Shown here one piece after another: positions 1-64,000 of a DNA stretch of 64,000 nucleotides (within the stretch, counting starts at the first letter, position 1; the number at the start of each line of letters is the position of its first letter). Both the position numbers and the translations under genes were made by a program. Origin of the DNA: Opitutia bacterium UBA7350. GTDB taxonomy: Bacteria; Verrucomicrobiota; Verrucomicrobiia; Opitutales; Coraliomargaritaceae. Under the pieces are notes generated by a model. The model saw nothing but the letters and a program-made list of their open reading frames with translations, made no database searches and was not told the origin of the DNA. The stretch spans positions 124,001-188,000 of the forward strand of contig CATINC010000005.1 in the NCBI GenBank assembly GCA_949524905.1, in the 5' to 3' direction.

Positions 1-40
1 AGAAGAGGCTTATGAGCGGATTTTGAAATGATATTTTCAT
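1..40 (-). CDS. Start of an unidentified gene downstream of gspM (partial)
   Basis: On the minus strand an ATG at position 40 opens a frame that runs off the left edge after 13 codons (MKISFQNPLISLF). It begins 26 bases after the gspM stop and is in line with the gsp operon, so it is probably the next gene of that operon. The residues look like the start of a signal peptide, which would fit a GspD-type secretin or a GspN/GspC-like protein. Too little is present to name it. Confidence 0.45.
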   Translation of the reverse strand, partial: MKISFQNPLISLF

Positions 41-66
41 AATGAAGCAGACGCTATGGAGAGAAT

Positions 67-624
67 CTAGATAGAATCTTTAATAAGTTCAAGGGAAGCG
101 ATTTCAAAGCGGATGTCCAGTTCCTCAGGGTTTCTGCGATTGGATTTAATGTGAACGCTTTGTTGGTTGATGTAGGGGGCTTCGTTGAGGAGGAGATCAT
201 TAAAAGCAATATACTGGGCAATGGTAGCGCGTTTGAGCTGAACACGGAGGGTGTGCTCATTAAAAATTTCACCTTGGCGCGACTTAACAGGACCCATATC
301 GGCTCTCGAAGAGAGGCCAGACTGGCGAAGGAGGCTGTCGATTTGCCCAGAGAGCTGAGTCGCGCCAAAAGTTTTTTCTGAGTCAAGTTTTTCCATAACC
401 TCGCGAGCGCTGCGGGCATAGCTGTCGGCGCGCTCAAGCCAGAGGGATTGCTCTTGGAGGTTGGCAGAGGCAACCCGGCGGTCATCGTTCCAGGTACCGC
501 TTCGATTGATCCAGCTAGCAGCCCAGATAGCGAGCATGACCAGAATGAAGCAGAGACTCAAAAGTTGCTCACGCACGGTGAGTCGCCGCAGGATGCGCAA
601 GATAGCTTGGAATCGGAATTGCAT
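67..624 (-). CDS. gspM: GspM-like type II secretion inner-membrane protein
   Basis: A 185-residue protein with a basic N-terminus, one membrane segment at about residues 22-39 and a periplasmic remainder that starts with a heptad-like helical stretch. This is the bitopic layout of GspM, which partners GspL on the inner-membrane platform of the type II secretion system. Sequence similarity alone is weak, as is usual for GspM. The call rests on topology, size and position after gspL. Its ATG overlaps the gspL stop codon by one base, so the two are translationally coupled. PilO-like proteins share the same layout. Confidence 0.6.
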   Translation of the reverse strand: MQFRFQAILRILRRLTVREQLLSLCFILVMLAIWAASWINRSGTWNDDRRVASANLQEQSLWLERADSYARSAREVMEKLDSEKTFGATQLSGQIDSLLRQSGLSSRADMGPVKSRQGEIFNEHTLRVQLKRATIAQYIAFNDLLLNEAPYINQQSVHIKSNRRNPEELDIRFEIASLELIKDSI

Positions 625-1748
625 TAGGAAGGAGATTCAGGCTGAGCTTTGTCAGGTTTTTTAATGGCTGGAGTTTGGGCTTCGCGATGCAGGTAGCTAA
701 GTTGGAGCGTGAAGGAGGTTTTACCTGAACGGGTAAAGGTTTTGGGTGGGGTCAAAATTTCAAACTGTCCCGAGGCTTTTAGCTTCTCAATGTAATCGTT
801 CAGGGCATTAACGGTATTGGCTTCGCCTTCAAGGGTGACGCGATTATTTTCCTCGGTGCTAGTTTCGGTGAAATGAATGCTTTGGTAGGGTCGAATGATG
901 TTGAGGGTTTCCAACATGGCAACGGGACGTAGTTGATTCTCAAAGACGCGTTGTAGTTTTACGCTCAAGGCCTGCTTTTCTTGAATCTGTGCGACGGCAG
1001 CGCTCTGGCTTTCGATTTTGCTTTCACGGTTGTTGAGCCAGAGATTGCAAGTAAGGAGGAGGGCTTCTGTAACAAGGAGGAGGGCTGCAAAACAGGCAGC
1101 GTACTTAAAGCCCTCTAGGAAATATGTGCTGAGTTTGCGCGAGCGTCGCTCGCTATTTTTGAAGGCCATCGGCCGCAGATCTGCAGCCCACAGAGTTTCG
1201 GGATCGAGCGGAGCGGATTGGGCGATGTCCTGATGGGGCGTACGTATTTCAAAATATACATTTTGCTCTTCGTCCGTTTTCGCACTGAGAAGTTCAAATT
1301 TCGCTTGGTCTTCGGGTTTAATACTGGGTTGAGTAATGATTAGCTCAGGAATACCAGGGGGCTCATCGTAGACGACTTCTGCGCAACTTATAGGGCTTTG
1401 AAATATGTGCCTACCCGCCTTCGGATTGATTGCGTGGAAGGCTAAGAAATCTGGAAGGACCCAAGTATAACTTTCAAGATCTTTAAAGCCCGCTTGCTTG
1501 AGACGGTCTTGATGGGCCGCGAAATAAAGCAGACGTTGTTTCTCAAAATCACATAGGTAGCCCCAGTTTAGATGTTCAATCGGAAAGGGGGCAAGGGCTT
1601 CCAGGCTCAACTCAGCAAAGGAGGGAATCTCTTCTGCGCTTAAACCGTCTGGTAATTTAAAACCCTCAATGAAAAAGAGGTGACCGGGCAGGAGGCAAAG
1701 ACTGTTTTCTGCCGTCGGCTGAAGGTTCTCGGTTTCAGGTTTTTCCAT
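624..1748 (-). CDS. gspL: GspL-like type II secretion platform protein
   Basis: 374 residues. A cytoplasmic part of about 210 residues is followed by one membrane helix at about 216-237 and a periplasmic part with a coiled-coil stretch and a ferredoxin-like C-terminal region. This is the GspL architecture: the cytoplasmic actin-like domain would recruit the GspE ATPase, and the periplasmic part would pair with GspM. The cytoplasmic domain is divergent, so the name depends on topology and on lying between gspK and gspM. The gspE and gspF genes are not in the window. The ATG at 1748 is the only sensible start, 40 bases after the gspK stop. Confidence 0.65.
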   Translation of the reverse strand: MEKPETENLQPTAENSLCLLPGHLFFIEGFKLPDGLSAEEIPSFAELSLEALAPFPIEHLNWGYLCDFEKQRLLYFAAHQDRLKQAGFKDLESYTWVLPDFLAFHAINPKAGRHIFQSPISCAEVVYDEPPGIPELIITQPSIKPEDQAKFELLSAKTDEEQNVYFEIRTPHQDIAQSAPLDPETLWAADLRPMAFKNSERRSRKLSTYFLEGFKYAACFAALLLVTEALLLTCNLWLNNRESKIESQSAAVAQIQEKQALSVKLQRVFENQLRPVAMLETLNIIRPYQSIHFTETSTEENNRVTLEGEANTVNALNDYIEKLKASGQFEILTPPKTFTRSGKTSFTLQLSYLHREAQTPAIKKPDKAQPESPS

Positions 1749-1788
1749 AATTTTGATCCGGTGGTGGATACGGCTTATGTGTAGTGAT

Positions 1789-2895
1789 TCAGCGGTCTAT
1801 GTCGATCTCGGAATAACGAGCAGCAGGATCTGCCATGGGGCGGCGAATTCCAGTACGGAGGTCAATTATACGGAATGGATACTTAAGGGCATCTTGCTCT
1901 TCGAGGGTTCCGCTACGTCGAGTGTCGCGATCATTTGTGCCTGGAAGCGAGCGAGTGCCAGTATTACCGGTATTGATTTTAGGCTCAACAACTGCTTGTA
2001 GGGTAAAGGGAACATTTCCACGAGTTAAGGTCACTGTGATTTGAAAAAGTTTAATTTCGCTGGTTAGGGATTTTTCCCGCGCGTTTCTGGGAATGGTTTT
2101 AAGGTAGGGGGTATCGTCTTGGATTTGCTGAAAGAGGTTTTCCCCGAAGTAATCATCCTCGGGCGCGAGGCTTTCAAATACGACTGCTGGGGCATTGTTG
2201 GCATTGATGGAACCGCGATGTTCTACTGAAAAAATCGCTGCTAAACGCTGGAAAGTTTCATTTGCTTGTCCGTTTTCATCAAAAAATTCGTCTTGCCAAA
2301 TTTTCAGGAGGCGAAGTTCTTGAAGGGATTGGAGTGGACGATTGGCGGCGCGGTAGGGTGGATTTTCAAAGAGATATTCCTCCGATTCCGCACCATTGAG
2401 CCGGCGTGATTCATCGGTATCGATCCAGTCAAGCAGGGTACTGCTAAGTTCGCGAGTGGTAGCGAAATCGAACTCAAAATATTGCTCCAGGATTCGGTTA
2501 AGTTCGGCTTCCTTAAGTGTGTTTAGGGGGATTTTTTGAGTGAGGTCGCTGATCTCAACCTCGACCTTCCAATCGTTTGGATGGCGAATGCCGCAATATT
2601 CAATGGGATCCGCCCAGCCTTGCTCGGGGGCATAAAGTTTCCCGTCGTCTATCAGGGCAATTTCCTGAAGAGTAGCGAGGCTGGCCTCAAGCATACTGAA
2701 GGCATAGGCGCGTGCTTCCGGTGGTTCATTAGAAAGCGCTCGGTATGCAAGGCTATCGCTGGCTTCCCTAAGGAAAAGAGTCACTAAAAAAGATAGAAGC
2801 GCGATGATAGCGAGCACCGCAATCAGGACGCCCCCACGGCGCTCCTGTAAATGCCCGTTTAAGGGATGTGCGTTTTTTTTGCGTTGGTGAGGCAT
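1789..2895 (-). CDS. gspK: GspK-type minor pseudopilin
   Basis: 368 residues from the ATG at 2895. The frame stays open further upstream to 3267, but that part lies over gspJ and has the composition of an antisense shadow, so I place the start 7 bases after the gspJ stop. After a basic leader and a Gly-Gly at about 21-22 comes a hydrophobic helix (about 23-40) without the usual Glu5. Lack of Glu5 is typical of GspK, the tip subunit of the pseudopilus. The long periplasmic domain contains the Asp-rich stretch around LLDWIDTDESRR that marks the family (general secretion pathway protein K). It is presumably processed by a prepilin peptidase encoded elsewhere. Confidence 0.85.
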   Translation of the reverse strand: MPHQRKKNAHPLNGHLQERRGGVLIAVLAIIALLSFLVTLFLREASDSLAYRALSNEPPEARAYAFSMLEASLATLQEIALIDDGKLYAPEQGWADPIEYCGIRHPNDWKVEVEISDLTQKIPLNTLKEAELNRILEQYFEFDFATTRELSSTLLDWIDTDESRRLNGAESEEYLFENPPYRAANRPLQSLQELRLLKIWQDEFFDENGQANETFQRLAAIFSVEHRGSINANNAPAVVFESLAPEDDYFGENLFQQIQDDTPYLKTIPRNAREKSLTSEIKLFQITVTLTRGNVPFTLQAVVEPKINTGNTGTRSLPGTNDRDTRRSGTLEEQDALKYPFRIIDLRTGIRRPMADPAARYSEIDIDR

Positions 2896-2902
2896 ACTGG
2901 AT

Positions 2903-3706
2903 TTAAAAAAGAAAAACCGAGCGGGAAGGGACGGGAATGGCGAGTTCGCGAACGTCGCGGACATCTTCATGCACAAAGGTGAGTCGCAGGTATCGCGGCA
3001 GGAGGAATTGATCCTGTCCATCGCCTTCGAGTGGTTCGGTTTCGATCTCCCATTGCTCAAGGCTTTCGTCCCAGTAGATATATTCGATGGTTTTAATGAG
3101 ACCGCTGATTTGGGTACTACGCAGGTCATCGATGTCTTCAACGGTTTCCTGCAGGAGGGGATGCCACAGGTAGCGCAAGCCGTGGGAACGGTCAAAGTGA
3201 AGATACACTCGCGCGCCCCCGTGTTGCGGTAGCTCAGCGGGTGCATTGAGCAGGGGGGGTAAAGCATTTAATTCAAAACTAAGGAGGGGATCCTCGTAAC
3301 TGCTCGCACCGGGCAAGCGTTGCCACGCAATCGCTTCATCGCTCGCCATCATGATGCTCACGCTTTCATTTCCAGAGTCCCTGGCTTCCTCACGAGATTC
3401 TCCTTCGCTTTCGACGATACCGACTTCAACCTCGGGGAGGCGGTCTTCATTGGAACTTTCATTGTCGCTGATGGCATCCATCGTAATGGCAATGCCGGCT
3501 CGATCGAAGCTGGAATGAAGAAACTGCATTACGCCATCGACATGATCCTCAAAGTAATACCGTTCGGCGCGGGTGCTCCAGATACTGCTCACAGAGACAA
3601 CAAATGAAGTGGCGGCGGTTAAGACAAAGCCTGCCACTGCAATGGCAAGAACCACCTCAATTAAGCTCATTCCGGCACGAGGCTGTGATTTTAATAATGG
3701 GCGCAT
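2903..3706 (-). CDS. gspJ: GspJ-type minor pseudopilin
   Basis: 267 residues from the ATG at 3706, one base after the gspI stop. An upstream ATG at 3856 in the same frame lies inside gspI and precedes the leader peptide, so it is not used here. The N-terminus has a basic leader, a type III cleavage site (AG before MSLIE, Glu at about 17) and a hydrophobic helix to about residue 36, followed by a globular domain. Size and position match GspJ, which forms the pseudopilus tip with GspI and GspK. There is no gap in the gene chain on either side, so it is co-transcribed and probably translationally coupled. Confidence 0.82.
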   Translation of the reverse strand: MRPLLKSQPRAGMSLIEVVLAIAVAGFVLTAATSFVVSVSSIWSTRAERYYFEDHVDGVMQFLHSSFDRAGIAITMDAISDNESSNEDRLPEVEVGIVESEGESREEARDSGNESVSIMMASDEAIAWQRLPGASSYEDPLLSFELNALPPLLNAPAELPQHGGARVYLHFDRSHGLRYLWHPLLQETVEDIDDLRSTQISGLIKTIEYIYWDESLEQWEIETEPLEGDGQDQFLLPRYLRLTFVHEDVRDVRELAIPVPSRSVFLF

Positions 3707-3707
3707 T

Positions 3708-4154
3708 TTATTCAAACCCCCTTTCGTCAAAGAGTTCTTCGCGCTTGTCTGCCAGCAAAGTATTACGTTCCTCGCGATCCGACCATGTCGGCCGTAAAAG
3801 ATATAGTTGCTCGGTGTAAATAGCTTTGATGCCCTCGGGCGCTTCGTTAAATTCAAGGTGCAAATTCACATAAAAGAGGTCCACCACTTCCGTTGGCTCA
3901 ATCGAGGCTTTCCACTCAGCTTCACCTGAGTTAAGGGTTTCAAAAAGGCCCCCGTCCTCAGCGTCCTCAAGATTTGGCTCGAGTAATAATTGCATCCGCA
4001 CCGCGCGCACATCTTCAGCAAAGAGGGCATTGCTTTTTCCAAAGTTGCGGGCGAGCAGGGCATTTACGAATGCCGAACTGAGCACCACGGCTGCACTGGC
4101 AAACAAAGCCACCGCCACCACTACTTCAATCAGGCTGACCCCCCGCCGTTTCAT
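3708..4154 (-). CDS. gspI: GspI-type minor pseudopilin
   Basis: 148 residues with a very short leader (MKRRG), cleavage before VSLIE and the conserved Glu five residues later, then a hydrophobic helix to about residue 28. It is a small pseudopilin of the GspI type by size and order (G-H-I-J-K). The start codon overlaps the gspH stop in an ATGA, a classic coupling signal. GspI is thought to start assembly of the tip complex with GspJ and GspK. Confidence 0.8.
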   Translation of the reverse strand: MKRRGVSLIEVVVAVALFASAAVVLSSAFVNALLARNFGKSNALFAEDVRAVRMQLLLEPNLEDAEDGGLFETLNSGEAEWKASIEPTEVVDLFYVNLHLEFNEAPEGIKAIYTEQLYLLRPTWSDREERNTLLADKREELFDERGFE

Positions 4155-4678
4155 TCTAAATCCTTTCGTAAATTTGAAAAAGGATCAAAAGCAAGGCGAC
4201 GGGCTTTGCCAGAACCGCTGTTGATTTCTGCCACAAAAGGAGTACAGCTCCCATCGGGCGCAAATCGCACATGGGTGATCGGATCCTCCGCCTCCGATGG
4301 TGGGGGAGGGCTTTCTAATCCCTCCGCGCTGGGGACCCTTAAAAAAATCACTCGGTTACCGTTATACCCGCGAAATTCTGAACCGAGGTCTTGGTCGTAT
4401 AAGCTGAGACCCGCTCGTTCGACCAAGAGGCAACCCCTTTCGGCATCAAATCTTAGTTGAGTCTCGACTCGACCCTCTACTGCAAAGAAGCGTGCTTTTT
4501 GAACCGAACGAGTTAGCACTTCGACGGTATCATTTTGTTGTCCCCGGTCGGCGTAGGCCTGGAAATTGAGAATGACGACCGTACCGCCAATCGCCATCAA
4601 TGCCAGTACGAGCAAAATCTCGATCAGGCTGAAGCCCGCTGGGCGGGTTTTCGGGAGATTACCAATTGCCGATGTCAT
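4151..4678 (-). CDS. gspH: GspH-type pseudopilin
   Basis: 175 residues from the ATG at 4678, which overlaps the end of gspG by 20 bases. The longer open frame to 5008 runs antisense-like over gspG and is ignored. The leader ends in a Gly at about 15, followed by FSLIE and a hydrophobic helix, the prepilin N-methylation signature. A Pro/Glu-rich loop and a beta-rich C-terminal half follow. GspH is the minor pseudopilin next to the major subunit. FimT-like type IV pilins look similar, but the operon supports GspH. Confidence 0.78.
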
Positions 4679-5108
4679 CGGCGCTCTCCCTGCCATCTTC
4701 GCCGAGCGACCAAATATCGTAGCCACTGGAGCCATTAATATTTTTAGTGCCAGGGAACCGGTATTGATAGGCATTGCCCCAGGGATCACTGGGAATTTTA
4801 TCGATATACGGACCTTTCCAGCGGTTTTCTTTTCCCGCCGGAACTTTTGCCAGCGCTTCAATCCCTTCTTCCGTATTAGGATAAGAACCAACGTCAATTT
4901 TGTAGGCCGTGAAACCCAGTTTAACGGTTTGATTGACGAAGATACCGGCAACCTTTTCCTGTTGCCCACCAAAAATCTTACCGATGTTACCAATCGCCAG
5001 GGTGGCAATCACCGCAATCAGAGCAATTACGATTAAAATTTCAATTAAACTGAAACCGCTTTTAGGGGAGCGAATTTTGCGAGGGTTCTCGGAGGTTAAT
5101 AATTTCAT
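4659..5108 (-). CDS. gspG: Type II secretion major pseudopilin GspG
   Basis: 149 residues. The leader ends at Gly18 before FSLIE (Glu23), followed by a hydrophobic helix. The C-terminal domain carries the GspG hallmarks: [13 protein letters not shown], the [18 protein letters not shown] block and the Asp-rich calcium-site region SLGEDGRES. It is the main subunit of the pseudopilus that pushes substrates through the secretin. It is the first gene of the minus-strand operon gspG-H-I-J-K-L-M. The promoter must lie in the 131-base gap to the divergent menD (5109-5239). This is the most certain member of the operon. Confidence 0.95.
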
Positions 5109-5239
5109 GGTCGAGTATGGTTTGCAATGAGATTGACTTTGTCGTCCGAGGATTGAGGTGCAAGGTGAAATCCTTGCTTTGGGAAAGATACTTTCGGGGT
5201 TGCTGACTTAAAGGACTCGCATAACACTTATTTGTTCTA

Positions 5240-6988
5240 ATGAATCGTACTGAGCAGACTTTCGACGCTTTAAGTCGCAGCACACCCAATGCTGCTTGGG
5301 GTGCGCTTGCCATGGAAGTTCTCGCCCGATTGGGTGTTGAGACTGTTGTTACTTCGCCCGGTTCGCGCTCCACCCCGCTGGTATATGCAGCCGTACGTAA
5401 TGCCAAGCTCGAAGTCATCCCAGTCCTAGATGAACGCGCGGCCGCTTTTTTTGCGCTGGGAATCGCAAAACGAACGGGTCGCCCTGCCGTCCTGGTTTGC
5501 ACCTCAGGTTCTGCCGTTGCCAACTACGCCCCTGCCATTGCAGAAGCCGACCACAGCGGTACCCCGCTCATATTGCTCACGGCGGATCGTGCCCCCGAAG
5601 AACGCCATTGCGGCGCCGGTCAAACCATCGATCAAATTCACTATTTCGGTGAACAAGTGCGCGATTTTAAAGAACTTCCTTTGCCAGAAGCAAAGCCTGC
5701 CGCTTTATGCCATCTCCGACAATCCATTGTCCATGCGCTTGACTGCGCTCTCTACGGCAATCCAGGTCCGGTGCATTTAAACTGTCCCTTCCGTGAACCC
5801 CTCCAGCCAGATCCAGTGGCGGAACCCATCCTCCAAATGGAGGTGTTGGAAAACGCCGCGACGGTCCTCACACGAACCATCGAAGCAGTCCCCACCGCAA
5901 GTCAGCCCGATGCAGTCGCACTAGAACGTCTTACCAGTCATCAACACGGTTGTATTATCGTTGGAGACGTCAATCCGGGCGGAAGCGATAAATCCTCTGG
6001 ATTTGCCAAGGCTCTTAACGAACTTTCTAAAACACTGGGCTGGCCCATCCTTGCAGATGTCCTCAATCCACTTCGCGCTCATGCAATTGAGGCGTCCAGT
6101 TTAATCACGCATTACCACGCAATTTTAAGCCATGCCGATCAGGCGATCAATCTGGCGCCCACGGCAGTTCTCCAAATCGGAACGCTTCCCACCAGTAAAG
6201 TGCTCCGTAATTGGCTTGCGAATCTCGAAGCGGTAACCTTCTTACTTCCAGGTCGCCCCGTAAATATCGACCCCCTCCATCGAGTTGCAACGGTCCTTCA
6301 AGGCGATGCTATCAAGCTCTCGCAGGTGGTCAGCTCGCAGACCGCAGATCCGGATTGGCAATCGCGCTGGCAAAACGCTCAAGCAGAGGCGACCACTCAG
6401 GTTGATACCCTTCTCCGCAAGTGTGATGCCCTCTTTGGTGGAAAAGTACCTTGGCTCCTCTCCCAAGCTTTGCCTGAGGGAAGTTCGGTGTTTTTTGCCA
6501 ACAGCCTAAGCGTGCGTTTTGCGGAATGGTTTTGGAAGGCGGGCAATGGCAAGGGAGCCCTCCTTGGAAATCGCGGGGTCAACGGGATCGATGGCAACCT
6601 CGCGACTGCCATGGGCGTCGCCCATGGGGGAGCGCCCACGGTCCTTCTATGCGGTGACCTCGCTTTTCTTCACGATCATGCTGCTCTCCTGCTGGCGCAG
6701 GAATTAAGCGGCAGCCTTACTGTTATTTTGCTTAATAATTCTGGTGGTGGGGTCTTTGAACTCTTACCCATTGCGCAGCATGAACCGCCTTATGAGCGTT
6801 ACTTTGCCACCCCTCAAAGTATCGACCTACCAAAACTCTGCGCCGCTCACGGGATCTTTCATCAAAACATTTCCGATTGGGCGGCCCTCGAAGATGCTCT
6901 GAAAGAAGCTCCTCCAGGCGTTCGTCTCCTAGAACTTCAGACCGATCGACAAGCCGACCGAGATTGCCTTCACAATATTTTTACTTAA
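5240..6988 (+). CDS. menD: MenD, 2-succinyl-5-enolpyruvyl-6-hydroxy-3-cyclohexene-1-carboxylate synthase
   Basis: 582 residues, full length for the family. Thiamine-diphosphate enzyme of menaquinone synthesis that joins isochorismate and the succinyl-semialdehyde unit derived from 2-oxoglutarate. The N-terminal pyrimidine domain shows SPGSRSTPL and the Glu-containing DERAAAFFALGIAK. The C-terminal pyrophosphate domain shows GDLAFLHD followed by LNNSGGGVFELLP, the metal/ThDP motif as it appears in MenD. It is followed 12 bases later by menB, so the two form one unit. MenF, MenH, MenC and MenE are not in the window. Confidence 0.95.
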   Translation: MNRTEQTFDALSRSTPNAAWGALAMEVLARLGVETVVTSPGSRSTPLVYAAVRNAKLEVIPVLDERAAAFFALGIAKRTGRPAVLVCTSGSAVANYAPAIAEADHSGTPLILLTADRAPEERHCGAGQTIDQIHYFGEQVRDFKELPLPEAKPAALCHLRQSIVHALDCALYGNPGPVHLNCPFREPLQPDPVAEPILQMEVLENAATVLTRTIEAVPTASQPDAVALERLTSHQHGCIIVGDVNPGGSDKSSGFAKALNELSKTLGWPILADVLNPLRAHAIEASSLITHYHAILSHADQAINLAPTAVLQIGTLPTSKVLRNWLANLEAVTFLLPGRPVNIDPLHRVATVLQGDAIKLSQVVSSQTADPDWQSRWQNAQAEATTQVDTLLRKCDALFGGKVPWLLSQALPEGSSVFFANSLSVRFAEWFWKAGNGKGALLGNRGVNGIDGNLATAMGVAHGGAPTVLLCGDLAFLHDHAALLLAQELSGSLTVILLNNSGGGVFELLPIAQHEPPYERYFATPQSIDLPKLCAAHGIFHQNISDWAALEDALKEAPPGVRLLELQTDRQADRDCLHNIFT

Positions 6989-7000
6989 CCTAGCATTATT

Positions 7001-7834
7001 ATGAATTGGGAAAAAGTCCGCGACTTCGAAGATATCCTATACGAAAAAACAGGTGGCATTGCTAAAGTCACCATTAACCGCCCGCACCGACGCAACGCTT
7101 TTACCCCCGATACCGTTGCCGAAATGATCGAGGCCTTTACCGATGCCCGTGAAGATCCTGCCGTAGGGGTTGTCCTTTTAACAGGATTTAACCCTCAGAC
7201 CGATGGGAAATTTGCCTTCTGTTCCGGCGGCGACCAAAAGATTCGCGGCAAACAAAAGGGGGGTTACCTCGGCAAAGACGGAGTCCCCCGTTTAAATGTC
7301 CTGGACCTCCAGAAATTAATCCGCTCCATGCCAAAAGTGGTGATCGCGCTCGTAGCAGGTTATGCCATCGGTGGGGGACATGTCCTCCACGTTGTCTGCG
7401 ATATGACCATCGCTGCCGACAATGCCATTTTTGGGCAAACTGGACCCAAGGTCGGGAGCTTTGACGGCGGTTTTGGCGCGAGCTACCTCGCCCGGATTGT
7501 CGGACAAAAAAAGGCGCGCGAAATCTGGTACCTGTGCCGTCAATATGACGCTCAAGAAGCCCAAGCAATGGGACTCGTCAATAAAGTCGTTCCCTACGAG
7601 CAACTCGAAGCAGAAGGCATTACATGGGCGGAGCAAATCTTACAACACAGCCCCCTCGCGATCCGTTGTTTAAAATCTGCCTTTAATGCCGATGTTGATG
7701 GTCAGCAAGGTCTACAAGAACTCGCGGGTAATGCCACCCTCCTGTATTATTTAACCGAAGAAGGGGAGGAAGGCCGCCAAGCCTGGAATGAAAAACGTCC
7801 CCCCGATTTCAAGGCGTACCCTTGGTTGCCCTAG
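7001..7834 (+). CDS. menB: MenB, 1,4-dihydroxy-2-naphthoyl-CoA synthase
   Basis: 277 residues of the crotonase superfamily. It closes the second ring of the naphthoquinone from o-succinylbenzoyl-CoA. Visible marks are [11 protein letters not shown] (oxyanion hole region, with the flexible loop KGGY that follows in MenB), [17 protein letters not shown] and the catalytic region [18 protein letters not shown], and a C-terminal [14 protein letters not shown] typical of MenB. It is co-directional with menD. The quinone it helps to make is the expected substrate of the Act complex encoded at 27717-35736. Confidence 0.96.
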
Positions 7835-7894
7835 GGTCATTGTCAGCACAGCGCGCTTGCAATTTTCGTTTTAAAGTGCTTTTTTATAAGTTCA

Positions 7895-8076
7895 ACCCTG
7901 CGGTGTTCGAGATACATCGGAGTGTCTGTCCTTTACTGATTTGAAAATGGGAGTTGACCCTAGGGCTTTGCTGTCCAGCCGTAAACCGGAAGACAAACAA
8001 GCTCAAGGAAGCACCCACCTAGTTTTTAAAAGGCTAAGATCTCCCATCCTGTTACGGCACCTGCGGGGCTTTTTTA
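7895..8076 (+). ncRNA. ssrS: Candidate 6S RNA with intrinsic terminator
   Basis: The gap after menB contains a roughly 174-base rod-shaped RNA. The closing stem pairs CCCTGCGGTG (7896-7905) with CACCTGCGGGG (8058-8068) with one bulged base. It is followed at once by a T-run (8070-8075), so the closing stem also acts as terminator. Inside, ATGGGAG (7946-7952) pairs perfectly with CTCCCAT (8041-8047), and further in, GGGCTT/AAGCTC and TGTC/GACA stack towards a small terminal hairpin. A TATAAG -10-like box lies at 7885-7890. Length, an interrupted long hairpin and a large internal bubble match 6S RNA, which binds sigma-70 RNA polymerase. I do not recognise conserved primary sequence strongly enough to be sure. 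Other structured RNAs remain possible. Confidence 0.55.
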
Positions 8077-8233
8077 TGCCTTAAAATATCACTCGTAGCA
8101 TTGCTAGCAGTGCTACCCAACCAATAGGTTAAATTATTTAATTTAAAAAAAAGGTCTTGACCTGTGTTTCTTTATTTTACGTATTGGGTAATATTAACCA
8201 ATTATAACTATTAAAAAATCAAATATTAAAGAA
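8077..8233 (+). promoter_or_regulatory. AT-rich upstream region of the PEP-CTERM gene
   Basis: 157 bases between the 6S-like terminator and the next ATG. It contains TTGACC at 8157-8162 as a possible -35 box, with no good -10 box at normal spacing. A TAATAT at 8189-8194 sits within an imperfect palindrome (8187-8199), which could be a -10 box or an operator. An in-frame stretch (8198-8233) encodes a lysine-rich leader for the following protein; see that entry. Confidence 0.3.
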
Positions 8234-8842
8234 ATGGTCGGCCTCGCCGCCGCATCCACCGCCATCGGCACCAGCGCAGATGCCGCCATGAATCAAGCCG
8301 TGAATATTCCCGCCGGGGGGCTTACCTCGCCAGCAACAAATGGAGCTGTCAATTGGGATATCGATGGCAATGGGAGCAATGATTTTGCCTTATATGCTTT
8401 CGGTGCATCAGTTCTTTTGACAAATCGAGATGCTCAAGTTGCGGTCAACAACAGTTTTGACATTTTAAAATTAAGCGCGGGTCAGCAAGTCGGCACTACT
8501 GGAGATGGTCTTAGATTCGGATCTGCTGGTAATTTTTTTACAGTGATAAGAGCCAACACCCTTATTGGGGCCGGTATGGATGCCGCTGATTGGTCTGTTG
8601 GGGATACGGGCTATATTGGTTTCCGATTCGATATCAGTGGTGCTACCCATTATGGCTGGGCAAGCATAACCCTTTCCAGCACGGCAGCGCAGTTCACCAT
8701 CAACGATGCATGGTATGAAGATGTCGCCGGTCAAGCCGTGACAGTTGGTTCGACCGTCCCCGAACCGGCTCACATCGCACTCGGCCTCGGCGCGCTCACG
8801 CTCGGTGCTGCCGGACTGCGCCGCATGCGTCAAGCCGCCTAA
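8234..8842 (+). CDS. Small PEP-CTERM anchored exported protein
   Basis: 202 residues from the ATG at 8234. The C-terminus has VPEPAHIALGLGALTLGAAGLRR: a PEP motif, a hydrophobic helix and a basic tail, the sorting signal handled by an exosortase. Between is a beta-rich, Gly/Ala/Asp-rich domain with WDIDGNGSNDFAL and a GYIGFRFD...YGWASI segment often seen in PEP-CTERM proteins of Verrucomicrobiota. From this ATG the signal peptide lacks a basic n-region. The codons just upstream (from 8210: ATT then KKSNIKE) would supply one, so the true start may be a non-AUG codon at 8210. A terminator follows. No exosortase gene is in the window. Function unknown. Confidence 0.7.
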   Translation: MVGLAAASTAIGTSADAAMNQAVNIPAGGLTSPATNGAVNWDIDGNGSNDFALYAFGASVLLTNRDAQVAVNNSFDILKLSAGQQVGTTGDGLRFGSAGNFFTVIRANTLIGAGMDAADWSVGDTGYIGFRFDISGATHYGWASITLSSTAAQFTINDAWYEDVAGQAVTVGSTVPEPAHIALGLGALTLGAAGLRRMRQAA

Positions 8843-8879
8843 TTTTATTAGCAGAAGCTAAGGTTAGTAATATATAGAT

Positions 8880-8923
8880 CCCCTGTCGGTAGTTTTTGCA
8901 TTCTACGGGCAGGGGATTTTTTG
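8880..8923 (+). terminator. Rho-independent terminator after the PEP-CTERM gene
   Basis: CCCCTG at 8880-8885 pairs with CAGGGG at 8910-8915, with an inner GGTAG/CTAC pairing, and the stem is followed by TTTTTT at 8917-8922. Polarity fits the plus-strand gene ending at 8842. It would not work for the minus-strand proC, as there is no T-run on that side. Confidence 0.8.
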
Positions 8924-8951
8924 TGCCTTTTGTGCCTTTAGGGAGTTGGTT

Positions 8952-9761
8952 TTAGTTTTCTTCAGCGAGTTGGATGGAACGGTCGCAGGCGGCATGGAGG
9001 GCTTTTTGAATGAGTTGACGGAAGTCGTGATCTGAGAGGACTGCTAGAGCGGCGGCGGTGGTGCCGCCTTTTGAGGTGACGGCGTCGCGGAGGGTTTCGG
9101 GGTCTTGCTCGCTCTGAATTAAGAGAGCGGCGGCGCCATGAACGGTGTGGAGGGCGAGGGAATGGGCGAGGAGGGGGTCGAGTCCGAGTTGTGTACCGGC
9201 GTCGCGGAGGGCGGCGGTAAATTCAAAGAGGTAAGCAGGTCCAGAGCCAGAAAGAGCGGTGACTGCGTCGAGCTGGGATTCTTCAACTTGGTGGTAATTA
9301 CCAAGGGCGTTGAGAATGGTTTTGACGCGCTGGTCGTCTTCGAGGTCAAGTTTCTGGGCGGGGGTGTAGGCGGTGATGCCAGCGCCGATTTGCCCGGGGG
9401 TATTGGGCATGGAGCGGATGATGTTACGGGCGCTGGGAAAACGAGATTGAAGTTTTTTTAGGGGGGTGCCAGCGAGGATGGAGAGGATAAGTTTATCTTT
9501 TGTTGCTTCTGCGAGGGAGGGGTCGATCTGGTTGAGTTGTTGGGGTTTGCAGGCAAGGACGAGGGTGTGGGCAGTCTTGAGGGCGGGGGTGAGCTCGGAC
9601 AGGTAGGTGATACCGGTGGCTTCGGCGAGTACGGATCCGGTGGGATCATCGCCACAGGTGCAGGCGATTTGGGCGGGGGTGTAGTGTTTATTTTTGATGA
9701 GGCCGTTAATGATGGCGGCGGCCATGCGTCCGGCTCCGAGAAATGCGATTTCGATTGGCAT
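8952..9761 (-). CDS. proC: Pyrroline-5-carboxylate reductase
   Basis: 269 residues, normal for ProC. It makes L-proline from pyrroline-5-carboxylate with NAD(P)H. The N-terminal Rossmann motif is FLGAGRMAAAIINGL. The C-terminal dimerisation domain contains the family signature SGSGPAYLFEF and DAVTSKGGTTAAAL, which lines the substrate pocket. It sits 6 bases after the RDD-family gene on the same strand. The sequence is GC-rich compared with the neighbouring intergenic DNA. Confidence 0.95.
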   Translation of the reverse strand: MPIEIAFLGAGRMAAAIINGLIKNKHYTPAQIACTCGDDPTGSVLAEATGITYLSELTPALKTAHTLVLACKPQQLNQIDPSLAEATKDKLILSILAGTPLKKLQSRFPSARNIIRSMPNTPGQIGAGITAYTPAQKLDLEDDQRVKTILNALGNYHQVEESQLDAVTALSGSGPAYLFEFTAALRDAGTQLGLDPLLAHSLALHTVHGAAALLIQSEQDPETLRDAVTSKGGTTAAALAVLSDHDFRQLIQKALHAACDRSIQLAEEN

Positions 9762-9767
9762 AGGGCG

Positions 9768-10388
9768 TTAGCTTTGGGTGTAGGGTTCGTTTTTTAAATA
9801 TTTTTCGTCGATGACGGCGGTGCGTGCGATGAGGTCGTGGCCTAATTGTCGGCGTGCGTTGAAGCAGAGGGCGATGAGGTTGGCGATGAAGCAGATGGGG
9901 AAGAGAAAGAAGCAGGCGGCGGTTTTTACGCCTGCGCGAAGGAAGGCGGCTAAGGGGTTTAAGGCACCGAGGGTGAGCGTGCTGACAGTGCGGAGACGGC
10001 AGGCGCGTTTGCCAAGGGAACCGGCGAGGAAAATTTCACCGAGTCCAAAGTAGGCCCAAAAGATGAGGAGTTGAATTTCGGAAGCGTGGCGAAGAGCGGC
10101 AAGGAGGTCTTTGCCAGGTCTGGGCATGGTTTCGATTGTGGACTCAGTGTTTTGTAACCACTGGAGGAGCTGTTCGGTCCATGCGTTGAATTCAAGGAAG
10201 ATGCCGGGGTGAGATGCGGGGAGGATGATTTTCCAGATAAGGATGGTAGCAATGGCGAGGCAGAGGACAAAGTCTAAGATAAAGGCGAGGATGCGAATAC
10301 CCATGTGCGCTGCTGGCATGGGGCCATCGTCCGCAAGGATGGTTTCTAAGACTGTGCTCGGTTTTGATTTTTTTGGATGATCGCTCAT
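9768..10388 (-). CDS. RDD-family membrane protein
   Basis: 206 residues from the ATG at 10388 (MSDHPKKSK). The frame is open to 10463, but that part overlaps the end of folD and is not used. The protein has three to four hydrophobic segments: about 30-55, 110-130 and a pair near 150-180. It carries the short RDD-domain signature with a conserved Arg in the first segment (GIRILAFILDFVLCL) and a GKRACRLR element after the second. The domain is found in poorly characterised membrane proteins, some linked to ion or compatible-solute transport. The specific role here is unknown. Confidence 0.7.
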   Translation of the reverse strand: MSDHPKKSKPSTVLETILADDGPMPAAHMGIRILAFILDFVLCLAIATILIWKIILPASHPGIFLEFNAWTEQLLQWLQNTESTIETMPRPGKDLLAALRHASEIQLLIFWAYFGLGEIFLAGSLGKRACRLRTVSTLTLGALNPLAAFLRAGVKTAACFFLFPICFIANLIALCFNARRQLGHDLIARTAVIDEKYLKNEPYTQS

Positions 10389-10404
10389 GGGACTCGCGAG
10401 GAAG

Positions 10405-11283
10405 CTAGACTTTGTTTTGGGCGAGTTTGAAGGCGCGGAGGGTGTTGTGCATGAGCATGGCAACGGTCATCGGGCCGACTCCACCTGGAACCGGAGTCAT
10501 GTGACTTGCGATGGGGCTGAGGGCATCGAAATCGACATCGCCAACCAAGCGGTAGCCACGAGGGGCATCGGAGTCTTCAAGGCGGTTGATGCCTACGTCG
10601 ATGATCACCGCACCGTCTTTGACCATGTCTGCAGTTACGAAATGGGGGCGTCCAATTGCGGCGATCAGGAGGTCGGCTTGTCGAGTAATTTTGGGTAGGT
10701 CGGTGGTACGCGAATGGCAAACGGTGACGGTGGCATTGCCTGGGAGCGCTTTACGCATCATGAGAAGGGCAGCGGGTTTGCCTACGATTTGACTGCGACC
10801 GAGCACCACCACGTGTTTGCCTTCGGTCTCGATTTTACTGCGGGCGATTAATGCTACGATCCCAGCGGGGGTGCAGGCGACAAAACCAGATTCGTCTTCC
10901 TGGCAAAGTTTGCCAATGTTAACAGTATTGAAACCATCGACGTCTTTGTGGGGAGCAACGCGGTTGAATATTTCGGTTTCATCAAGATGTTTTGGGAGGG
11001 GCGCCTGCACAAGGATGCCGCTGATGTCTGGATCGGCATTGAGGGCATCAATTTGCCCAAAGAGGGTATCGCGGGAGACATCAGACGGGAATAGATGGAG
11101 CTGGCTCCCGATGCCGATACGGGCGGCAGTCTTTTCTTTTTTTCGGACGTAGGAGACTGAGGCGGGATCTTCACCGACGCGGATAAAGGCCACGGCGGGC
11201 TTTGAACCGGTGAGCGCGCCAACTTTGGCGGTGAGTTCTTCAATGATGGATTCTGCGATGGCGTTGCCGTCGATGCGTTGCAT
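10405..11283 (-). CDS. folD: FolD bifunctional methylenetetrahydrofolate dehydrogenase/cyclohydrolase
   Basis: 292 residues, full length. It interconverts 5,10-methylene-, methenyl- and 10-formyl-tetrahydrofolate. [12 protein letters not shown] includes the catalytic Tyr and Lys. [14 protein letters not shown] and the NADP-binding [19 protein letters not shown] and [14 protein letters not shown] motifs are all present. It lies between rluB and the RDD gene on the minus strand, with short gaps on both sides, so the four minus-strand genes from rluB to proC are probably one transcript. Confidence 0.96.
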
Positions 11284-11308
11284 GGTGAATGGCTTGGGTT
11301 GAGTGAGG

Positions 11309-12049
11309 TTAACGGGAATTTACAAAGAGGCGTTCGATTTCTTTTTGTCTTAGTATTTTGATACCGCCTTTGGGCATCCCTTTCAAGATCATCTGGCCAA
11401 TTTGTGTGCGAACGAGTTTTTTCACAAAATATCGGTTTGCTTCAAAGAGGCGTCGAATTTCACGTTTTTTGCCGTGATGGAGGTGAACTTCGAGTCGGCG
11501 GGCATGGCCTTCACCGACTTCCGGGGCAGGAATGACTTTTTCCGCCTGGAGCAATTCCCCTTCGTCTTCAACTCCATTGAGGAGTTTTGGAATGTCGGCT
11601 TTGATGAAGTCTCGGTGGAGAACGACTCGGTATTTTTTGATGATTTGGCTGCTTGGATGGGTCAGGCGGTGGGCGAGGTCGCCGTCGTTGGTAAGGACGA
11701 GCAGGCCTTCGCTGTCCTTATCGAGGCGGCCGGCGCAGAACATTCGTTGTCTTTGGAGGTCTGGGGGAAGAAGTTCAAAGACGGTTTGCCCGCCGTGGGG
11801 ATCGGAATTTGTGCAGAGGAAGCCCTTAGGCTTGTTTAGAACGAGGGTGATCGGTCGGGTTGATTCTTTTGAAAGGGGTTTTTTATTTACAAAAATTGCG
11901 TCCTCGGGGAAGCCCTTGTCACCCAGTTCAGCAATTTTGCCGTTGTGGCGAACTTTACCGTCTCGGATGAGCGCTTCCGCTTCACGTCGTGAGCAAAGCC
12001 CTGTATGAGCGATAATTTTTTGTAGGCGTTGAGCTTCCGGTTCTGGCAT
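11309..12049 (-). CDS. rluB: RsuA/RluB-family 23S rRNA pseudouridine synthase
   Basis: 246 residues. An N-terminal S4 RNA-binding domain (about 6-55, [18 protein letters not shown]) is followed by a TruA/RsuA-type catalytic domain with [17 protein letters not shown], where the Asp after RL is the catalytic nucleophile, and [14 protein letters not shown]. It isomerises a uridine in rRNA. The strongest likeness is to RluB (Helix 89/90 of 23S rRNA), but RluE/RluF/RsuA paralogues cannot be excluded, so the symbol is a best guess. It is the first gene of the minus-strand group that includes folD and proC, with its promoter in 12050-12182. Confidence 0.85.
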
Positions 12050-12182
12050 AGATGCACTTCAGTTCAGAGGAGGCGGGGTTGTCAATGTTGCGGAAAGGTA
12101 ACATTCATGCTTGCCCTCACTCGGGTTTATAAAAAGAACTGGTAATGTCGGTGATCATGCCGATCACACACGATATTGACCT

Positions 12183-12929
12183 ATGACAGAAGCAAGTGAA
12201 AAAAAAGTAGCCTTGGTGACCGGAGCGGGTCGTGGAATTGGAAAAGCCATAGCAGAAAGTCTGGCTAAAGCGGGGCATCATGTGATTTGCGTGAGTCGTT
12301 CGGAAAGTTCTTGCGGTGCGGCGGCGGAATCGATCCTTTCGGATGGCGGTTCGGCAGAGAGTCGAGCAGTGGATGTGGCGGATCGTGCGGCTATTGAGGC
12401 TGCCAGTGAGGCTTTTATTGAGGCACACGGCACGGTGGATATTTTAGTTAATTGCGCGGGGATCACTCGAGACGGATTGTTATTTCGGATGTCGGATGCC
12501 GATTGGGACGATGTCATAGCGACAAATTTAAGCAGTGTCTTTGCATGGAGCAAGTACCTGGCACGACCGATGACTCGTAAGCGCTGGGGTCGGATCATCA
12601 ACATTTCCTCCGTGATTGGATTGATGGGAAATGCCGGGCAGGCGAATTATGCCGCCACAAAGGCCGGTATCCATGGCTTAACCAAAAGTTTGGCAAAAGA
12701 ATTTGCAGCCCGCAATGTCACCGTAAATGCGGTTGCTCCCGGTTTTATTGCCACGGATATGACGGCTGAATTAAACGAGCAGCAACAGGAGGCCATCGTG
12801 GGGATGATTCCCCTAAAGCGTATGGGTGCCCCGTCCGATATTGCTGCAATAACTCGATTTCTAGCCAGCGAAGATGCCGGCTTCATCACCGGTCAAGTTT
12901 TTACAGTTGACGGTGGCATGGTGATGTGA
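12183..12929 (+). CDS. fabG: 3-oxoacyl-ACP reductase FabG
   Basis: 248 residues. Short-chain dehydrogenase of fatty-acid elongation (reduces 3-oxoacyl-ACP with NADPH). TGAGRGIGKAIAESL is the cofactor loop, NCAGITRDGLLFRM is typical FabG, and the Ser-Tyr-Lys triad lies in NISSVIGLMGNAGQANYAATKAG. The C-terminus GFITGQVFTVDGGMVM is also standard. It starts a three-gene group fabG-acpP-fabF on the plus strand, so the name is well supported by context. Confidence 0.95.
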   Translation: MTEASEKKVALVTGAGRGIGKAIAESLAKAGHHVICVSRSESSCGAAAESILSDGGSAESRAVDVADRAAIEAASEAFIEAHGTVDILVNCAGITRDGLLFRMSDADWDDVIATNLSSVFAWSKYLARPMTRKRWGRIINISSVIGLMGNAGQANYAATKAGIHGLTKSLAKEFAARNVTVNAVAPGFIATDMTAELNEQQQEAIVGMIPLKRMGAPSDIAAITRFLASEDAGFITGQVFTVDGGMVM

Positions 12930-12972
12930 AACTTCCTTTGAATAAATCCAACAACCTAGTATAACAAAAAAC

Positions 12973-13227
12973 ATGTCTGATCAAACCATCGAACAACGCG
13001 TAACGACGATCATCGTCGATCAACTCAATGTAAATGCGGAACAGGTGACTCAGGAAGCCTCATTCCTTGACGATCTAGGAGCCGATTCGCTCGACACCGT
13101 CGAGTTAATCATGGCTTTTGAAGAAGAATTTAAGGACGAGGTCGATGGCGAAATTCCTGAAGAGGATGCTGAGAAGCTTCAAACGGTAGGCGATGTGATC
13201 AAATACATCACCGAAAAAGCTGGCTAA
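12973..13227 (+). CDS. acpP: Acyl carrier protein
   Basis: 84 residues, acidic, with the phosphopantetheine attachment serine in [18 protein letters not shown] (Ser at about residue 39). It carries growing acyl chains for FabG and FabF encoded on either side. It ends with a clear hairpin terminator at 13254-13283, so a good part of transcription stops before fabF, as is usual for this highly expressed gene. Confidence 0.97.
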
Positions 13228-13253
13228 AGCCTACAAGCAATTTGAAAGATTTC

Positions 13254-13283
13254 CTAAGCCGCATTTTTTGCGGCTTAGTTTTT
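13254..13283 (+). terminator. Rho-independent terminator after acpP
   Basis: CTAAGCCGCA (13254-13263) pairs perfectly with TGCGGCTTAG (13269-13278) around a five-T loop and is followed by TTTTT. Ten base pairs without mismatch. The stem on its own would also work in reverse, but no gene needs it there. Confidence 0.88.
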
Positions 13284-13378
13284 ACTGGATATCCATGTCG
13301 CCTAAAGTGACATTTGAATATCGACAAGCCCTCAGGATATAGGGTTAAATCCACACAAGCCTATAAACTTATAGTCAT

Positions 13379-14638
13379 ATGGAAAATGAGCGTCAAAATA
13401 ACCGTGTTGTCATCACTGGCATCGGCACCCTTGCATCTCTGGGAACCGGAATCGAACCCTTTTGGAATGCCCTCTTAGAAGGTAAGAGCGGCATTGATAC
13501 GGTCAGTTTTTTTGACATCACGGATTATCCTTCAAAGGTGGGTTCTGAGGTTCGCAATTTTGATGCCGGTGAATACATGGATCCCAAAGAGGCACGACGA
13601 AATGACCGCTATACCCAATTCGCAGTGGCGGCTTCTAAATTAGCCTTAAAGGATGCACAGCTTGACTGTTCCGTGCCGGATCCCGAACGTTTTGGGGTTT
13701 TGGTGGGTTCCGGCATTGGCGGAATGAACACGATCCAGCAGCAGAGTTTTCGCTTATTTGAGAAAGGACCACGCAAGGTGTCTCCCTTTATGATCCCTTC
13801 TTTGATTGCTAACATTGCCAGCGGCGTAGTTGCAATCGAGACGGGTGCTCGTGGTCCCAATTACGGCATTGTCAGTGCCTGCGCATCGGGGACACACAGC
13901 ATCGGTGAATCTTTCCGGATCCTGCGAGATGGTGATGCCGACGTCATGTTGGCGGGTGGCAGTGAAGCTGCTATAACAGAATTAGGCTATGCGGGATTTT
14001 GCTCGATGAAGGCTATGAGTACCCAATATAACGACGCACCTCAGACTGCCAGTCGTCCGTTTGATAGTGGCCGAGATGGGTTTGTGATGGGTGAGGGTGC
14101 AGGCGTGCTTCTGCTTGAGACGCTTGAACACGCACAGGCTCGTGGGGCAAGAATTTATTGTGAAGTTTCAGGATACGCTGCCAGTTGTGATGCTTTCCAC
14201 ATTACTTCACCAGACCCTGAAGGCAAAGCGTTATCAACTGCTATCAAAAAGGTAATTCGTGAAGCAGGGCTTAAGTTAGAGGATGTCGATTACATCAATG
14301 CCCACGGCACCTCTACTCCTTATAACGATAAATTTGAAACAAACGCCATTAAGATCGCACTCGGTGATCACGCCTCTAAAATTATGGTCAGTTCCACAAA
14401 ATCCATGACGGGTCACTTACTGGGTGCTGCTGGAGGGATCGAATCGGCGGTCTGTGCCAAGACTATTCACGAAGGCAAGGTTGCCCCCACAATCAATTAT
14501 AACGATCCAGATCCTGACTGCGATCTCGACTACGTACCCAACACCATGCGAGCCGCGGATGTTAAAGTGGCGATTTGCAACAATTCAGGTTTTGGCGGTC
14601 AGAACGCTACAATCCTATTCAAAAAGTTAGAAGCCTAA
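13379..14638 (+). CDS. fabF: 3-oxoacyl-ACP synthase II FabF
   Basis: 419 residues. Elongating condensing enzyme that joins malonyl-ACP to acyl-ACP. The Cys-His-His site is visible: Cys in VSACASGTHSIG (about residue 166), His in NAHGTSTPYND (about 310) and His in STKSMTGHLLGAAGG (about 347). The C-terminal NNSGFGGQNATILF is the usual end. It lies 95 bases beyond the acpP terminator, so it may have its own promoter in 13284-13378. It ends 32 bases from the convergent ribBA. Confidence 0.96.
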   Translation: MENERQNNRVVITGIGTLASLGTGIEPFWNALLEGKSGIDTVSFFDITDYPSKVGSEVRNFDAGEYMDPKEARRNDRYTQFAVAASKLALKDAQLDCSVPDPERFGVLVGSGIGGMNTIQQQSFRLFEKGPRKVSPFMIPSLIANIASGVVAIETGARGPNYGIVSACASGTHSIGESFRILRDGDADVMLAGGSEAAITELGYAGFCSMKAMSTQYNDAPQTASRPFDSGRDGFVMGEGAGVLLLETLEHAQARGARIYCEVSGYAASCDAFHITSPDPEGKALSTAIKKVIREAGLKLEDVDYINAHGTSTPYNDKFETNAIKIALGDHASKIMVSSTKSMTGHLLGAAGGIESAVCAKTIHEGKVAPTINYNDPDPDCDLDYVPNTMRAADVKVAICNNSGFGGQNATILFKKLEA

Positions 14639-14670
14639 GGATTTTTTGCGGCAAACTTCAACGCAGTGGG

Positions 14671-15792
14671 TTATTGCGTGAGTTTGACCTGTTCGACAAT
14701 TTCTAAGCCGTAACCATCGAGTCCGATGACTTTGCGGTTTGTGCTGGAAAGGAGTCGGATTTTACTCAGCCCGAGGGCGACTAGAATTTGTGCACCGATG
14801 CCGTAATCACGGAAGTCCATTTTAGCTCGCGTAACCGTTTTAATGGCATTGCTGCCGTCTTTGCTTTGAACATGAATGCCGCCCTGGGCTTGCTCGATGT
14901 ACAGGAGGACGCCATGACCTTGTTCAGCAATACTTTGCAAAGCTTTTTCGAGTGCTTGGTAGCCGCTCATCCCTTTTGCCCGGAAAATATCGGTGAGAAG
15001 GTTTTCACTTTGAACGCGTACTAGAGTAGGTTTGTTACTCAATGCGCCCATGCTAAGAGCGAAGTGTTGGCGGTTATCAAGAATACTGCGAAAAACGTGA
15101 AGATCAAAGGTGCCGAAGTCGGATTCGAAAGGCTCAGTGAGCAGATGATCAACTAGGCGGTCACGAGTATGGCGGTATTCAATGAGATCTTTGATCGAAA
15201 TGAGCTTAAGGTCATGTTCTTTTTTGAAGCGGATGAGGTCTGGCAGGCGCGCAAGGGAACCGTCCTCATTAAGAATTTCACAGATGACCCCGCAGGGGTT
15301 GAGGCCTGCAAGTTGGGCGAGGTCGACGGCGGCTTCGGTATGACCCGCACGCTCGAGGACGCCTCCTGGTTTTGCGCGCAGTGGGAAGACGTGTCCTGGT
15401 TGCACCAGGTCTTCGGGCTGGGTTTGAGGGTTTGCGAGACAGCGAATGGTTTCTGCTCGATCGGTAGCACTGATGCCCGTCGTAATCCCTTCTGCGGCAT
15501 CGACAGAAACAGCAAAGTCGGTTTGATGAGATTCCCGGTTTTCGGCAGCCATGGGGCTGATGTTGAGACGGCGTAGTTGGGGACCGTGCATGGGCACACA
15601 AATGAGGCCTCGGGCGTGGCGGATCATGGTATTGACCGCCTCTGGGGTTACTTTATCGGCAGCAAAGATAAGGTCGCCCTCGTTCTCGCGGGCTTCATCA
15701 TCGGTTACAATGATAAGCTTACCCTCAGCGATATCTCGGACGGCATCTTCGATGGCATCAAAGGCATGAGTGGTATTTTCAGACTTGGGCAT
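14671..15792 (-). CDS. ribBA: RibB (DHBP synthase) fused to a degenerate RibA (GTP cyclohydrolase II) domain
   Basis: 373 residues. The N-terminal 200 residues are an intact 3,4-dihydroxy-2-butanone-4-phosphate synthase: DDEARENEGDLIFAADKVTPE, ARGLICVPM and AGHTEAAVDLAQLAGL hold the metal- and substrate-binding acids and histidine. The C-terminal half aligns with RibA but lacks its zinc site. The SEC and CDC cysteines are replaced (VRVQSENL and RAKGMSGYQAL), and the RQEGR loop reads EQAQGGI. This half should therefore be inactive as GTP cyclohydrolase II, and an active RibA must be encoded elsewhere. No FMN riboswitch is evident upstream. Confidence 0.9.
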   Translation of the reverse strand: MPKSENTTHAFDAIEDAVRDIAEGKLIIVTDDEARENEGDLIFAADKVTPEAVNTMIRHARGLICVPMHGPQLRRLNISPMAAENRESHQTDFAVSVDAAEGITTGISATDRAETIRCLANPQTQPEDLVQPGHVFPLRAKPGGVLERAGHTEAAVDLAQLAGLNPCGVICEILNEDGSLARLPDLIRFKKEHDLKLISIKDLIEYRHTRDRLVDHLLTEPFESDFGTFDLHVFRSILDNRQHFALSMGALSNKPTLVRVQSENLLTDIFRAKGMSGYQALEKALQSIAEQGHGVLLYIEQAQGGIHVQSKDGSNAIKTVTRAKMDFRDYGIGAQILVALGLSKIRLLSSTNRKVIGLDGYGLEIVEQVKLTQ

Positions 15793-16036
15793 AGCGTTCA
15801 GTTTATTGAAGTAAGACAGTGTTGCGTGAAAATCGATGGGGGCAAGAGCGGACTCAGGATTGACGGGTTGATTGCCTTAGGCTCTATGAATGGGCAAGGG
15901 TAAGACCATGGAAGCAGGCGCACGCGTCGTTCAGGTAGTTGCGAAAGCACTTCTATTGGGAATCCGGCAAAAGAGACGGGTTGATTTTCGGCTGGTCAGG
16001 GGGCACAGGTCAGGGTTTGCTCTACGAATATCTAAT

Positions 16037-17887
16037 ATGCGTTTAATCTGTCTATTTGCCATGTTACTGTTGCCGGTGTTGCCAAGGGTAGAAGCGGCGC
16101 TTGATAGCCTGACACCCAGTGCTCCGGTGAAGGATTTTCGATTTCCAAAGTTTGGGGCGAATGGTTATACGCAATGGGTTTTGCAGGGATCGCAGGGGGT
16201 CTATGATGGACCTGATCAAATCAGCGTCGAGGCTATGGGTTTGCGCGTTTATACTGGAGATGAACGCATGGCGATTGAACTGAGCCTGGATAGTCCTGCT
16301 GCGGTTCTACGACTTAAGGAGAACCGCGCAAAATCCTCCGAGCCGATTGAAATTTCCGGAGCAAATTTTGTTATCACTGGGAATGGCTGGACTTGGGACG
16401 GAAACAAAAAAGACATTTACGTAGCCAATAATGCACAGGTTGAATTTGAAGAAGCGATACTTAAAGGAGGCGAGGAAACCACAGGTCGTACGATCGTGCG
16501 AAGCGAAACCTTAAATTTAAAAACCACAGTTGAGAGTTACGCCTTTGACTTTGAGGGATTAGTGCGAGCGGAGTCCGAAGGCTTACGGTTGTGGAGTGAT
16601 CGCTTGATCGCAACTGCAGATACCCCGGACGGAGATCGTGAGAAGATTACGCCCGTGATTGGCGAATTTCGCACCCTACGTAATTTACTGGCCGAGGGTT
16701 CGGTGGTGATGATTGAGGGTAACCGACGATTGAAGGCCGACCGAGCTCGTTTTTTCCCGGGTACGGAAATGGTTGAATTGAATGGTTCGGTTCAGGTAGA
16801 GGGTAGCGGTGCTGTCATTAGCGGGGAGCAGATACGCAGTGAGTTCAAGCAGGTAATCGTTACCGGGAGCGCCAGTACCGGGCGTGCGCAGATGGTCTTG
16901 CTAAGGGCTGGCGGGCTCGGCTTGTCGGGGGCATCGAGTTTGGATGCCATTACCATGATCCATGCAGACCGTATTGTTATGGAAGAAAAGAAGACGGTGA
17001 CTGAATTTGAATTTGAAGGTCGAGTGGAAGTTTTTTCTGGGACGTTAACCCTGCGCGCGGAAGCCTTAACGGTTTTTTCTGCGCCAATTGAAATACAGGC
17101 GGCGGGAGCAGATGATACTTTGCCGATAGGGGAGGTGCGTGAATTATATGCGCGTGGATCGGTCTATCTGGAGGATAGCGGCATGGAGGTTCAGTCGGAA
17201 AAGGCGCGCTTTTTCCCGCAAAAGGAACGTGCTAAATTGCAGGGGAATCCACGCTTAAGTGATGAAGGAGCGGTGGTTTCAGGCGCATGGATGGAATTAA
17301 TGCCTGAAAAAGCTTATGTTTACGGCGAAGCGAATCGACCGGTTCGTGTGCTTTTACCAGAATTACCAAATTTAGGATATAACCCTGAGCCGGAGGCAGT
17401 GGAAATCGAGGATCCCGAGATCAGGATTACCACAACCCGAGAAGCCACTTTGATTGAAAGTAATCGCCTAGAAATGCGCAAAGCTGAGGCTGGCCAATGG
17501 TATATTTTTGAAGGAGCTGTCTCGGTGAGCGGAACGAATCTGCTGGCGACTTGCCATAAAATGGAGGTACGCGCTTCGGAGGTGGGAGAGGTCGCACCAG
17601 AAAAAGATGGATTAATCGAGGGGACTCAAATCAATGAAATCATCGGTACTGGAGCGGTTTGTATCGAGCAAGCTGGACGGGTGACACGCTCCGATAAGGC
17701 TTGGATTGATCCAGTGGGTTTACGTCTGATTCTAGAGGGTAATGCGGAAGTAGAGGATTCTCGTGGGCAAGTTCGCGGTGAGCGTTTAGTTTTAAATCAA
17801 GGTGAGCGGCGAGCAATTGTGGAAGGTGGAGGTGATGGCAAGCGGGCTAGGGTAACTTTGCCGGGATTATCTCAAAGCGAGGATTGA
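16037..17887 (+). CDS. Large LptC/LptA (OstA-fold) LPS transport protein
   Basis: 616 residues from the ATG at 16037, where a signal peptide starts (MRLICLFAMLLLPVLPRVEA). The open frame extends upstream to 15890, but the extra 49 residues precede the signal peptide and are ignored. The mature part is beta-rich and repeats an OstA-like unit: segments around LKADRARFFPGTEMVELNG, VQSEKARFFPQKERAKLQG and TRSDKAWIDPVGLRLILEG recur at roughly 150-220 residue spacing. LptA/LptC are beta-jellyroll proteins of about 180-190 residues, so this looks like several units in one chain. It is followed 31 bases later by lptB. It probably forms part of the periplasmic LPS bridge. Confidence 0.75.
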   Translation: MRLICLFAMLLLPVLPRVEAALDSLTPSAPVKDFRFPKFGANGYTQWVLQGSQGVYDGPDQISVEAMGLRVYTGDERMAIELSLDSPAAVLRLKENRAKSSEPIEISGANFVITGNGWTWDGNKKDIYVANNAQVEFEEAILKGGEETTGRTIVRSETLNLKTTVESYAFDFEGLVRAESEGLRLWSDRLIATADTPDGDREKITPVIGEFRTLRNLLAEGSVVMIEGNRRLKADRARFFPGTEMVELNGSVQVEGSGAVISGEQIRSEFKQVIVTGSASTGRAQMVLLRAGGLGLSGASSLDAITMIHADRIVMEEKKTVTEFEFEGRVEVFSGTLTLRAEALTVFSAPIEIQAAGADDTLPIGEVRELYARGSVYLEDSGMEVQSEKARFFPQKERAKLQGNPRLSDEGAVVSGAWMELMPEKAYVYGEANRPVRVLLPELPNLGYNPEPEAVEIEDPEIRITTTREATLIESNRLEMRKAEAGQWYIFEGAVSVSGTNLLATCHKMEVRASEVGEVAPEKDGLIEGTQINEIIGTGAVCIEQAGRVTRSDKAWIDPVGLRLILEGNAEVEDSRGQVRGERLVLNQGERRAIVEGGGDGKRARVTLPGLSQSED

Positions 17888-17918
17888 TAGTTGCCAAGGT
17901 AGGTCTTGCGAACAGCGT

Positions 17919-18683
17919 ATGAATAAGAACTTAATCGAGATTATGGCAAAGGAAGTAAAAGTTGAACGAATCAAGACGCGGAATCTAGTAAAGGATTACG
18001 GGAAACGCCGGGTGGTAGACGCGGTGGATCTTGAGATTGCTGCAGGTGAAGTTGTGGGCTTACTGGGTCCCAACGGAGCGGGTAAGACAACTTCGTTTTA
18101 TATGATTGTTGGTTTGGTGCCAGTAAGTGGTGGCGAGGTTTTTTTAAACGACATCGCCTTAACGGAATTACCGATGTATCAACGCGCACGCATGGGGTTG
18201 GGTTATTTGCCACAAGAACCTTCGATCTTTCGCAAGATGACGGTAGCAGAAAATATACGAGCAATCGTCGAGACGCTGCCCTTGAGTAAGGCAGAGCAAT
18301 CTTTGCGAGTGGAGGAGCATTTATCGGAATTGGGGTTAACCACATTGGCAAACCAAAAGGCTTTTACGCTGAGTGGCGGCGAGCGTCGTCGTTTGGAGAT
18401 TTCTCGCGCACTCGTGACACGACCGAAGTTTTTATTGATGGATGAACCTTTTAGTGGGGTTGATCCCATTAGCGTTAGCGAGGTGCAAAAGATTATCCTA
18501 CAATTAAAGAAGCGTGGTATCGGCGTTTTAATTACCGATCACAATGTACGAGAGACCTTGAGTATTGTGGATCGCGCTTATTTGATGCACCAGGGCAAAG
18601 TGTTGAGTGAAGGGTCGAGTGATTTTCTCATTAAGGATCCACAAAGCCGAGAGTTTTATCTCGGTGAGGATTTCAATATATAA
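17919..18683 (+). CDS. lptB: LptB, LPS export ABC transporter ATP-binding protein
   Basis: 254 residues. Walker A GPNGAGKTTSFYMIVGLV, signature LSGGERRRLEISRAL, Walker B FLLMDEPFSGVDP and the LptB-type ITDHNVRETLSIVDRAYL. It powers extraction of LPS from the inner membrane with LptF/LptG (not in the window). The ATG at 17919 gives a short extra N-terminus. The ATG at 17943 (MAKEVKVERIK) would start nearer the usual position. It lies between the OstA-like gene and hprK with short gaps, one operon. Confidence 0.95.
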   Translation: MNKNLIEIMAKEVKVERIKTRNLVKDYGKRRVVDAVDLEIAAGEVVGLLGPNGAGKTTSFYMIVGLVPVSGGEVFLNDIALTELPMYQRARMGLGYLPQEPSIFRKMTVAENIRAIVETLPLSKAEQSLRVEEHLSELGLTTLANQKAFTLSGGERRRLEISRALVTRPKFLLMDEPFSGVDPISVSEVQKIILQLKKRGIGVLITDHNVRETLSIVDRAYLMHQGKVLSEGSSDFLIKDPQSREFYLGEDFNI

Positions 18684-18699
18684 GTAAGAAAGGCGAGGG

Positions 18700-19671
18700 A
18701 TGGCAAAGTATCAAAAACAACAGACAAAGTTTGTAGAGGCGATACCGGTGCGGGATTTTTATGAATCGTTTAAAGAGCCATTGGCGCTTGATTGCGTCGC
18801 AGGCGAGTCTGGCTTAGATCGCATGGTCGGAGAGCGCAGCTTGAATCGTCCTGCATTGGCAGTAACCGGATATTTCAGATACTTTGCCTCCAAACGTATT
18901 CAATTATTTGGGGCTGGAGAAATGGCTTACCTGCGCGATTTGAAACGAGACGAAGAGGAGCAGGTACTCACAGATATGTTTAAACGCAAGTTGCCCTGCA
19001 TCCTAGTGTCTCGCAACTTATCGCCCTCAAAGGTTATGTTGGGGCTGGCAGAAAAATATAAGACTCCGCTGATACGCTCACCCCTGAAATCAAAGACCCT
19101 CACGACGGAAGCAACCTTATTGCTTGAAGAGAAATTTGCCCCGCGGACACACCTGCACGGAACCTTGTTGGATATAAAAGGAATTGGAACGCTGATTTGT
19201 GGAGAAAGTGGAGTGGGTAAGAGTGAATGTGCGCTGGCGCTGATTGAGCGCGGGCACAGTTTGGTAGCCGATGACCTCACGCACATTCGTCGCTTGAGCG
19301 ATCGTGAGTTGGTCGGAACTTCGGCCGAGTTGAGTCGAGGCTATATGGAATGTCGTGGATTGGGCATTATCAACATTGCAGAATTGTTTGGGGTACGCTC
19401 AGTACGTTTGCGCAAAGGGATTGATCTTGTCATCAATTTTGTAGCGTGGACTCCAGGAATGCATGAGGAGCGAACTGGCTTAGAGGAAAACACCGTAGAG
19501 ATTTTGGGGCTAAAGGTGCCGACCATGGAGATTCCAGTGCGACCGGGGCGTGACATGGCACGATTAGTTGAAGTTGCCTCGATGGTGCAAGCTTTGAAAC
19601 TAATGGGGCATGATTCTGCCAACGAATTTAACGATCGTTTGATCGAGAGCATGGCAAAAGAGAAAAAGTAA
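18700..19671 (+). CDS. hprK: HPr kinase/phosphorylase
   Basis: 323 residues. The C-terminal catalytic domain has the P-loop [19 protein letters not shown] (about residue 168), the downstream DD of the active site (LVADD) and the HprK signature [16 protein letters not shown]. The N-terminal domain (about 1-130) is the usual HprK N-domain. It phosphorylates and dephosphorylates Ser46 of HPr in response to metabolites. No HPr or enzyme I gene is in the window. In many non-Firmicute bacteria it lies beside lpt/rpoN/PTS-Ntr genes and serves a regulatory PTS. See the EIIA-like domain of the antiporter at 61768. Confidence 0.94.
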
Positions 19672-20144
19672 ACTAAAATTTTTTTTCTTTAGAAAAAGAA
19701 CGCTTCGTTTTTAGAGTTTTGATATTTTTCAAATTTTAGAAAATACGTAATTTCAATGATTAATGGAATTGTGTGACGATGTGTCCTGCACGCTTGAAAG
19801 CTTAAAAAAGTTATTCCTTGGCTTGTGTGAATAACTTGTTGAGAAGTTGCCCTTGCAATACCAGTTTGGCTGACTTTTTTTAGTACTGCTGCGGGTTTAA
19901 TTTTATTGGGATAAACAATACACTTAAATTTCAGTGATCCCTTACTAGCCACTTCAAAACTCAAAAAATTCCTCCAAAGCATTGATTATGAAACCTTTAT
20001 AGGTTATTATGATTCATGTAACAATTTAATCTACCCTTACTTTTTTCACTTGAGCGCACAGTTTGAAAAAATTCACCTTCCAGTCTGATTTTTTCATCGC
20101 AGTTATGTGCGAAAGTGTGAATAAATTAACGTTTTCAAACAATA
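19672..20144. other. AT-rich region upstream of dnaA with two DnaA boxes (possible origin)
   Basis: 473 bases without a convincing gene. It contains two perfect DnaA boxes, TGTGAATAA (reverse of TTATTCACA), at 19826-19834 and 20116-20124, in the same orientation. The second is 20 bases before the dnaA start and could mediate dnaA autoregulation. Long A/T tracts at 19676-19740 and 19960-20060 could serve as unwinding elements. Two boxes are few for an origin, so oriC is possible but unproven. A 97-codon open frame on the minus strand (19689-19982) is probably chance. Confidence 0.4.
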
Positions 20145-21566
<1,422 letters not shown>

Positions 21567-21608
21567 GCTTTGAGTCGAAATAACGCCTGCCGGTGAGCCG
21601 ATAGCAAT

Positions 21609-22109
21609 ATGCAATTAACGGAAGAACAACTTGAAGCGGTAAAGGATTGGGTGCGAGCAGGCGAATCGCTTGCTACCATACAAAACCGATTGCGCGAGAC
21701 CATGAACGTAGCGATGACCTATATGGAGGTGCGTTTTTTGCTGGACGATTTAGATGTGGTCTCTGAGGTAGTAGAAACACCTGAAGTAGAGGAGGGACTC
21801 GAAGAAGCGGCTGAATTAGAGGTGGCAGAGGCAGCAGTAACCGATAGCGCACCCATAGATGCCATGCCAGTTAATTCCGAGGATGCCAAAGGCGGTGTCC
21901 GTGTAGAGGTCGATGCAATCAAACGACCTGGAGCTTTGTTGAGTGGAACCGTTATTTTTAGCGATGGTAAAAGCATGAGTTGGCAGCTCGATGCCTCTGG
22001 CCAACTTGGTCTTTTGCCGAGCGATGATCCAGATTACCGCCCGTCGCCTGAGGATGTTGAAGCTTTTCAAAGCGAGTTATCAAAAGCGGTGCAATCGCAG
22101 GGTTACTGA
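21609..22109 (+). CDS. Conserved-looking hypothetical protein downstream of dnaA
   Basis: 166 residues. The N-terminal 50 residues form a helix-turn-helix-like helical unit (TEEQLEAVKDWVRAGESL then a Met-Thr-Tyr-Met-Glu-Val-Arg-Phe-Leu element). A very acidic Glu/Ala/Val linker (about 50-85) follows, then a small beta-rich domain (VRVEVDAIKRPGALLSGTVIF...WQLDASGQLGL). I believe similar proteins occur in other Verrucomicrobiota, but I cannot name one. It starts 42 bases after dnaA and probably shares its transcript. Function unknown. No signal peptide or membrane segment, so it should be cytoplasmic. Confidence 0.7.
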   Translation: MQLTEEQLEAVKDWVRAGESLATIQNRLRETMNVAMTYMEVRFLLDDLDVVSEVVETPEVEEGLEEAAELEVAEAAVTDSAPIDAMPVNSEDAKGGVRVEVDAIKRPGALLSGTVIFSDGKSMSWQLDASGQLGLLPSDDPDYRPSPEDVEAFQSELSKAVQSQGY

Positions 22110-22125
22110 AGCAAATAGCCGGGGT

Positions 22126-22821
22126 TTATTTGGTGGCTTCGTGGATAGCCACGATGGAAAAAGTAAGCGCGCGCGCCTGCACTGAAGAGAATCCCGCATC
22201 GCAAACTTGTTGTTTAAGTTCATCGCGCGAGGGAAAGGCTTCGATGGATCCGGCGAGATAATCATAGGCCCCTTTGTCACCAGTAGCGAGTGCCGCTAGG
22301 CGAGGGAGGATATACTTTAAGTAGAGGAAGTAAAAGGGGCGAAACCATGGGTAGGGCTGGGAGAATTCTAGGATGAACATGCGTCCACTTGGGCGAAGGA
22401 CACGTTTGATTTCCGTGAGTCCTTTATGACGGTCTTCAAAATTGCGAACTCCAAATGCAATCGTAATGGCATCCACGGAGTTATCTTCAAGGGGTAAGTC
22501 CATGCAATCACCATAGGTAAATTCTAAGTCGGTGTATTCGTGGCGATCTTTTTTCTTATGTCGTGCAGCTTCGAGCATGGGTTCACAGAAATCCATCCCG
22601 TGCACCGCGACTTCGCTGCCCAACCGGTCACGCAGCTTAAAGACAACGTCTCCACTTCCCGTAGCTAAATCCACAATGGTGTTTGGAGCAAAGGCCTCCA
22701 CCTTGTCGGCGAGCACTTTTCGCCAGTAATAATCCACACCGGCGCTAAGAAAATGGTTCGCAAAATCATAACGATTCGCAATATTTGCGAACATCTGGTT
22801 AACCTTTTTACCTAAGGGCAT
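22126..22821 (-). CDS. ubiE: UbiE/MenG demethylmenaquinone methyltransferase
   Basis: 231 residues, class I SAM methyltransferase of the UbiE family. [24 protein letters not shown] is the UbiE signature 1, [14 protein letters not shown] binds SAM, and [29 protein letters not shown] is signature 2. With menD and menB in the same window, the likely substrate is demethylmenaquinone, so menG would be an equally good name. It is transcribed alone towards the dnaA unit and converges with the hypothetical gene at a gap of 16 bases. Confidence 0.95.
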
Positions 22822-22950
22822 TTGAGAAATATTTTTAAATAGTTGGTCGGTCGGATGTTTTCGAGTTTGACAGCCTTAAGCACGCTAGAAGTATCGTGTT
22901 TATAGTATTAATATCCGTCCATCATTAATTGATTTCAAAGTAATAAGAGT

Positions 22951-23274
22951 ATGTCCAAAAACCTTACCAAGCGTGATATCGTCCTCGACATTTACGAGGG
23001 CACCAGCATTCCCCAAAAAGATGTTAGGGAAACGGTACAGCGTACTTTGAACGCGATTGCCCAAGCACTTACAGAAGGTCGCAATGTGGAATTGCGGAAT
23101 TTCGGTGTTTTTGAAGTGCAAGTGCGCAAGTCTCGTATCGGACGCAATCCTAATAAGCCTGAGACGGATGTCGTTATCCCTACACGTGCGGTTATTAAAT
23201 TTAAAGCGGGCAAGGAATTAAAGGAGCAACTCACCAAGCTAGATATTAACACCCTTAATGACGGGGAGGGTTAA
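22951..23274 (+). CDS. HU/IHF-family DNA-bending protein
   Basis: 107 residues. The histone-like fold is clear: LTKRDIVLDIYEGTSIPQKDV at the N-terminus, NVELRNFGVFEVQVRKSRIGRNPNKPE for the DNA-contacting arm with the conserved Arg-Asn-Pro tip, and VVIPTRAVIKFKAGKELKE at the end. Proline at the arm tip and the RNFGVF spacing are common to HU and IHF subunits, so I do not pick one. The C-terminal 12 residues extend beyond the core. Upstream, 22822-22950 is AT-rich and must hold its promoter. hisS follows 60 bases later. Confidence 0.93.
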   Translation: MSKNLTKRDIVLDIYEGTSIPQKDVRETVQRTLNAIAQALTEGRNVELRNFGVFEVQVRKSRIGRNPNKPETDVVIPTRAVIKFKAGKELKEQLTKLDINTLNDGEG

Positions 23275-23334
23275 GAGTATTGACCAAAACACATTCCCCG
23301 CAGGAAGTCTTACATAACCCGACCGAACGCAGGC

Positions 23335-24669
23335 ATGAGTTTTGAAACCCTTCCCGGATTCCGGGCCTTTTATCCCGAAAATGCTGCCAAGCGTGCTGCT
23401 ATTTTTGGACTCTGGCGTGCGGCCGCAAGTAGTTTTAATTTTCTAGAATACGACGCCCCGGTGCTAGAGTCACTGGAATTGTATATTGAGAAATCAGGTG
23501 AAGAAATTGTGGGTCAGTTGTTTCACTTTGAAGACCGAGGGGGTCGTACCGTGGCCTTGCGTCCAGAAATGACACCTTCGCTAGCGCGTCTCGTGGGGGC
23601 AAAAGCTAATAGCCTCAAACGTCCAATTAAATGGTTTAACATTGGTGAACATTATCGCTACGAACGACCACAGAAGGGACGTTTGCGTGCATTTTACCAA
23701 TTTAATGCAGATATCTTGGGTGAATCGAGTGCGGCTGCAGATGCAGAATTAATGACTCTGTTGGTGCATGCTTTAAAAGGCTTTGGTTTAGATGCAACTG
23801 ATTTCAAGCTGCGCTTGAGCGATCGAGACCTGTGGTTATTTCTGCTGCAAGCAGAGGGGTTAGACTCTACTATTTCGCTAGCAGTGTTGAGTATTATTGA
23901 CAAATTGGAACGTACTCAGCGTGAGAAAACGATTGAAGAATTAACGAGCGTTATGGGTGAATCGGCGGTAGCCTTTATGGCGAAGGTCGAGACATTGGTG
24001 GCGATTCGTGATTTTCCTGCTTTGGAAAAATACTTCAGCCGCTTGGCGCTAGAAAAACCGCTGGCGGAGCTTATTGAAGCTCGGCTTGCCGAGTGGCGTT
24101 TTTTATTGAAGGCGCTTGAAAATAGTGGCGTGTCAGAATTTGTTGAGATCGATTTTGGGATTGTGCGGGGTCTGGCATATTATACAGGTTTTGTTTTTGA
24201 GGCTTTTGAGGCAAGTGGTGAAGGGCGCGCACTGGCGGGCGGTGGTCGCTACGATGATTTGGTCGGTAAATTGGGAAGCCAGTCTATGCCTGCAGTTGGT
24301 TTTGCAATGGGTGACGTTACTCTGGGTGATTTACTTGAAAAAAAGGGATTACTGGCGGTGGCGGAAAGCAGTCCGGACTTCATTTTAATTATCGGAGGTG
24401 AAGCAGAACGAGCGCAGGCTTTGTCGGATGCCTCCGCATTACGTGCGGCTGGGTATAGCGTAGAATATCCCTTGAAAGAGCTGGCTTTTGGGAAGCAGTT
24501 CAAAGAAGCAAACCAGCGTGGTGCACGCTTTGCCATCGTTTACGGATCGGATGAATTGGAAAAGGGGGTCCTTAAAGTGCGAGATTTAACCGCCGGAGAA
24601 GAAACTGATTATCCAAGGGAAAATTTAATTGAATTGGCGAAGTCGCTCTATGGGAAGGTTTCGAAATAG
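23335..24669 (+). CDS. hisS: Histidyl-tRNA synthetase
   Basis: 444 residues, class II synthetase. Motif 2 is YRYERPQKGRLRAFYQFNADILGE. The HisRS-specific blocks VRGLAYYTGFVFEAF and the motif 3 region follow, with an anticodon-binding domain at the C-terminus (about 345-444). HisZ paralogues lack that last domain, so hisS is preferred. The ATG at 23335 gives the expected N-terminus (PGFRAFYPENAAKR). It is followed after 3 bases by mazG, so the two are co-transcribed. Confidence 0.93.
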   Translation: MSFETLPGFRAFYPENAAKRAAIFGLWRAAASSFNFLEYDAPVLESLELYIEKSGEEIVGQLFHFEDRGGRTVALRPEMTPSLARLVGAKANSLKRPIKWFNIGEHYRYERPQKGRLRAFYQFNADILGESSAAADAELMTLLVHALKGFGLDATDFKLRLSDRDLWLFLLQAEGLDSTISLAVLSIIDKLERTQREKTIEELTSVMGESAVAFMAKVETLVAIRDFPALEKYFSRLALEKPLAELIEARLAEWRFLLKALENSGVSEFVEIDFGIVRGLAYYTGFVFEAFEASGEGRALAGGGRYDDLVGKLGSQSMPAVGFAMGDVTLGDLLEKKGLLAVAESSPDFILIIGGEAERAQALSDASALRAAGYSVEYPLKELAFGKQFKEANQRGARFAIVYGSDELEKGVLKVRDLTAGEETDYPRENLIELAKSLYGKVSK

Positions 24670-24672
24670 GAC

Positions 24673-25332
24673 ATGGGCCAGACTGGAATAGCCGCACTCT
24701 TGGAAACTGTAGCGTCGCTACGGGATCCGAAGCATGGTTGCCCTTGGGATATTGAGCAGGATCACCAATCGATTACGGATTGCCTCGTTGATGAATGCTG
24801 CGAGTTGCTTCAAACCATTGATCGAGGTGACATGGAACACATGGAAGAGGAATTAGGGGATGTATTATTGCAGGTTGTTATGCATGCCCAAATGGCGAAG
24901 GAGGCGGGGCATTTTGATTTTGATTCCGTATGTCATGAAGTTAACGCCAAACTGGTGCGTCGGCATCCGCATGTTTTTGGGGAAGGTAAAGTCAAAGACA
25001 GCGCAGCTTTAATGGAACAATGGGAGGCTATTAAGGCAGCAGAAAAGAAACGCGGACCTGAGACAATTGGGCGCTTCAAAGATTTACCGCCGCAGTTGCC
25101 TTCCTTGATGTTTGCACAGGATGTCTATAAACAAATCGTGAAACAAAAGATGGAGACTGGAGATTTACTGGATCTTGAGGGTATTGCTCAGACAAAGGCC
25201 GAATTGGAGGCTGAAACTCTAGGAGCACGTTTGTTTGAAATCGCCGCAGCTTGTCAGGAACGCAAGCTAGATTCAGAAACACTTTTACGTCGATATGCTC
25301 AGCATGTAGTGGACACGCTCGAAAAGAAGTAG
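24673..25332 (+). CDS. mazG: MazG-family nucleoside triphosphate pyrophosphohydrolase
   Basis: 219 residues. MazG hydrolyses NTPs and dNTPs to the monophosphate, a house-cleaning role. The metal-binding EExxE-type helix pair is seen in DECCELLQTIDRGDMEHMEEELGDVLLQVVMHAQ, preceded by the conserved GCPWDIEQDH. The second half repeats the fold in weaker form. Length is somewhat short of the E. coli enzyme (263). It is directly downstream of hisS. Confidence 0.9.
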   Translation: MGQTGIAALLETVASLRDPKHGCPWDIEQDHQSITDCLVDECCELLQTIDRGDMEHMEEELGDVLLQVVMHAQMAKEAGHFDFDSVCHEVNAKLVRRHPHVFGEGKVKDSAALMEQWEAIKAAEKKRGPETIGRFKDLPPQLPSLMFAQDVYKQIVKQKMETGDLLDLEGIAQTKAELEAETLGARLFEIAAACQERKLDSETLLRRYAQHVVDTLEKK

Positions 25333-25377
25333 GGCGGTGGCTTGCATACGGTCTGCAATAGGCATAGCGGTATTTGA

Positions 25378-27357
25378 ATGGCAGTGGTCGAAAAAGAAGA
25401 AGTTGTGGCGTTCGAGAATGAGCTTTGTCGTGCTGAGGATCCTACTTGTGGGTCGAGTGATGCCGGAATAACGCGCACCTGGCTGCATGTTGGGGTGGCG
25501 GCAATTTTTGCAGGGCAGAGCATGGTACTTTCGCTGGCGCTCAACATGACGCCGCCGGATTATGGCTCGACGGCGTATTGGGTTTTGCATGGCGGATTAA
25601 TTGGGTCTGCTTTGCTGGTCTTTATTTTTCTTGGGGGAAGTTTATTGCGTGCAAGTCTGGCGATGTTTCGTGCACGACGTCTTTCCATTGATGGACTCTT
25701 TATGATGAGTCTCCTCGGCGCATTCGTTGGTTCCTTGCTATCGACCATAAGCGGAACTGGGGCAATTTTTTATGAGGTAGTTTCGGTGGTTATTGCGATT
25801 CACGCTTTGGGTCGGGTTTTTAGCGAGCGTTCTTTGGCACGTTTAAAATCAGCGACTGACGATTTGAGCGAACGCTTTGATCGAGTGCGGGTGAAACGAG
25901 AGGATCAATGGGAATGGCAAGCCGTATCGACTTTAAGTCTGGGAGCAATTGTACGCATTGAGCCGGAAGAGCCTGTTTCCGTTGATGGAGTTATTCTAAA
26001 GGGAAGCGGTTATGTAAACGAGTCGGCACTTTCTGGTGAGCCATTGCCAATTGTTCGGCGGGTCGGGGACCGTCTGCGGGCGGGAACCCATGCACTGGAT
26101 GGAGCATTCGAGGTGAAGGTTGGGGCAGTTTTAGGGGAGCGAGAGCTGGATACGATTTTGAAAACAGTGCGATCCAGGGCGAGTCGTCCCTCTCAACTTC
26201 AGACGCAGGCAGATCGATTGATACAATTTTTTCTACCTTTAGTTGCCGGGGTAAGTTTACTAACGGGCTTGTATTGGTTATGGGCTGGTGATTGGACCGA
26301 GGCGGTTTTTAATGCCATGGCGGTTTTATTGGTGGCTTGCCCCTGTGCTTTAGGATTAGCCACTCCTGTGGCAATTTGGCAGGGATTGTACCGTCTTTCG
26401 CAGAGTGGATTGACCAGTCGTGATGGCGCTTTAATTGACGTGCTTGCTCAAACAAAGCGCATTTTTTTCGACAAGACCGGTACTTTGAGTGAAGGGCATT
26501 TACAAGTTACCGAATGTGTAGTCTTGGGTGCATGGGTAGAGCGTCAAGATACGTTATTGAATGCTGTGCATGTTTTGGAGGCCAAGTCGGAGCATCCCGT
26601 TGCGCGCACGCTGAGCCGATACTGTGGGGCAGAAGATAACAGCTTAAAACTGACTGACCTCAAGAATTATCCTGGAAAAGGTATGGGCGGTCGTTTTCAG
26701 GGATTTGAATTACAAGTGGGCGAGGCGGATTTATTCCCTGCGGTCGATATTCTAGCGGTGGAGGGACAGCTCCGTGAAAAGAACGGGAAGCGAATATTTG
26801 CTTTTGTAGAAGGCGAATTGGCAGCGGTTTTTGTTTTACGTGAAGTACTTCGCAAGGGCATCGATTCTGTTTGGAAGGCATTACAATCTTTGAATATAGC
26901 GGCCGAAGTATTAACGGGTGATCCTAAACCAGAGTTAGAATTACCAAAAACAGTGTGCCTGCAGGCTGGATTGCCAGCGCAAGAAAAAGCGCGGCGGGTA
27001 AAAGAATCCTGTGCAGCGGGCGAACTTCCATTATTTATCGGCGATGGAGTCAATGATTCTGGTGCGATGGTTGAAGCCACGGGGGCAATTGCCATGGGTA
27101 GCGGTGCTGAGTTGGCTCGGGGTGCAGCCGGTGCATTATTCGTAGGGGATCAGATCTCATTTCTACCCGAGGGTATTCGTCTCTCGAGAGCAATCCAGCA
27201 ACGATTACGGGCCAATTTAATTTATGCCGCTCTTTATAACAGTTTCGGTATGATTTTTGCGGCCAGTGGGAATTTGCATCCAGTCGCTGCTGCTTGCATT
27301 ATGTTTATTTCTAGTGCTTGGGTGCTCAGTCGAACTCGCCTCCCACAGCAAGTATAA
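25378..27357 (+). CDS. P1B-type heavy-metal (probably copper) transporting ATPase without an N-terminal metal domain
   Basis: 659 residues. The CPC membrane motif ACPCALGLATPVA (Cys about 321 and 323), the phosphorylated Asp in FDKTGTLSEGH (about 365), the SEHPVA nucleotide-binding motif and GDGVNDSGAM are all present, as is the actuator loop (ESALSGEPLPI). The N-terminus lacks a CxxC heavy-metal-associated domain, unlike most CopA. Transport is across the inner membrane, most likely copper. It precedes the Act/cbb3 block by 359 bases. A CcoI/FixI-like role in delivering copper to the oxidase is reasonable but inferred from context. Confidence 0.88.
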   Translation: MAVVEKEEVVAFENELCRAEDPTCGSSDAGITRTWLHVGVAAIFAGQSMVLSLALNMTPPDYGSTAYWVLHGGLIGSALLVFIFLGGSLLRASLAMFRARRLSIDGLFMMSLLGAFVGSLLSTISGTGAIFYEVVSVVIAIHALGRVFSERSLARLKSATDDLSERFDRVRVKREDQWEWQAVSTLSLGAIVRIEPEEPVSVDGVILKGSGYVNESALSGEPLPIVRRVGDRLRAGTHALDGAFEVKVGAVLGERELDTILKTVRSRASRPSQLQTQADRLIQFFLPLVAGVSLLTGLYWLWAGDWTEAVFNAMAVLLVACPCALGLATPVAIWQGLYRLSQSGLTSRDGALIDVLAQTKRIFFDKTGTLSEGHLQVTECVVLGAWVERQDTLLNAVHVLEAKSEHPVARTLSRYCGAEDNSLKLTDLKNYPGKGMGGRFQGFELQVGEADLFPAVDILAVEGQLREKNGKRIFAFVEGELAAVFVLREVLRKGIDSVWKALQSLNIAAEVLTGDPKPELELPKTVCLQAGLPAQEKARRVKESCAAGELPLFIGDGVNDSGAMVEATGAIAMGSGAELARGAAGALFVGDQISFLPEGIRLSRAIQQRLRANLIYAALYNSFGMIFAASGNLHPVAAACIMFISSAWVLSRTRLPQQV

Positions 27358-27716
27358 ACTAAATTAATACCACGGATCGCTTTTGCTAATTGATGCGAGC
27401 CAATCGCAAGTGAGCATTGCTAAACGGCATCTAGAATTCTATCTAATAGAAATATAGTTAGCCAACGAACAGAAGTGTTTAAGGTTGATGAATTCCCACC
27501 TATATATGGGTTAAAGAACTTTCGCTTTCACGTATTTTTTCAAAAAGATAATTGCTATTATTTCTTAGCTGAATTTCCTACGAGCTTTAATGAGTTATCG
27601 ACCTGCACGGACCGTCTCAGAAAACATGACATCGCTTGTTTGCCTCAGAGGTAAAAATCAGGTCACTCAAGCGTCCCCTCGTAACGACACTGAGAGGGCA
27701 GCTTGCTAAAATTTCC
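27358..27716. other. 359-base gap between the metal ATPase and actA
   Basis: No gene is supported here. The open frame of actA extends upstream to 27636 but its sequence there is not protein-like. An inverted repeat TTCTAT-CTA-ATAGAA lies at 27437-27451 and could be a regulatory site. The region is AT-rich up to about 27610 and is the natural place for the promoter of the 11-kb respiratory block. No strong -35/-10 pair stands out, and no clear terminator is seen after the ATPase gene. Confidence 0.3.
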
Positions 27717-28370
27717 ATGGCAAATGTATTTCCAAAATGGGTGAACACGGTGCCGATCAAAGTGATCGTGGCGATTGTGATGATCAAAACTGCGGTGGTT
27801 CTGGGGGTAACGTATTATTGTACGCCCAAATATACTCGGGTGGGGTATGCTCCGACACAGCCGGTAGCCTTCAGTCATGCCTTGCACTCAGGGCAATTGG
27901 AAATTGATTGCCGTTATTGCCACACCTACGTGGATCGCTCTGCGCATTCCAATGTGCCGACGACTGAAGTCTGTATGAGCTGCCATAGTATGGTGCGCAA
28001 GGATGACCCCCAATTGGCGATTGTTCGTGATAGCTATGAATCAGGTGAGCCTGTGCCTTGGGTTCGGATTCACAAGGTGCCTGACTACGTTTACTTTAAT
28101 CATGCAGTCCATGTGAATCGAGGTATCAGTTGCGTAGAGTGCCATGGTCGCATTGATGAGATGGAGGTGGTGCATCACGCCAAGCCTCTGAGTATGGGCT
28201 TCTGCTTGGAGTGTCACCGAAATCCTGAAGAATACATTCGTCCGGTAGAAGAAGTTTACAACCTTGGTTGGGAGCGACCTACCGATGCTGCCAGTAAAGC
28301 CGAATTTGAAGGCTTTGTTCACGACTGGAAAGTCAACCCGCCACAAAGTTGCTCTGGTTGCCACCGTTAA
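27717..28370 (+). CDS. actA: ActA, pentahaem cytochrome c of alternative complex III
   Basis: 217 residues from the ATG at 27717 (MANVFPKWVNTVP); the upstream in-frame ATG at 27636 adds an unlikely basic stretch. One N-terminal membrane anchor (about 14-32) precedes a periplasmic domain with five CxxCH haem motifs: CRYCH, CMSCH, CVECH, CLECH and CSGCH. Pentahaem ActA is the entry subunit for electrons leaving the quinol pool in alternative complex III. It is the first of an unbroken run to 39117. A related c7/NrfH-like fold is possible by sequence, but the order actA-actB-actC is decisive. Confidence 0.94.
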   Translation: MANVFPKWVNTVPIKVIVAIVMIKTAVVLGVTYYCTPKYTRVGYAPTQPVAFSHALHSGQLEIDCRYCHTYVDRSAHSNVPTTEVCMSCHSMVRKDDPQLAIVRDSYESGEPVPWVRIHKVPDYVYFNHAVHVNRGISCVECHGRIDEMEVVHHAKPLSMGFCLECHRNPEEYIRPVEEVYNLGWERPTDAASKAEFEGFVHDWKVNPPQSCSGCHR

Positions 28371-28388
28371 AATAATTTACGAAATACG

Positions 28389-31300
28389 ATGAAAGAATTT
28401 GAAAATTCAGGCCCAAGCTATTGGAAGAGCCTTGATGGACTAGCGGAGACGCCGGCTTTTAAGGAATGGGTAGAGCGTGAGTTTCCTGCAGGTGCAGCCG
28501 AACTCGAAGGCGTAAATCGACGTCAATTCATGAAAGTCATGGCTGCGTCTTTTGGGCTCGCAGGCATGGGCATGGCGGGCTGCCGCCGTCCAGTGCAAAC
28601 GATTTTGCCCTATGCCAAGCAACCGGAAAATTTAATTCCAGGGGTTGCATCTTACTACGCGAGCTCTATGCCAGGGCTCAAGGGTAACATTCCTTTAATC
28701 GTTGAGACCCATAGCGGTCGTCCTACTAAGGTAGAAGGCAATCCAAGCTACAAACCCTTCGGCGGAGCAAGCAGCATTCAATCACAGGCCAGTGTTTTGG
28801 ATTTGTATGATCCAGATCGTGCAAGCAAAAGTTTGGCGCGCGGGGGCACACTCTCTCCAGAAAAAGTTCGCGATTTATTGAATTCGGTTCGCAAGGCGCA
28901 CCTAGAAGACCAAGGTGAAGGACTGGTGGTGGTGGCCGAGCCAAGCACCTCGCCCAGTCGGGCTTCTCTCTTGGCGGCGTTGGCAAAAGAATTCCCTAAA
29001 GCCACCTTTGCTAATTACGCTCCACTGGCGTACGATGCTTCACTTGTAGCCGCTAAATCAGTCTTTGGTCAACCCCTCGATGCACAGCCGCGTTTTGATG
29101 AAGCCGAACGAATTCTTTCAATTGATGCAGATTTCATAACAGAGGGAGACAGTAGTATCGCTCATGCGCGCGCTTTCACTCAAACTCGAAAGGTTAAAGA
29201 CTCAGAAGATGCCGCTCGAATGAGCCGCCTATACGTGGCCGAAAGCATTTTAACGAATACGGGCTCTATGGCTGATCACCGTTTGCGCCTAAGCAGTAGC
29301 GAAATGGGTGCTTTTACTGCGGCTGTTGCTTTAGAAGTTCTTCGAGCCAAGCAAACTGGGTCTGCCCTTCAGCAACCGCTTGAAGGTATTGCCGCCCAGT
29401 TGAAAACGGACCCTAAATGGGTCTCGGAATGTGCGTTAGATCTCTTGGCGCATCGCGGCCGTGCTCTAGTGGTAGCAGGCGCTCATCTGCCGGAGTCGGT
29501 GCACGTTATTGTGCATGTCCTTAATGATATACTCCAAGCTCCAGTCGACTATATACCGGTTGAAGGTGATCTGTTGGGACTAGATGCGGCAGTTGCGCGA
29601 CTCAACACAGGCGAAGTAGAAAATCTCATTCTCTTAGGCGTCAATCCCGCATACAATGCGCCCACAGATCTCGATTGGCCATCTGCCCATGCTAATGCGA
29701 AGCAGAGTATTTGCCTGAGCGATAGTGTGAATGAAACAACAGAAATTTCTAATGTTTTGATAGCCCGCTCACATTACTTAGAATCTTGGGGGGATGGCCG
29801 CACTTTTGATGGCACCCTTGTTCCGGTGCAACCCATGATTGAACCATTGTTTCCAAGCTTTAATGAATTGGAGGTACTCGCACGACTGGCTGGGGCTGCT
29901 TCAAACGATCCTTATACGATTGTCCAGAATACTTTTAGAGAGTTGGGTGGTAGTGATTTTAATCGTTTCCTATCAGTTGGGTTGCTGGAAAACAGTGCAC
30001 CTCAGCCGGCTAAAACTAGCATTAAATTTGCCGCAGCTGCTAAGCTAGTAGCGGCAGATTCCGAGTTAGAATCTGGAAATCAACCCAAAGCTTCTGCGCT
30101 TGAAGTCCGCTTCACTGCCAGTGCTCACACCCTTGATGGGCGCTATGGTAATAACGGTTGGCTTTTGGAATGCCCTGACCCCATTACTAAATTGACTTGG
30201 GATAACGCCATTTTAATCAGTCCTCGTCTGGCTAAGGAATTGGAAGAACGCGATGGGGTGCAAATTTTCCCTAACAAGAAGCCGATGAATCAAGACAATG
30301 CCTTCTTTGAAGGTGCCAAGGGGACTTTGCAGAGCAATAAAGCCGTCTTTAACCGCGGCAAGGAAATGGCAGTTATGGCAGAACTGACCCTCAACGGTCG
30401 GACCCTGAAAGCACCCATCCATGTCGTTCCCGGCATGGCGAATTACACTCTTCAATTACCGCTTGGTTTTGGCCGCAAGGTGATTGGACGTGTGGGTCAG
30501 GGTAGTGGTTTTGATTTTTATGCTCTACGTGAGACAGGAGCGAGTGCTTATGCTCTGAAAGCTGTGCTTAAACTGACGCAGGAAACGTATCGCCTAGCGA
30601 ACACTCAGGAGCACTGGTCAATGGAAGGACGCGCGATCATTCGAGAAGGCAATGTAGATGACTACAGTAAAAAACCAGATTTCGCGCAAAAGATGGGTGT
30701 GGAGTCTCATGCGCCGGCAAATTACGGTAAGTACAAAGATAAAACTCTTCAGGAAAAATCCCTCAACAATTACCGAGGTAATTCTGCTTACGAGCATCCA
30801 AAATTTAATTCACCAGACCCCAACGTTAAAGTTTGGAAAGGCAAGGAGGATAAATACCCCAAGCCACAACAATGGGGTATGTCGATTGATTTAAATAGCT
30901 GCACCGGATGTTCTGCGTGTGTGGTAGCCTGCCAGAGTGAAAACAACATTCCGATAGTGGGTAAAGATCAGTCCTTACGTGGACGCGAAATGCACTGGAT
31001 GCGCATCGATCGTTATTTCTCTGCAGCGGAGTATGACCAAACCAGCGTGCCGGAAGAAGTTCAGGTCTCGTTTATGGGTATGCTTTGCCAGCATTGTGAA
31101 AATGCTCCCTGTGAAAATGTATGTCCGGTTAATGCGACCGTGCATGATCGGAGTGGTCTAAATGTTATGGCCTACAACCGTTGTGTGGGTACGCGTTACT
31201 GCGCTAACAATTGCCCCTATAAGGTGCGTCGTTTTAACTTCTTTGATTGGAATAAGCGCCAGATCGGTGAATTTTACAAAGGACCGTTTGGTAAAGTAGA

Positions 31301-31769
31301 TGTGCCTGAGGTTGAAAAGATGCAGAAGAATCCCAATGTCACCGTTCGGATGCGTGGCGTGATGGAGAAGTGCACCTTCTGCGTCCAACGCATTGAAGCC
31401 GCAAAGATTTCACAAAAACGTGTTGCTGGAGCCTCCGATAATATTCGGGTTAAGGACGGTGCGATCAAGACCGCCTGCCAACAGGTTTGTCCAACGGATG
31501 CCATTGTCTTTGGTGATATTTCTGATCCAGACTCCGTGGTTTCCAAGTTGAAGGATAGTGGGCGGGATTATTCCGTTTTAGGCTATCTCAATGCCCGTCC
31601 CCGCACAACTTACTTGGCGCGCTTGCGCAATCCAAATAAACGGATGCCGGATTACTACTCGAAACCGCATGCCTACTCACAGTATGATGAGCGCTACGGG
31701 CACAGTAGTACTGGGATTAAGCCTTCTGGTCACGATACCCACCCGCAGGACCAAGACCACGCGCATTAA
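28389..31769 (+). CDS. actB: ActB, iron-sulfur/molybdopterin-like subunit of alternative complex III
   Basis: 1126 residues, one fused chain. A Tat-like motif (NRRQFMKV, about 43-50) with a hydrophobic stretch and Cys65 lies near the start. The next 700 residues are a molybdopterin oxidoreductase-like domain with no visible cofactor-binding motifs, as is normal for ActB. From about residue 835 comes a four-cluster ferredoxin domain: [34 protein letters not shown] and CTFCVQ...CQQVCP. The Fe-S wire probably carries electrons from the quinol site. It lies 18 bases after actA and 21 before actC. Confidence 0.94.
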
Positions 31770-31790
31770 TTTAAACGATCACGAGCAAAA

Positions 31791-33290
31791 ATGGCATCTT
31801 CTCCAAACGACAGTCCCTTGAGCCCGACTCAGGCTGCAATCCTTTCTAAGGTGGAGCCCGCAGAGTTGGTCGAGCAACCCTTGGTTGCGAATGATCGTGA
31901 TTTTAATTGGGTCACCAATAAGATCTGCCGGATTGTGGAAACCAAGACACCGACTTGGTGGTGGGTTTGCATGGCGATGGCACTATTGACCGCTTCCTTT
32001 ACGGGAATGGGACTTGCTTATCTCGTCAGTACAGGGGTAGGGGTCTGGGGTCTGGCAAATCCGATCAATTGGGGATGGGCGATTGTTAATTTCGTTTTTT
32101 GGATTGGTATTGGTCACGCAGGTACCTTGATATCGGCGGTGTTGTGCCTTTTAAAGCAGGGATGGCGTACTTCGATTAATCGAGCGGCGGAAGCCATGAC
32201 GATTTTTGCGGTTATTTGTGCGGGTATCTTCCCGCTTTTCCACGTGGGTCGTATCTGGTTTGCTTGGTGGCTATTTCCGTTGCCAAATGCTAATGCCATT
32301 TGGCCGCAGTTTCGTTCGCCACTTGAATGGGATGTATTTGCGGTTTCGACCTACGGAACAGTCTCGGTACTTTTCTGGTATATGGGGATGATTCCCGATT
32401 TGGGAGTTTTGCGCGACCGAGCGGTGCAACGCCTTAAATTGGGAGCGTATGAGGGCAGCAGTTGGCTGACCAAACGCATGGATATTTTTCGTAAATATTT
32501 TTATGCAATTTTCGCAATGGGTTGGCGCAATGCTGGTAACCACTGGCGAAACTATGAAATGGCTTATCTTGTTCTTGCGGGGCTCTCCACTCCCTTGGTG
32601 CTTTCCGTTCACACAATCGTTTCCTTTGACTTTGCGGTCGCTCAATTGCCGGGTTGGCACACAACCATTTTTCCTCCGTATTTTGTGGCGGGGGCCATTT
32701 TCTCTGGCTTTGGTATGGTGCTCACCTTGATGTTGCCGCTACGTGCGGTCTATGGTCTCCATGATCTCATCACTCAGCGGCATATCGATAATATGTGTAA
32801 GATCTGCCTCGGTACGGGTTCGATTGTGGGCTATGCCTATATCATGGAGTTCTTCATTGCGTGGTATGGAGCTAACCCTTACGAGAGCTTCGCCTTCATC
32901 AATCGTGGTTTTGGTCAATATTCCTGGGCTTATTACATGATGTTTGCATGTAACGTCTTCACCCCACAGCTGTTCTGGTTTAAAGCAGTCCGCCGCAATG
33001 CCGCCCTTGTTTGGGTGATGTCTATTTTCATTAATGTAGGTATGTGGTTTGAGCGATTTGTTATCACGGTAACTTCGCTTGCTAATGATTTCCTTCCCAG
33101 TTCCTGGGGTTACTATTCGCCCACTATTGTCGATGTCTTCACTTTCTTCGGCACCTTTGGGGTCTTCAGTGTACTCTTCCTCATGTTCGTACGCTTCTTG
33201 CCTCTTATGCCAATTGGAGAAGTTAAATACGTTATGCCGCAAGCTGACCCTCACTGTCACTCTAGCCACCAGAAAGGAGAGCAGCACTAA
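31791..33290 (+). CDS. actC: ActC, NrfD-like membrane subunit
   Basis: 499 residues with about ten membrane helices, NrfD/PsrC family. ActC is one of two quinol-binding membrane subunits and a likely proton channel. The N-terminal 60 residues are cytoplasmic, followed by the first helix at about 60-80. Its stop overlaps the ATG of the next gene at 33290, so translation of actC and actD is coupled. Confidence 0.94.
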
Positions 33291-33820
33291 TGTCCGTGCC
33301 ACACGCTATCATCGCGAGCTTCCCCGACACGCCGAGCTTCTACCACGCCGCCGAAAAGGTGCGTGATGCCGGTTACAAAAAATGGGATACCTATTCTTCC
33401 TTCCCGGTACATGGGATGCCTCAAGCTCAGGGGCAACCTCGCTCAAAGGTACCGATCTTTACTTTTTGTGGTGGGATAACGGGCTTTGCCCTCGGGTTGT
33501 CTATCGTTTGGTACATGAATTATTTTGATTATCCGCTCATTGTAGGCGGAAAGCCTTTCTTCAGTCCGGTCTTTCCTTTTCCTATTATGTACGAACTGAC
33601 AATTTTACTAGCTGCCTTTGGCACTCTCGGCGGTATGTTTCTCACTAATCTCCTGCCACAACATCACAACCCGTTCTTTGAAAGTGATACTTTCTTAGAG
33701 GTTGCCGGAGATCGCTTGCTCATCGCAATCGAAGCGCGCGACCCTAAGTTCGATGTGCAGAGCACGCGCCAATTTCTAGAGTCTATTGGTGGCACCAACA
33801 TCGAAGAAATAACGGTATAG
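33290..33820 (+). CDS. actD: ActD, DUF3341-family subunit
   Basis: 176 residues with two membrane helices (about 57-80 and 95-120). N-terminal and C-terminal parts are soluble. The start [25 protein letters not shown] is the DUF3341 signature of ActD. Its role is structural in the known complexes. It overlaps actC by one base and is followed by actE after nine bases. Confidence 0.93.
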
Positions 33821-33829
33821 ATTTTCGCC

Positions 33830-34483
33830 ATGCGTATATTCCTCCTCATTTTTATTTTTATCATCTTTTCGGTTGTTTCGATCCTCGGATTTCGTGGTTC
33901 ACTCAGTAAAAAGACTCCGATTGAGGTTTTCCCCGACATGGATCGTCAGGCTAAATATAAACCTCAGGCAGAAAACAGCTTCTTTGAAGATAAACGTAAT
34001 GATCGCCCCTTACCAGCGCACACCGTGGCTCGTGGAAATTATCTGAACCAAAAAGCAGTCTTTAGTGAGGAGTTTGCGGATTCCAAGCTGGGCGATATGG
34101 CGTATAATCAGGGCAAAAATGCTGACGGTAGTTTTGTCAAAAAGATACCCATAGAAGCTACCAATGAACTGATGAAAATAGGGGAAGAGCGCTATTCTAT
34201 TTTTTGTGCGGCTTGTCACGGTGCGGCGGGTGATGGTAATGGCGTGACGAAGCCCTATGGTGTTTTGGCTGCGACCTATCACGACAAACGACTTCGTTCG
34301 GTTGAAGACGGGTATATTTTTGATGTCATCACTAATGGTAAGGGTTTGATGTACGGTCTAAAGGATCGCCTTTCTCCGCGAGAACGTTGGGCAGCAATTC
34401 TTTATGTTCGTGCTCTGCAGCAGTCACAAAACACCTCGGTTGAATTACTCAACACCACTCAACGCACCGATCTAGGATTTTAA
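33830..34483 (+). CDS. actE: ActE, monohaem cytochrome c
   Basis: 217 residues. A very hydrophobic N-terminus (about 2-22) acts as signal or anchor. One haem c motif, CAACHG, lies in the second half (about residue 123), with GVLAATYHDKRL and the sixth-ligand region (GKGLMYGLKDRL) following. ActE passes electrons from the pentahaem subunit to the oxidase. No cysteine lipobox is clear. Confidence 0.92.
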   Translation: MRIFLLIFIFIIFSVVSILGFRGSLSKKTPIEVFPDMDRQAKYKPQAENSFFEDKRNDRPLPAHTVARGNYLNQKAVFSEEFADSKLGDMAYNQGKNADGSFVKKIPIEATNELMKIGEERYSIFCAACHGAAGDGNGVTKPYGVLAATYHDKRLRSVEDGYIFDVITNGKGLMYGLKDRLSPRERWAAILYVRALQQSQNTSVELLNTTQRTDLGF

Positions 34484-34485
34484 CC

Positions 34486-35736
34486 ATGAATACCGACGCA
34501 CCACAGGTTTACGGCAAAAAAGCCGGCACCCTCGCACTTTTGGTTGGCCTAGTATTTACAGGCTTTGCAGGATTTGGATTTTACCAAGGCTGGGTAGCGG
34601 GTGATTCTCGTCCTCTAATGAGTTGGTTGATCGGGATTGCATTTTGGCTATCGATCGCGGTTGGCATGCTCTTTATTACGCAGATTTGGCACGTTTTTCA
34701 CGCCCGTTGGCCAACGATTCTACGACGGCAATGTGAACACGGTTTCAGCGCATTTCCGGTTTTATTAATTCTTTTTATTCCACTTTTATTGGTTCCTTTC
34801 CTGCACGAAAATCCGGGTTTGTTGTGGAAGTGGATGAACGGCGTGAATGAGTTGCCGGGACATGGAACGGTCGGCGAAGATCCTATCTATGTCTGGAAAC
34901 AACCTTACTTAAACATTAACTTTTTCACCGTCCGTGCCGTAGGAGTCTTTTTTACCTTCATCCTCCTAGCTACATTCTTACGTAAGTGGTCTTTTGATAC
35001 CGATAAAACGGGTGACATCAATAACACCCACAAGGCTAGGCGGCTTTCTTCAATCGGGCTTTTCCTATGTGCAGGTGCTGCTACAATGGGTGCTATTGAT
35101 TGGTTTAAGGCGCTCGAATATCATTGGTTTTCAACGATGTATGGGGTGTGGTTTTTTGCAGCTTCCATGCGAGCAGCCTTGGCTATCTTACTTATTCTTT
35201 CGGTCATTCTGGTAACTCGTGGATACCTTAAAGGAATTTTAAAGCAGTCTCACCGCTATGACATTGGTTGTATGATGCTGGCATTTACAGTCTTCTGGGC
35301 CTACATCAGCTTTTCGCAATACTTTCTGGTCTATAACGCCAACATCCCGGAGGAAACTTTTTGGTACAATATTCGTGAGAAGAATGGCTGGTGGCCTATC
35401 AGTATGTGTTTGGTTTTTGGGCATTTCCTGATTCCTTTCCTTATTCTTCTTTGGTATAAATCTAAAATTGTCGTATGGAGAAGTGTCGCTATCTCAGCTT
35501 GGATTCTTACTTTTCATATCATTGATCTCTACTGGAATATTGTTCCGGGTAAAATCCCTGCAGAAAATGACTATGGGTATACTGTGCGACCCTTCACAGT
35601 AGAAATCTTTGATCTTGCCGCGATTATCGGCTTTGGAGGCTTATGTATTTGGGCTTTTTGCCGTAGCATGAATAAGGCTGAACCCATCCCGGTGCGCGAT
35701 CCCAATATTGAAAATTCACTAAACTACATTGAGTAA
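34486..35736 (+). CDS. actF: ActF, second NrfD-like quinol subunit
   Basis: 416 residues with about ten membrane helices, similar in plan to ActC but shorter. ActF is the last of the universal Act subunits and is thought to share proton movement with ActC. Histidine-rich helical segments (LKALEYHWFST, FTVRAV) are typical. It begins two bases after actE and overlaps the possible TTG start of the next gene. Confidence 0.92.
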   Translation: MNTDAPQVYGKKAGTLALLVGLVFTGFAGFGFYQGWVAGDSRPLMSWLIGIAFWLSIAVGMLFITQIWHVFHARWPTILRRQCEHGFSAFPVLLILFIPLLLVPFLHENPGLLWKWMNGVNELPGHGTVGEDPIYVWKQPYLNINFFTVRAVGVFFTFILLATFLRKWSFDTDKTGDINNTHKARRLSSIGLFLCAGAATMGAIDWFKALEYHWFSTMYGVWFFAASMRAALAILLILSVILVTRGYLKGILKQSHRYDIGCMMLAFTVFWAYISFSQYFLVYNANIPEETFWYNIREKNGWWPISMCLVFGHFLIPFLILLWYKSKIVVWRSVAISAWILTFHIIDLYWNIVPGKIPAENDYGYTVRPFTVEIFDLAAIIGFGGLCIWAFCRSMNKAEPIPVRDPNIENSLNYIE

Positions 35737-35743
35737 ACTCACG

Positions 35744-36082
35744 ATGTCGTCTTCTACACCCGCATTTTTAAATCGCAGTTTCACTTTTATTGGTGCTCTG
35801 GGCGCAATTCTTATTTTTGCCGCCATTTTGTATGTTGCTTACCTACCCAATCGCGCAGAGCGGGTAGACGCAGCTGTAATTGCGGAACGCCAAGCTAAAG
35901 CAGATGAGGCTCGTGCTTCTAGCATTGCGAAACTGAATGGTTTTGCACTTGTGAATAAGGAAGCAGGCACTGTCCGTATCCCGATCGAGCTTGCTAAAGA
36001 ATTGACCCTTCATAACTATACTGTCGACGAAAGCGCAACTGCTGTGGCACCCGCCGAGGCAGCTAACCTAGAGCTTGAGTAA
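35744..36082 (+). CDS. Small membrane protein in the respiratory operon
   Basis: 112 residues from the ATG at 35744; an in-frame TTG at 35729 would overlap actF by eight bases. One membrane helix (about 12-32) is followed by an Ala/Glu-rich helix and a short domain, KEAGTVRIPIELAKEL. Similar RIPI-x-x-A motifs occur in small proteins beside cytochrome oxidase genes, as I remember them, so a role in oxidase assembly or in holding the Act and oxidase complexes together is possible. No known family is certain. Its stop overlaps the next ATG by one base. Confidence 0.7.
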   Translation: MSSSTPAFLNRSFTFIGALGAILIFAAILYVAYLPNRAERVDAAVIAERQAKADEARASSIAKLNGFALVNKEAGTVRIPIELAKELTLHNYTVDESATAVAPAEAANLELE

Positions 36083-36276
36083 TGCCAGTTGAAAATTATC
36101 TAGAACTTTTGCCGATCATCGTGTTGGGGGTTTTCTTCTTCGCGGTAACGGCATACATGCTCTACTGGGCTGCCAATCGGGGACATTTCTCCGACATGGA
36201 TGCTCAGTCTAAAGTCATTTTTACGGAGGAGGAACCAGAAGGAGAACTCTCCGATACCTTCCCGAGCAAACACTGA
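36082..36276 (+). CDS. CcoS-like cbb3 oxidase assembly protein
   Basis: 64 residues: one membrane helix (about 9-31) with an aromatic second half and the short tail AANRGHFSDMDAQSKVIFTEEEP. CcoS proteins have the same size, topology and a GxFDDLD-like element after the helix, here HFSDMD. CcoS is needed to insert the redox cofactors into cbb3 oxidase. It is placed directly before ccoN, which supports the call. Symbol withheld as the match is short. Confidence 0.65.
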   Translation: MPVENYLELLPIIVLGVFFFAVTAYMLYWAANRGHFSDMDAQSKVIFTEEEPEGELSDTFPSKH

Positions 36277-36284
36277 TTTAATTT

Positions 36285-37766
36285 ATGAGTGACAGTACTT
36301 CCATTAAACTTGACACCGTCATTCCCTATACCACGAATGATCCGTCTTTGCGGGCGGAGTTAAGCGAAATTGATCGCTCAATTCGCTCAGCATCGATATT
36401 TTTTACGGCATCAGCTGTAGGCTGGCTCTTGCTGGGAACGGTATTTGCCCTTATCGCGGCTTATAAGCTTCATGAGCCAGGCTTTGCGGTTGGCAGCGAG
36501 TATAGCACCTTTGGTCGTATGCGTGCGGCTCACCTAAATTCCGTGGCACTTGGTTTTGGCAACAATATGATTTTTGGGGTTTGCCTATGGATTATGGCAC
36601 GACTGTGCCGTGCGCCTATCCGTCATGGCGGCCTGCTTTTGATTGCTGGAGCCTTTTGGAATATCGGTCTTACGGTTGGAATTGCAGGTATTATCAAGGG
36701 TGATATCACTTCGGTTGAATGGCTGGAAATTCCAAGATACGCTACACCTTTGCTAGCGATCTCTTACGTGCTGGTCGGTATATGGGGTGTGATGGCTTTC
36801 CGTTTTCGCAAAGGGGAACATGTCTATGTATCTCAATGGTATTTTCTGGCTGCGCTTTTTTGGTTTCCCTGGCTTTATGTTATTGCGCAGATCATGATCA
36901 TTTGGGCACCCGCTCAAGGAGTGGTGCAGTCGATAACGAATTGGTGGTTTGCTCACAATGTCCTTGGGCTTTGGCTAACCCCAATGGCACTTGGGGTAGC
37001 TTATTATCTGATTCCCAAAGTCCTAGGGCGCCCGATTTATTCCTATTATCTTTCAGTACTCGGTTTTTGGTCGCTCGCGCTCTTCTATAATTGGGCTGGG
37101 GTTCACCATCTAATTGGTGGGCCGGTTCCAGTTTGGCTTATTTCGGCCGGCATTGTGGCATCGGTCATGATGGTAATTCCAGTCGTGGTGGTAGCCATTA
37201 ATCATCATATGACCGTGGTGGGCCTCCACCGCGAAGGATGGCGCAGCCCAACCATTCGTTTCGTGGTTTTTGGTGCCATCAACTATACTTTTGTTAGTCT
37301 CATCGGCTCTGCCATGGCACTGCGCGATGTTAACCTCGTCACCCATTTCACTCACTTCACGGTAGGGCATGCGCACCATGGAGCCTACGGATTTTTTGGA
37401 ATGATCCTCTTTGGTGGCGTGTATTACATGATGCCACGCTTGCTACAACGTGAGTGGCCATCGGCAGGTTTGATTAAGATTCATTTTTGGGGTAGTGCCC
37501 TAGGTATTTTGTTGATGGTCTTTGCTCTGCAAATCGGCGGGTGGATTCAAGGGCTTCAGATGAATAATCCGGAAATTGCCTTTTTGGATATTGTGCAAAA
37601 CACGATGCCTTGGTTGAAGGCGCGTACTGTTTCGGGTCTCCTCCTTCTGGTTGCGCACCTTGCCTTTGCCCTCAACTTCTTTTGGATGCTCTTAGCACCG
37701 GGTAAAACTAACAGCAAGGATGCGCCCACATTATTAAATGTTAAAGAGGAGGGAGCAGCCCAATGA
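36285..37766 (+). CDS. ccoN: cbb3-type cytochrome c oxidase subunit I (CcoN)
   Basis: 493 residues, about twelve membrane helices. Haem-copper oxidase subunit I of type C. His83 in [12 protein letters not shown] is a low-spin haem ligand. [26 protein letters not shown] carries a copper-B His, [13 protein letters not shown] carries the HH pair, and [19 protein letters not shown] carries the two haem ligands before the last helices. Reduces O2 to water and pumps protons. It is followed by CcoO with a four-base overlap (ATGA-like). Subunit CcoP in its usual two-haem form is absent; see the cytochrome at 38434. Confidence 0.93.
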
Positions 37767-38434
37767 AAAGTCTGCCACTCTTGTTTCTCGGCATTTTCTT
37801 TATGCTGGCTTTTTCCTTCACCGGAATAGTACTCACCAGTCATGTTCAATTTGGTGCCCTCGAACAAACGACTGAAACGCTTGAAGCTGACGAAAATGGC
37901 AACCTTGTCATGCCAGATGGCGAGGCTTTGTATCCGCTCATGGAAGGCGGAGTGACCCTTCAGGGTAAGGAAGTTTATATTTCTATGGGTTGCATATACT
38001 GCCACAGTCAACAGTCCCGTCGCGATTCCTACGGAGCGGATGTTGGTCGTGGTTGGGCGCAACGTGCTACCGTTCCGCGTGATTATATTTCTCAAAGCAG
38101 GGTTCTCCTGGGAACCATGCGCACGGGTCCCGATCTTGTAAATGTCGGAGGACGCCTGCAGGGCGACGGCGGACGCGAATGGCACCATAAGCACCTCTAC
38201 AATCCGCAAATTACTTCAAAGGGTTCCAATATGCCTTCTTTTGCCTTTCTTTACAAAGTACAAGCAATTGACGGGGCACCCTCTGCGAACGCAGTCTCGA
38301 TTCCTGATGATTCCCCTTATGCTCCGCCGGCTGGCTATGAAATCATTCCCACGCGCAGGGCTGAGGCACTGGTGGAATATTTGCTAAGCTTAAAAATCAA
38401 TTACAGCCTGCCAGAGGCACCGATATTGGACTAA
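37763..38434 (+). CDS. ccoO: CcoO-like monohaem cytochrome c subunit
   Basis: 223 residues. N-terminal membrane anchor (about 4-24), then a CcoO-type haem domain with [12 protein letters not shown] (the CxxCHSQ signature), [31 protein letters not shown] and [17 protein letters not shown], where the Met is the sixth ligand. Function: carries electrons to CcoN. It overlaps ccoN by four bases and its stop overlaps the next start by one base. Confidence 0.93.
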
Positions 38435-39117
38435 TGAGCGAGGATAAGACATCACCAGATCGTAATCGGGAGAGCAATATTGACAGTGCTGCTATGCAGG
38501 ATGCTGATATGCAATCAATTCACTCACCACAGTTGAAGCGCGAGCGGAAAGAACCGCATGAGCGACAATCGCCAATTCCAATCAGCTTGCTAACCCTAAT
38601 TTCATTATTGGCTTTTTGGGGCGGTTATTACTTTTCAAATTATTCACAGGATTTCCGTTGGGATGCCTATGATCCTTATGCCAAAGGTGGATTAGGGGAA
38701 GTCGTTGTTGAGGAAAAGACCCTTGCTGAAATTGGAGCACGTGTTTTTCGCGGTCAATGTGTTGCTTGTCACCAAAATTCTGGTCTTGGGGTAGCAGGCG
38801 CATTTCCTCCTTTGGTAAATTCGGAATGGGTCCTTGGGGATGAGGAACGCCTTGCACGTATTTTGATCAACGGATTGAACGGGGAGATAGCTGTGCTCGG
38901 GGATACCTACAACGGAAATATGCCTGCCTTTGGTCCCCATGGGCTCAATCTCAAGCCGAAACAAATAGCGGCGGTGCTCACTTATATCCGCCAGACTTGG
39001 GGTAACAATGCCCCCGAGGTTACTGTAGAGGCACTGGAAGGATATCATGCCGCCTACGGATCAAGGACTGAGCCGTGGACGGCTGAAGAGCTCCTTGCTG
39101 ATTTTCCTATGAAATAG
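38434..39117 (+). CDS. Membrane-anchored monohaem cytochrome c (CcoP-like position)
   Basis: 227 residues. An acidic/basic cytoplasmic N-terminus of about 48 residues, one membrane helix (about 50-68), then one cytochrome c domain with [19 protein letters not shown] and Met in GNMPAFG as sixth ligand. CcoP would have two haems; this protein has one. It probably takes that role as electron input from ActE. It ends the respiratory block, and its last 11 bases overlap the convergent PEP-CTERM gene. The CVACH domain itself is of the class I (c551/COX2-like) type. Confidence 0.88.
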
Positions 39118-40060
39118 CACCCCGCCGACTCAATCGACGTCTTACGCTTAAGCTAGCAATTATTCCTGCGACGAGTGCCAGAGCTGCAGGTTCAGGTACA
39201 ACAACGGTGAAACCGATATCTTCAAGTGATTTCAGGGTGGTATCACTTAAGAAGGCGCTACCGCTCAAAGACCCAGACATCAATTCATCCTCTAATGATT
39301 CGCCTGCATTCATGCCTGTGGCCACAATAGGCGAGGGAGAATCGTCTCCGGGATCGGCATCGAAGCCTGCTTGATTTTCAAGCGAAAAATGATCGCTCAC
39401 TTCATTCCAGTGTGCGTTTGCAGTCCCTGGACCACCATCCAACTCAACGGGTACATAATTGGCATTTGGGTCAAATTCATCTCGGTAAGCTGCCAGCGCA
39501 GAGGCCCCCATGTATTGACCCGGTGTCCCGCCTGCCAACACTCGCTCGAGGTTGTTTACTCCATCAGTTAGAAATAAATTATTGCCTGGATTATTGTCAT
39601 TATAGAGCCCATTCGCTTCCCAGAGAGTGCCAATTCCAAGGGCATGACCGATTTCATGTCGAATCGTATTTGGATTAAAACCCAGTCCACCTGCGTCTGG
39701 GTGGGTATTAAATTCAGCGCTTCCCGCACCTGAATAAATGAAGACATCATGAAGAAAGTTGGAATTAGGCATGTAATTCGAAACATTATATTGACTGATC
39801 CAGGCACTGCCTAAAACTACACTACCGTTTTGTGCCGCTTCAGAAAATGTATCGACGGAAAAAACCCAGTCACGAGCTACGCCGTCTTGATAGCCTGAAA
39901 TGCGCGACTGCCAGAAATTGAGACCGTCGTTGAAATAGGATTGTTGGAGCGTAGTGAGTTCATTGAGAGCATTTGCGCTGAACTCCAGTGACATATTTAT
40001 GGTGCCCTTAAGGTTGGTGGCGCACACTAATAGAAGAAGGATGGTGGGGTAAGGGCGCAC
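39107..40060 (-). CDS. PEP-CTERM anchored zinc metalloprotease (leishmanolysin-like)
   Basis: 317 residues, start GTG at 40060. Signal peptide (about 1-19), then a protease domain with the zinc helix [14 protein letters not shown]. The usual close third His is absent; instead a long insertion leads to [11 protein letters not shown], whose His is a good third ligand, and DELMSG supplies the Met-turn. This arrangement is that of M8-type metzincins. The C-terminus [23 protein letters not shown] is a PEP-CTERM sorting tag. It should cleave proteins at the cell surface. Transcribed opposite to the respiratory operon. An AT-rich upstream region (40061-40140) probably contains the promoter. Confidence 0.85.
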
Positions 40061-40231
40061 TTTTTATAAACTAAATAATAAATCATTAAATTTTATATTA
40101 TCCAAAATACTCCTATAAATTCAATAATGTCAAACGGTATTTAAGACTGATTTTGTCGGAGAAAATAAGTGAAATCTACGGATTGATTAGCAGCAAGGGC
40201 TGAGGTAACTGGGCAGTCAGCTCGGCGCGTT

Positions 40232-41524
40232 TTATAAATCAATTCTGTGAATACCATCAACGAGCACTTGAATGGTTTTTTCAATGTGATGACTTTGATG
40301 GGCTGTGCTGATGAAGCAGGTTTCGTAGGGTGACGGGGGCAGGTAGACACCGTTTTTAAGTGCGTGGTTGAAGAGTTGTTTAAAAGCCTTCGTTCTACTG
40401 GCGGTGGCTTGGCTGAAATTGCGGACGGGTTCATTGGCAAAGAATAAGGCGAACATTGAGCCAACTTGAGGCACTTGAAGAGGCAGGCCTTTTACTTGAG
40501 CTGCCGCGCGCAGAGCTTCAGCCATTTGAGCACCTTTAGCATGAAGGGCGGAGTAAGGCTGCCTTTCGCACAGTTTTTCAAGCGAGGCAATTCCCGCTGC
40601 CATTGCAAGTGGATTGCCGCTGAGGGTGCCCGCTTGATAGACCGGACCCAGTGGGGCGAGGTGATCCATGATTTCGGCTTTGCCGCCGAGCGCACCAACG
40701 GGAAGCCCACCGCCGATAATTTTGCCGAGGGCAGTGAGGTCGGGCGTGATTTTGGTGAGTTCCTGTACTCCCCCAGCAGCAAGTCGGAAACCGGTCATAA
40801 CTTCGTCGAAAATCAATAGGGCGCCGTGGGCGGAGCAAAGGCTTCGGAGGCCTTCAAGGTAGCCGCTGTCAGGAAGAATAAGGCCGCAATTAGCGGGGTA
40901 AGGTTCAACAATAATGGCGGCTATTTGGTCACCTTGCTCCGCAAAACAAGCTTTGGCGGCTTCAGGGTCGTTGTATTCAAGAACGATGGTTTCGGCAGCA
41001 AAACTGGCGGGAATGCCTGCACTATCAGGATTACCCAAGGTCAGTGCGCCCGAGCCAGCCTTGACGAGCAGGGAATCAACATGACCATGGTAACACCCTG
41101 CGAATTTAATGATTTTATCGCGTCCGGTATATCCCCGAGCGAGCCGGATGGCAGATAAGGTGGCTTCCGTACCGCTGTTACACATCCGAACTTTTTCAAC
41201 CGAGGGTACCATAGAAACAATTTGTTTCGCCATCCTGACTTCATCTGCGTTGGGGGTACCAAAACTAGTGCCACGTTCAAGGGCAGCGGCGATGGAATTA
41301 TGGATGTCGGGATCATGATGACCATGAATAGCGGGGCCCCAGGTACAGACGTAGTCAATGAGTTCTCGGCCGTCGCTGGTATAGAGATGAGCACCTTCAG
41401 CGCGAGCGGTGAAAAAGGGGCTTCCACCCACAGATCTAAAAGCACGGACAGGGGAATTTACGCCGCCTGGCATGAGAGCCTGCGCTTGGGTGAAGAGATC
41501 GCTGGAAGAGTCGTTATTTGCCAT
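40232..41524 (-). CDS. hemL: Glutamate-1-semialdehyde 2,1-aminomutase
   Basis: 430 residues. PLP enzyme that makes 5-aminolevulinate for haem. Conserved segments include [62 protein letters not shown] and the PLP Lys in [19 protein letters not shown]. It is transcribed alone on the minus strand, 26 bases after nadE. The 171 bases downstream (40061-40231) show no gene. Confidence 0.96.
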
Positions 41525-41550
41525 GAAAGCGGTCTTTAGATGAAGAAATT

Positions 41551-43182
41551 TTAATGAACGTATTTTTGGACGATCGGTATGCGTCTTCCGATCCCAAAAG
41601 CAAGCGGAGTGATTTTGAGACCTGGGGCGGCTTGTTGCCGTTTATATTCGTTCAGGTCAACGAGACGCACGATAGCGTCGACTGTTTCGCGCTCGTATCC
41701 CGCATCGACAATTTCTGCGCGGGAGCAACCCGCCTCAACGTAGCGTTGCAAGATACCATCAAGTACAGGATATGGGGGCAGAGAATCAGAATCTTTTTGC
41801 TCGAGGCGTAGCTCTGCTGAGGGTGGCTTCTCAATGGTATTGAGTGGAATTAGCTCCGCTTCCGAATTAAGGTGCCTTGCTAGGGCGTAAACCTTCATTT
41901 TTGGTAAATCAGAGATGACAGCGAGACCACCACACATGTCTCCATAAAGGGTACAGTAACCCACTGCGATTTCACTCTTGTTACCGGTGGTCAGCAGAAG
42001 CGCACTATATTTATTGGAGAGTGCCATAAGGAGGAGTCCGCGTGCTCGGGCTTGAAGGTTTTCTTCGGTTACATCAACCGGTAAATTTTTAAAAAGAGGT
42101 TGCAGTGCTTTTTCGGCGGAGGCAACGGTCTCATTGATCGGGATTTTATGGAATTGGATACCGAGGCGTTGCGCAAGGTCAGCAGCGTCGCTGCGACTGT
42201 GCTCACTGGATATGGCCGATGGTAAGGCGATGCCGATGACGTTTTCTGGACCCATTGCTTCGGCGGCAAGTGCGCAAACTACAGCAGAGTCAATGCCTCC
42301 ACTTAAGCCCAAGAGGACGCGGTCAAATCCGCATTTGCTGGCATAATCACGAAGGCCGAGGACAAGCGCCTTATGAATGGCAGCCATGCCGACTGGATTA
42401 TAGTGAGGCGAAATATGGGAGGTCTTTTTTTTGGAAAGATCAATCAAAGCGTTTTCTGCCTGAAAGGAAGCAAGGCCCGCAAGGATGCCCTGCTGGGGGT
42501 GATGGACGATGCTGCCGCCGTCAAAGATGAGCTCATCATTGCCACCTACCGCATTACAATAAATGACAGGGCAATTACAGCGTTCAGCAGCAGCGCGGAC
42601 AAGATCTTCACGCTGACCTGCTTTGCCAGCATGCCAAGGGCTAGCAGAAAGATTTAAAAGGTAATCAAGGTTTGCAGCGGCAAGCTTCTCTAAGGGGTCA
42701 GCTTGGTAGCGAGCGGTTTTAGGGAGATCCGATTGCGCCCAAATATCTTCACAAATAGTAAGTCCAATTTTCTTTCCCTTCCACTCATGTAGCGTCGGAG
42801 CAGGAGCGGGCTTGAAGTAACGGGTCTCGTCAAAAACATCATAGGTGGGCAACAGGGACTTGCGAGCCAGAGTTTGGATTTCGCCATTTTCGCACCAAGC
42901 GGCGGCATTGTAGCAGGCGCCGTCGTCTTGGATAACGGTTCCAGTTACCAGGGGTGTTGTTCCTGTCTTGGAAGCGAGGAGGGCGAGGGCTTCCTGAACG
43001 TCGCTAATGAAGTGTGATTTAAAGAGGAGATCACGAGGTGGGTAACCACAGATAGCTAATTCAGGGGCAAGCACCAGATCGGCGCCTTCTGTCACCAAAC
43101 CCTCGTAGGCCTCAAGTATTTGAGTACAGTTACCCTTGAGGTCTCCGATGGTAGGATTGATCTGTGCGATGCCAATTTTCAT
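41551..43182 (-). CDS. nadE: Glutamine-dependent NAD+ synthetase
   Basis: 543 residues, two domains. The N-terminal nitrilase-type glutaminase (about 1-260) shows the Glu-Lys-Cys triad: [27 protein letters not shown] and [14 protein letters not shown]. The C-terminal synthetase has the PP-loop [19 protein letters not shown]. Ammonia made from glutamine moves to the second domain to amidate deamido-NAD. It is followed by hemL on the minus strand and diverges from maf. nadD lies at 56255, so two steps of NAD synthesis are in this window but are not clustered. Confidence 0.95.
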
Positions 43183-43252
43183 GCGAGGTTACTTGCTATA
43201 ACAGTAAGAATTTGTTTGTTTGATAAGAATTGCAAACGAATGATGTCGGTAG

Positions 43253-43864
43253 ATGGCACCGAAACAACTACAACCTGCACATTTTATACTGGCCTCAGCC
43301 TCACCCCGCCGGCAAGCCTTACTGCGACGACTAGGGGTCGAATTCACGGTGCAGGTTGCTTCGGTAGTGGAATCGGAGTGTACCTTGCGCGGTCCCGAGT
43401 GGATGGTTGCTCACAATGCATCTTTAAAGGCAGATGCGGTGGCTCTTTACGCAAAAGACGCAATGGTGTTGGGTTCAGATACAACGGTTGCAATATCGGG
43501 ACAGGTTTTAGGCAAACCCCGCGATTTAAGTGAGGCTAGGCAGATGCTGGAATTACTTTCTGGAAACGCTCATACAGTATACACTGCGGTATCCTTGCGT
43601 TTGCAGCAAAGTGGTTACACACACGACTTTGTCGAAACAAGTGAGGTTCATTTTAAGCATTTAGATTCGGCAACCATTAAGGAATATCACCTGCGAGTGG
43701 ATCCTTTGGATAAAGCGGGTGCTTATGGTATTCAAGCAGAGCGCGAGATGATCATCGATACAGTTGTGGGTTCCGTTGAAAACGTCATGGGCTTGCCTAT
43801 TCAGGCATTAGCTGAGATTTTTAAGGAACTGGGAGTAGAATCAAAGCTCTCAAAAAGTGATTAA
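43253..43864 (+). CDS. maf: Maf-like nucleotide pyrophosphatase
   Basis: 203 residues. LASASPRRQALLRRLGVEF at the N-terminus is the Maf signature, with DTTVAISGQVLGKPRDLSEARQML and DKAGAYGIQAE following. These enzymes hydrolyse modified or canonical NTPs (dTTP, UTP) and help prevent misincorporation. The 70 bases up to nadE (43183-43252) form a divergent promoter region. It is followed 8 bases later by the TonB-like gene. Confidence 0.93.
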   Translation: MAPKQLQPAHFILASASPRRQALLRRLGVEFTVQVASVVESECTLRGPEWMVAHNASLKADAVALYAKDAMVLGSDTTVAISGQVLGKPRDLSEARQMLELLSGNAHTVYTAVSLRLQQSGYTHDFVETSEVHFKHLDSATIKEYHLRVDPLDKAGAYGIQAEREMIIDTVVGSVENVMGLPIQALAEIFKELGVESKLSKSD

Positions 43865-43872
43865 TTATTGTA

Positions 43873-44946
43873 GTGCCGACAAGTACGACCATATCTAAGG
43901 CTCCAAGAGCATATAAATTCTGCAGACAATCAATGAAGCCGGGTGTTATTTGGGCTTGGACGCTTTCTTTCATTCTGCATGGGCTCTTGTTATATTTTTT
44001 ACCTCAGGAAATACTTCCAAGGAGCGACGATTTAGGAGCAGTAGAGCCAGAAGTTCTGGAGTTGGTGCTGGAACCGGCAATGGTCAAGCCGGAAGAGCGG
44101 CGTTTTGTAGAGGCAAATCCTAAGGCGCCCGAAAATATTCCAGATGAAAAGCAAAACTACTCCTTTCGAAATCAGCAGGCTGCTCAAGAAAATCCGCTGC
44201 CATTGAGCCAAGAGAATCAACCATGGGTAGAGGGAACGGAGTTTACACAAAAAATCTTAGAAGGTCAATTTGAACAGGCTGCGATGACCCCATCGGCACC
44301 TGAACGACAAAGTGCTCTAAATGCGAGCGAGGCAAGCACGGCGACACCGTTGCCGCCTAAGGGTAGGGAGCAAGCTGAATTTATGAAAGAGGCTGCACAT
44401 GCAAAAATGGGCGAAGACGGAACTAAACCTTTTGATGATTCAAGCACGGATGCCTCCGGGCAATTGGGAGGCGCTTTGCATATTTATGAAACCAAAGAGC
44501 GAAACTTGACTGAGACAGCAGCCTCACATGATATACCCACCGAGGCAAAGCCACGACCGCGACTTGATCCAAAGCTTTTAGTTGGTCCCTTAATGCAAAG
44601 TAAAAGCAATGCATCGCTGAGAGGTAAGCTAGCGATAAATGCAAGTTTCAGTGAATTTGGCGAATATCAACAACAGTTTTACGCGGCGGTTGTTTCAGGA
44701 TGGTATCAGGATATTGATTATTATCAGCCTATCGATTTAAAAACGCGTGTTCAGGTGCGCTTCACGATGCAGGCGAATGGGACTGTTACTGATGTTAAGG
44801 CGGTTGAGTCAACGGCTTCTGAAATTGCCACCCTTATTTGTGAAAATGCCATTTCCCAGCGCAAAAAATTTCGCGCATGGACGAAGGAAATGGTTGAAGT
44901 ATATGGCGAGACTCGTGAGATGACGGTAATATTTATCTACCAGTGA
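43873..44946 (+). CDS. TonB-like energy transducer
   Basis: 357 residues from a GTG at 43873; an ATG at 43933 (MKPGVIWAW) gives 337 and is also possible. One membrane helix near the start (about 27-43, WAWTLSFILHGLLLYFLP), with the His often seen in TonB helices, then a long Pro/Glu/Ala-rich linker and a C-terminal domain (about 270-357, including VRFTMQANGTVTDVKAVES) like the TonB/TolA C-terminus. It should couple the inner membrane to an outer-membrane partner. No exbB/exbD genes are nearby. Its stop overlaps the GTG start of the next gene. Confidence 0.75.
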   Translation: MPTSTTISKAPRAYKFCRQSMKPGVIWAWTLSFILHGLLLYFLPQEILPRSDDLGAVEPEVLELVLEPAMVKPEERRFVEANPKAPENIPDEKQNYSFRNQQAAQENPLPLSQENQPWVEGTEFTQKILEGQFEQAAMTPSAPERQSALNASEASTATPLPPKGREQAEFMKEAAHAKMGEDGTKPFDDSSTDASGQLGGALHIYETKERNLTETAASHDIPTEAKPRPRLDPKLLVGPLMQSKSNASLRGKLAINASFSEFGEYQQQFYAAVVSGWYQDIDYYQPIDLKTRVQVRFTMQANGTVTDVKAVESTASEIATLICENAISQRKKFRAWTKEMVEVYGETREMTVIFIYQ

Positions 44947-45767
44947 AAATTAAATCTATAAAACTTGAAAAACTCCCGCTGGGCAAGGGAGCGCGATTAC
45001 TAGGAAGCAACGAGGATGGGTTGTTGGCCTTCGAAAAACCTGCGGGCTTGATGACGCACCCCAATTCAAAAAAAGATGAAAAACGCGCTCTTTTAAACGC
45101 AAGATACGATCTACGAGAAGAATGCTATCATTGGGAAGATACCACGGGGGTGAGGCAGCAAGTTGATTTAGTGCATCGTTTAGACTCAGCTACTTCAGGT
45201 GTGATTTTGGCTTCCTTAAACCGTGAACTCACCAAGATCATCAAAGAAGCTTTTTTAAATCAAAAGATTACAAAGATTTACTATGCCATCGTTAAAGGCA
45301 CTCCAAAGGGTATTAAAGGCATTTGGGATGATCGCTTGATGAAAGATTGCAAAAATGGGAATCGCATCATTAAAAATGCGATTTCAGTCCGAGCAAAATC
45401 GCACTATCAAATGATAAAAAGGGTAAAAGGAGGGTTTCCCATTTCCTTGGTGAAATTGATGCCAATAACCGGGCGCACACATCAACTTAGAATCCAATGC
45501 CGAAAGCGTAATATACCAATTGTGGGTGATCAGACCTATGGGAGTTTTAGTTTTAACCGAGGTGTGAGGAAAGAGGTTGGCCTTCAGCGCATGTTGCTAC
45601 ACTCCAGCGAAGTTAGCTTTAGTTATTTCTATAAAGGTACGAAAAAAAATGTGAAGTTCGCCAGTGAGTTGCCGGTGGAATTTCAAGGACTCCTAGAATT
45701 TCGCCCCGGAATGGACATGGAAGCGCTTCATGAGCATATCATTAAAACCCAAAAGAGCCAAGATTAG
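44943..45767 (+). CDS. RluA-family pseudouridine synthase
   Basis: 274 residues; the GTG start overlaps the TonB-like stop. LVHRLDSATSGVILASLN is the RluA catalytic motif with the nucleophilic Asp. PITGRTHQLRIQCRKRNIPIVGD is the second conserved block. No N-terminal S4 domain is present, so it is of the short RluA/RluC/TruC type. Target uridine not predictable from the sequence. Base composition is AT-richer than in neighbours such as nadE. Confidence 0.88.
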   Translation: MKIKSIKLEKLPLGKGARLLGSNEDGLLAFEKPAGLMTHPNSKKDEKRALLNARYDLREECYHWEDTTGVRQQVDLVHRLDSATSGVILASLNRELTKIIKEAFLNQKITKIYYAIVKGTPKGIKGIWDDRLMKDCKNGNRIIKNAISVRAKSHYQMIKRVKGGFPISLVKLMPITGRTHQLRIQCRKRNIPIVGDQTYGSFSFNRGVRKEVGLQRMLLHSSEVSFSYFYKGTKKNVKFASELPVEFQGLLEFRPGMDMEALHEHIIKTQKSQD

Positions 45768-45845
45768 CACCTGTAGGCAATCACGCTCTATATTTGCCAA
45801 AAAGGAAAAATAATGGCATGCTTATTCGTTTAGTAGTTTTACACT

Positions 45846-47075
45846 ATGGAACATACAAAGTTTGATCCCAATCGCATCCGAGCAGATTTTCCAATTTTAC
45901 ATCGGGAGGTAGGCGGGCGTCCGCTTATCTATTTGGATAATGCTGCCACGGCGCAAAAACCTAAGGAGGTGATTGATGCGATCAATCAGTACTACGCCTA
46001 TGAAAATGCCAACATTCATCGAGGGGTGCATTATTTGAGCGAACAATTGACGGAGGACTACGAGCAAGTCCGAGCCCATGTAGCAAAATTCTTAGGGTCT
46101 GAGGATCCAGCAGAGGTAGTTTTTACACGCGGTGCTACTGAGAGTATCAACCTTGTAGCGGAGGGATTCGCCAAAAGCATACTTAAGGATGGGGATGAAA
46201 TTCTGATAACACAAATGGAGCATCACGCTAATATTGTGCCTTGGCAGATGGCCGCAGAACAAACAGGAGCAAAGCTTAAGATTTTGCCGGTTTTACCGGA
46301 TGGTTCTCTTGATATGGAAGCCTTGCCGGATTTTTTAACAGAACGCACTCGTATTTTAGCATTTGTACATACTTCCAATACATTGGGTACGATTAATCCT
46401 GCCAAGGAAATGATCGCTATGGCTCACGCTAAAAATATACCGGTTTTGCTAGATGGCGCCCAGTTGGTTCCACATGCGCCGGTTGATTTGATCGATCTGG
46501 ATTGTGACTTTTTTGTTTTTTCAGGTCACAAATTATTTGGACCGACTGGAATTGGAGTACTTTGGGGCAAGCGCGAGTGGTTAGAACGGCTACCTCCCTA
46601 CCAGGGTGGAGGTGATATGATTGAAGTGGTTGATTTTGAGGGAACTACTTTTAAGGAACCCCCTGGCAAATTCGAAGCGGGAACACCCCATATCGCAGGT
46701 GTGATTGGTCTAGGAGCGGCGATTGATTATCTTGAAACTATGGATCGTGCTGGGGCGCTTGTTCATGAGCAAAATTTACTCGAAGCCGCGACCGCCGCCT
46801 TAGAGGCAGTACCTGATCTTTCAATATTTGGAACCGCCACGCAGAAAGCTTCGGTGCTTTCCTTTTTGATCGAGGGAATGCATCCGCACGATATCGGAAC
46901 TTTTCTCAATGCTGACGGCATTGCAATTCGAACCGGACATCACTGCACGCAACCTTTGCTGAAAGCCTTTGGGCATGCTGCTACTGCTCGTGCATCTTTT
47001 GCCTTTTATAATACCATCGAAGAAGTCGAACATCTGGGAATAGCTCTCCACAAAATGCGTCGTTTCTTCGGCTAA
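45846..47075 (+). CDS. sufS: SufS cysteine desulfurase
   Basis: 409 residues, class II (SufS/CsdA) PLP enzyme that releases sulfur from cysteine for Fe-S clusters. [14 protein letters not shown] at the N-terminus, [12 protein letters not shown], the PLP lysine in [19 protein letters not shown] and the active-site Cys in [11 protein letters not shown] are all present. It is followed 3 bases later by sufU, which gives the donor-acceptor pair. Genes sufB, sufC and sufD are not in the window. Confidence 0.94.
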
Positions 47076-47078
47076 GCC

Positions 47079-47531
47079 TTGAGTGAAAAACACGAATTTT
47101 CATCGGATATGAACGACGAGAATGCCCATCTCACCGAGCTGTATCAGGCCACGATTTTAGAGCATAACAAAAATCCACGCCATTATGGCATTTTGCCGGA
47201 TCATACTGAGGTAGTAGAAGGGTTTAATCCATTATGCGGTGATAAAATTACTTTTTATCTTAAGCGAACCGATGGGAAATTAAAGGGTGCAAGTTTTGAA
47301 TGCGCTGCTTGCGCAATTTGTAAAGCCAGTGCTTCCATTTTGCTAGACGAGGCCTTTAATAAGGGTTTCCAGAACTACAAAGCAACGCATGCAAGAGGTC
47401 TTGCATTCCTAGAGGGTGCTGAGGCAGGCGTGAGCCCCGAGCTTGCCTTGAGTGCTTTAGGAGCCGTCCGTGCTTTTCCGGCACGAGTAAATTGCGCCCG
47501 CCTTGCTTGGGATACTTTAAAACCGAACTGA
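47079..47531 (+). CDS. sufU: SufU-like iron-sulfur assembly protein
   Basis: 150 residues with a TTG start at 47079; an ATG at 47109 (MNDENAHLTELYQ) would give 140 and may be the real start. Three conserved cysteines of the SufU/IscU scaffold fold are visible: NPLCGDK (about 49), CAACAICKAS (about 75) and PARVNCARLAW (about 139). SufU in Gram-positives is the zinc-dependent sulfur acceptor of SufS, and the adjacent sufS supports that role here. The Cys-Ala-Ala-Cys-Ala-Ile-Cys stretch is richer in cysteine than in most SufU. Confidence 0.88.
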   Translation: MSEKHEFSSDMNDENAHLTELYQATILEHNKNPRHYGILPDHTEVVEGFNPLCGDKITFYLKRTDGKLKGASFECAACAICKASASILLDEAFNKGFQNYKATHARGLAFLEGAEAGVSPELALSALGAVRAFPARVNCARLAWDTLKPN

Positions 47532-47664
47532 GCTTTATTTAGAAGCTTATTACATTGATTGTAAAAAAGTAATTACTTTGTTTTTGACACCATTATTAAT
47601 AAGTATAATCACTTAATAATAAAATATGGGTGACTTTTCTGCATAGATATACTAAAAAAGGTGA
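47532..47664. other. AT-rich gap before an unrecognised gene
   Basis: 133 bases, strongly AT-rich (runs of AATAAT/TTATTA around 47590-47630). It contains no gene or clear terminator. AAAGGTG at 47657-47663 is a usable ribosome-binding site for the gene at 47665, one of the better ones in this window. Confidence 0.4.
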
Positions 47665-48231
47665 ATGAAAAATGCAGTTAACAAACTACTTGAGATAAAT
47701 ACGATCATCAAGTCATTGGATCCTGCTCTACAGAAGAAAGCCTCTGAAGTTTTGATCAATATGGCTTTTGGTGACGTAGCAACGAATGCACAATGTACCA
47801 ACAGATCAAGGCGGGTCCATTTTAACGAATCACAAGAATTCTCTTTTGTTCATGAGGAACTACCGGTTGACCGTCCGCAATTCTTTAACCACCATTTGCA
47901 CAATCGTTTAAAAGATAATGTTCACCTGATAGTAGCGTGGCTTTATGCTCATTATGGTTTGTTTTCGGTAGAGACTAAGATTGTTCGCAAAACTGCTAAG
48001 AGGATAGGGCTTCCCATACCAAATCGACCCGATAACACTATGCGGCAGGCTAAATGCAAGGGACAGCCACTCTACGAACATGTTGAGCGTGGTTGGCAAT
48101 TGACACCTTTAGGCGAACAATTCGTTCAACAACGCTACGATGTGAATTGCGGTAATAGACCTTACAATGTCGAATCTATATTCGACGAGCTTTTCGGCGA
48201 TCCGCGTCCTGACCTGGGAAATCACGCCTGA
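47665..48231 (+). CDS. Unrecognised protein with a winged-helix-like C-terminal half
   Basis: 188 residues, strong RBS (AAAGGTG) before the ATG. The first 35 residues are helical (LLEINTIIKSLDPALQKKASEVLINM). From about residue 85 comes HLIVAWLYAHYG...VRKTAKRIGLPIPNRPDNTMRQAKCKG and RGWQLTPLGEQFVQQRY, which resembles winged-helix units ending in a beta-wing and a final helix. I do not recognise a named family. The flanking DNA is AT-rich, and it has no operon partner, so it may be a transferred gene. A DNA-binding role is inferred only from predicted secondary structure. Confidence 0.5.
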   Translation: MKNAVNKLLEINTIIKSLDPALQKKASEVLINMAFGDVATNAQCTNRSRRVHFNESQEFSFVHEELPVDRPQFFNHHLHNRLKDNVHLIVAWLYAHYGLFSVETKIVRKTAKRIGLPIPNRPDNTMRQAKCKGQPLYEHVERGWQLTPLGEQFVQQRYDVNCGNRPYNVESIFDELFGDPRPDLGNHA

Positions 48232-48268
48232 GGCTTTCTCGAAGCCCATTCGGGTTTTGGGATCGTTC

Positions 48269-49303
48269 CTAAAAATCAATTTCCAGGGTCACGCCAATAT
48301 TCAAGAACGTGATTTCGCCCATAGAGGTACATTGATTGAAAGCGCTAACGCCATGCATTTCCGCTAATTCTATGGCGAGTTGAACAACTTTTTCCTGACT
48401 AGAAATTTGGTCTGCACACATACAGGTACGGAGAGCATCGATGCGATTCATTACAAAATTCAGTCTTCGTTTAATGAGTGAACGCTCCTCGTATTGATAC
48501 TGAAGGCTGGTTTGGTAATTAATCAAATTAGAGCAAAGCTCTACCACTGGACGATTATTTTTAAAGAATTGCGGTAGATAGAGCGAACGCCTTCCTTCGT
48601 AGCATTGTTGATCAAAATCAATTGCGCGAACGCGGTATTGATTTTGTTCAAAATCAGGCGTGACCTCCACGACGTAATTGTAGGCGCGCATATCGCCAAG
48701 GAGACGAACAAAGCAACGCTCATTGAACTTGATGAATTCCTTCGCGAGGCGCACAGAGTGCAAATCCTGACGTGGAAGATAATCACGTATAAAATCATCT
48801 CCAGGTACACCAATAATATGCTCCTCGATGAGGGTGTCACCGCAGACCATGAAGTTAATATCATTTGGGGAGAGCAATTCTTCTAATTCTAGACCATAGA
48901 CCCGAGAGGCATCAGCTTTTTTGACATAAAAATAATCATGGTTGTCGTTGTGTTGATTCACCACTCGAACTCGCATGGGCTTAGTATTACCAAAGGTACA
49001 ATAATCAACTCGATCGATGAATAGATTTCCCAAGACCCGCTCGTCTCCATCTGACCGCAGCATAACGTAGATGCGTTTGAGTCCATCGTAGAGCTCTTGT
49101 CCAAATTGTTGCTCATATTTTAGGGTCAGCCAGAGCGTATCTTTTCCATCCTTATCAATCAGAGGAAAGGTTTCTTCATAATGAAGCATATCTTCATAGA
49201 TCACGGGTAGATCACGTGCCCGTCGAAAATTGCTGAGGTATTCGCGGAACTGATCATTGATAGGAAAGAAAAGTTTTCTTTGCTGCTTGGCTTCAAACGA
49301 CAT
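48269..49303 (-). CDS. Unrecognised 344-residue protein, possibly kinase-like
   Basis: 344 residues from the ATG at 49303; a TTG at 49315 would add four residues. No signal peptide or membrane helix. The sequence is well balanced with charged and aromatic residues throughout, so it is surely a real gene. In the middle, ERCFVRLLGDMRAYNYVVEV is followed about 15 residues later by RVRAIDFDQQCYEG. The two Asp spaced like the HxD and DFG loops suggest a divergent kinase-type fold, but I cannot support this beyond motif spacing. It is transcribed towards the 47665 gene and away from the SRP RNA. Confidence 0.6.
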   Translation of the reverse strand: MSFEAKQQRKLFFPINDQFREYLSNFRRARDLPVIYEDMLHYEETFPLIDKDGKDTLWLTLKYEQQFGQELYDGLKRIYVMLRSDGDERVLGNLFIDRVDYCTFGNTKPMRVRVVNQHNDNHDYFYVKKADASRVYGLELEELLSPNDINFMVCGDTLIEEHIIGVPGDDFIRDYLPRQDLHSVRLAKEFIKFNERCFVRLLGDMRAYNYVVEVTPDFEQNQYRVRAIDFDQQCYEGRRSLYLPQFFKNNRPVVELCSNLINYQTSLQYQYEERSLIKRRLNFVMNRIDALRTCMCADQISSQEKVVQLAIELAEMHGVSAFNQCTSMGEITFLNIGVTLEIDF

Positions 49304-49385
49304 ATCGTAAGACAAACAGAGGGTTTGCTGGGGGCAAATCCTATTTTAGGGTTGAGCTCATGGGTTGGCTACCTTTGGCTGTACA

Positions 49386-49490
49386 GTGGTCGGGTCCTAT
49401 GCAATGTCGGACAGGCGAACCCCGTCAGGCCCGGAAGGGAGCAGCGGTAGTTTGATCCACATGTGCCGTAGGGTGCCTGGCCACTTTTTT
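49386..49490 (+). ncRNA. ffs: Small signal recognition particle RNA (4.5S type)
   Basis: A 99-base hairpin with T-run. The apical part GTCAGGCCCGGAAGGGAGCA is the universal domain IV with the GGAA tetraloop. The ends pair as GTGGTC (49386-49391) with GGCCAC (49479-49484), and TTTTTT follows at 49485-49490. It binds Ffh to target nascent membrane proteins. It lies 80 bases before dnaX, an arrangement also seen in other bacteria. The precise 5' end is estimated from the pairing and could be further upstream. Confidence 0.93.
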
Positions 49491-49570
49491 AGACCGAAGC
49501 GCCTTTGGCCGATAGTTTTTGAGAAACCACTTGCCAGTTCGTCGTGATGTGGGCTTTTTAAAAGAATCGC

Positions 49571-50713
49571 ATGGAACAAGCTTATCAAGTCATTGCCCGC
49601 CGTTGGCGCCCCAAACAGTTTAACGAACTTGTTGGGCAGGATCATATCGTACAGACTTTAAGTAATGCCATTGAAAGTAAGCGGATTGCCCATGCCTATC
49701 TTTTTGTGGGCCCACGTGGTACAGGCAAAACGAGTTCGGCTCGCCTTTTCGCCAAATCGCTCAATGCAGACGGTGGTCCTAGGGTAAAGACGGACAACGA
49801 TTCTGACATCAGTCAGGCTATTATGAATGGCTCTTGTATGGATGTTATTGAGATTGACGGAGCCTCTAATAACAGTGTCGATCAGGTGCGGGAGTTGCGT
49901 GAAGACTGCCAATACGCTCCCACACAATGCAGCTATAAAATCTACATTATTGACGAAGTACATATGCTTTCGACTGCGGCTTTTAACGCCCTCTTGAAGA
50001 CGCTCGAAGAACCGCCTCCTCATGTAATCTTTATTTTTGCGACAACGGAATCTCATAAGGTTTTGCCGACGATCGTGTCTCGATGTCAGCGTTTTGAATT
50101 CCGCCCCATCTCAGACGAAGTGATCGTTGAAAAGCTGGCTACCATTGCTCAGGCCGAAGGCATAAAAGTGGAATCCGAGGCACTGGCAGCGGTTGCCCGT
50201 TTAGCCAACGGCGGGATGCGTGACTCGCAGTCTATTTTGGATCAAATGATTTCTTTTTGCGGCAAGGAGATTGCGGAGCAGGATGTTCTAGATGTTTACG
50301 GCCTTGTATCTGCGGAGCGCATAACTCAACTCGCAGGAGCATTGGGAACCCTTGATTTTGCTGCAATCATTGAAGCGGTCGACCACTTTGTGAGCGAAGG
50401 ACGAGACTTGTACCGCATTTTAGTTGATTTGGAGGCTGAAGTACGACGCGCCTTACTGGAAGCTATTAAGAATGACGGCCAAACACAACGATTGGGTGCT
50501 ACCTTAACAACAGAATCCTTGATGCGTATGCTCGATGCTTTGCATCAAGGAAGTGTGAGTGTACAACGCGGCTTATCGGAAAAAGTGAATTTTGAAGTCG
50601 TTTTATTGAAGGCAGCGGAGGAATCACGATCGCGTGCGATTGACACCGTGCTGAAGCAATTAGCTGGAAAGACCACCACTACCGACGGCGAAGTTAACGA
50701 AAAAAAAAACTAA
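49571..50713 (+). CDS. dnaX: DNA polymerase III subunit gamma (short, zero-frame product of dnaX)
   Basis: 380 residues. Clamp-loader AAA+ ATPase: Walker [20 protein letters not shown] (about 48), Walker [25 protein letters not shown], sensor 1 [13 protein letters not shown] and the SRC motif. The four-cysteine zinc module after Walker A is shortened and has only one Cys (MNGSCMD). The frame ends at TAA 50711-50713, right after an A10 run (50700-50709). The -1 frame continues open to 51084, so a longer tau-like form can be made; see the next entry and the finding. The zero-frame protein covers AAA+ domains I-III, like gamma. Confidence 0.93.
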
Positions 50714-51084
50714 ATCTGCGTGATTTAAAACGACCGCCACTCGTACTGCCCGATGCAAGTGCTCCTGTAGCGGCAAGTGTAAGTCCAGGTACCCGTCTTG
50801 AGGCGCCTGATGAACCACTCGCGGATGTAATCCTAGAAGAAGCGATTGCTTATAATGATGGCGATAATTCTGAAGGCTCGAAAATGCCCGAAACGCCAAA
50901 GCCAACGGAAGAGCTACAGGTTGAAGTCAGCCCAACGCCATTAATTTCAGTTGAATCTGCAATCGAGCAGGTAGGGGAAGCAGTTCTTGCAGATTTGAAG
51001 GCTCACTTTAACGGGAAGCCCACAGAAATGCGCTCGATTGATAATAAAGATAGGATCTTTAAGGATGAAATGCAGTCCCATTAG
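50710..51084 (+). CDS. dnaX: Tau-specific extension of dnaX in the -1 frame
   Basis: From codon 50710 the -1 frame gives 124 residues in one stretch up to the stop at 51082-51084. It starts [18 protein letters not shown], passes through a Pro/Glu/Ala-rich linker and ends with [20 protein letters not shown]. An ATG at 50884 lies inside, but the part before it is equally protein-like (no stop for 174 bases). The zero-frame slip site is A AAA AAC (50704-50710) directly before TAA, a canonical -1 site. Slippage at the run, or a sequencing error in the homopolymer, would give one 504-residue chain. Domain IV/V of tau binds helicase and polymerase. Confidence 0.75.
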
Positions 51085-51139
51085 GTACCGGGTCTTTGCG
51101 GTAGCGATATAGATTTTAAATAGAATTCAGGAAGGGTAT

Positions 51140-51772
51140 ATGTTTTCGAAGTTTCAAATAGGATGGAGATTCTTACTACCAGCACTTGGCTTTAGTGGGC
51201 TTTTGCTTATGTTAAAAGCGGTGGAAGAAAAAAATATCAGACCTGAAAAAGAAGCTAACGAGGTAAGGGCTTGCGCCAGAGCCTGTGCTTTGCCCTCTCA
51301 TGTAGATTTTTCTGGCGATGACTTTCCCGTTCAATATAGTGAAGTAGAGTGGCGTAAGCGACTTACGGACTTACAGTATAAGGTTGCGCGTGAACAGGGC
51401 ACGGAACCTCCCTTTCGGAATCTCTATCACGATAATAAAGCACTGGGTTTGTATCGCTGTGTTGGATGTTTAACACCGCTCTTCAGTAGTACCGATAAAT
51501 ATGACTCCCGTACCGGTTGGCCCAGTTTTTCAAAGCCGATTGACCCACGTACATTAGGAGAACATCGTGACACAAGTTACGGGATGGTACGTACGGAGGT
51601 TCATTGCGCAGTTTGTGGTTCCCATCAAGGACATCTCTTTCCAGATGGGCCCAAGCCAAGTGGATTGCGATATTGCATAAATTCAGCTTCACTAAAGTTT
51701 GAACCGGCTGATTCAGTAGAAACTATTTTGGAATGGGTTCGCGCTTGGTATACCCCTCAATCGGCGCAATAA
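51140..51772 (+). CDS. msrB: Membrane-anchored methionine-(R)-sulfoxide reductase MsrB
   Basis: 210 residues; SD AGGAAGGG is well placed before the ATG. The first 27 residues contain a hydrophobic helix (about 9-26), which is not part of usual MsrB and suggests export or membrane anchoring. The MsrB domain (about 70-205) has zinc-binding CVGC and CAVC pairs, [31 protein letters not shown] with the catalytic Cys, and the conserved histidines. It repairs oxidised methionine. It lies alone between dnaX and the convergent cysJ. Confidence 0.92.
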
Positions 51773-51822
51773 TAAACCTGCATGCGTTGAAACTTAGCTT
51801 TTGGACAGCTTGAGTGCTTGGT

Positions 51823-53592
51823 TTAGTAAACGTCGCGCAGGTAGCGTTTATCGTTTTTTAAAGCCTTCACGTATTCACCTGCGGCAGCTTCGCTAAAATT
51901 ACCTTCACTCGCAATTATCTCGTGTAGCGCTTGGTCTACGTCGTGCGCCATGCGGGTAGCATCTCCACAAACATAGAAAAAGGCGCCCTTTTCAAGCCAT
52001 TCAAAAATAGCTTTTCTGTGCTCGCGCATGCGATCCTGTACATAAACTTTATGCGGTTGATCGCGGGAAAATGCCACATCCAGTCGGGTAAGGAGTCCGT
52101 CTTTGAGATAGTCCTGCCACTCAAGCTGGTAAAGGAAATCGGTTTGATAGTGCTGATCACCAAAGAAGAGCCAGTTCTCACCTTTGGCTCCGCTTACGGC
52201 ACGTTCTTCAATAAAAGCACGGAAGGGCGCAATGCCAGTGCCGGGACCCACCATTATGATGGGGGTCTCGGGGTCGTCGGGTAATTTAAAGTGTTTATTG
52301 GGAGTAACGAAAACACTTGCGCTTTCGCCTGGTTGGATGCGGTCGGCAAGGAAGGTTGAACAAACCCCTTTGCGGGCGCGTCCGTGGCTATCATAGCGTA
52401 CCACTCCAACGGTTAAATGAACTTCCTCATCGTGTGCCTTGAGACTGGAGGCAATGGAGTAAAGGCGTGGGGGCAGTTTCCGTAGGCATTCAACAAGTGC
52501 CTGTGCTTTGAGCTCTTGGACTGGGTAGGCTTTGAGTAAATCAGCTAAATCGCGTCCTTCTATAAAGTCCAGCAAGGCTTCTTTGTCGTTGATAAGGGCG
52601 TCCAGATCCTTGCTTTGAGCAATTTCATTGTAGCGGTTAAGCACTGGTTTTGATAGTGCGGTTAGGTCAAGTTGAGATGTTAAGGCTTCTGAAAGGGTGT
52701 ATTTTTCGCCCTTAATTTCAATTTCCGTTGCGGAATCGAGTTTTGTGGCATCCAAAACAGCCTCAACCACATCAGGCGCATTGTGCGGGACAACCGCCAG
52801 CGAATCTCCAACATTATAGCTTAGACCCGAGCCTTCGAGGTCAAATTCGAGGTGGATGGTCTCTTTGGCTGAGCCTTCTCCATTTAAAATAATGCGTTCT
52901 TTCAGCTGAGCTGGGTATGGATTCTTGCGAGAATATTGCGTAGGCTCGACGACTGAGGCTGGAGCGGATTCGCTTATTTCTGTAGCGGGCTTAGCCGCTT
53001 GCACCAAGGCCCCCATGGCGCCATCTAGCCAGGCGGCAAAAGTATCGTCAAAATCAACATCGCAATCAGCACGTTCAAAGACGCGTTCGCCTCCGAGTTG
53101 CTCAAGCTTGTGGTCAAAATCTTTACCCATTTTACAGAAATGCTCGTAGCTGGTGTCACCTAAGCCGAGAACTGAAAAACGTATTCCTTTCATGCTGGGA
53201 GCGGTATCTGCCATAAAGGCTGCATGGAAATCCGTGGCGGTTTCAGGGGGATCGCCTTCGCCCCATGTACTCACCAGTACGAGAATATTTTCGGCATCCG
53301 TTAATTTTTCTGGAGCGGTATCAGCCATATTGATGAGGTCGGTTTTAAAACCGACCTGTTTTGCTTGCTTGGCTGTTTGGCTTGCTAGGGCTTCGGAATT
53401 ACCCGACTCAGAACCGTAGAGTACGGTGAGCTTAGGTTTCTTTAGCGCCTGTCTACCGTCTGTTTTTGAACCAAAATAGCTCGCAAGCCATTGAATTTGT
53501 TCGGGCTTCAAATTCTCAAATGCCGATTCCAGCCCACGTGCCTGTTCGGGCGAAAACGGTGCAGATTCCGGTATTTTGTTGGGTGCATTCAT
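51823..53592 (-). CDS. cysJ: Sulfite reductase flavoprotein subunit CysJ
   Basis: 589 residues from the ATG at 53592 (MNAPNKIPES); the open frame to 53631 adds 13 residues before it, judged unlikely. Flavodoxin-type FMN domain with YGSESGNSEALASQTA and WGEGDPPETA, then an FAD domain with PRLYSIASS and the NADPH domain GPGTGIAPFRAF and the C-terminal KRYLRDVY. It passes electrons from NADPH to the sirohaem subunit CysI. It stands head to head with cysI, 173 bases apart, rather than in a cysJI operon. Confidence 0.93.
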   Translation of the reverse strand: MNAPNKIPESAPFSPEQARGLESAFENLKPEQIQWLASYFGSKTDGRQALKKPKLTVLYGSESGNSEALASQTAKQAKQVGFKTDLINMADTAPEKLTDAENILVLVSTWGEGDPPETATDFHAAFMADTAPSMKGIRFSVLGLGDTSYEHFCKMGKDFDHKLEQLGGERVFERADCDVDFDDTFAAWLDGAMGALVQAAKPATEISESAPASVVEPTQYSRKNPYPAQLKERIILNGEGSAKETIHLEFDLEGSGLSYNVGDSLAVVPHNAPDVVEAVLDATKLDSATEIEIKGEKYTLSEALTSQLDLTALSKPVLNRYNEIAQSKDLDALINDKEALLDFIEGRDLADLLKAYPVQELKAQALVECLRKLPPRLYSIASSLKAHDEEVHLTVGVVRYDSHGRARKGVCSTFLADRIQPGESASVFVTPNKHFKLPDDPETPIIMVGPGTGIAPFRAFIEERAVSGAKGENWLFFGDQHYQTDFLYQLEWQDYLKDGLLTRLDVAFSRDQPHKVYVQDRMREHRKAIFEWLEKGAFFYVCGDATRMAHDVDQALHEIIASEGNFSEAAAGEYVKALKNDKRYLRDVY

Positions 53593-53765
53593 AGATATAA
53601 TAGAAAGGACAGCGCAATTCGTGATATGCAAGCAACTGCGGTTGATTTTTATCTTAGGTTTTTAAGTGACAAACTAAAGAAAAGAGTCAAATTATTGCGT
53701 TAGTTATTTGCAAGAACAGATGCAGCTCCTAATTTAAAATTATAATTTAAATTTTTTACAAAACC
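53593..53765. promoter_or_regulatory. Divergent cysJ/cysI control region
   Basis: 173 bases of AT-rich DNA between two divergent sulfite reductase genes. AAATTATAATTT at 53737-53748 is a perfect 12-base palindrome 18 bases before the cysI start. It could be a regulator site or simply local AT richness. No riboswitch-like structure is clear. One regulator acting here could control both subunits. Confidence 0.35.
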
Positions 53766-55523
53766 ATGATATCTGACGGTGAAAGTATAGCAAAGTTGCA
53801 TAAAAATGAAGGCATAAAGACGAGTAGTGACTATCTGCGAGGTACTATTTTGGAGGGTCTTTCTGATGCGTCTGCAGGCTCGATTGGGGCTGATGACCAG
53901 CAACTGACAAAATTCCATGGCATATATCAGCAAGACAACCGCGACGTAAGAAATGATCGTCGCAAGCATAAGCTGGATAAAGCATATTCGTTTTTGGCGC
54001 GGATCGGTTTGCCCGGAGGCATTGCCACGGCTGAACAATGGCTCGTGGTGGACGAGCTTGCTCAGTACTGTGATTTTGATACGCTTAAACTAACAACACG
54101 TCAGGCATTTCAGTTGCACGGCATATTGAAGGGAAATTTAAAATGGACCGTTGCTTCCGTCAACAAAGCCATGATGTCAACTTTGGCTGCCTGTGGAGAT
54201 GTAAACCGCAACACCATGTGCTCACCGAACCCACAGGCTTCCGAAATACATACTGAGGTGCAGACTATTGTGGATGAAATCGATGCTTATTTAAAACCAC
54301 AGACCAAAGCTTACTCAGAAATTTGGCTTGATGGTAAAAAGATCGCTTCACAGGAACCTCGCTCTCAGGACATGGGTGGCGATGACATTGAGCCGCTTTA
54401 CGGCAAGACTTATTTACCTCGTAAATTTAAGATCGCAGTCGCGATACCGCCGCAAAACGATGTCGATGTGTTTGCACACTGCCTTGGCTTCATTGCGATC
54501 GTGAATTCGGGTAAATTAGTTGGTTTTAATGTGACTGTAGGGGGTGGTATGGGAATGACTCATGGCAACGAAAAGACCTATCCTCGTCTTGCAGATGTTA
54601 TGGCATTTTGCACTCCGGAACAGGTAGTTGAAGTGTCTGAGAAAATCGTAGCGATACAACGCGATTTTGGTGATCGCACCGAACGGGCGCACGCACGCTT
54701 CAAATATACGGTTGAAGATCGAGGGGTGGACTTCATTCGTAAAGAACTGGAAAAGCGCTTGGGCTATGCACTAGAAGATGCTCGTGAGTTTAAATTTGAT
54801 AGCAACGGTGATAGCTATGGTTGGTCTGAGGGTTGTAATGATAAGTGGAACCTATCTTTGTTCATTGAAGGTGGTCGCATCGTAGACTTAGATGACCTAC
54901 CCTTAAAGTCAGGTCTGCGCAAAATTGCGACTACGGGAAAATGTGAATTTCGACTCACGCCGAACCAGAATTTAATTCTAGCCAATGTAAAGGCAAGTGA
55001 TCGCGCTGCGATCGATGCTTTGGTGGATGAATACAAGCTGGATCGTTATAAAACCGCATCGGGTATGCGTCGCAGTCAGATTGCCTGTGTTGCCTTGCCG
55101 ACCTGCGGTCTGGCGCTCGCAGAATCAGAGCGTTACTTGCCTAGTCTGGTGAGTGATTTGGAACTAATACTTGAGGAGGCAGGTTTACGGGATGATGAAA
55201 TTATTATCCGGTCAACGGGTTGCCCGAATGGTTGCGCACGTCCATATCTGGGTGAAATCGGTCTTGTGGGTAAAGTTCCTGGTAAATATAATCTATATTT
55301 AGGTGCGGGCTTTGATGGTGCCCGATTAAATAAGTTATACCGTACTTCAATCACGCATGAAGAAATCGTAGAAACCTTGCGGCCGATGTTATTTGCTTAC
55401 GCAAAAGAGCGTGAAGCAGGTGAGCGTTTTGGAGATTTCACCGTGCGTAAAAATTATCTTACTGCCACCACAGCAAAGAGTCCGTTTCACGCTGATACGG
55501 GTGAGCGGATGGCACCTGCTTGA
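53766..55523 (+). CDS. cysI: Sulfite reductase hemoprotein subunit CysI
   Basis: 585 residues. Sirohaem/4Fe-4S enzyme reducing sulfite to sulfide. The cluster ligands are visible as CVALPTCGLALAESERYLP and TGCPNGCARP. The N-terminal half shows RLTTRQAFQLHG (here LKLTTRQAFQLHGI) and the parallel repeat GGGMGMTHGNEKTYPR. Size and motifs match NADPH-dependent CysI. It converges with exoD, 14 bases apart. Confidence 0.94.
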   Translation: MISDGESIAKLHKNEGIKTSSDYLRGTILEGLSDASAGSIGADDQQLTKFHGIYQQDNRDVRNDRRKHKLDKAYSFLARIGLPGGIATAEQWLVVDELAQYCDFDTLKLTTRQAFQLHGILKGNLKWTVASVNKAMMSTLAACGDVNRNTMCSPNPQASEIHTEVQTIVDEIDAYLKPQTKAYSEIWLDGKKIASQEPRSQDMGGDDIEPLYGKTYLPRKFKIAVAIPPQNDVDVFAHCLGFIAIVNSGKLVGFNVTVGGGMGMTHGNEKTYPRLADVMAFCTPEQVVEVSEKIVAIQRDFGDRTERAHARFKYTVEDRGVDFIRKELEKRLGYALEDAREFKFDSNGDSYGWSEGCNDKWNLSLFIEGGRIVDLDDLPLKSGLRKIATTGKCEFRLTPNQNLILANVKASDRAAIDALVDEYKLDRYKTASGMRRSQIACVALPTCGLALAESERYLPSLVSDLELILEEAGLRDDEIIIRSTGCPNGCARPYLGEIGLVGKVPGKYNLYLGAGFDGARLNKLYRTSITHEEIVETLRPMLFAYAKEREAGERFGDFTVRKNYLTATTAKSPFHADTGERMAPA

Positions 55524-55537
55524 ATTGCCGGCTTGAA

Positions 55538-56191
55538 TTAAGGCCGGGTAAAGCCCTTGATCCAATCTATGAGCAGATCAACGGCTTCTGGTCCCTGCGT
55601 AATCGCCAGATAAATCATGTAAGTGTAGAGCATAACTGCAAGTGCCCCTATGACAAACGCTACAAATGCCAGCAAGCCATCCTCCTCTGCCAGTGCAATG
55701 CCAATAAGGAAAATTACCATTGCCGGAAATGTATTGGTCAAGGGGATCGGAAAGAGCATTAGGATTGCCATCAAGGCGACAATGCTTGCTAGACCAACTT
55801 GCCCAGCGGTTGAAGTGATCCATTTGTGTCGCGGTTTAATCCAGCGTTCGGTGGCACCCAAAAATTTACCTGCTACTGAAGCCATACGCAGACCCATCAC
55901 CGAGGAAATTTCAACTTTTTGGATTCGACTCGGGAGCCAGAGCTTTTCTTGACCCCGCAAAATTTGAAATGCAACCAGCAGAATCGCCAATCCAAAGGGG
56001 GTACTGTAGCCAGGAGCAGGAATCGGTAGTGCGCTCGGTAAGGACAGCATCACCAATAGTACTCCAAAGCCTTTTTCTCCCACCTCAGTGCATACATTGC
56101 CAATCGTTTGTTGTTCGCCTTCCTTGATCTGGAGGACCGACTGCAGAACGGCTGCTAGGCTTAAGACTTGTTTTGGGGATTCGGTTTGCAT
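55538..56191 (-). CDS. exoD: ExoD-family exopolysaccharide synthesis membrane protein
   Basis: 217 residues from the ATG at 56191 (MQTESPKQ); an upstream in-frame ATG at 56236 would add 15 residues. It has an N-terminal cytoplasmic helix region (IGNVCTEVGEKGFGVLLVMLSLPSALPIPAPGYS), the ExoD signature with the Pro-rich turn, and about four membrane helices in the second half. ExoD was found in rhizobial exopolysaccharide mutants and its molecular role is unclear. The gene diverges from nadD with 63 bases between starts. Confidence 0.85.
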   Translation of the reverse strand: MQTESPKQVLSLAAVLQSVLQIKEGEQQTIGNVCTEVGEKGFGVLLVMLSLPSALPIPAPGYSTPFGLAILLVAFQILRGQEKLWLPSRIQKVEISSVMGLRMASVAGKFLGATERWIKPRHKWITSTAGQVGLASIVALMAILMLFPIPLTNTFPAMVIFLIGIALAEEDGLLAFVAFVIGALAVMLYTYMIYLAITQGPEAVDLLIDWIKGFTRP

Positions 56192-56254
56192 GTTTTCACT
56201 CAAAAGGAAAGATTCTGGCATGGCGAGCAAAGGCAATCAGGTCAAAACAAAGTA

Positions 56255-56875
56255 ATGGCATCTAATTTCCAAGAGGCGAGCGGCAAGAAGCTTCGCATAG
56301 GCATTTTTGGCGGTACTTTTGACCCTGTTCACAATGCGCACCTAGAAATTGGGCACCGTGTTCAGGCAATTTTGCAATTAGATCAGATAATTTTTATACC
56401 CAATGCGCAATCACCGATCAAGGCATCTGCTCCAAGAGCCAGTGGGGCTCAGCGCAAGACCATGTTAGCTTTGGCGATTGAGGGAGAACCTGCCTTTGCT
56501 ATTGATATGTATGAAGTTGAACGCGGCGGATTGAGTTTTTCCGTTGAGACCGCCCTTCATTTTAAGGAACAATTTCCGGCAGCGAAACTTTTTTGGATTT
56601 TGGGTGCCGATCAATTTGAGCAACTGGAGCGCTGGCGCGATATTGAAAAACTGGCCTCACTGCTTACTTTTGCAGTCTTTCGAAGAGCAGGTGCTTCTGT
56701 GATCGCTCCAGCAATTGCCGGCTTAAAATACCACGACATCGAGGCACCGCTAATGGATATGAGTTCAAGCGAGATTCGAAAGCTCTGTGCGCAAGGTAGG
56801 GTTCCCTCGCACCTTTTGCCAGGTGGACTTGATGCTTTCATTTTACAACAAGGGCTTTATAAGCAAGAAGGCTAA
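56255..56875 (+). CDS. nadD: Nicotinate-nucleotide adenylyltransferase
   Basis: 206 residues from the ATG at 56255; the longer frame to 56168 overlaps exoD and is not used. GIFGGTFDPVHNAHLEIG is the nucleotidyltransferase HxGH-type signature, ILGADQFEQLERWRDIE is the NadD-specific block and MSSSEIRKLCAQG contains the second ISSSxIR motif. It adenylates nicotinate mononucleotide in NAD synthesis, upstream of NadE (41551). It is followed 7 bases later by rsfS, a common bacterial pair. Confidence 0.94.
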   Translation: MASNFQEASGKKLRIGIFGGTFDPVHNAHLEIGHRVQAILQLDQIIFIPNAQSPIKASAPRASGAQRKTMLALAIEGEPAFAIDMYEVERGGLSFSVETALHFKEQFPAAKLFWILGADQFEQLERWRDIEKLASLLTFAVFRRAGASVIAPAIAGLKYHDIEAPLMDMSSSEIRKLCAQGRVPSHLLPGGLDAFILQQGLYKQEG

Positions 56876-56882
56876 AACATAT

Positions 56883-57248
56883 ATGACTGCTTCCAGTACT
56901 TTAAATAAACACCCATCCCTGAAGGATATTCAGTCAGCCGTGGCTGCCCTGCAGGATAAAAAAGCGGAAGACATCCGAGTCCTGGATGTGAGCGCTCAAT
57001 CCTCAATTACAGACTTTTTAATTTTAGCAACAGGTACCTCAGAACCGCATGTTAAAGCCTTAAAGGCGGTCTTAGATACAGCTCTTAAAGAGAGCGGCGT
57101 TCAATTAATGGGTCAAGATCGGGAGATCGGTAGCGGTTGGCTGGTTGTGGATGCATTTGATTTTATGGTGCATTTACAGACTGAAACAATGCGGGATTTT
57201 TACCGTTTAGATCAATTATGGAGTGATGCTCACGAAATTCATATTTGA
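56883..57248 (+). CDS. rsfS: Ribosome silencing factor RsfS
   Basis: 121 residues from the ATG at 56883; the open frame to 56787 lies over nadD. DKKAEDIRVLDVSAQSSITDFLILATGTSEPHVKAL and DREIGSGWLVVDAFDFMVHLQTETMRDFYRLDQLW are the RsfS/DUF143 signatures. It binds L14 on the 50S subunit and prevents joining in starvation. The nadD-rsfS order is common. A 86-base gap to pheS follows. Confidence 0.94.
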   Translation: MTASSTLNKHPSLKDIQSAVAALQDKKAEDIRVLDVSAQSSITDFLILATGTSEPHVKALKAVLDTALKESGVQLMGQDREIGSGWLVVDAFDFMVHLQTETMRDFYRLDQLWSDAHEIHI

Positions 57249-57334
57249 TGCAAACAAAACCAATACAGCTAAATCCGTCTCGACAAAATTAGGCGGCTGT
57301 GGATTTTCAAGAGAGCGAGTTTTTTATTTTTAAG

Positions 57335-58375
57335 ATGAAAGAGGCACTGGAAACAATCATTATAGATGTGAGGGATACTGCACCCGGACTTGAAAACCGT
57401 GCGGCCTTTGAAGCCTACAAAGCTACCATTCAGGGTCCAAACGGTTCTTTGACGGCGGTCATGAAATCGATGGGTAAATTGCTGAGAGAAGAGAAGCCCG
57501 CCATGGGCAAATTGATCAATGAAGCTAAAGCTGAGATCAACGAAGCACTATCTCAGGCACTGGCTACAATCGAGGCGGCTGAATTGACCGCTAAATTGGG
57601 TTCAGCTATAGATCCCAGCTTACCATCAGTGGAAGGGGATCGAGGTACCCTGCACCCAATTGCACAGGTACGTGAGGAGATGGTGGCGCTGTTTCAACGC
57701 ATCGGATTTTCGGTGGCGGAGGCAACAGAGGTCGAAACGGAGTACTTTTGCTTTGATGCGCTGAATATACCCAAGGATCACCCCGCACGTGATATGCAAG
57801 ACTCTTATTATCTGCCAAATGAGCTCAAAATGCAGAACGTGCCTAAGCATAAAGAGGAGCAATACCTCTTACGCACACATTCTTCAACCGTCCAGATACG
57901 GACGATGTTGCAAAAAAATCCTCCAATCCGGATCATCGCACCCGGTCGTTGTTTTAGGCGCGATACCCCAGATGCAACTCACAGCGCTAATTTTCACCAA
58001 ATTGAAGGGCTTTATGTCGACCAAGATGTCAGCCTGACGGACCTCAAGGCGACCCTTGATTATTTTGTTAAAACAATATTTGGACCAAAGGCTAAAACAC
58101 GTTTACGCCCAAGTTTCTTTCCGTTTACTGAGCCAAGCTTTGAAATGGACTTCTTCTCGCCAGATCTAGGCAAGCTGAGCAACAAATGGTTGGAAATCAT
58201 GGGTTGCGGCATGGTAGATCCAGAAGTTTTCAAGGCTGTAGGAATCGACCCGCAGGCATACACCGGATTTGCCTTCGGGATGGGAATTGAGCGTATCGCC
58301 ATGATTTTACAAGGAGTGGATGATATTCGCTACTATTACCAAAATGACTTACGTTTTTTGAAACAATTTGCCTAG
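57335..58375 (+). CDS. pheS: Phenylalanyl-tRNA synthetase alpha subunit
   Basis: 346 residues from the ATG at 57335. A GTG at 57299 extends the frame by 12 residues, but the alignable coiled-coil N-terminus begins at MKEALETIIID. Class II core: HPIAQVREEMVALFQRIGF, FDALNIPKDHPARDMQDSYYL, the motif 2 region GRCFRRDTPDATHSANFHQIEGLYVD and the motif 3 GFAFGMGIERIAMILQG. It forms the tetramer with PheT, encoded 17 bases later. Confidence 0.95.
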   Translation: MKEALETIIIDVRDTAPGLENRAAFEAYKATIQGPNGSLTAVMKSMGKLLREEKPAMGKLINEAKAEINEALSQALATIEAAELTAKLGSAIDPSLPSVEGDRGTLHPIAQVREEMVALFQRIGFSVAEATEVETEYFCFDALNIPKDHPARDMQDSYYLPNELKMQNVPKHKEEQYLLRTHSSTVQIRTMLQKNPPIRIIAPGRCFRRDTPDATHSANFHQIEGLYVDQDVSLTDLKATLDYFVKTIFGPKAKTRLRPSFFPFTEPSFEMDFFSPDLGKLSNKWLEIMGCGMVDPEVFKAVGIDPQAYTGFAFGMGIERIAMILQGVDDIRYYYQNDLRFLKQFA

Positions 58376-58392
58376 TTAGACTTAAAGCATCG

Positions 58393-60852
58393 ATGAAGAT
58401 TTCCTATAATTGGCTGAAACAATACTTGGACTTAGATCCGACGGAGCATTCTGCCGAAGTTTTGGCAGAGGTCCTTCCCTTACTGGGTTTTGATATTGAA
58501 ACCTTAGAACATAACGGGCCACCTGCACTGGAGAAAGTTGTTGTAGGAGAGGTGATAGAATACGAACAACACCCCAATGCCGATCGCTTGCGTTGTTGCA
58601 AAGTAAGCACGGGAGGAGTTGGGGAACCCCATAAAATTGTATGCGGCGCAAAAAATTTTGAAGCAGGTGATCGTGTGATGGTTGCCCTGCCAGGTGCAGT
58701 TTTGCCTGGAGATTTTAAAATCAAAAAATCAAAACTTCGAGGCGAACCTTCTGAAGGGATGCTTTGTTCCGCTAAGGAACTGAACTTGGGGCAGGATCAC
58801 GAAGGCATCTTGATCCTCAATAAGGAGCAGGCTCTCGGCACTCCGCTCAATGAAATTTTCCATGAGGTCGATACTATTTTAGATTTAGAAATCACTCCAA
58901 ATCGGGTGGATGTACTCAGCCATATTGGGCTGGCACGAGAAGTAGCGGCTCGTTTTAACCTTAACGTTAATTACCCTGAGGTCAAAGCCAGTACGACTAA
59001 CCCTTCTAGCGGAGCTGTGCTGCTGGAATCTGTTGAGCTGCAGGCAGGGAATGTTTGTCCACATTATACTGCATTTTGCATCCGTGGCGTGAAGGTAGGG
59101 CCCAGTCCGGAATGGTTGGTTAAGCAACTCGAGTCTGTAGGTCTTCGATCCGTAAATAACGTGGTTGATGTCACTAATTTTGTCTTACACGAGACTGGGC
59201 AACCTATGCACGCCTTTGATGCCGCCAAAATTAAGGGTAAAAAACTACTGGTTCGAAAGGCAGGAGTAGGTGAAGTGATGACTACGCTTGATGGTGTCGA
59301 GCGTAAGCTGAGTATCGACGATCTTGTTGTCGCTGATAGCGAGCGACCACTTGCACTCGCTGGCGTCATGGGTGGAGTCGATGCGGAGGTTGGAGTAGAA
59401 ACAGTCGATGTGGTTTTGGAAACGGCATATTTTAATCCAAGTACGATTCGAGCAAGTTCACGTCGTATCGGTTTGGTGAGCGATAGTTCTTATCGCTTTG
59501 AGCGTGGAATTGATGCCCAGGGTTTACTATATGCTTCATTACGAGCAGTGGATTTGATCCTTGAGTGTGCAGGCGGCTCGCTTGATGGAGACCGTTTAGT
59601 TGCTGGATCTGAGCCACTAACACAAAAGGCCATTCAACTATGCCCTGATGAGGTCAGGCGTTTTATTGGCTTTAAAATATCCAACGAAAGTATGTGCCAA
59701 ATTTTGACTTCCCTAAATCTTGATGTCTGTGAACGCACGGAGTCCGATGGTAGCTTAAATTGGGAAGTAAAAATTCCATCGTATCGTGGAGATTTGGAAC
59801 GTGAGGTTGATTTGATTGAAGAAGTGGTGCGTTTATATGGTACCGATCGAATACCTGAAACTGAGGTACATGCGCGCGGCATCGAAGCTCAAGACCATCG
59901 TGCCTACACCATAAGCCAAGAGGTTGCAGCCTACATGACGGGCCAGAATTTTCACGAGGCTTTTCTATACTCACTCCGTGATCCACAGGAGACTCAGGTA
60001 TTATTTGGAGAGAAAGCGCTCGAGCACTTAAAATTAGCAAACCCACTTCAATCAGACCAAAGTCACCTGCGGTCTTGTTTGCTGCCGGGATTAATTGATG
60101 TATTACAGTTAAATACTGCCAGAGGAACGGGAGCGATGCGCTTTTTTGAACGCGGTCGTATCTTTAAGCCAAGTGAATCCGGAATGATGGAATTGCTTGC
60201 TTTTGGCTTTGTCCTCACCGGAGCATCATTGGAACGGGCTTGGAAAGATCATAAGGCCGTTGATTTTTATACTGCCAAATCGCTATGCGAAAATATTGCT
60301 TCGCTAGCAGGGTTTCCGGTAGCTAAATTAGTATTTGAGCCACAGGAAACATCACCTTTATGGCAGGGAGGACAAAGCGCTACTTCCGGTGAACTAATGC
60401 GCCAAGGGGTTTCCTGCACCGCTGGATTGCTGAATGTAGTAACGCTTCGTGATCGTTGGAGTTTAGAGTATCCAATCATTGCCGGCATCGTGGAAATCAA
60501 CCCGGAAACCTTCCAACGTGGCGTCAAGCGTGCTCGTCATAGCGCCATTAGTAATCAGCCCGCTTCTATTCGAGATATTGCATTAGTGGTGGATCAATTC
60601 GTGCTCGCCGGGCGAGTCCAATCGGATTTGGTGAAATTTGCAAAAAAAGCAGTATCTGGTTTCACCTGTGAAGCGATTACTTGTTTTGATATCTACGAAG
60701 GTGATGGACTGCCAGAGGGTAAAAAAAGCCTGGCCTTAAGTTTCAGTTTTCGGGCAATGGACCGCACTTTGAAGGACAAAGAAATCAATGCTGCATTTCA
60801 AGCAATCCAAGAACAAATTGAATCGCAAACCGACTACCAAATTCGCAAGTAA
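58393..60852 (+). CDS. pheT: Phenylalanyl-tRNA synthetase beta subunit
   Basis: 819 residues, full length. N-terminal tRNA-binding domain (about 40-150, with HPNADRLRCCKVSTGG and VCGAKNFEAGDRV), the B3/B4 editing region (FVLHETGQPMHAFDAAKIKG), B5 (IELCP-like QLCPDEVRRFIGFKI) and the catalytic-like B6/B7, with the FDX-ACB anticodon domain at the end (RHSAISNQPASIRDIALVV). It charges tRNA-Phe with PheS. The operon is pheS-pheT. The gene ends 34 bases before the convergent small ORF at 60886. Confidence 0.95.
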   Translation: MKISYNWLKQYLDLDPTEHSAEVLAEVLPLLGFDIETLEHNGPPALEKVVVGEVIEYEQHPNADRLRCCKVSTGGVGEPHKIVCGAKNFEAGDRVMVALPGAVLPGDFKIKKSKLRGEPSEGMLCSAKELNLGQDHEGILILNKEQALGTPLNEIFHEVDTILDLEITPNRVDVLSHIGLAREVAARFNLNVNYPEVKASTTNPSSGAVLLESVELQAGNVCPHYTAFCIRGVKVGPSPEWLVKQLESVGLRSVNNVVDVTNFVLHETGQPMHAFDAAKIKGKKLLVRKAGVGEVMTTLDGVERKLSIDDLVVADSERPLALAGVMGGVDAEVGVETVDVVLETAYFNPSTIRASSRRIGLVSDSSYRFERGIDAQGLLYASLRAVDLILECAGGSLDGDRLVAGSEPLTQKAIQLCPDEVRRFIGFKISNESMCQILTSLNLDVCERTESDGSLNWEVKIPSYRGDLEREVDLIEEVVRLYGTDRIPETEVHARGIEAQDHRAYTISQEVAAYMTGQNFHEAFLYSLRDPQETQVLFGEKALEHLKLANPLQSDQSHLRSCLLPGLIDVLQLNTARGTGAMRFFERGRIFKPSESGMMELLAFGFVLTGASLERAWKDHKAVDFYTAKSLCENIASLAGFPVAKLVFEPQETSPLWQGGQSATSGELMRQGVSCTAGLLNVVTLRDRWSLEYPIIAGIVEINPETFQRGVKRARHSAISNQPASIRDIALVVDQFVLAGRVQSDLVKFAKKAVSGFTCEAITCFDIYEGDGLPEGKKSLALSFSFRAMDRTLKDKEINAAFQAIQEQIESQTDYQIRK

Positions 60853-60885
60853 TTATTCGTCTTGTGTTCTTGCCGGGTAGGGTAG

Positions 60886-61008
60886 CTAGTTTTGCCAACT
60901 ATGCCGATCTTTTAGGTATTGCTTTTTGTATTTATGGTTGCGGCGTTGTGCAGTAAAAAAAAGCAGCGTTATCGCAATGGTGGGTGGCAAAGATACAATG
61001 AGTAACAT
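60886..61008 (-). CDS. Small membrane protein of 40 residues
   Basis: ATG at 61008, stop TAG at 60886-60888. The protein starts MLLIVSLPPTIAITLLFF, one membrane helix, then a strongly basic tail (RRNHKYKKQYLKDRHSW). It begins 14 bases after the stop of the gene ending at 61023, so the two look like one operon. Hydrophobic helix plus basic C-terminus gives an N-out, C-in topology by the positive-inside rule. No family recognised. Chance cannot be excluded because of its size. Confidence 0.45.
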   Translation of the reverse strand: MLLIVSLPPTIAITLLFFTAQRRNHKYKKQYLKDRHSWQN

Positions 61009-61022
61009 AAGTACCAAGGTTT

Positions 61023-61334
61023 TTACCTTTCCAAAAAAATATACGCTGCCTGTTTGGGTGAATCTGAAGCACCATCGCCTAGTTTAGAAAGACTTTCTTC
61101 TAAAATAAAATTATTGGGAGGCTGAATTAGGCCTGTTGGCGAGTTTTTGACAATTAAGCCTGGCGACAAGGTGACGCCTAAGTCCATAGAGTAAAGTTTA
61201 GGGTTTGAACTAGGGACATCATTTGAAGCCGTAAAGTTTATCGATGAGGATGCTTTTTTGATTTTGCCATTGGATTCTGAAGAGCCCGTGCTTTCAGAAT
61301 AAATTACTTTTGATTCCGCTAAAATCTCGTCCAC
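61023..61334 (-). CDS. Unrecognised small exported-like protein; start uncertain
   Basis: 103 residues from a GTG at 61334. The open frame goes on upstream to a stop at 61422-61424 and there encodes a signal-peptide-like stretch (RSKSHFFVGLLTLAGLWHES) with no ATG, GTG or TTG in it. If one base were added in the T7 run (61398-61404), the frame would join an ATT-AAG start with a basic, then hydrophobic, leader. The mature part is Ser/Asn/Gly-rich without cysteine. Function unknown. It is paired with the 40-residue membrane protein downstream. Confidence 0.4.
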   Translation of the reverse strand: MDEILAESKVIYSESTGSSESNGKIKKASSSINFTASNDVPSSNPKLYSMDLGVTLSPGLIVKNSPTGLIQPPNNFILEESLSKLGDGASDSPKQAAYIFLER

Positions 61335-61424
61335 GTTTTGTGTGGGAATGTTGCCATAGGACTCATGCCATAGACCGGCAAGGGTCAGTAATCCTACAAA
61401 AAAATGCGATTTCGATCTCGCTTA

Positions 61425-61767
61425 ATTGGAAAAGAAGGGAGGCAGAATGAAAGGGGCATAGTTTGTATAATTGTTGACGGAGGTGGCTTTAGTGGACGTA
61501 TTATCTTAAATGTAAAAAGTGGGCAATGCCTTGCGGCACTGCCCGCTTACCCTGTATTACCCTATACTATCAACTCTTACTTACATTTACGTTATCACGT
61601 AAAATTCTTCTATAAATGAAATGGTTTAAATTAAGCTAATAAATAAAGAAACTAAAAAGCATAGTGTTAATAACTTTAATATAAAAATTTAAAAAAATAA
61701 ATTTAAATTAAGAATTGTAAAATAATGGATACGCTTCGACGAATGAATAGGCCTTATCGCCAATTTT
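61425..61767. other. Intergenic stretch between the small pair and the antiporter
   Basis: 343 bases without a gene. The only structured element is the terminator at 61512-61548. From 61600 to 61767 the sequence is very AT-rich with no clear motif. A plus-strand frame at 61404-61619 is open for 71 codons but has no protein-like composition. Confidence 0.4.
61512..61548 (-). terminator. Rho-independent terminator of the antiporter gene
   Basis: A 14-pair stem with one mismatch (61517-61530 against 61535-61548, loop TTGC). Read on the minus strand it is followed by TTTTT (61518-61514). It lies 220 bases after the antiporter stop at 61768, the only minus-strand gene upstream of it. Confidence 0.75.
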
Positions 61768-64000
61768 TTAACGTGTTAGGATGGCCTCAATGATCTCGCT
61801 TTGTGCCTTAGCAGCGAGCAATTTATCTCTTGTTTTTAAGGAGCGGCAATTTTTAGCGATATCGTTGAGCGTCGCCAAGTGCCCTTCGGTATCATCAACC
61901 GGACTCATGAGGAAAAAGATCAGTTGAAGCGCATCGCTTTGATTTGGGACCGGTAAGCCGCTTGAAAGATGGATAACAAAGCAGGTGCGTTGCTCAAGGC
62001 CTTCGCAGTGGACATGGGGTATGGCGATACCATGACCTAGGCATGCAGGATAGCGAGTATTCTGAGCTTCTAAATGCTCGATCACCACTTTACTTTTTAC
62101 GCCCGACAACTGGGCATCTGCGATTTGTGCAATTTCGCTATAAAGCGCGCCGAGACTGGTGCTTTGAAGGTTGTGAAAAGATCCTTCCTGTAAAGCTCGT
62201 ACGAGGAATCCTTTCGAGCGTTTTAAACAAATGACTTCATCTCCTGGGCGAACAAATTGCTGGAGGGCGGCATCGTTCTTCAAAGTACGCAAAATACGAC
62301 CGCGACGAACCAAAAGAGGATGCCAGTCGTTGGTCGGCAGCACCGTTTCTTCATTCCAGATAATTGTCTGAAAACTACTCTCATTTTGCATCAACTCGTT
62401 ACTTATGAGAGATGGGCGCGCAAGATCACCAAATACAGACTGACCGGTTATGCGGTTTATATCGTGGGAACTGGTTTCTGGAATCCATCCATATACTTTT
62501 TCTGAACCCAGTTTTTCTGCCCATCGCTGCATGAGAATATTGTTGAGTTCGATATTGTCTGTGAGTGCCAAGATTGAGCCTGTGCCGAAAAGCGCCTGCT
62601 CCTCTTCGTATAATTCTTCAGCTGCCATGCCATCTCGGTGAAGCGCGACAAAGCCTTCTCGACGCGCTAGGGCGGCATTGCGAGCATTACTATCGAGAAA
62701 GATAATATCCTGCTGCTTGTCAGGGGCATTGATATGGCGAGCTAATTCCCGTCCAAAATTATGTGCCCCGATGATAACCCAGTCGTTCGGAGCTGGGCGT
62801 TGCAGACCCAGAATACGGGCAAAGAGACCCGAAGAAAGTCCCTGTAAAATGACTGTGGCGCAGATGACCGAATAAACAAATGACTCCAGTAGCTTCGGAT
62901 CACCCTGTGTGCCGCCTCCTTCAGTCAGCGATAATGCAAATAGGGACGCCATAGAGGCTGCTACCACCCCGCGCGGAGCAACCCAACTGAGCAAGGCTTT
63001 TTCGCGACGGTCGAGGTTTGTCCCCCAGGAAGAGGCCATCACACTTATGGGGCGTACTAGGATAATGACCGAGAGTAAAACCCAGCCACCACCATTCTGA
63101 TAGAAGCTTACAAATTGCATCCATTCCAATCGAGCAACCAGCAGTAAGAAGAGCATCCCAATTAAAAGATCCACGATTTCTGCCTTAAAGGCTTTTACCT
63201 CTCGTAACTGACGGGGTTTATTGATCCCAATGATCAAGCCAGCCACGGTGACACTGAGCAGGCCGGCCTCAGGTCGAACTAATTCAGTAATACCAAAGAG
63301 GAGCATGGCACCGGCCAGGCAAAAGGCATTGACAATATTATCAGGAACCCAACCTCGTCGCATGGTATAGTAGATCAAATAGCCACCCAGAATGCCCAGG
63401 GTGGCGCCACTCAGGATGCGCACGATGAAATTAGGGAGAGCAACGGCGCCGCCACCTTCAATGACCCATTCATAGCACAGAATGGCGACAAAGACTCCGA
63501 TTGAGTCAATTAAAACAGACTCCCAGTGCAAAATGCTTGCAACTCGTTTGCTTAAACGAATGCGCCGTAAAAGGGGAACGATTACAGTCGGTCCGGTCAC
63601 GATTACCAAACTCCCCATCAAAAGAGCATACGAAGGGGAGGTATCGAGGAAAACAAATGCGCTTAGAGCAGAGCCAAACCAGGTAATGACAACGCCTACA
63701 CTGAGGAGACGTTGGATCACAGTAGAGGTCTGGGTAAATTCTTTTAGGTCGAGGGTGAGTCCGCCTTCAAAGAGAATCAGTGCAACTGCAAGCGAGACCA
63801 GTACCGGCAGGAAATGGCCCAGCGCATCCGGACGCAGTAAATTAAGCCCTTCAGGTCCCAGCGCGAAGCCGCCGCAAAGTAAGAGTACAATCGTAGGTAA
63901 ATGAAGCCGGCGCGACAAGACGGTCAGCAGGCATCCACCTCCAACCGCCAGACAGAGGGTCCACAGCGCTGTATGCGGATCCGCAATGGCAATATGGGAT
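61768..64000 (-). CDS. CPA-type monovalent cation/proton antiporter fused to TrkA-N-like and PTS EIIA-like domains (5' end missing)
   Basis: The frame is open to the window edge with no ATG, so the gene is cut at its start; about 740 residues are present. The N-terminal two-fifths (about 410 residues) is a Na+/H+ exchanger domain with around twelve helices, including LILFEGGLTLDL and TGPTVIVPLLRRI. A Rossmann TrkA-N-like domain follows (NDWVIIGAHNFGRELARHI). The C-terminal 150 residues match the EIIA-Fru/Ntr family: GHGIAIPHVHCEGL contains the phosphorylatable His. This couples ion transport to PTS phosphorylation state. HprK is in the same window. A hairpin terminator follows. Confidence 0.88.
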   Translation of the reverse strand, partial: SHIAIADPHTALWTLCLAVGGGCLLTVLSRRLHLPTIVLLLCGGFALGPEGLNLLRPDALGHFLPVLVSLAVALILFEGGLTLDLKEFTQTSTVIQRLLSVGVVITWFGSALSAFVFLDTSPSYALLMGSLVIVTGPTVIVPLLRRIRLSKRVASILHWESVLIDSIGVFVAILCYEWVIEGGGAVALPNFIVRILSGATLGILGGYLIYYTMRRGWVPDNIVNAFCLAGAMLLFGITELVRPEAGLLSVTVAGLIIGINKPRQLREVKAFKAEIVDLLIGMLFLLLVARLEWMQFVSFYQNGGGWVLLSVIILVRPISVMASSWGTNLDRREKALLSWVAPRGVVAASMASLFALSLTEGGGTQGDPKLLESFVYSVICATVILQGLSSGLFARILGLQRPAPNDWVIIGAHNFGRELARHINAPDKQQDIIFLDSNARNAALARREGFVALHRDGMAAEELYEEEQALFGTGSILALTDNIELNNILMQRWAEKLGSEKVYGWIPETSSHDINRITGQSVFGDLARPSLISNELMQNESSFQTIIWNEETVLPTNDWHPLLVRRGRILRTLKNDAALQQFVRPGDEVICLKRSKGFLVRALQEGSFHNLQSTSLGALYSEIAQIADAQLSGVKSKVVIEHLEAQNTRYPACLGHGIAIPHVHCEGLEQRTCFVIHLSSGLPVPNQSDALQLIFFLMSPVDDTEGHLATLNDIAKNCRSLKTRDKLLAAKAQSEIIEAILTR

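Follow-up and report, generated by a model that had tools for sequence, protein, structure and literature searches.

A single-copy 6S RNA gene behind menB in Opitutia bacterium UBA7350, with a predicted product-RNA template and a closing stem that probably also serves as terminator

6S RNA is widespread in bacteria, where it imitates an open promoter and parks RNA polymerase. No paper devoted to this RNA in Verrucomicrobiota was found in the open-licence literature, and the locus studied here, part of a 64,000-nucleotide stretch of Opitutia bacterium UBA7350 DNA that was analysed as a whole (the window), raises the question whether the structured segment behind menB is such an RNA with its own transcription unit or the end of the menB mRNA. 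The menB gene (7001-7834; NCBIfam matches PRK07396 and menB) lies upstream on the same strand, and the gap behind it is free of ORFs, as an initial reading of the sequence (the preliminary description) had it, with no ORF of at least 60 amino acids between the menB stop at 7834 and position 8234. The downstream ORF at 8234-8842 matched no NCBIfam family, and its C-terminal part reads like a PEP-CTERM anchor.

For the identity of the element, an Rfam search of the whole window gave a match to RF00013 (6S RNA) at 7892-8073 on the forward strand, 182 nt in length, which scored 60.6 bits against the curated gathering cut-off (GA) of 46.4 bits and covered the model from end to end (positions 1-187 of 187). 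The preliminary description had placed a structured element at 7895-8076, called it a candidate 6S RNA and named RF00013 as the check; the search bears out both the element and its assignment, with the bounds given by Rfam. Together with the T-run that follows, the match delimits an ssrS-like gene at 7892-8075 (+), and 7892-8073 is the sole RF00013 copy in the genome, where no second 6S RNA was found. We consider it about 97% probable that 7892-8075 holds a 6S RNA gene, present once in the genome and transcribed from its own promoter, and that the 6S RNA would hold RNA polymerase and be released through the synthesis of a product RNA (pRNA). At the level of sequence, membership in the 6S RNA family is established by the covariance model, and conservation is shown for the structure, the template, the upstream box and the junction of stem and T-run. 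The RNA is of an already-known kind, retrieved by a standard Rfam model, and its gene is an ordinary one.

Two Rfam matches in the whole window were above threshold, the 6S RNA and a bacterial small SRP RNA (RF00169) at 49388-49485 (+) with 72.5 bits. Weak matches to HPnc0260, STnc220 and ncS025 overlapped or lay near the region, far under threshold, and were rejected as its identity; the reverse strand was also rejected as the source, as it has a less stable fold and yields just a faint antisense counterpart of the model match (27.4 bits). The folding energy of the single sequence was mildly beyond that of shuffles and not significant (z between -1.6 and -1.9; 10-15 of 200 shuffles folded equally well), and it was set aside as stand-alone proof for 7892-8073. 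That the element exceeds chance is concluded from the covariance-model match and from covariation in relatives, not from folding energy.

The consensus structure common to ten family sequences consists of 47 pairs, of which 37 show compensatory changes in a 50-sequence alignment of the order. Fitting this alignment (A3) to the structure biases its counts in favour of that structure, but the margin is very large: cells changed on both sides number 365 versus 114 in shuffles, and 91.7% of the paired cells can pair versus 42-51% when the partners are slid. The rod shape of closing stem, central bubble and apical arm is thus backed by covariation, and the 6S plan with inner stems and an internal bubble, which had been proposed together with a check for covariation in relatives, is upheld by the consensus. 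The closing stem, CCCUGC(GGUG)/(CACC)UGCGGGG, has one bulge as originally described, and joins 7896-7909 (+) to 8055-8068 (+), with 96-100% of cells paired in the 50 sequences. The downstream helix, P2, is formed by 7919-7934 (+), which also contains most of the predicted pRNA template, and by 8029-8044 (+). Its arms coevolve: across the order, 0 of 2000 permutations of the partners gave pairing as good as that of the true arms, in a test uncorrected for relatedness. The apical arm at 7949-8016 (+), with a conserved GGGAG...CACCC base and a GCCG...CGGAAG tip, is recognized from covariation in helices 6-9. Two order members possess shortened 6S RNAs of 164-165 nt (L072 2043-2206 in G099 and L073 2001-2165 in G381), which retain the closing stem and bubble and carry, in the apical arm, a different GC-rich hairpin in place of the conserved GCCG...CGGAAG tip.

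At the 3' end, the T-run at 8070-8075 (+), present where it had first been noticed, stands right behind the closing stem and recurs across loci of the family, order and phylum. At least five T directly follow the stem in 9 of 10 loci of the family, in 32 of 50 of the order and in 24 of 26 from elsewhere in the phylum, versus 0, 3 and 1, respectively, in a control stretch just downstream, the order and other phylum loci being mostly best-scoring matches and not a random sample. Since the closing stem leads directly into a T-run in loci across the phylum, it probably doubles as an intrinsic terminator hairpin, as suggested before on the basis of this locus, and 8055-8068 is probably also the 3' arm of the terminator. 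A local hairpin in the 3' arm alone has a folding energy of just -5.6 kcal/mol; being less stable than the closing stem, it was rejected as the terminator by itself, and it might act as a helper in termination.

The 6S RNA starts 57 nt past the menB stop, and this short distance on the same strand, combined with the failure to find a clear consensus promoter, would suit a structure that belongs to the end of the menB mRNA, the region then being its 3' UTR and terminator. A consensus sigma-70 scan of the forward strand detected no promoter near the RNA start, and the -10 candidates of the window copy are ambiguous (TTTTTA at 7881-7886 or TATAAG at 7885-7890). A putative -35 box of an own promoter, TTGCAA at 7857-7862 (+), was nevertheless apparent from the family alignment, and belongs to an order-wide TTG[AC] box that starts at -40 to -28 in 44 of 50 order members versus 5.7 expected from shuffles. 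Moreover, menB was found beside the RNA in none of the relatives examined, where other genes adjoin it and some of the loci break off near it, and both the RNA sequence and the upstream box are kept while the neighbours differ; a full-length RF00013 match would also be unexpected for a 3' UTR. With synteny and the upstream box against it, the alternative already named in the preliminary description, that the region is only menB 3' UTR, appears very improbable. The recurrent downstream neighbour of the 6S RNA is proC, which points at the RNA gene both in the window and in five relatives (L078, L079, L097, L101 and L105). Three other order members (L069, L070 and L075) have an upstream stretch of the form TTGACG-N16-TACC(T/G)T, whose unusual -10 box might reflect a promoter preference of the group.

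In the region of the predicted pRNA template, CUGUCCUUUACU shows no variation among the ten family members. Verified pRNAs have GG at positions 4/5 in Gram-negatives and an A next to the start (PMC8414754). Based on the template position and these rules, the pRNA is predicted to be 5'-AAAGGACAGACACU-3', starting opposite U7934 and beginning with 5'-AAAGGACAG; the template reads CCUUU followed by A and the pRNA AAAGG..., so that the sequence shows GG at pRNA positions 4/5 (either 4/5 or 5/6 being looked for) and the A beside the start. These features also bear on the idea of a 6S-like RNA with a different polymerase binding, such as an Ms1-type RNA on the core enzyme without sigma, which draws on the structural relation of Ms1 to 6S RNA described in PMC9130861. 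The RF00013 score above threshold at 7892-8073, however, and the fit of the template and its neighbouring A to verified pRNA start sites argue for an ordinary 6S RNA, and an Ms1-like binding mode is regarded as exceedingly unlikely.

Occupancy of the template was modelled by making 14 bases (7921-7934) unavailable to folding. In the resulting predictions P2 opens and a hairpin forms in the 3' central bubble, at 8020-8036 (+) in the window RNA, where its expected pairs rise from 0 to 6.5 (family mean, from 0.4 to 5.0). Among 40 other order members, at least four pairs of this hairpin are predicted in 34 with the template blocked versus 17 with the RNA free, and its arms beat permuted partners in the order, none of 2000 permutations being as good in a test uncorrected for relatedness. 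In the literature, the E. coli RNA is described as forming a 3'-bubble hairpin, and those of B. subtilis and A. aeolicus as forming a collapse helix (PMC8876501).

The preliminary description had included an internal ATGGGAG/CTCCCAT pair in the fold. Both strings exist, at 7947-7953 and 8041-8047 (+), but their pairing probability is 0 in the free RNA, in which GGG 7949-7951 pairs with CCC 8014-8016 and CUCC 8041-8044 with GGAG 7919-7922, and the pairing was therefore rejected as part of the resting fold. When the template is blocked it is predicted with a probability of 0.63-0.76, as an alternative pairing that resembles a collapse helix. As a collapse helix conserved in the order it was rejected as well, since the arms show no coevolution there (1383 of 2000 permutations as good, uncorrected for relatedness); with the template blocked, at least four of its pairs are predicted in just 2 of 50 sequences. 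The release type that depends on conserved pairing between the P2 3' strand and the distal part of the 5' bubble was, by the same count, not found in the order. The better-conserved predicted release element appears to be the 3'-central-bubble hairpin, and ATGGGAG/CTCCCAT may contribute to release in the genus of the window.

From these sequence features we infer how the window RNA would be expressed, bind polymerase, give rise to pRNA, be released and terminate. The RNA would fold as a rod whose central bubble resembles an open promoter, and the rod is expected to bind and restrain the housekeeping RNA polymerase holoenzyme. With the 5' side of the bubble as template, the polymerase would then make a short product RNA, predicted to be 5'-AAAGGACAGACACU, and this synthesis would set the 6S RNA free. 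Much as described for E. coli, the product RNA would open P2, whereupon the 3' bubble could form a hairpin. The 3' end of the 6S RNA probably arises at an intrinsic terminator made up of the closing stem and the T-run immediately behind it.

In the phylum, RF00013 matches were identified in 193 of 387 sampled genomes, 140 of them above the cut-off; for the order the figure is 100 of 132 genomes. Large searches of this kind use stricter filters; because of this filtering, genomes lacking a match may still carry a 6S RNA and do not represent proven absences. A model built from ten family members (R1) was less general than RF00013 across the phylum (68 of 288 versus 193 of 387 genomes), and it added class members missed by the RF00013 search, for example G051, G122 and G196. 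One order member (G416) carries 6S RNA in two diverged copies, each on its own contig (L067 2060-2245 and L068 2100-2285), a state that recalls the 6S-1/6S-2 pair of Bacillus.

The general picture of 6S RNA is unchanged by the window gene. What the analysis adds is a confirmed global transcription regulator for a group on which the literature searched contains little RNA work, together with a predicted product RNA that can be sought; it also shows that end and release features of 6S RNA can be read from sequence in a poorly studied group. A wider proposal, which we hold tentatively and at slightly less than even odds, is that in this phylum the closing stem is an intrinsic terminator whose loop is the whole RNA of about 150 nt, and that the E. 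coli-type release hairpin is conserved far outside γ-proteobacteria; if true, closing-stem folding would be coupled to 3'-end formation. The phylum-wide set of 6S RNAs makes both the release mechanism and the idea of the stem as terminator experimentally testable.

Compared with known systems, the window copy is predicted to resemble B. subtilis 6S-1 (PMC8876501) in that it can form the collapse-like ATGGGAG/CTCCCAT pairing with the template occupied, although, unlike the 6S-1 collapse helix, this helix lacks order-wide coevolution. No long T-run comes after the annotated end of ssrS in E. coli K-12, whereas the window closing stem enters one. The window RNA is otherwise similar to the E. coli ssrS-type 6S RNA (RF00013) in its length, its rod with central bubble, closing stem and apical arm, its predicted template for a pRNA that has GG at positions 4/5, and, as a folding prediction, the 3'-bubble hairpin that forms in E. 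coli upon pRNA synthesis.
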